Below are positions 1 to 8,506 of a stretch of 8,506 nt of DNA, piece after piece. Source of the stretch: Deltaproteobacteria bacterium (GTDB lineage: Bacteria; Desulfobacterota_B; Binatia; UBA9968); assembly GCA_016193385.1 (NCBI GenBank), contig JACPSF010000105.1, positions 1 through 8,506 of the forward strand, given 5' to 3'. The notes under the pieces are model-generated. The model saw nothing but the letters and a program-made list of their open reading frames with translations, had not been told where the DNA came from and ran no database searches. A program made the position numbers and the translations under genes. Position 1 is the first letter of the stretch. Each line of letters opens with the position of its first letter.

Positions 1-968
1 ACGATCTTTTCAATTTCCTCGCCGGAAACCGGATCGAGCTCCAGGCTCGCCTTCTTGGCCTCCTCCAGAAACTCCGGGTCCTTCAACGTCTCCTGAAAGG
101 CTCGCCGTAGAAGCTGCATGCGATCCTTGGGTGTGCCTGGGGGTAACGCATAAAGATAGGTTATGGCACTGGTGTCATGGATTCCTGCTTGAATCAGGTT
201 ACGCCCCTCCTCCGTTTTTGCGAGGCTTATCGTGAGCGCTACTTTAGGAAGATCGGGATGGGGCTTCGGAGCGCTTTGAAGGACGATATGGAATGAGCCC
301 GAGTCGAGTTGCTTTTTCCAGGTCAATTTCGCCGATGCCCACGAGAGCCCGCAAAGACCGTGGACTTCACCGCTCTCCGCTGCCATGCGGATCTCGGTTG
401 TTCCCTTGTAGCCGGCAACGATCTGGATCGGCAGACCGGTGGCCTCCCTGATGATGGCGGCCACGTCGTAGGGTGTGGCTCCGGGAGGAGTCGCGCCCAT
501 CTTGACCGGGGTTTTTGCGGTCATCCATTGTTCGGCGCTGGTGACACCGCTCTCCTTGCTGAGCAAGCAGAGATCATGGTTTTTGACCGGAGCGCCGATA
601 TATTCAAACTTACGCACGTCGAACTGGATTCCCTTGCGCCCGATGACCTGCGCTACGACCAGTGTCCCGATCCAGTTCCCGATGGTCAAGCCATCGGGTT
701 TGGCCTGATTGTAGAGATAGTTCGCTGCAATGATAAATCCGGCCCCGGGCATATTATCGACGATGATCGTGGGGCTGCCGGGAATGTGCTTCGGCATATG
801 CCGCGCCAGTGTCCTGGAGTAGGTATCAAAGCCTCCGCCGGCGGAACCGCCGACGATGATGCGAATAGTTTTGCCTTCGTAAAAAGGCGCCGCAGCCTCG
901 GCCGGCTGGGACACAAAGACAAAGCCGACCAAAATCGCCAACGCCACAAGAGCGCTTTTCAGGATCAT
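1..968 (-). CDS. Bug/TctC-type solute-binding receptor of the TTT (tripartite tricarboxylate transporter) family, 3' end missing
   Basis: A periplasmic receptor that captures a small, usually carboxylated solute. In the known family it delivers the solute to a TctA/TctB membrane pair. I translated it from the reverse complement: ATG at 968, then 322 open codons to the left edge. A signal peptide covers residues 1-26 (MILK start, hydrophobic core, AEA-A cleavage site). The mature N-terminus has the family pattern GKTIRIIVGGSAGGGFD (32-48), followed by PGAG (74-77), NYLYNQAKPDG (83-93), and the ligand-loop motif GYKG (187-190) before EIRMAAESGEVHG. The C-terminal helix pattern PKDRMQLLRRAFQETLKDPE (280-299) is present, so probably only a few residues are lost beyond the edge. 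The start follows GGAGG and a G-run. It is the last visible gene of the minus-strand operon, 61 nt after the TAXI gene. TctA/TctB genes are not visible; they could lie beyond the edge or be absent. The solute is unknown. Confidence 0.88.
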   Translation of the reverse strand, partial: MILKSALVALAILVGFVFVSQPAEAAAPFYEGKTIRIIVGGSAGGGFDTYSRTLARHMPKHIPGSPTIIVDNMPGAGFIIAANYLYNQAKPDGLTIGNWIGTLVVAQVIGRKGIQFDVRKFEYIGAPVKNHDLCLLSKESGVTSAEQWMTAKTPVKMGATPPGATPYDVAAIIREATGLPIQIVAGYKGTTEIRMAAESGEVHGLCGLSWASAKLTWKKQLDSGSFHIVLQSAPKPHPDLPKVALTISLAKTEEGRNLIQAGIHDTSAITYLYALPPGTPKDRMQLLRRAFQETLKDPEFLEEAKKASLELDPVSGEEIEKI

Positions 969-1029
969 GATTTGCCCCCCTTTCCTCCGCCGGTTTTTAT
1001 TTGGCGGGCATCCGCTCGAAAGCGAGATT

Positions 1030-2076
1030 CTACTGGCAGATCTCCTTCATTTGAGCTTCGTGCTTTGCGGTCCAGACGCCCACTTCTTTGTAGAATTTGA
1101 TCGCCCCCGGATGATACGGGACCGTAAAATTGGTGATTGCCTGGGTCTCCTTCGTCCACCGCTTGAGCAGCGAGTGCTTGGGCTGGATCTCGCCGAGATG
1201 TTCCCACCAGGCTTTGACCAGGGTATAGACGGTCCTTTCGCTCACTTTCGTGGAACCTGAGAGCGTGAGCGGATAGCCGATCATATTGGCGCCCTCTTTG
1301 ACACCGGCGCTGGCCGGGGCTTTCGCGACCGACGCACCCACTTTGGCGAGAATTTTGGCGGCGGCCTCGGTGTTCGGCACGGTCAGGAAGCGAATCGGCT
1401 CACGGGCGTTGGCCTCCTCGTCAATGGCGATGCCCACTCCCGTGTTAGTTGCATCGACTCGCCCTTCCGTAACGCCCTGCGTGCCGTCGGCCATGTTCGA
1501 TACCCGAACCTGGATTACCTCGCTGGGCTTCACTCCGGCGATTTCCAGCGCGGCGTTCAGAAAGGTCTGGTTGGCGGCATGACCGCCGTAATCCCACGCA
1601 ACGCGCTTTCCCCTGAGGTCTTTGAGTTCCTTGATGTCGGATCTATCGCGAACGAATATCCCGGTGAAAAATGGGAAGACGCCTCCGGAAACTACGCGGA
1701 GAGCCGGACTCGGCTTCGGAAAGTTGCCGGTTCCAGTCATGGCCATGTAAGAATCGATAGTGTTGATGATCCCGAACTCCAGCTCCCCATTCTGCAAGAG
1801 GGAGATCCATGCGTTGGGTCCACTATGGGGCTGAACCCTCACTGAGATCGGGGTGTGATTGCTGCCCACCGCAGCCAAAGCCGTGCCCATGGCATGAGCG
1901 CCCGTTCCGGCCTGGTTGGTTCCGATCGTCGTGGTGCGCGGGAGGTCCGCGCTCGTGTTGCTGACCGGGCCGCAATCCACCCTGGCAGCTATGGCCGGTC
2001 CGACATGGAAAAAGGCCAACCAAGCCAAGCCCCAAGCCGCCAGCATCGTTACTGATCCAACAGACTTCTTTCCCAT
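1030..2076 (-). CDS. TAXI family TRAP transporter solute-binding subunit
   Basis: Extracytoplasmic receptor (348 aa) that should hand its ligand to the fused TRAP permease encoded just upstream in the same operon. A signal peptide is clear: GKK, a hydrophobic stretch at residues 10-28, and AIA-A cleavage near 30. The mature protein shows TAXI features in order: TTTIGTNQAGTGAHAMGTAL (48-67), the inter-strand segment LLQNGELEFGIINT (93-106), DLRGKRVAWDYGGHA (153-167), then VTEGRVDATNTGVG (202-215). The tail VPYHPGAIKFYKEVGVW (319-335) is also typical of the family. Length is normal. The ATG is preceded by AGGAGG 4 nt upstream. The usual TAXI glycine-rich site (GSPGG-like) is replaced by GTNQAGTG, and Cys35 lies just after the predicted signal peptide. 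TAXI ligands are known in few cases (glutamate, 2-oxoglutarate and related acids), so the substrate is not assigned. Confidence 0.93.
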   Translation of the reverse strand: MGKKSVGSVTMLAAWGLAWLAFFHVGPAIAARVDCGPVSNTSADLPRTTTIGTNQAGTGAHAMGTALAAVGSNHTPISVRVQPHSGPNAWISLLQNGELEFGIINTIDSYMAMTGTGNFPKPSPALRVVSGGVFPFFTGIFVRDRSDIKELKDLRGKRVAWDYGGHAANQTFLNAALEIAGVKPSEVIQVRVSNMADGTQGVTEGRVDATNTGVGIAIDEEANAREPIRFLTVPNTEAAAKILAKVGASVAKAPASAGVKEGANMIGYPLTLSGSTKVSERTVYTLVKAWWEHLGEIQPKHSLLKRWTKETQAITNFTVPYHPGAIKFYKEVGVWTAKHEAQMKEICQ

Positions 2077-2119
2077 ATGCCCTCCTTTTTCTACCGGTTT
2101 TCGGATTGAACTCTACACC

Positions 2120-4144
2120 TTAAGATTTTTCCTGCCCGGCCTGAGGCAGCTCTCCCGCAGATGCGGCGGCCACCTTTTCCTGCGTGTGTAGTCCCAAGCC
2201 GGTCCGTGCTCGACCCCGCGCTCGCAACTCTCCCGCCACCAGGAAGATCGCCAAGATCGACCCGGCAATGTTGGCGGCCCAACTGAAGTAGATGAGGTTG
2301 CCGCTGCTCACGATGGGAAGAAGTAGCCCGAGGGAGGCGGCGAAGAAGAGCGACCGGCGGATAAACCCGACTCCACGGAAAAGATAGCCGACCATGCCGA
2401 CGCCAAGCAAGATGGCTCCGAGAATAGCCGTGATCACCGACAAGGCGACGGTATGCCAGTGACCTATCAAAAGGAGTGAAGGTGACATAACGAACAGAAA
2501 CGGAACGACGTAGGCTATGGCGCACAGGCGCATACCTTCCCAGCCGGTGCGCATGGGATCAGTTTTGGCGATGGAGGCGGCCGCATAAGTCGCCAGGCAG
2601 ACCGGAGGCGTGATCATGCTCAGCATGCCGAAATAAAAAATGAATAGATGAGCGGCGAGTGGAAGGATTCCTAACTGGGCGAGGCTTGGGGCCACCAGGA
2701 CAGCCAAAAGGATATAGACCGCCGTCGTCGGCATCCCCATGCCGAGGATGATGCTGATGATGGCAGTAAGAAAAAGCAGCAAGAACGCGCTGCTCTGGCC
2801 CACGTTAATCAGGGTAAAGGTTAAAGTAAATCCGAGGCCCGTGAGCTGGAGAACGCCGATGACGACGCCGGCGAGACCTGTGACCGCGGCAATTTCCAGC
2901 AGACCCCGTCCCGTACTGGAAAGGATATTGAGAAGCTCGCGCGGTCCGAGCTTAATTCCCGGAGTCAACCACCCGATCACAAGGGCTGCTCCGGTAGCAG
3001 TGACCGCAGCCTCCTCCGGCCTGCGGTTCAAGATAAACATGTACAGGATCAGCACCGCGAGCGGGCCTATGAAGCCCGCCGATCTCTTCATGACCGGAAG
3101 CAGCCGGGGCAGCTCCTCACGAGGCAATCCCCGAATGCCGTCACGGGCCGCCAATAGGTCGACCTCGATGTAAAGCGCTACGTAGTAGAGGATCGCCGGC
3201 ACGAACGCGGCCAACGCCACCTCCGCATAGGGGAGTGTCAGATACTCCGCGATGAGAAACGCCGCAGCTCCCATGACCGGCGGCATGATCTGCCCGCCGG
3301 TGGAAGCGACCGCCTCGATTGCTGCGGCAACTGGAGCCGGATATCCGGCCCTCCGCATCATCGGGATCGTAAACGTGCCATCGACGACGACGTTGGCCAC
3401 CGCGCTGCCGCTGATATTCCCAAAAAGGCTCGAGGAGACAATAGCTATCTTGGCCGGACCGCCGCGGAAGCGGCCCATCACCGCTAGGGCGAAATCACTC
3501 AGAAAAGCTGCCCCACCGGTAGCGTAAAGCGTCTCCCCGAAGAGGATGAACACCAACACGATGCTCGCGCCAATTTTAAGCGCGATACCGAAGATACCGT
3601 TGGCGTCGAGATAGAGGTACGTAGACAATCGCGGTATGGCCCAACCCTTGCCGTAGAAATCGCCCGGAAAGATATACGCAAAAAGCGCATAAAAGAGAAA
3701 AAAGAGGGCGATGATCACCAAGGGCCAACCAACGAGCCGCCTGCAGGCCTCAACCAACAAAACCACAGTGACGAAGCCCAGGACGACTCGCTCGGGGTGA
3801 ATCTCGCCCAGCGACTTTGACAGCGTCGGATAATAGATAAAGATGTAGAGTCCGACCACGAGCCCGGCGACCGCCGCCAGGAGATCGTACCAGGGAACCC
3901 GATCAAGATGGCCCCAGGCTCCCTCCGGGACTATAAGGAAGGTGCTGAAAAGCGCCAGGGCCAGAAAAAGCCCGACGTACTGCTCGGGAAAGACCAGCCA
4001 GTTCAGGCGCTGCGGCAGATCGAGCAAGAAGAAAATCCCGGCCAGCGGCATGCCGATAAGCGCGAGATTGGCAATCCAGTTGATGGGACCCTGGAGGGGA
4101 CGCGAGCGCGGCAGTTCTTCAATGGCCATGTTGCGCCTGTGCAC
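2120..4144 (-). CDS. TRAP transporter fused permease subunit (DctQ-DctM fusion, TAXI-type)
   Basis: Inner-membrane permease (up to 674 aa) for ion-gradient-driven uptake with the TAXI receptor downstream. The N-terminal small-subunit part has hydrophobic segments near residues 24-42, 56-72, 88-106, 119-132 and 140-158. The large-subunit part carries the signatures of fused TRAP permeases: SSSLFGNISGSAVANVVVDG (237-256), GGQIMPPVMGAAAFLIAEYL (283-302), ILGMGMPTTAVYILLAVLVA (466-485) and GMLSMITPPVCLATYAAASI (506-525). A polar tail of about 35 residues ends the protein. The longest reading starts at a GTG at 4144, 3 nt after the stop of the upstream small ORF. An in-frame ATG at 4129 would give 669 aa and looks more natural. 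Neither has a strong Shine-Dalgarno, which suggests coupling to the upstream ORF. The stop lies 43 nt before the TAXI gene. Confidence 0.95.
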   Translation of the reverse strand: MHRRNMAIEELPRSRPLQGPINWIANLALIGMPLAGIFFLLDLPQRLNWLVFPEQYVGLFLALALFSTFLIVPEGAWGHLDRVPWYDLLAAVAGLVVGLYIFIYYPTLSKSLGEIHPERVVLGFVTVVLLVEACRRLVGWPLVIIALFFLFYALFAYIFPGDFYGKGWAIPRLSTYLYLDANGIFGIALKIGASIVLVFILFGETLYATGGAAFLSDFALAVMGRFRGGPAKIAIVSSSLFGNISGSAVANVVVDGTFTIPMMRRAGYPAPVAAAIEAVASTGGQIMPPVMGAAAFLIAEYLTLPYAEVALAAFVPAILYYVALYIEVDLLAARDGIRGLPREELPRLLPVMKRSAGFIGPLAVLILYMFILNRRPEEAAVTATGAALVIGWLTPGIKLGPRELLNILSSTGRGLLEIAAVTGLAGVVIGVLQLTGLGFTLTFTLINVGQSSAFLLLFLTAIISIILGMGMPTTAVYILLAVLVAPSLAQLGILPLAAHLFIFYFGMLSMITPPVCLATYAAASIAKTDPMRTGWEGMRLCAIAYVVPFLFVMSPSLLLIGHWHTVALSVITAILGAILLGVGMVGYLFRGVGFIRRSLFFAASLGLLLPIVSSGNLIYFSWAANIAGSILAIFLVAGELRARGRARTGLGLHTQEKVAAASAGELPQAGQEKS

Positions 4145-4147
4145 TCT

Positions 4148-4279
4148 TTATTGTTGGACCGGAAATTCGCGGCCCTCGACGACGTGGCCGTCGTCATCGA
4201 TGGCCGAAGATCGCTTTTTCCGCATCGCTCCCATGGACAGGTGATTTGACCGTACCTGGCTTCTGTCTTGGGCTTCCAT
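4148..4279 (-). CDS. Candidate small protein (43 aa) leading the TRAP operon
   Basis: Not recognised. It reads MEAQDRSQVR at the start and VVEGREFPVQQ at the end, with a basic patch MRKKRSS in the middle and an acidic AIDDDGH after it. It has no hydrophobic segment, so a soluble cytoplasmic peptide is expected. The case for translation is the ribosome site: AGGAGGG lies 8 nt before the ATG, the best such site in the minus-strand cluster near the permease. The TAA stop is 3 nt from the permease GTG and 18 nt from its ATG, an arrangement suited to translational coupling. It could be a leader peptide, a small accessory protein of the transporter, or chance. The same frame stays open upstream into the divergent operon to about 4765, but the ribosome site argues for this start. 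Confidence 0.5.
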   Translation of the reverse strand: MEAQDRSQVRSNHLSMGAMRKKRSSAIDDDGHVVEGREFPVQQ

Positions 4280-4307
4280 ATCCTGCACCCTCCTGGTTGT
4301 CAAGGGA

Positions 4308-4325
4308 CGTTTGGCGCAACAAACG
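4308..4325. promoter_or_regulatory. Perfect 6+6 inverted repeat, candidate operator in the divergent intergenic region
   Basis: CGTTTG, a 6-nt spacer (GCGCAA), then CAAACG form a perfect inverted repeat. The symmetry continues on both sides with GA(C) and (G)GTC if one base is bulged. It lies between the small ORF that opens the transporter operon and the candidate promoter of the carboxylase operon. A dimeric regulator here could control both directions. No regulator gene is visible, so the protein partner is unknown. Confidence 0.4.
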
Positions 4326-4347
4326 GTCGGCCGGGCATAACGGCTTC

Positions 4348-4374
4348 TTGACGGGATGGCAGATATCCTATAAA
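4348..4374 (+). promoter_or_regulatory. Candidate sigma70-type promoter for the carboxylase operon
   Basis: A TTGACG box (4348-4353) is followed after 15 nt by TATAAA (4369-4374), inside the only AT-rich stretch of the intergenic region. Each hexamer is one base from consensus, but the spacing is shorter than the usual 16-18 nt. If used, transcription would begin near 4380 and leave a leader of about 110 nt before the BCCP start codon. Confidence 0.4.
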
Positions 4375-4394
4375 CAAATTCATCCGAGCTGCAG

Positions 4395-4462
4395 CCGGCC
4401 CTCGGTCGCTCTGATGCTCCGGAGCCCCGGGGAGCGCAGCGAGCGCGGCCGCGAGGGGCCGG
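4395..4462 (+). repeat. Nested GC-rich inverted repeat (strong hairpin) in the presumed leader of the carboxylase operon
   Basis: The outer arms are CCGGCCCTCGG (4395-4405) and CCGCGAGGGGCCGG (4449-4462), pairing with small bulges and extended by TCGCTC/GAGCG. Inside lies GCTCCGGAGCCCCGGGGAGC (4416-4435), which can fold on itself. The structure ends about 10 nt before the purine-rich ribosome site of the BCCP gene. It has no following T-run, so it is not a simple intrinsic terminator. It may affect translation or transcript stability, or be an interspersed palindromic element. Confidence 0.5.
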
Positions 4463-4490
4463 CAAACCAAGGGGAGGGAGAGATACGACA

Positions 4491-5021
4491 TTGACCGAGG
4501 ATGAAGTCCTACAAATTCTCAATCTGATAGAAAAATCGAGCTTTGATTTCCTGCAACTCGAACTCGGGGATCTAAAGCTCATGGTAAGCAAGAGCGGATA
4601 CATACCGGGCACCGCCGCCAATTCGTGGGCTGCTGCGGCCCCTGTTGGCCGGCCTGTAATCTCGTCCACCGCGGAAACGAAAGAGCCGGCAGCGCAGGCC
4701 AAGCCGGCCCGGGCCGAGGCAAAGCCCATAGACACCGGTGTTGTGGAGGGCGCGGTCGCGATCACCGCGCCGATGGTCGGAACCTTTTACACCGCGCCGG
4801 AACCAGGCGCGGCTCCCTTCGTTCAACTCGGCGCCCGCGTCGACGAGGACGCGACGGTAGGTCTCATCGAAGTGATGAAAGTGTTCAACGCCGTTAAGTC
4901 GGGGGCCCCCGGCGTCATTGCCAAGATCTGCGTCGAAAACGGCCAGATTGTTGAATACGGACAAACGCTCTTCCTGGTCCGCCCGGAGGTGGTCTTGGAT
5001 AATGAGGACCCGCCGGAATGA
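4491..5021 (+). CDS. accB: Biotin carboxyl carrier protein (AccB-type BCCP)
   Basis: Carries the biotin that shuttles CO2 between the biotin carboxylase and the carboxyltransferase encoded downstream. It is 176 aa. The N-terminal domain (residues 1-36) resembles the AccB N-terminus: a helix with LNLIEKS, then a strand pair around LQLELGDLKLMVSK. A flexible Ala/Pro/Lys linker spans about 40-85. The biotinyl domain (87-166) begins APMVGTFYTAPEPGAAPF, including the AccB-type thumb loop, and has the biotinylation motif EVMKV with Lys130 as acceptor (usual form EAMKM). The start is TTG behind GGGGAGGGAGAG; the next in-frame ATG would remove the N-terminal domain. It overlaps the biotin carboxylase by 4 nt (ATGA), implying coupled translation. 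The symbol reflects the family: with an OadA-like partner instead of AccA/AccD, the complex is probably not acetyl-CoA carboxylase. Confidence 0.92.
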   Translation: MTEDEVLQILNLIEKSSFDFLQLELGDLKLMVSKSGYIPGTAANSWAAAAPVGRPVISSTAETKEPAAQAKPARAEAKPIDTGVVEGAVAITAPMVGTFYTAPEPGAAPFVQLGARVDEDATVGLIEVMKVFNAVKSGAPGVIAKICVENGQIVEYGQTLFLVRPEVVLDNEDPPE

Positions 5022-6379
5022 GCATCACGCGCGTTCTGGTGGCCAACCGGGGTGAGATCGCCGTCCGCATCATCAAAGCCTGTCGAGCCTTGGGAATAGA
5101 ATCGGTCGCGGCCGTCTCGCAGGCAGACAGAGAAAGCCTCCCCGCGCGAACGGCGGACCGTGCCGTCTGCATCGGCCCGCCGCGCTCCGCTGATAGTTAC
5201 CTCAAAATCGACTCGATCATCGCCGCCGCCCTGGGCACGGCTTCGAACGCGGTCCATCCTGGATACGGCTTTCTCGCCGAAAAGCCGGAGCTGGCAGAAG
5301 CCTGTGCCAGGCACGGCCTTACGTTTATCGGGCCCCGGCCGGAAAACATCCGGCAGATGGGCAACAAGCTGCTGGCCCGGGCGGCGGTCAGCGAATTTGG
5401 CATACCCGTGGTGCCCGGCTCCAAGAAAGTGAAAAACCTCGCTGAGGCTTCCCGCATCGCCCAAGAGATTGGATTTCCCGTCCTCTGCAAGGCCGCAGCG
5501 GGTGGCGGCGGGCGGGGGATCAAGATAGTCGCGGATCCTAAGCAGCTCCGGGAGGCCTTCGAGACCGCGGCCGCGGAGGCGAGAGCCGCATTTGGAGATG
5601 ACACCCTGTACTTCGAGCGCTATATCCCGAACGCCCGGCACATCGAGGTCCAAGTGCTCGGCGACCGCTTCGGCAACGTCATTCACGTCGGCGAGCGCGA
5701 CTGCTCCCTGCAACGGCGCTACCAGAAAGTCATCGAAGAGGCCCCGGCACCACGCTTATCCGAAGCCCTGAGGGAGGAGATCCGCCAGGCGGCGGCGACC
5801 GTGGCTCGCAACCTCCACTACGAGAATGCCGGCACCGTTGAGTTCATCGTGGATCAAGACCGGGGAGCGTTTTATTTCCTCGAGGTGAACACCCGTATTC
5901 AGGTCGAGCATCCGGTGACGGAAATGATCACGGGCACCGACTTGGTGCAAGAACAGATTCGGATTGCCGACGGGCGGCCGCTGAGCCTTACCCAGTCGGA
6001 GGTGCGGTTCAGCGGGCACGCGATCGAGTGCCGCATCACCGCCGAGTCGCCGAGCCACGGATTCCGGCCTTGTCCCGGCTCCATCGTCGACTGGCGCCCC
6101 GCCGAGGGTCCGTCCGTCCGGGTGGACAGCCACTGTTTTCCAGGGTACGTCGTTCCGCCGTTCTACGATTCCCTGCTCGCCAAGTTGATCACGCGAGGTG
6201 ACGATCGCAGCGAAGCGCTCGAACGCATGCGGCTGGCCCTGGAGAACTTCACCGTCCGCGGCGTCGATACGGTCATCCCGTTTCTCCGCTTTCTGCTGCA
6301 TCACCCGGATTACACGGCGGGAAAAGTGAATACCCGCTGGCTCGAGGCCCAGGTCGAACAGTTCTCTCACTGCGCCTAG
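5018..6379 (+). CDS. accC: Biotin carboxylase subunit (AccC-like)
   Basis: ATP-dependent carboxylation of biotin on the BCCP using bicarbonate; cytoplasmic. It is 453 aa, close to E. coli AccC (449). The N-terminal domain starts ITRVLVANRGEIAVRIIKA (3-21). The ATP-grasp domain has Lys117, Lys158 with the glycine loop AAAGGGGRG (159-167), His208 in HIEVQVLGD, and ERDCSLQRRYQKVIEEAPAP (226-245). Catalytic and metal residues Glu275, Glu289, Asn291, Arg293, Glu297 and Arg339 (HAIECRI) are present. The C-terminal domain includes GYVVPPFYDSLLAKLI (376-391). The residue matching E. coli His236 is Tyr235; this position varies among biotin carboxylases, and Lys237 next to it is kept, so activity is expected. 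It lies between BCCP (4-nt overlap) and the carboxyltransferase (10-nt gap). The accC symbol denotes the family; the physiological complex may differ. Confidence 0.94.
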   Translation: MSITRVLVANRGEIAVRIIKACRALGIESVAAVSQADRESLPARTADRAVCIGPPRSADSYLKIDSIIAAALGTASNAVHPGYGFLAEKPELAEACARHGLTFIGPRPENIRQMGNKLLARAAVSEFGIPVVPGSKKVKNLAEASRIAQEIGFPVLCKAAAGGGGRGIKIVADPKQLREAFETAAAEARAAFGDDTLYFERYIPNARHIEVQVLGDRFGNVIHVGERDCSLQRRYQKVIEEAPAPRLSEALREEIRQAAATVARNLHYENAGTVEFIVDQDRGAFYFLEVNTRIQVEHPVTEMITGTDLVQEQIRIADGRPLSLTQSEVRFSGHAIECRITAESPSHGFRPCPGSIVDWRPAEGPSVRVDSHCFPGYVVPPFYDSLLAKLITRGDDRSEALERMRLALENFTVRGVDTVIPFLRFLLHHPDYTAGKVNTRWLEAQVEQFSHCA

Positions 6380-6389
6380 AGGAAAACGG

Positions 6390-7850
6390 ATGGCCGAGAT
6401 TATTTTCGTCGACACGACCTTGCGAGACGGCCATCAGAGCCTTTGGGCCGAGAACATGACCACCGGGATGATGCTGCCGATCGCGGAGCGGATGGATAAC
6501 GCCGGCTTCGAAGCCATCGAGATGATATCCAGCTCGCACATGAAGAAATGTGTACGCGAGCTTAAAGAGGACCCGTGGGAGAGGGTTCGACTGATCTCCC
6601 GGCGGATCAAAAAGACTCCGCTTCGTCTTATCGCCGGAAGATTCAACACCTTTGGCATCACGCCGCAGTCGGTGTACCACCTGTTCGTCGAGCGCATGGC
6701 GGCGAACGGACTGCGGCAAGCGCGGATCTCAGATGAGTGGAACGATCCCGAGAGCTGGAAGCGCAAGGTCGACGTGGCTCGAGATGTCGGCATGGAGCCG
6801 ATCATCAATTTGATTTACTCCGTTTCCCCGAAGCACACGGACGAGTATTACGCCCGAAAGACCCGAGAGGCGGTTGCCCTGGGGGTGCGCCGGCTGTGCC
6901 TCAAAGATCCGGGTGGTTTGCTCACTCCCGAGCGCGTCCAAAGCCTTGTGCCGGTGATCTTTCAAAACAGCAACGGCATACCACTCGAGCTCCACACCCA
7001 CTGTACGACGGGTCTTGGGCCCCTCTGCGCCGTGGAGGCCATAAAACTTGGAATCCGGGTTATCAATACGGCCGTTCCGCCGCTGGCGAATTCCGCCTCC
7101 AACCCTTCGGTCTTCAACGTTGCGCGCAACGCCCGCGCCTTGGGCCACACGCCGATAGTCGACGAGGAACTGCTCAGGACGGTAATGGAGCATTTCACCG
7201 GCGTCGCCAAACGGGCGGGGCTGCCGATCGGGGCTCCCGTCGAATACGACACCTCGCAGTACCTGCACCAGGTGCCTGGCGGTATGATCACGAACCTGCG
7301 CCACCAGCTGCGCCGCGTAGGACTGGAGGACCGTCTGGGAAAGGCCCTGGAAGAGGCCGCCCTTGTTCGCGCTGAGTTCGGCTATCCCATCATGGTCACT
7401 CCCTTGTCGCAGTACGTCGGGAGCCAGGCGGCAATCAACGTCATCGTCGGCGAGCGCTATAAAGAAGTTACCGACCAGGTCATTCAATACGCGCTCGGGC
7501 TGTGGGGTAAAGAAGGCGCAACCTCGATGGACCCGAACGTCAAGGACAAAATCCTGAACCGCCCGCGGGCGAAAGAGCTGGGTAAGTGGGAGCCGCCTGA
7601 ACCGTCGGTTCAGGAAATTCGTCAGAAGCACGGCGGTCCGGGAATTTCCGACGAGGAACTGCTGCTGCGCTGGATCCTCAGCAAAGACGAGATCGCCGCC
7701 ATGCGCGCCGCCGGCCCGCCCAAAGAATACCTGAGCGCGGCGCAGCCTTTGGTCGCGTTAATTGAAGAACTCTCCAAGCGATCCGACTGCAGCCAAATCC
7801 GCTTTCAGAAGGGCGATCTCCGGGTTGCCCTGGAAAAGAAGAGCCCGTGA
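6390..7850 (+). CDS. Carboxyltransferase subunit of a biotin-dependent carboxylase (OadA/PycB/transcarboxylase-5S-like), non-canonical substrate pocket
   Basis: Predicted to transfer CO2 between carboxybiotin on the separate BCCP and an organic acid. It is 486 aa. An HMG-lyase-like TIM barrel (about 5-265) has TTLRDGHQS (9-17; Arg12, Asp13, Gln16), LCLKDPGGLLTP (169-180; Lys172, the likely carbamylated metal ligand) and LHTH (201-204; metal ligands His202, His204). The conserved carboxylase domain (about 288-395) has VPGGMITNL, whose Thr301 matches the catalytic threonine of pyruvate carboxylase. There is no C-terminal biotinyl domain or xMKM motif, as in transcarboxylase 5S. The usual GGATFD segment is SSSHMK (47-52) and the RGxN segment is AGRFN (82-86), so the acceptor may not be pyruvate or oxaloacetate. 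Residues 452-484 resemble the AccB N-terminal domain. The ATG follows AGAGGA, 10 nt after the biotin carboxylase stop. Automated pipelines would probably call it pyruvate carboxylase subunit B or oxaloacetate decarboxylase alpha. Confidence 0.88.
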   Translation: MAEIIFVDTTLRDGHQSLWAENMTTGMMLPIAERMDNAGFEAIEMISSSHMKKCVRELKEDPWERVRLISRRIKKTPLRLIAGRFNTFGITPQSVYHLFVERMAANGLRQARISDEWNDPESWKRKVDVARDVGMEPIINLIYSVSPKHTDEYYARKTREAVALGVRRLCLKDPGGLLTPERVQSLVPVIFQNSNGIPLELHTHCTTGLGPLCAVEAIKLGIRVINTAVPPLANSASNPSVFNVARNARALGHTPIVDEELLRTVMEHFTGVAKRAGLPIGAPVEYDTSQYLHQVPGGMITNLRHQLRRVGLEDRLGKALEEAALVRAEFGYPIMVTPLSQYVGSQAAINVIVGERYKEVTDQVIQYALGLWGKEGATSMDPNVKDKILNRPRAKELGKWEPPEPSVQEIRQKHGGPGISDEELLLRWILSKDEIAAMRAAGPPKEYLSAAQPLVALIEELSKRSDCSQIRFQKGDLRVALEKKSP

Positions 7851-7927
7851 AGCTCGGTGTCTCTATGGATGAGAGTGCATGACTAAAATCGGCCGCAACC
7901 CCATGTGTGAGTTCCAACCACAATGTT

Positions 7928-7935
7928 AAGGAGGG
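7928..7935 (+). promoter_or_regulatory. Ribosome binding site fixing the amidohydrolase start
   Basis: AAGGAGGG is an almost perfect Shine-Dalgarno, 9 nt before the ATG at 7945. It gives the amidohydrolase strong translation of its own despite the 94-nt gap after the carboxyltransferase gene. Confidence 0.75.
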
Positions 7936-7944
7936 CAAATACCT

Positions 7945-8506
7945 ATGGAAGTCATTGCTATTGACGTGCATGTTCACCTCTGCGACGAGCGCACCCTGCA
8001 GGCCAGGGGCGAGCGAGCGAAGCAGATGGCTCGTTATTTCGGGAGAGAGCGCAAGCCCGTCTCCGTCGACGAGATGGCGGATCAATATCGCGCCCGCAAG
8101 ATGATGGCCGCGATCCAGAACACGACCGATGAGACCATCACGGGAATTCTTCCTGTGCCGAACGATCACATCGCAGACGCCGTGCGGAAGCATCCGGACG
8201 TCTTTCTCGGCTTCGGCATCGTCGATCCGTGGCAGGGAAAGCTCGCGGTCCAGGAGGTCCGGCGCTGCAAGGAAGAGCTCGGCCTTCACGGGATCGGCGA
8301 GTTCAATCCTGCCAGACAGCACTTCTATCCGAACGACCCGCGGTTCTACCCGGTCTGGGAGGAGATTCAAAAGCAAAAGTTGCCGGTTCTCTTCCACAGC
8401 GGCATGGCCGCGGCTGGCGCGGGGACTCCCGGCGGCATGGGGACCAAGCTCAAGTATACCCAGCCCATTTACATAGACGAGGTGGCCGCCGATTTTCCGG
8501 AGCTCC
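7945..8506 (+). CDS. Amidohydrolase_2 / ACMSD-like metal-dependent hydrolase or decarboxylase, 3' end missing
   Basis: N-terminal 187 residues of a TIM-barrel metalloenzyme of the COG2159 type. This family includes non-oxidative decarboxylases (ACMSD, gamma-resorcylate decarboxylase), hydratases and lactonases. The first strand carries the metal motif IDVHVHL (6-12; His9 and His11). Later come GFGIVDPW (89-96), GLHGIGEF (113-120), YPNDPRFYPVWEEIQK (128-143) and VLFHSGMA (148-155), where His151 fits the next metal ligand. The frame stays open to the right edge; the C-terminal half, with the remaining active-site His/Asp residues, is outside the window. It is co-directional with the carboxylase genes, 94 nt behind them, with a strong ribosome site. 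No signal peptide, so cytoplasmic. Substrate and reaction are not assigned. Its place in the cluster suggests it acts upstream or downstream of the carboxylation step. Confidence 0.88.
   Translation, partial: MEVIAIDVHVHLCDERTLQARGERAKQMARYFGRERKPVSVDEMADQYRARKMMAAIQNTTDETITGILPVPNDHIADAVRKHPDVFLGFGIVDPWQGKLAVQEVRRCKEELGLHGIGEFNPARQHFYPNDPRFYPVWEEIQKQKLPVLFHSGMAAAGAGTPGGMGTKLKYTQPIYIDEVAADFPEL

Follow-up and report, generated by a model that had tools for sequence, protein, structure and literature searches.

The window, the whole 8,506-nucleotide stretch of DNA analysed here (contig JACPSF010000105.1 of assembly GCA_016193385.1; Binatia, UBA9968), encodes a biotin-dependent carboxylase with separate biotin carboxylase (BC), BCCP and carboxyltransferase (CT) subunits, in which the CT has an intact catalytic core, a changed substrate pocket and a place in a separate clade. 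Genomes of the order carry up to eleven such CTs with at most one detected BC of the window type, and the C-terminal tail of the CTs is similar to the N-terminus of the BCCP; the unexpected part of the analysis was this expansion of the CT family beside a single engine, together with the matching tail. The explanation that best accounts for these observations, which we hold at marginally better than an even chance, is a ketone alpha-carboxylase in which one BC-BCCP engine serves many CT heads and a C-C hydrolase acts downstream; we infer the ketone chemistry, the C-C cleavage, the sharing of the engine and the docking of its heads.

Table 1. Features of the window, with positions counted from its first letter.
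Feature	Position	Strand	Remarks
TctC-like solute-binding protein	3..968	-	PF03401 45.4 bits; cut by window end
TAXI-family TRAP solute-binding protein	1030..2076	-	TRAP_TAXI 160, cutoff 84
TRAP transporter fused permease, divergent neighbour	2120..4144	-	PF06808 305 bits; TRAP_fused 616, cutoff 321
BCCP subunit, 176 aa, starting at TTG, with a C-terminal biotinyl domain	4491..5021	+	PF00364 56.4 bits
BCCP N-terminal helix and beta-hairpin, residues 3-33, proposed docking element	4497..4589	+	AF2 H3-15, E20-25, E28-33
BCCP biotin Lys130, in EVMKVFNAV	codon 4878-4880	+	
BC subunit, 453 aa	5018..6379	+	PF00289/PF02786/PF02785; PRK08591 647.7, cutoff 597
OadA-type CT, 486 aa, non-pyruvate pocket (likely)	6390..7850	+	Open reading frame as proposed in the earlier note
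Pocket segment 1, EMISSSHMK (residues 44-52)	6519..6545	+	
Invariant Lys53, right after segment 1	6546-6548	+	
Pocket segment 2, IAGRFNTFGI (residues 81-90)	6630..6659	+	
Pocket segment 3, ARISDEWND (residues 111-119)	6720..6746	+	Ser replaces the Phe that PC/OAD have at column 114
Lys172 codon	6903..6905	+	Kept in 76/76 Binatia-type rows
CT C-terminal tail, residues 453-482, helix and beta-hairpin, proposed docking element	7746..7835	+	AF2 H453-462, E469-474, E477-482
Amidohydrolase, 5' 187 codons, runs off window	7945..8505	+	PF04909 77.8 bits; HpeF/CouO-like via homology to hpe-type-locus amidohydrolases

The BCCP and BC genes overlap by 4 bases, and the BCCP scores just below the TIGR00531 cutoff (113.4 against 115.2). 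Of the relatives found, the nearest is a contig labelled 'Deltaproteobacteria bacterium RIFCSPLOWO2_02_FULL_57_26' (L001), the CT of which is 98% identical to that of the window and was dropped from the tree; the remaining close relatives are mostly labelled Candidatus Binatia or Deltaproteobacteria. Genes in the fetched loci were called with a codon-score caller, as calling by ORF length picked antisense frames in GC-rich DNA.

The CT matches the Pfam domains PYC_OADA (88.9 bits) and HMGL-like (62.1 bits), which together with its CT fold place it in the OadA/PC-type carboxyltransferase superfamily, and its best solved relatives are 5ks8 (231 bits), 2nx9 (217) and 1s3h (199). An earlier note on this DNA had claimed an intact core beside altered substrate-side segments, and phmmer alignments bear this out: R12, D13, Q16, K172, H202, H204 and T301 match residues of pyruvate carboxylase (PC) and oxaloacetate decarboxylase (OAD), while EAWGGATFD/ECWGGATFD is replaced by EMISSSHMK, LLRGQNLLGY by IAGRFNTFGI and FRIFDAMND by ARISDEWND. 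The claimed shift or loss of the Arg621 equivalent and of Tyr628 also holds, these positions being occupied by G83 and I90 in the pairwise alignment or by A82 and F88 in the multiple alignment. Functions are presumably those of the labelled residues in R. etli PC numbering, and we take Lys172 to correspond to the carbamylated lysine that serves as a metal ligand in PC.

Partial CTs (8) and identical-core duplicates were dropped before residues were counted. In the alignment columns R12, D13, K172, D173, H202, H204, T337 and Q341 are kept in 76/76 Binatia-type rows, so the pattern is not a matter of chance. W46, G47, G48 and D52 are present in all 13 PC/OAD/5S-type rows (of which three are partial PDB sequences and six come from Binatia genomes), whereas W46 and D52 occur in none of the 76; likewise, column 114 is Phe in 13/13 of the former and Ser in 75/76 of the latter. 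The earlier note put Lys52 where R. etli PC has Asp590; Lys52 was rejected as the key new residue, being kept in 68/76 rows against 76/76 for Lys53. Among paralogues, variability in the pocket segments exceeds that of the remaining sequence only by a small margin (permutation p 0.056 and 0.063). Core positions differ in certain CT relatives, where position 172 is Glu in two Rhodococcus plasmid copies (L038 and L044), Tyr in Novosphingobium resinovorum (L041), which also has Asn at 204, and Ser in Sulfitobacter dubius (L043), which also has Asn at 13; these replacements suggest that some of these members may have altered chemistry.

A quick maximum-likelihood tree of 103 CT rows separates a 90-row superclade from PC, OAD, 5S and the OadA/PC-like copies of Binatia by a branch of 0.94 with an SH-aLRT of 100, a split at which the tree program warned that long branches meet, making the placement of some rows (S. 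dubius, Peptoclostridium) unsure. In keeping with the earlier note, the window CT falls outside the characterised PC/OAD/5S clades; it sits in a 75-row group whose other members come from Binatia-type genomes, plus a copy from S. faviae. The S. faviae CT is 80% identical to P0251 (BAH89749.1, uncultured bacterium), and the source label of another relative of it, P0249, carries the name 2-oxoglutarate carboxylase (CfiA). Separate clade, distinct pocket and intact core together make a non-pyruvate acceptor likely for the window CT. That the protein is instead a divergent PC or OAD is very improbable: it shares with PC (both two-subunit and polypeptide forms), OAD alpha and 5S the CT fold and the metal and carbamyl-lysine core, but lacks their pyruvate pocket motifs and fused BCCP, has an additional helix-hairpin tail and scores under every listed NCBIfam cutoff (PRK09282, 332.7 against 402; oadA, 310.7 against 756.5; PRK12999, 168.9 against 965). 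Two of the Binatia genomes, G029 and G034, also encode a separate OadA/PC-like CT with a WGGATFD pocket and 34-36% identity. Divergent PC-type CT sequences of no known function have been remarked on before, in PMC3199775.

The superclade also contains a five-row group, in which three CTs come from hpe/mar-like loci of annotated plasmids and two from unannotated plasmids. Plasmid CTs from Caballeronia, Arthrobacter, Cnuibacter, Novosphingobium and Rhodococcus also belong to the superclade, as does the S. dubius CT. The plasmid locus of R. leguminosarum BT01 has nearly the hpe gene order, with PEP-utilizing and PEP/pyruvate-binding genes, BCCP, BC, CT, HAD, acetoacetate-CoA ligase and amidohydrolase genes, while those of P. 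putida YC-AE1 and Sphingobium YC-JY1 comprise a Tm-1-like ATP-binding protein, BCCP, BC, CT and HAD. The Tm-1-like protein is presumably the MarK kinase; MarK itself is described in PMC13101465 as a single-component kinase. HpeCBA is a characterised ketone carboxylase that, according to PMC9618137, carboxylates 4-phospho-acetophenone and 4-phospho-acetovanillone, carboxylation of the unphosphorylated forms of both being below detection. The same source terms HpeA (57.4 kDa) the biotin carboxylase and HpeB (49.3 kDa) the carboxyltransferase; these names may be swapped, since in the sequences here the BC is about 455 aa and the CT about 490 aa.

With CTs of hpe/mar-like loci in the superclade, the earlier note's suggestion of a possibly undescribed biotin-dependent carboxylase has to be given up in part, although its residues stand and its different acceptor is well supported and probably correct. 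The type of enzyme is already described, the acceptor of the window CT's branch being the undescribed part; no report of that acceptor was found in the literature searched, which covered few subscription papers.

HpeCBA, Acv carboxylase and XccBCA (from Rhodococcus GD02, Sphingobium SYK-6 and Aromatoleum EbN1) share with the window the division into separate BC, BCCP and OadA-type CT subunits, and the hpe/mar-type-locus CTs, used here as proxies for the CTs of these three organisms, mostly share the C-terminal tail and likewise lack the WGGATFD pocket. A carboxylase of this kind acting on phosphorylated aryl ketones (a phosphophenylethanone carboxylase) would account for the subunit make-up, the common superclade, the adjoining HpeF-like amidohydrolase, also found in hpe loci, and the pocket sequence SSSHM, which is SSTHM or TSTHM in three hpe/mar-type rows. 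We nevertheless consider it quite improbable for the window, where neither kinase nor HAD phosphatase genes are present. A MarK-type kinase was found in 0/18 genomes in a search run without a positive control, and an HpeI-type kinase matched in 2/18, both times in open frames of 909-969 codons, the size expected of PEP synthase. Further, the window CT lies on another sub-branch, outside the five-row hpe/mar group and 36-42% identical to its members. It also differs from those systems in its Lys52/Lys53 pair and in that its order combines a single BC-BCCP with many CT paralogues. Returning to the preferred ketone alpha-carboxylase, the acceptor is probably a ketone, given that HpeCBA acceptors and pyruvate are both ketones with an alpha C-H; it is probably unphosphorylated, as kinase genes are mostly missing, and perhaps anionic in view of Lys52/Lys53 and the acid-type transporters nearby.

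The amidohydrolase that begins downstream of the CT belongs to a cluster found directly 3' of the CT in 17 of 35 loci (34 fetched loci and the window). Over its 187 codons it shares 38% identity with the amidohydrolase of the R. leguminosarum locus and with that of the P. putida locus, and 43% with that of Rhodococcus JS3073, which lies about 3 kb downstream of the CT; a full-length Binatia counterpart (L007) gives 44, 41 and 43%, respectively. According to PMC9618137, hpeF is the last hpe gene in GD02 and 95% identical to couO (Table 1 of that paper). HpeF is described as acting on a CoA ester, and CouO is described in PMC4737184 as an amidohydrolase-superfamily enzyme catalysing the last step of deacetylation. 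Like these beta-ketoacyl-CoA hydrolases, the window protein is a PF04909 member downstream of a carboxylase, a likeness drawn through its 38-44% identity to amidohydrolases near three hpe/mar-group CTs, and by analogy it may play the role of HpeF/CouO. Unlike them it has no adjacent CoA ligase, none being present in the window, and its hydrolysis of beta-ketoacyl-CoA is a prediction.

Amidohydrolases have undergone a striking expansion alongside the CTs, with 116 Amidohydro_2 matches in G029 and 98 in G034 (genomes of 4.2-4.3 Mb), and with such genes this numerous, most of those near CTs are weak evidence. Cluster c1 and c5 members occur near CTs at about three times the genome average (8 against 2.4 expected and 10 against 3.3), counts that were read by eye from region maps of two genomes of one genus, which are not independent, and that carry little weight at 98-116 such genes per genome. 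A CoA ligase-amidohydrolase fusion considered in Rhodococcus JS3073 (L050) was rejected, the Pfam match covering only residues 673-951 of a 953-codon open frame. Genes of a UbiD-type decarboxylase cluster (c6, one representative typed) share fetched stretches with a CT or BC-BCCP in six mapped loci (L116, L129, L131, L138, L140 and L148).

Across the order, 201 CTs were found at E ≤ 1e-100 in 35/35 genomes, at 1-11 per genome, while of the 23 further genomes searched from the class, three had a CT match at E 0.001, the best at 7.5e-60. The window-type BC (61-98% identity) is present as one copy in 25/35 genomes and never as two; it was not found in the remaining ten, all of which are in 190-960 contigs, three of them being 91-94% complete. 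The other BC recovered at E 1e-100 is 47-51% identical, and a search with the BC C-terminal domain returned exactly two BC domains in 6/6 genomes. Restricting the count to the 16 genomes with completeness of 90% or more and contamination of 5% or less leaves 110 CTs and 15 window-type BCs. A window-type BCCP was found once in 11 of 12 genomes searched, G029 having one weak 40% match as well, and other biotinyl/lipoyl proteins occur in each genome searched (5-7 matches in each of six genomes). The near-complete G029 and G034 each have one stand-alone BC-BCCP pair against 9-10 CTs: in G029, a single contig, ten CTs (53-69%) are spread across the chromosome with the nearest about 40 kb from the pair, and in G034 the nearest of nine lies 16.5 kb away. 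An in-frame TAG in one G029 CT copy was rejected as a sign of a pseudogene, since it follows residue 481 at the usual C-terminus. Up to eleven CTs with at most one detected engine copy suggest that one BC-BCCP engine drives many interchangeable CT heads.

Region maps of seven genomes show BC-BCCP adjoining a CT in three (G008, G010 and G018), and no CT within the mapped stretch, about 7-9 kb on either side, in the other four (G007, G021, G029 and G034); in those four the pair presumably serves a distant CT. This bears on the possibility that orphan CTs are biotin-free enzymes (metal-dependent lyases, aldolases or decarboxylases) and that only the CT beside BC-BCCP is a true carboxyltransferase. 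We regard that as unlikely, because a conserved pair standing apart from any CT in 4/7 mapped genomes presumably has a remote partner, Lys172 and the PC-type histidines are retained in 76/76 Binatia-type rows, and the orphan copies also have the BCCP-like tail. The multiplied CTs could also be hetero-oligomers, with several CTs in one enzyme rather than alternative heads, as might be read from CT-amidohydrolase-CT pairs at seven loci, from tandem triple CTs in G034 (L140, 8187-12654) and G029 (L148, 6626-11113), and from a Desulfobacterales contig (L032, 5843-11488) with three CTs and a BCCP-like gene among them. Single, far-apart CTs make up 6/9 in G034 and 7/10 in G029, however, and each row keeps a core of its own, so that this arrangement appears distinctly unlikely.

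Interchangeable heads on a common engine have a partial parallel in mycobacterial acyl-CoA carboxylases, which have another CT fold and a fused BC-BCCP. In those enzymes, too, CT genes are redundant, and their products join BC-bearing subunits to form several complexes (PMC4347857), whereas the Binatia order has a single BC and a single BCCP beside as many as 11 OadA-type CTs, and the mycobacterial substrates are acyl-CoAs. No description of one BC-BCCP with multiple CTs, for OadA-type CTs or for Binatia, was found in the available parts of the literature searched, and the main text of the Binatota paper PMC8262859 contains the terms 'biotin', 'amidohydrolase' and 'oxaloacetate decarboxylase' 0 times.

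The superclade CTs end in a stretch of 30-40 residues (450-486 in the window) that PC/OAD lack. A profile built from half of the rows detects this tail in 85/90 superclade rows at E < 0.01, a count that is not independent as near-identical relatives fall in both halves, and in 0/10 PC/OAD-type rows, even with these sequences continued up to their C-terminal ends; the superclade rows without it are L041, L042, L043, L049 and L050. Among 895 neighbour proteins the profile had 82 matches, namely 76 CTs (every CT above 400 aa in the set, orphan copies included), five short CT-gene fragments and one BCCP (E 0.041). Aligned with hhalign against a 19-row profile of the BCCP N-terminus, the 90-row tail profile scored 24.5 at a probability of 87%, while none of 60 column-permuted versions scored above 15.4. 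For both segments AF2 predicts a helix and then a hairpin of two strands; the AF2 model of the BCCP N-terminus reaches a pLDDT of only about 50-70 and was built from six sequences, and neither segment matched NCBIfam. E. coli BCCP (4hr7) begins in a similar way; the partner of the motif may accordingly be BC and not the CT tail, and the helix-hairpin may be an ancient element for binding BC or CT.

Under the preferred explanation, BC would use ATP and bicarbonate to carboxylate the biotin on BCCP Lys130, and the CT, an OadA/PC-type TIM barrel with a carbamyl-lysine and metal centre, would pass the carboxyl to the carbon alpha to the ketone in an acceptor other than pyruvate, so that a beta-keto acid results. 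The acceptor, probably an unphosphorylated, anionic organic ketone, might enter through the adjoining TRAP/TctC systems. The HpeF/CouO-like amidohydrolase would then split the beta-keto acid, directly or as a CoA ester, into a shorter acid and acetate or acetyl-CoA. The single BC-BCCP of the order would charge all 1-11 CT paralogues, their pockets differing, with docking through the helix-hairpin that CT tail and BCCP N-terminus have in common. Weighed against this explanation are the abundance of amidohydrolases, the lack of a CoA ligase in the window, the marginal pocket variability, the 10/35 genomes without a detected window-type BC, the similar N-terminus of E. coli BCCP, the other biotinyl/lipoyl proteins and the 5/90 rows without a tail. 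The fuller proposal of a plug-in platform, in which one BC and one BCCP recruit by helix-hairpin up to eleven OadA-type heads with pockets of their own, and unphosphorylated ketones are carboxylated and then split by amidohydrolases, is put forward tentatively, at somewhat less than an even chance.

PC-type biotin carboxylases are usually viewed as one enzyme for one substrate. If the proposal is true, interchangeable OadA-type heads would lengthen the list of acceptors beyond pyruvate, oxaloacetate and phospho-aryl ketones, and would help to account for the many genes labelled 'oxaloacetate decarboxylase alpha subunit'. It would also offer a modular scaffold for the ATP-driven addition of carbon dioxide, and would give the uncultured Binatia a testable route of ketone breakdown.
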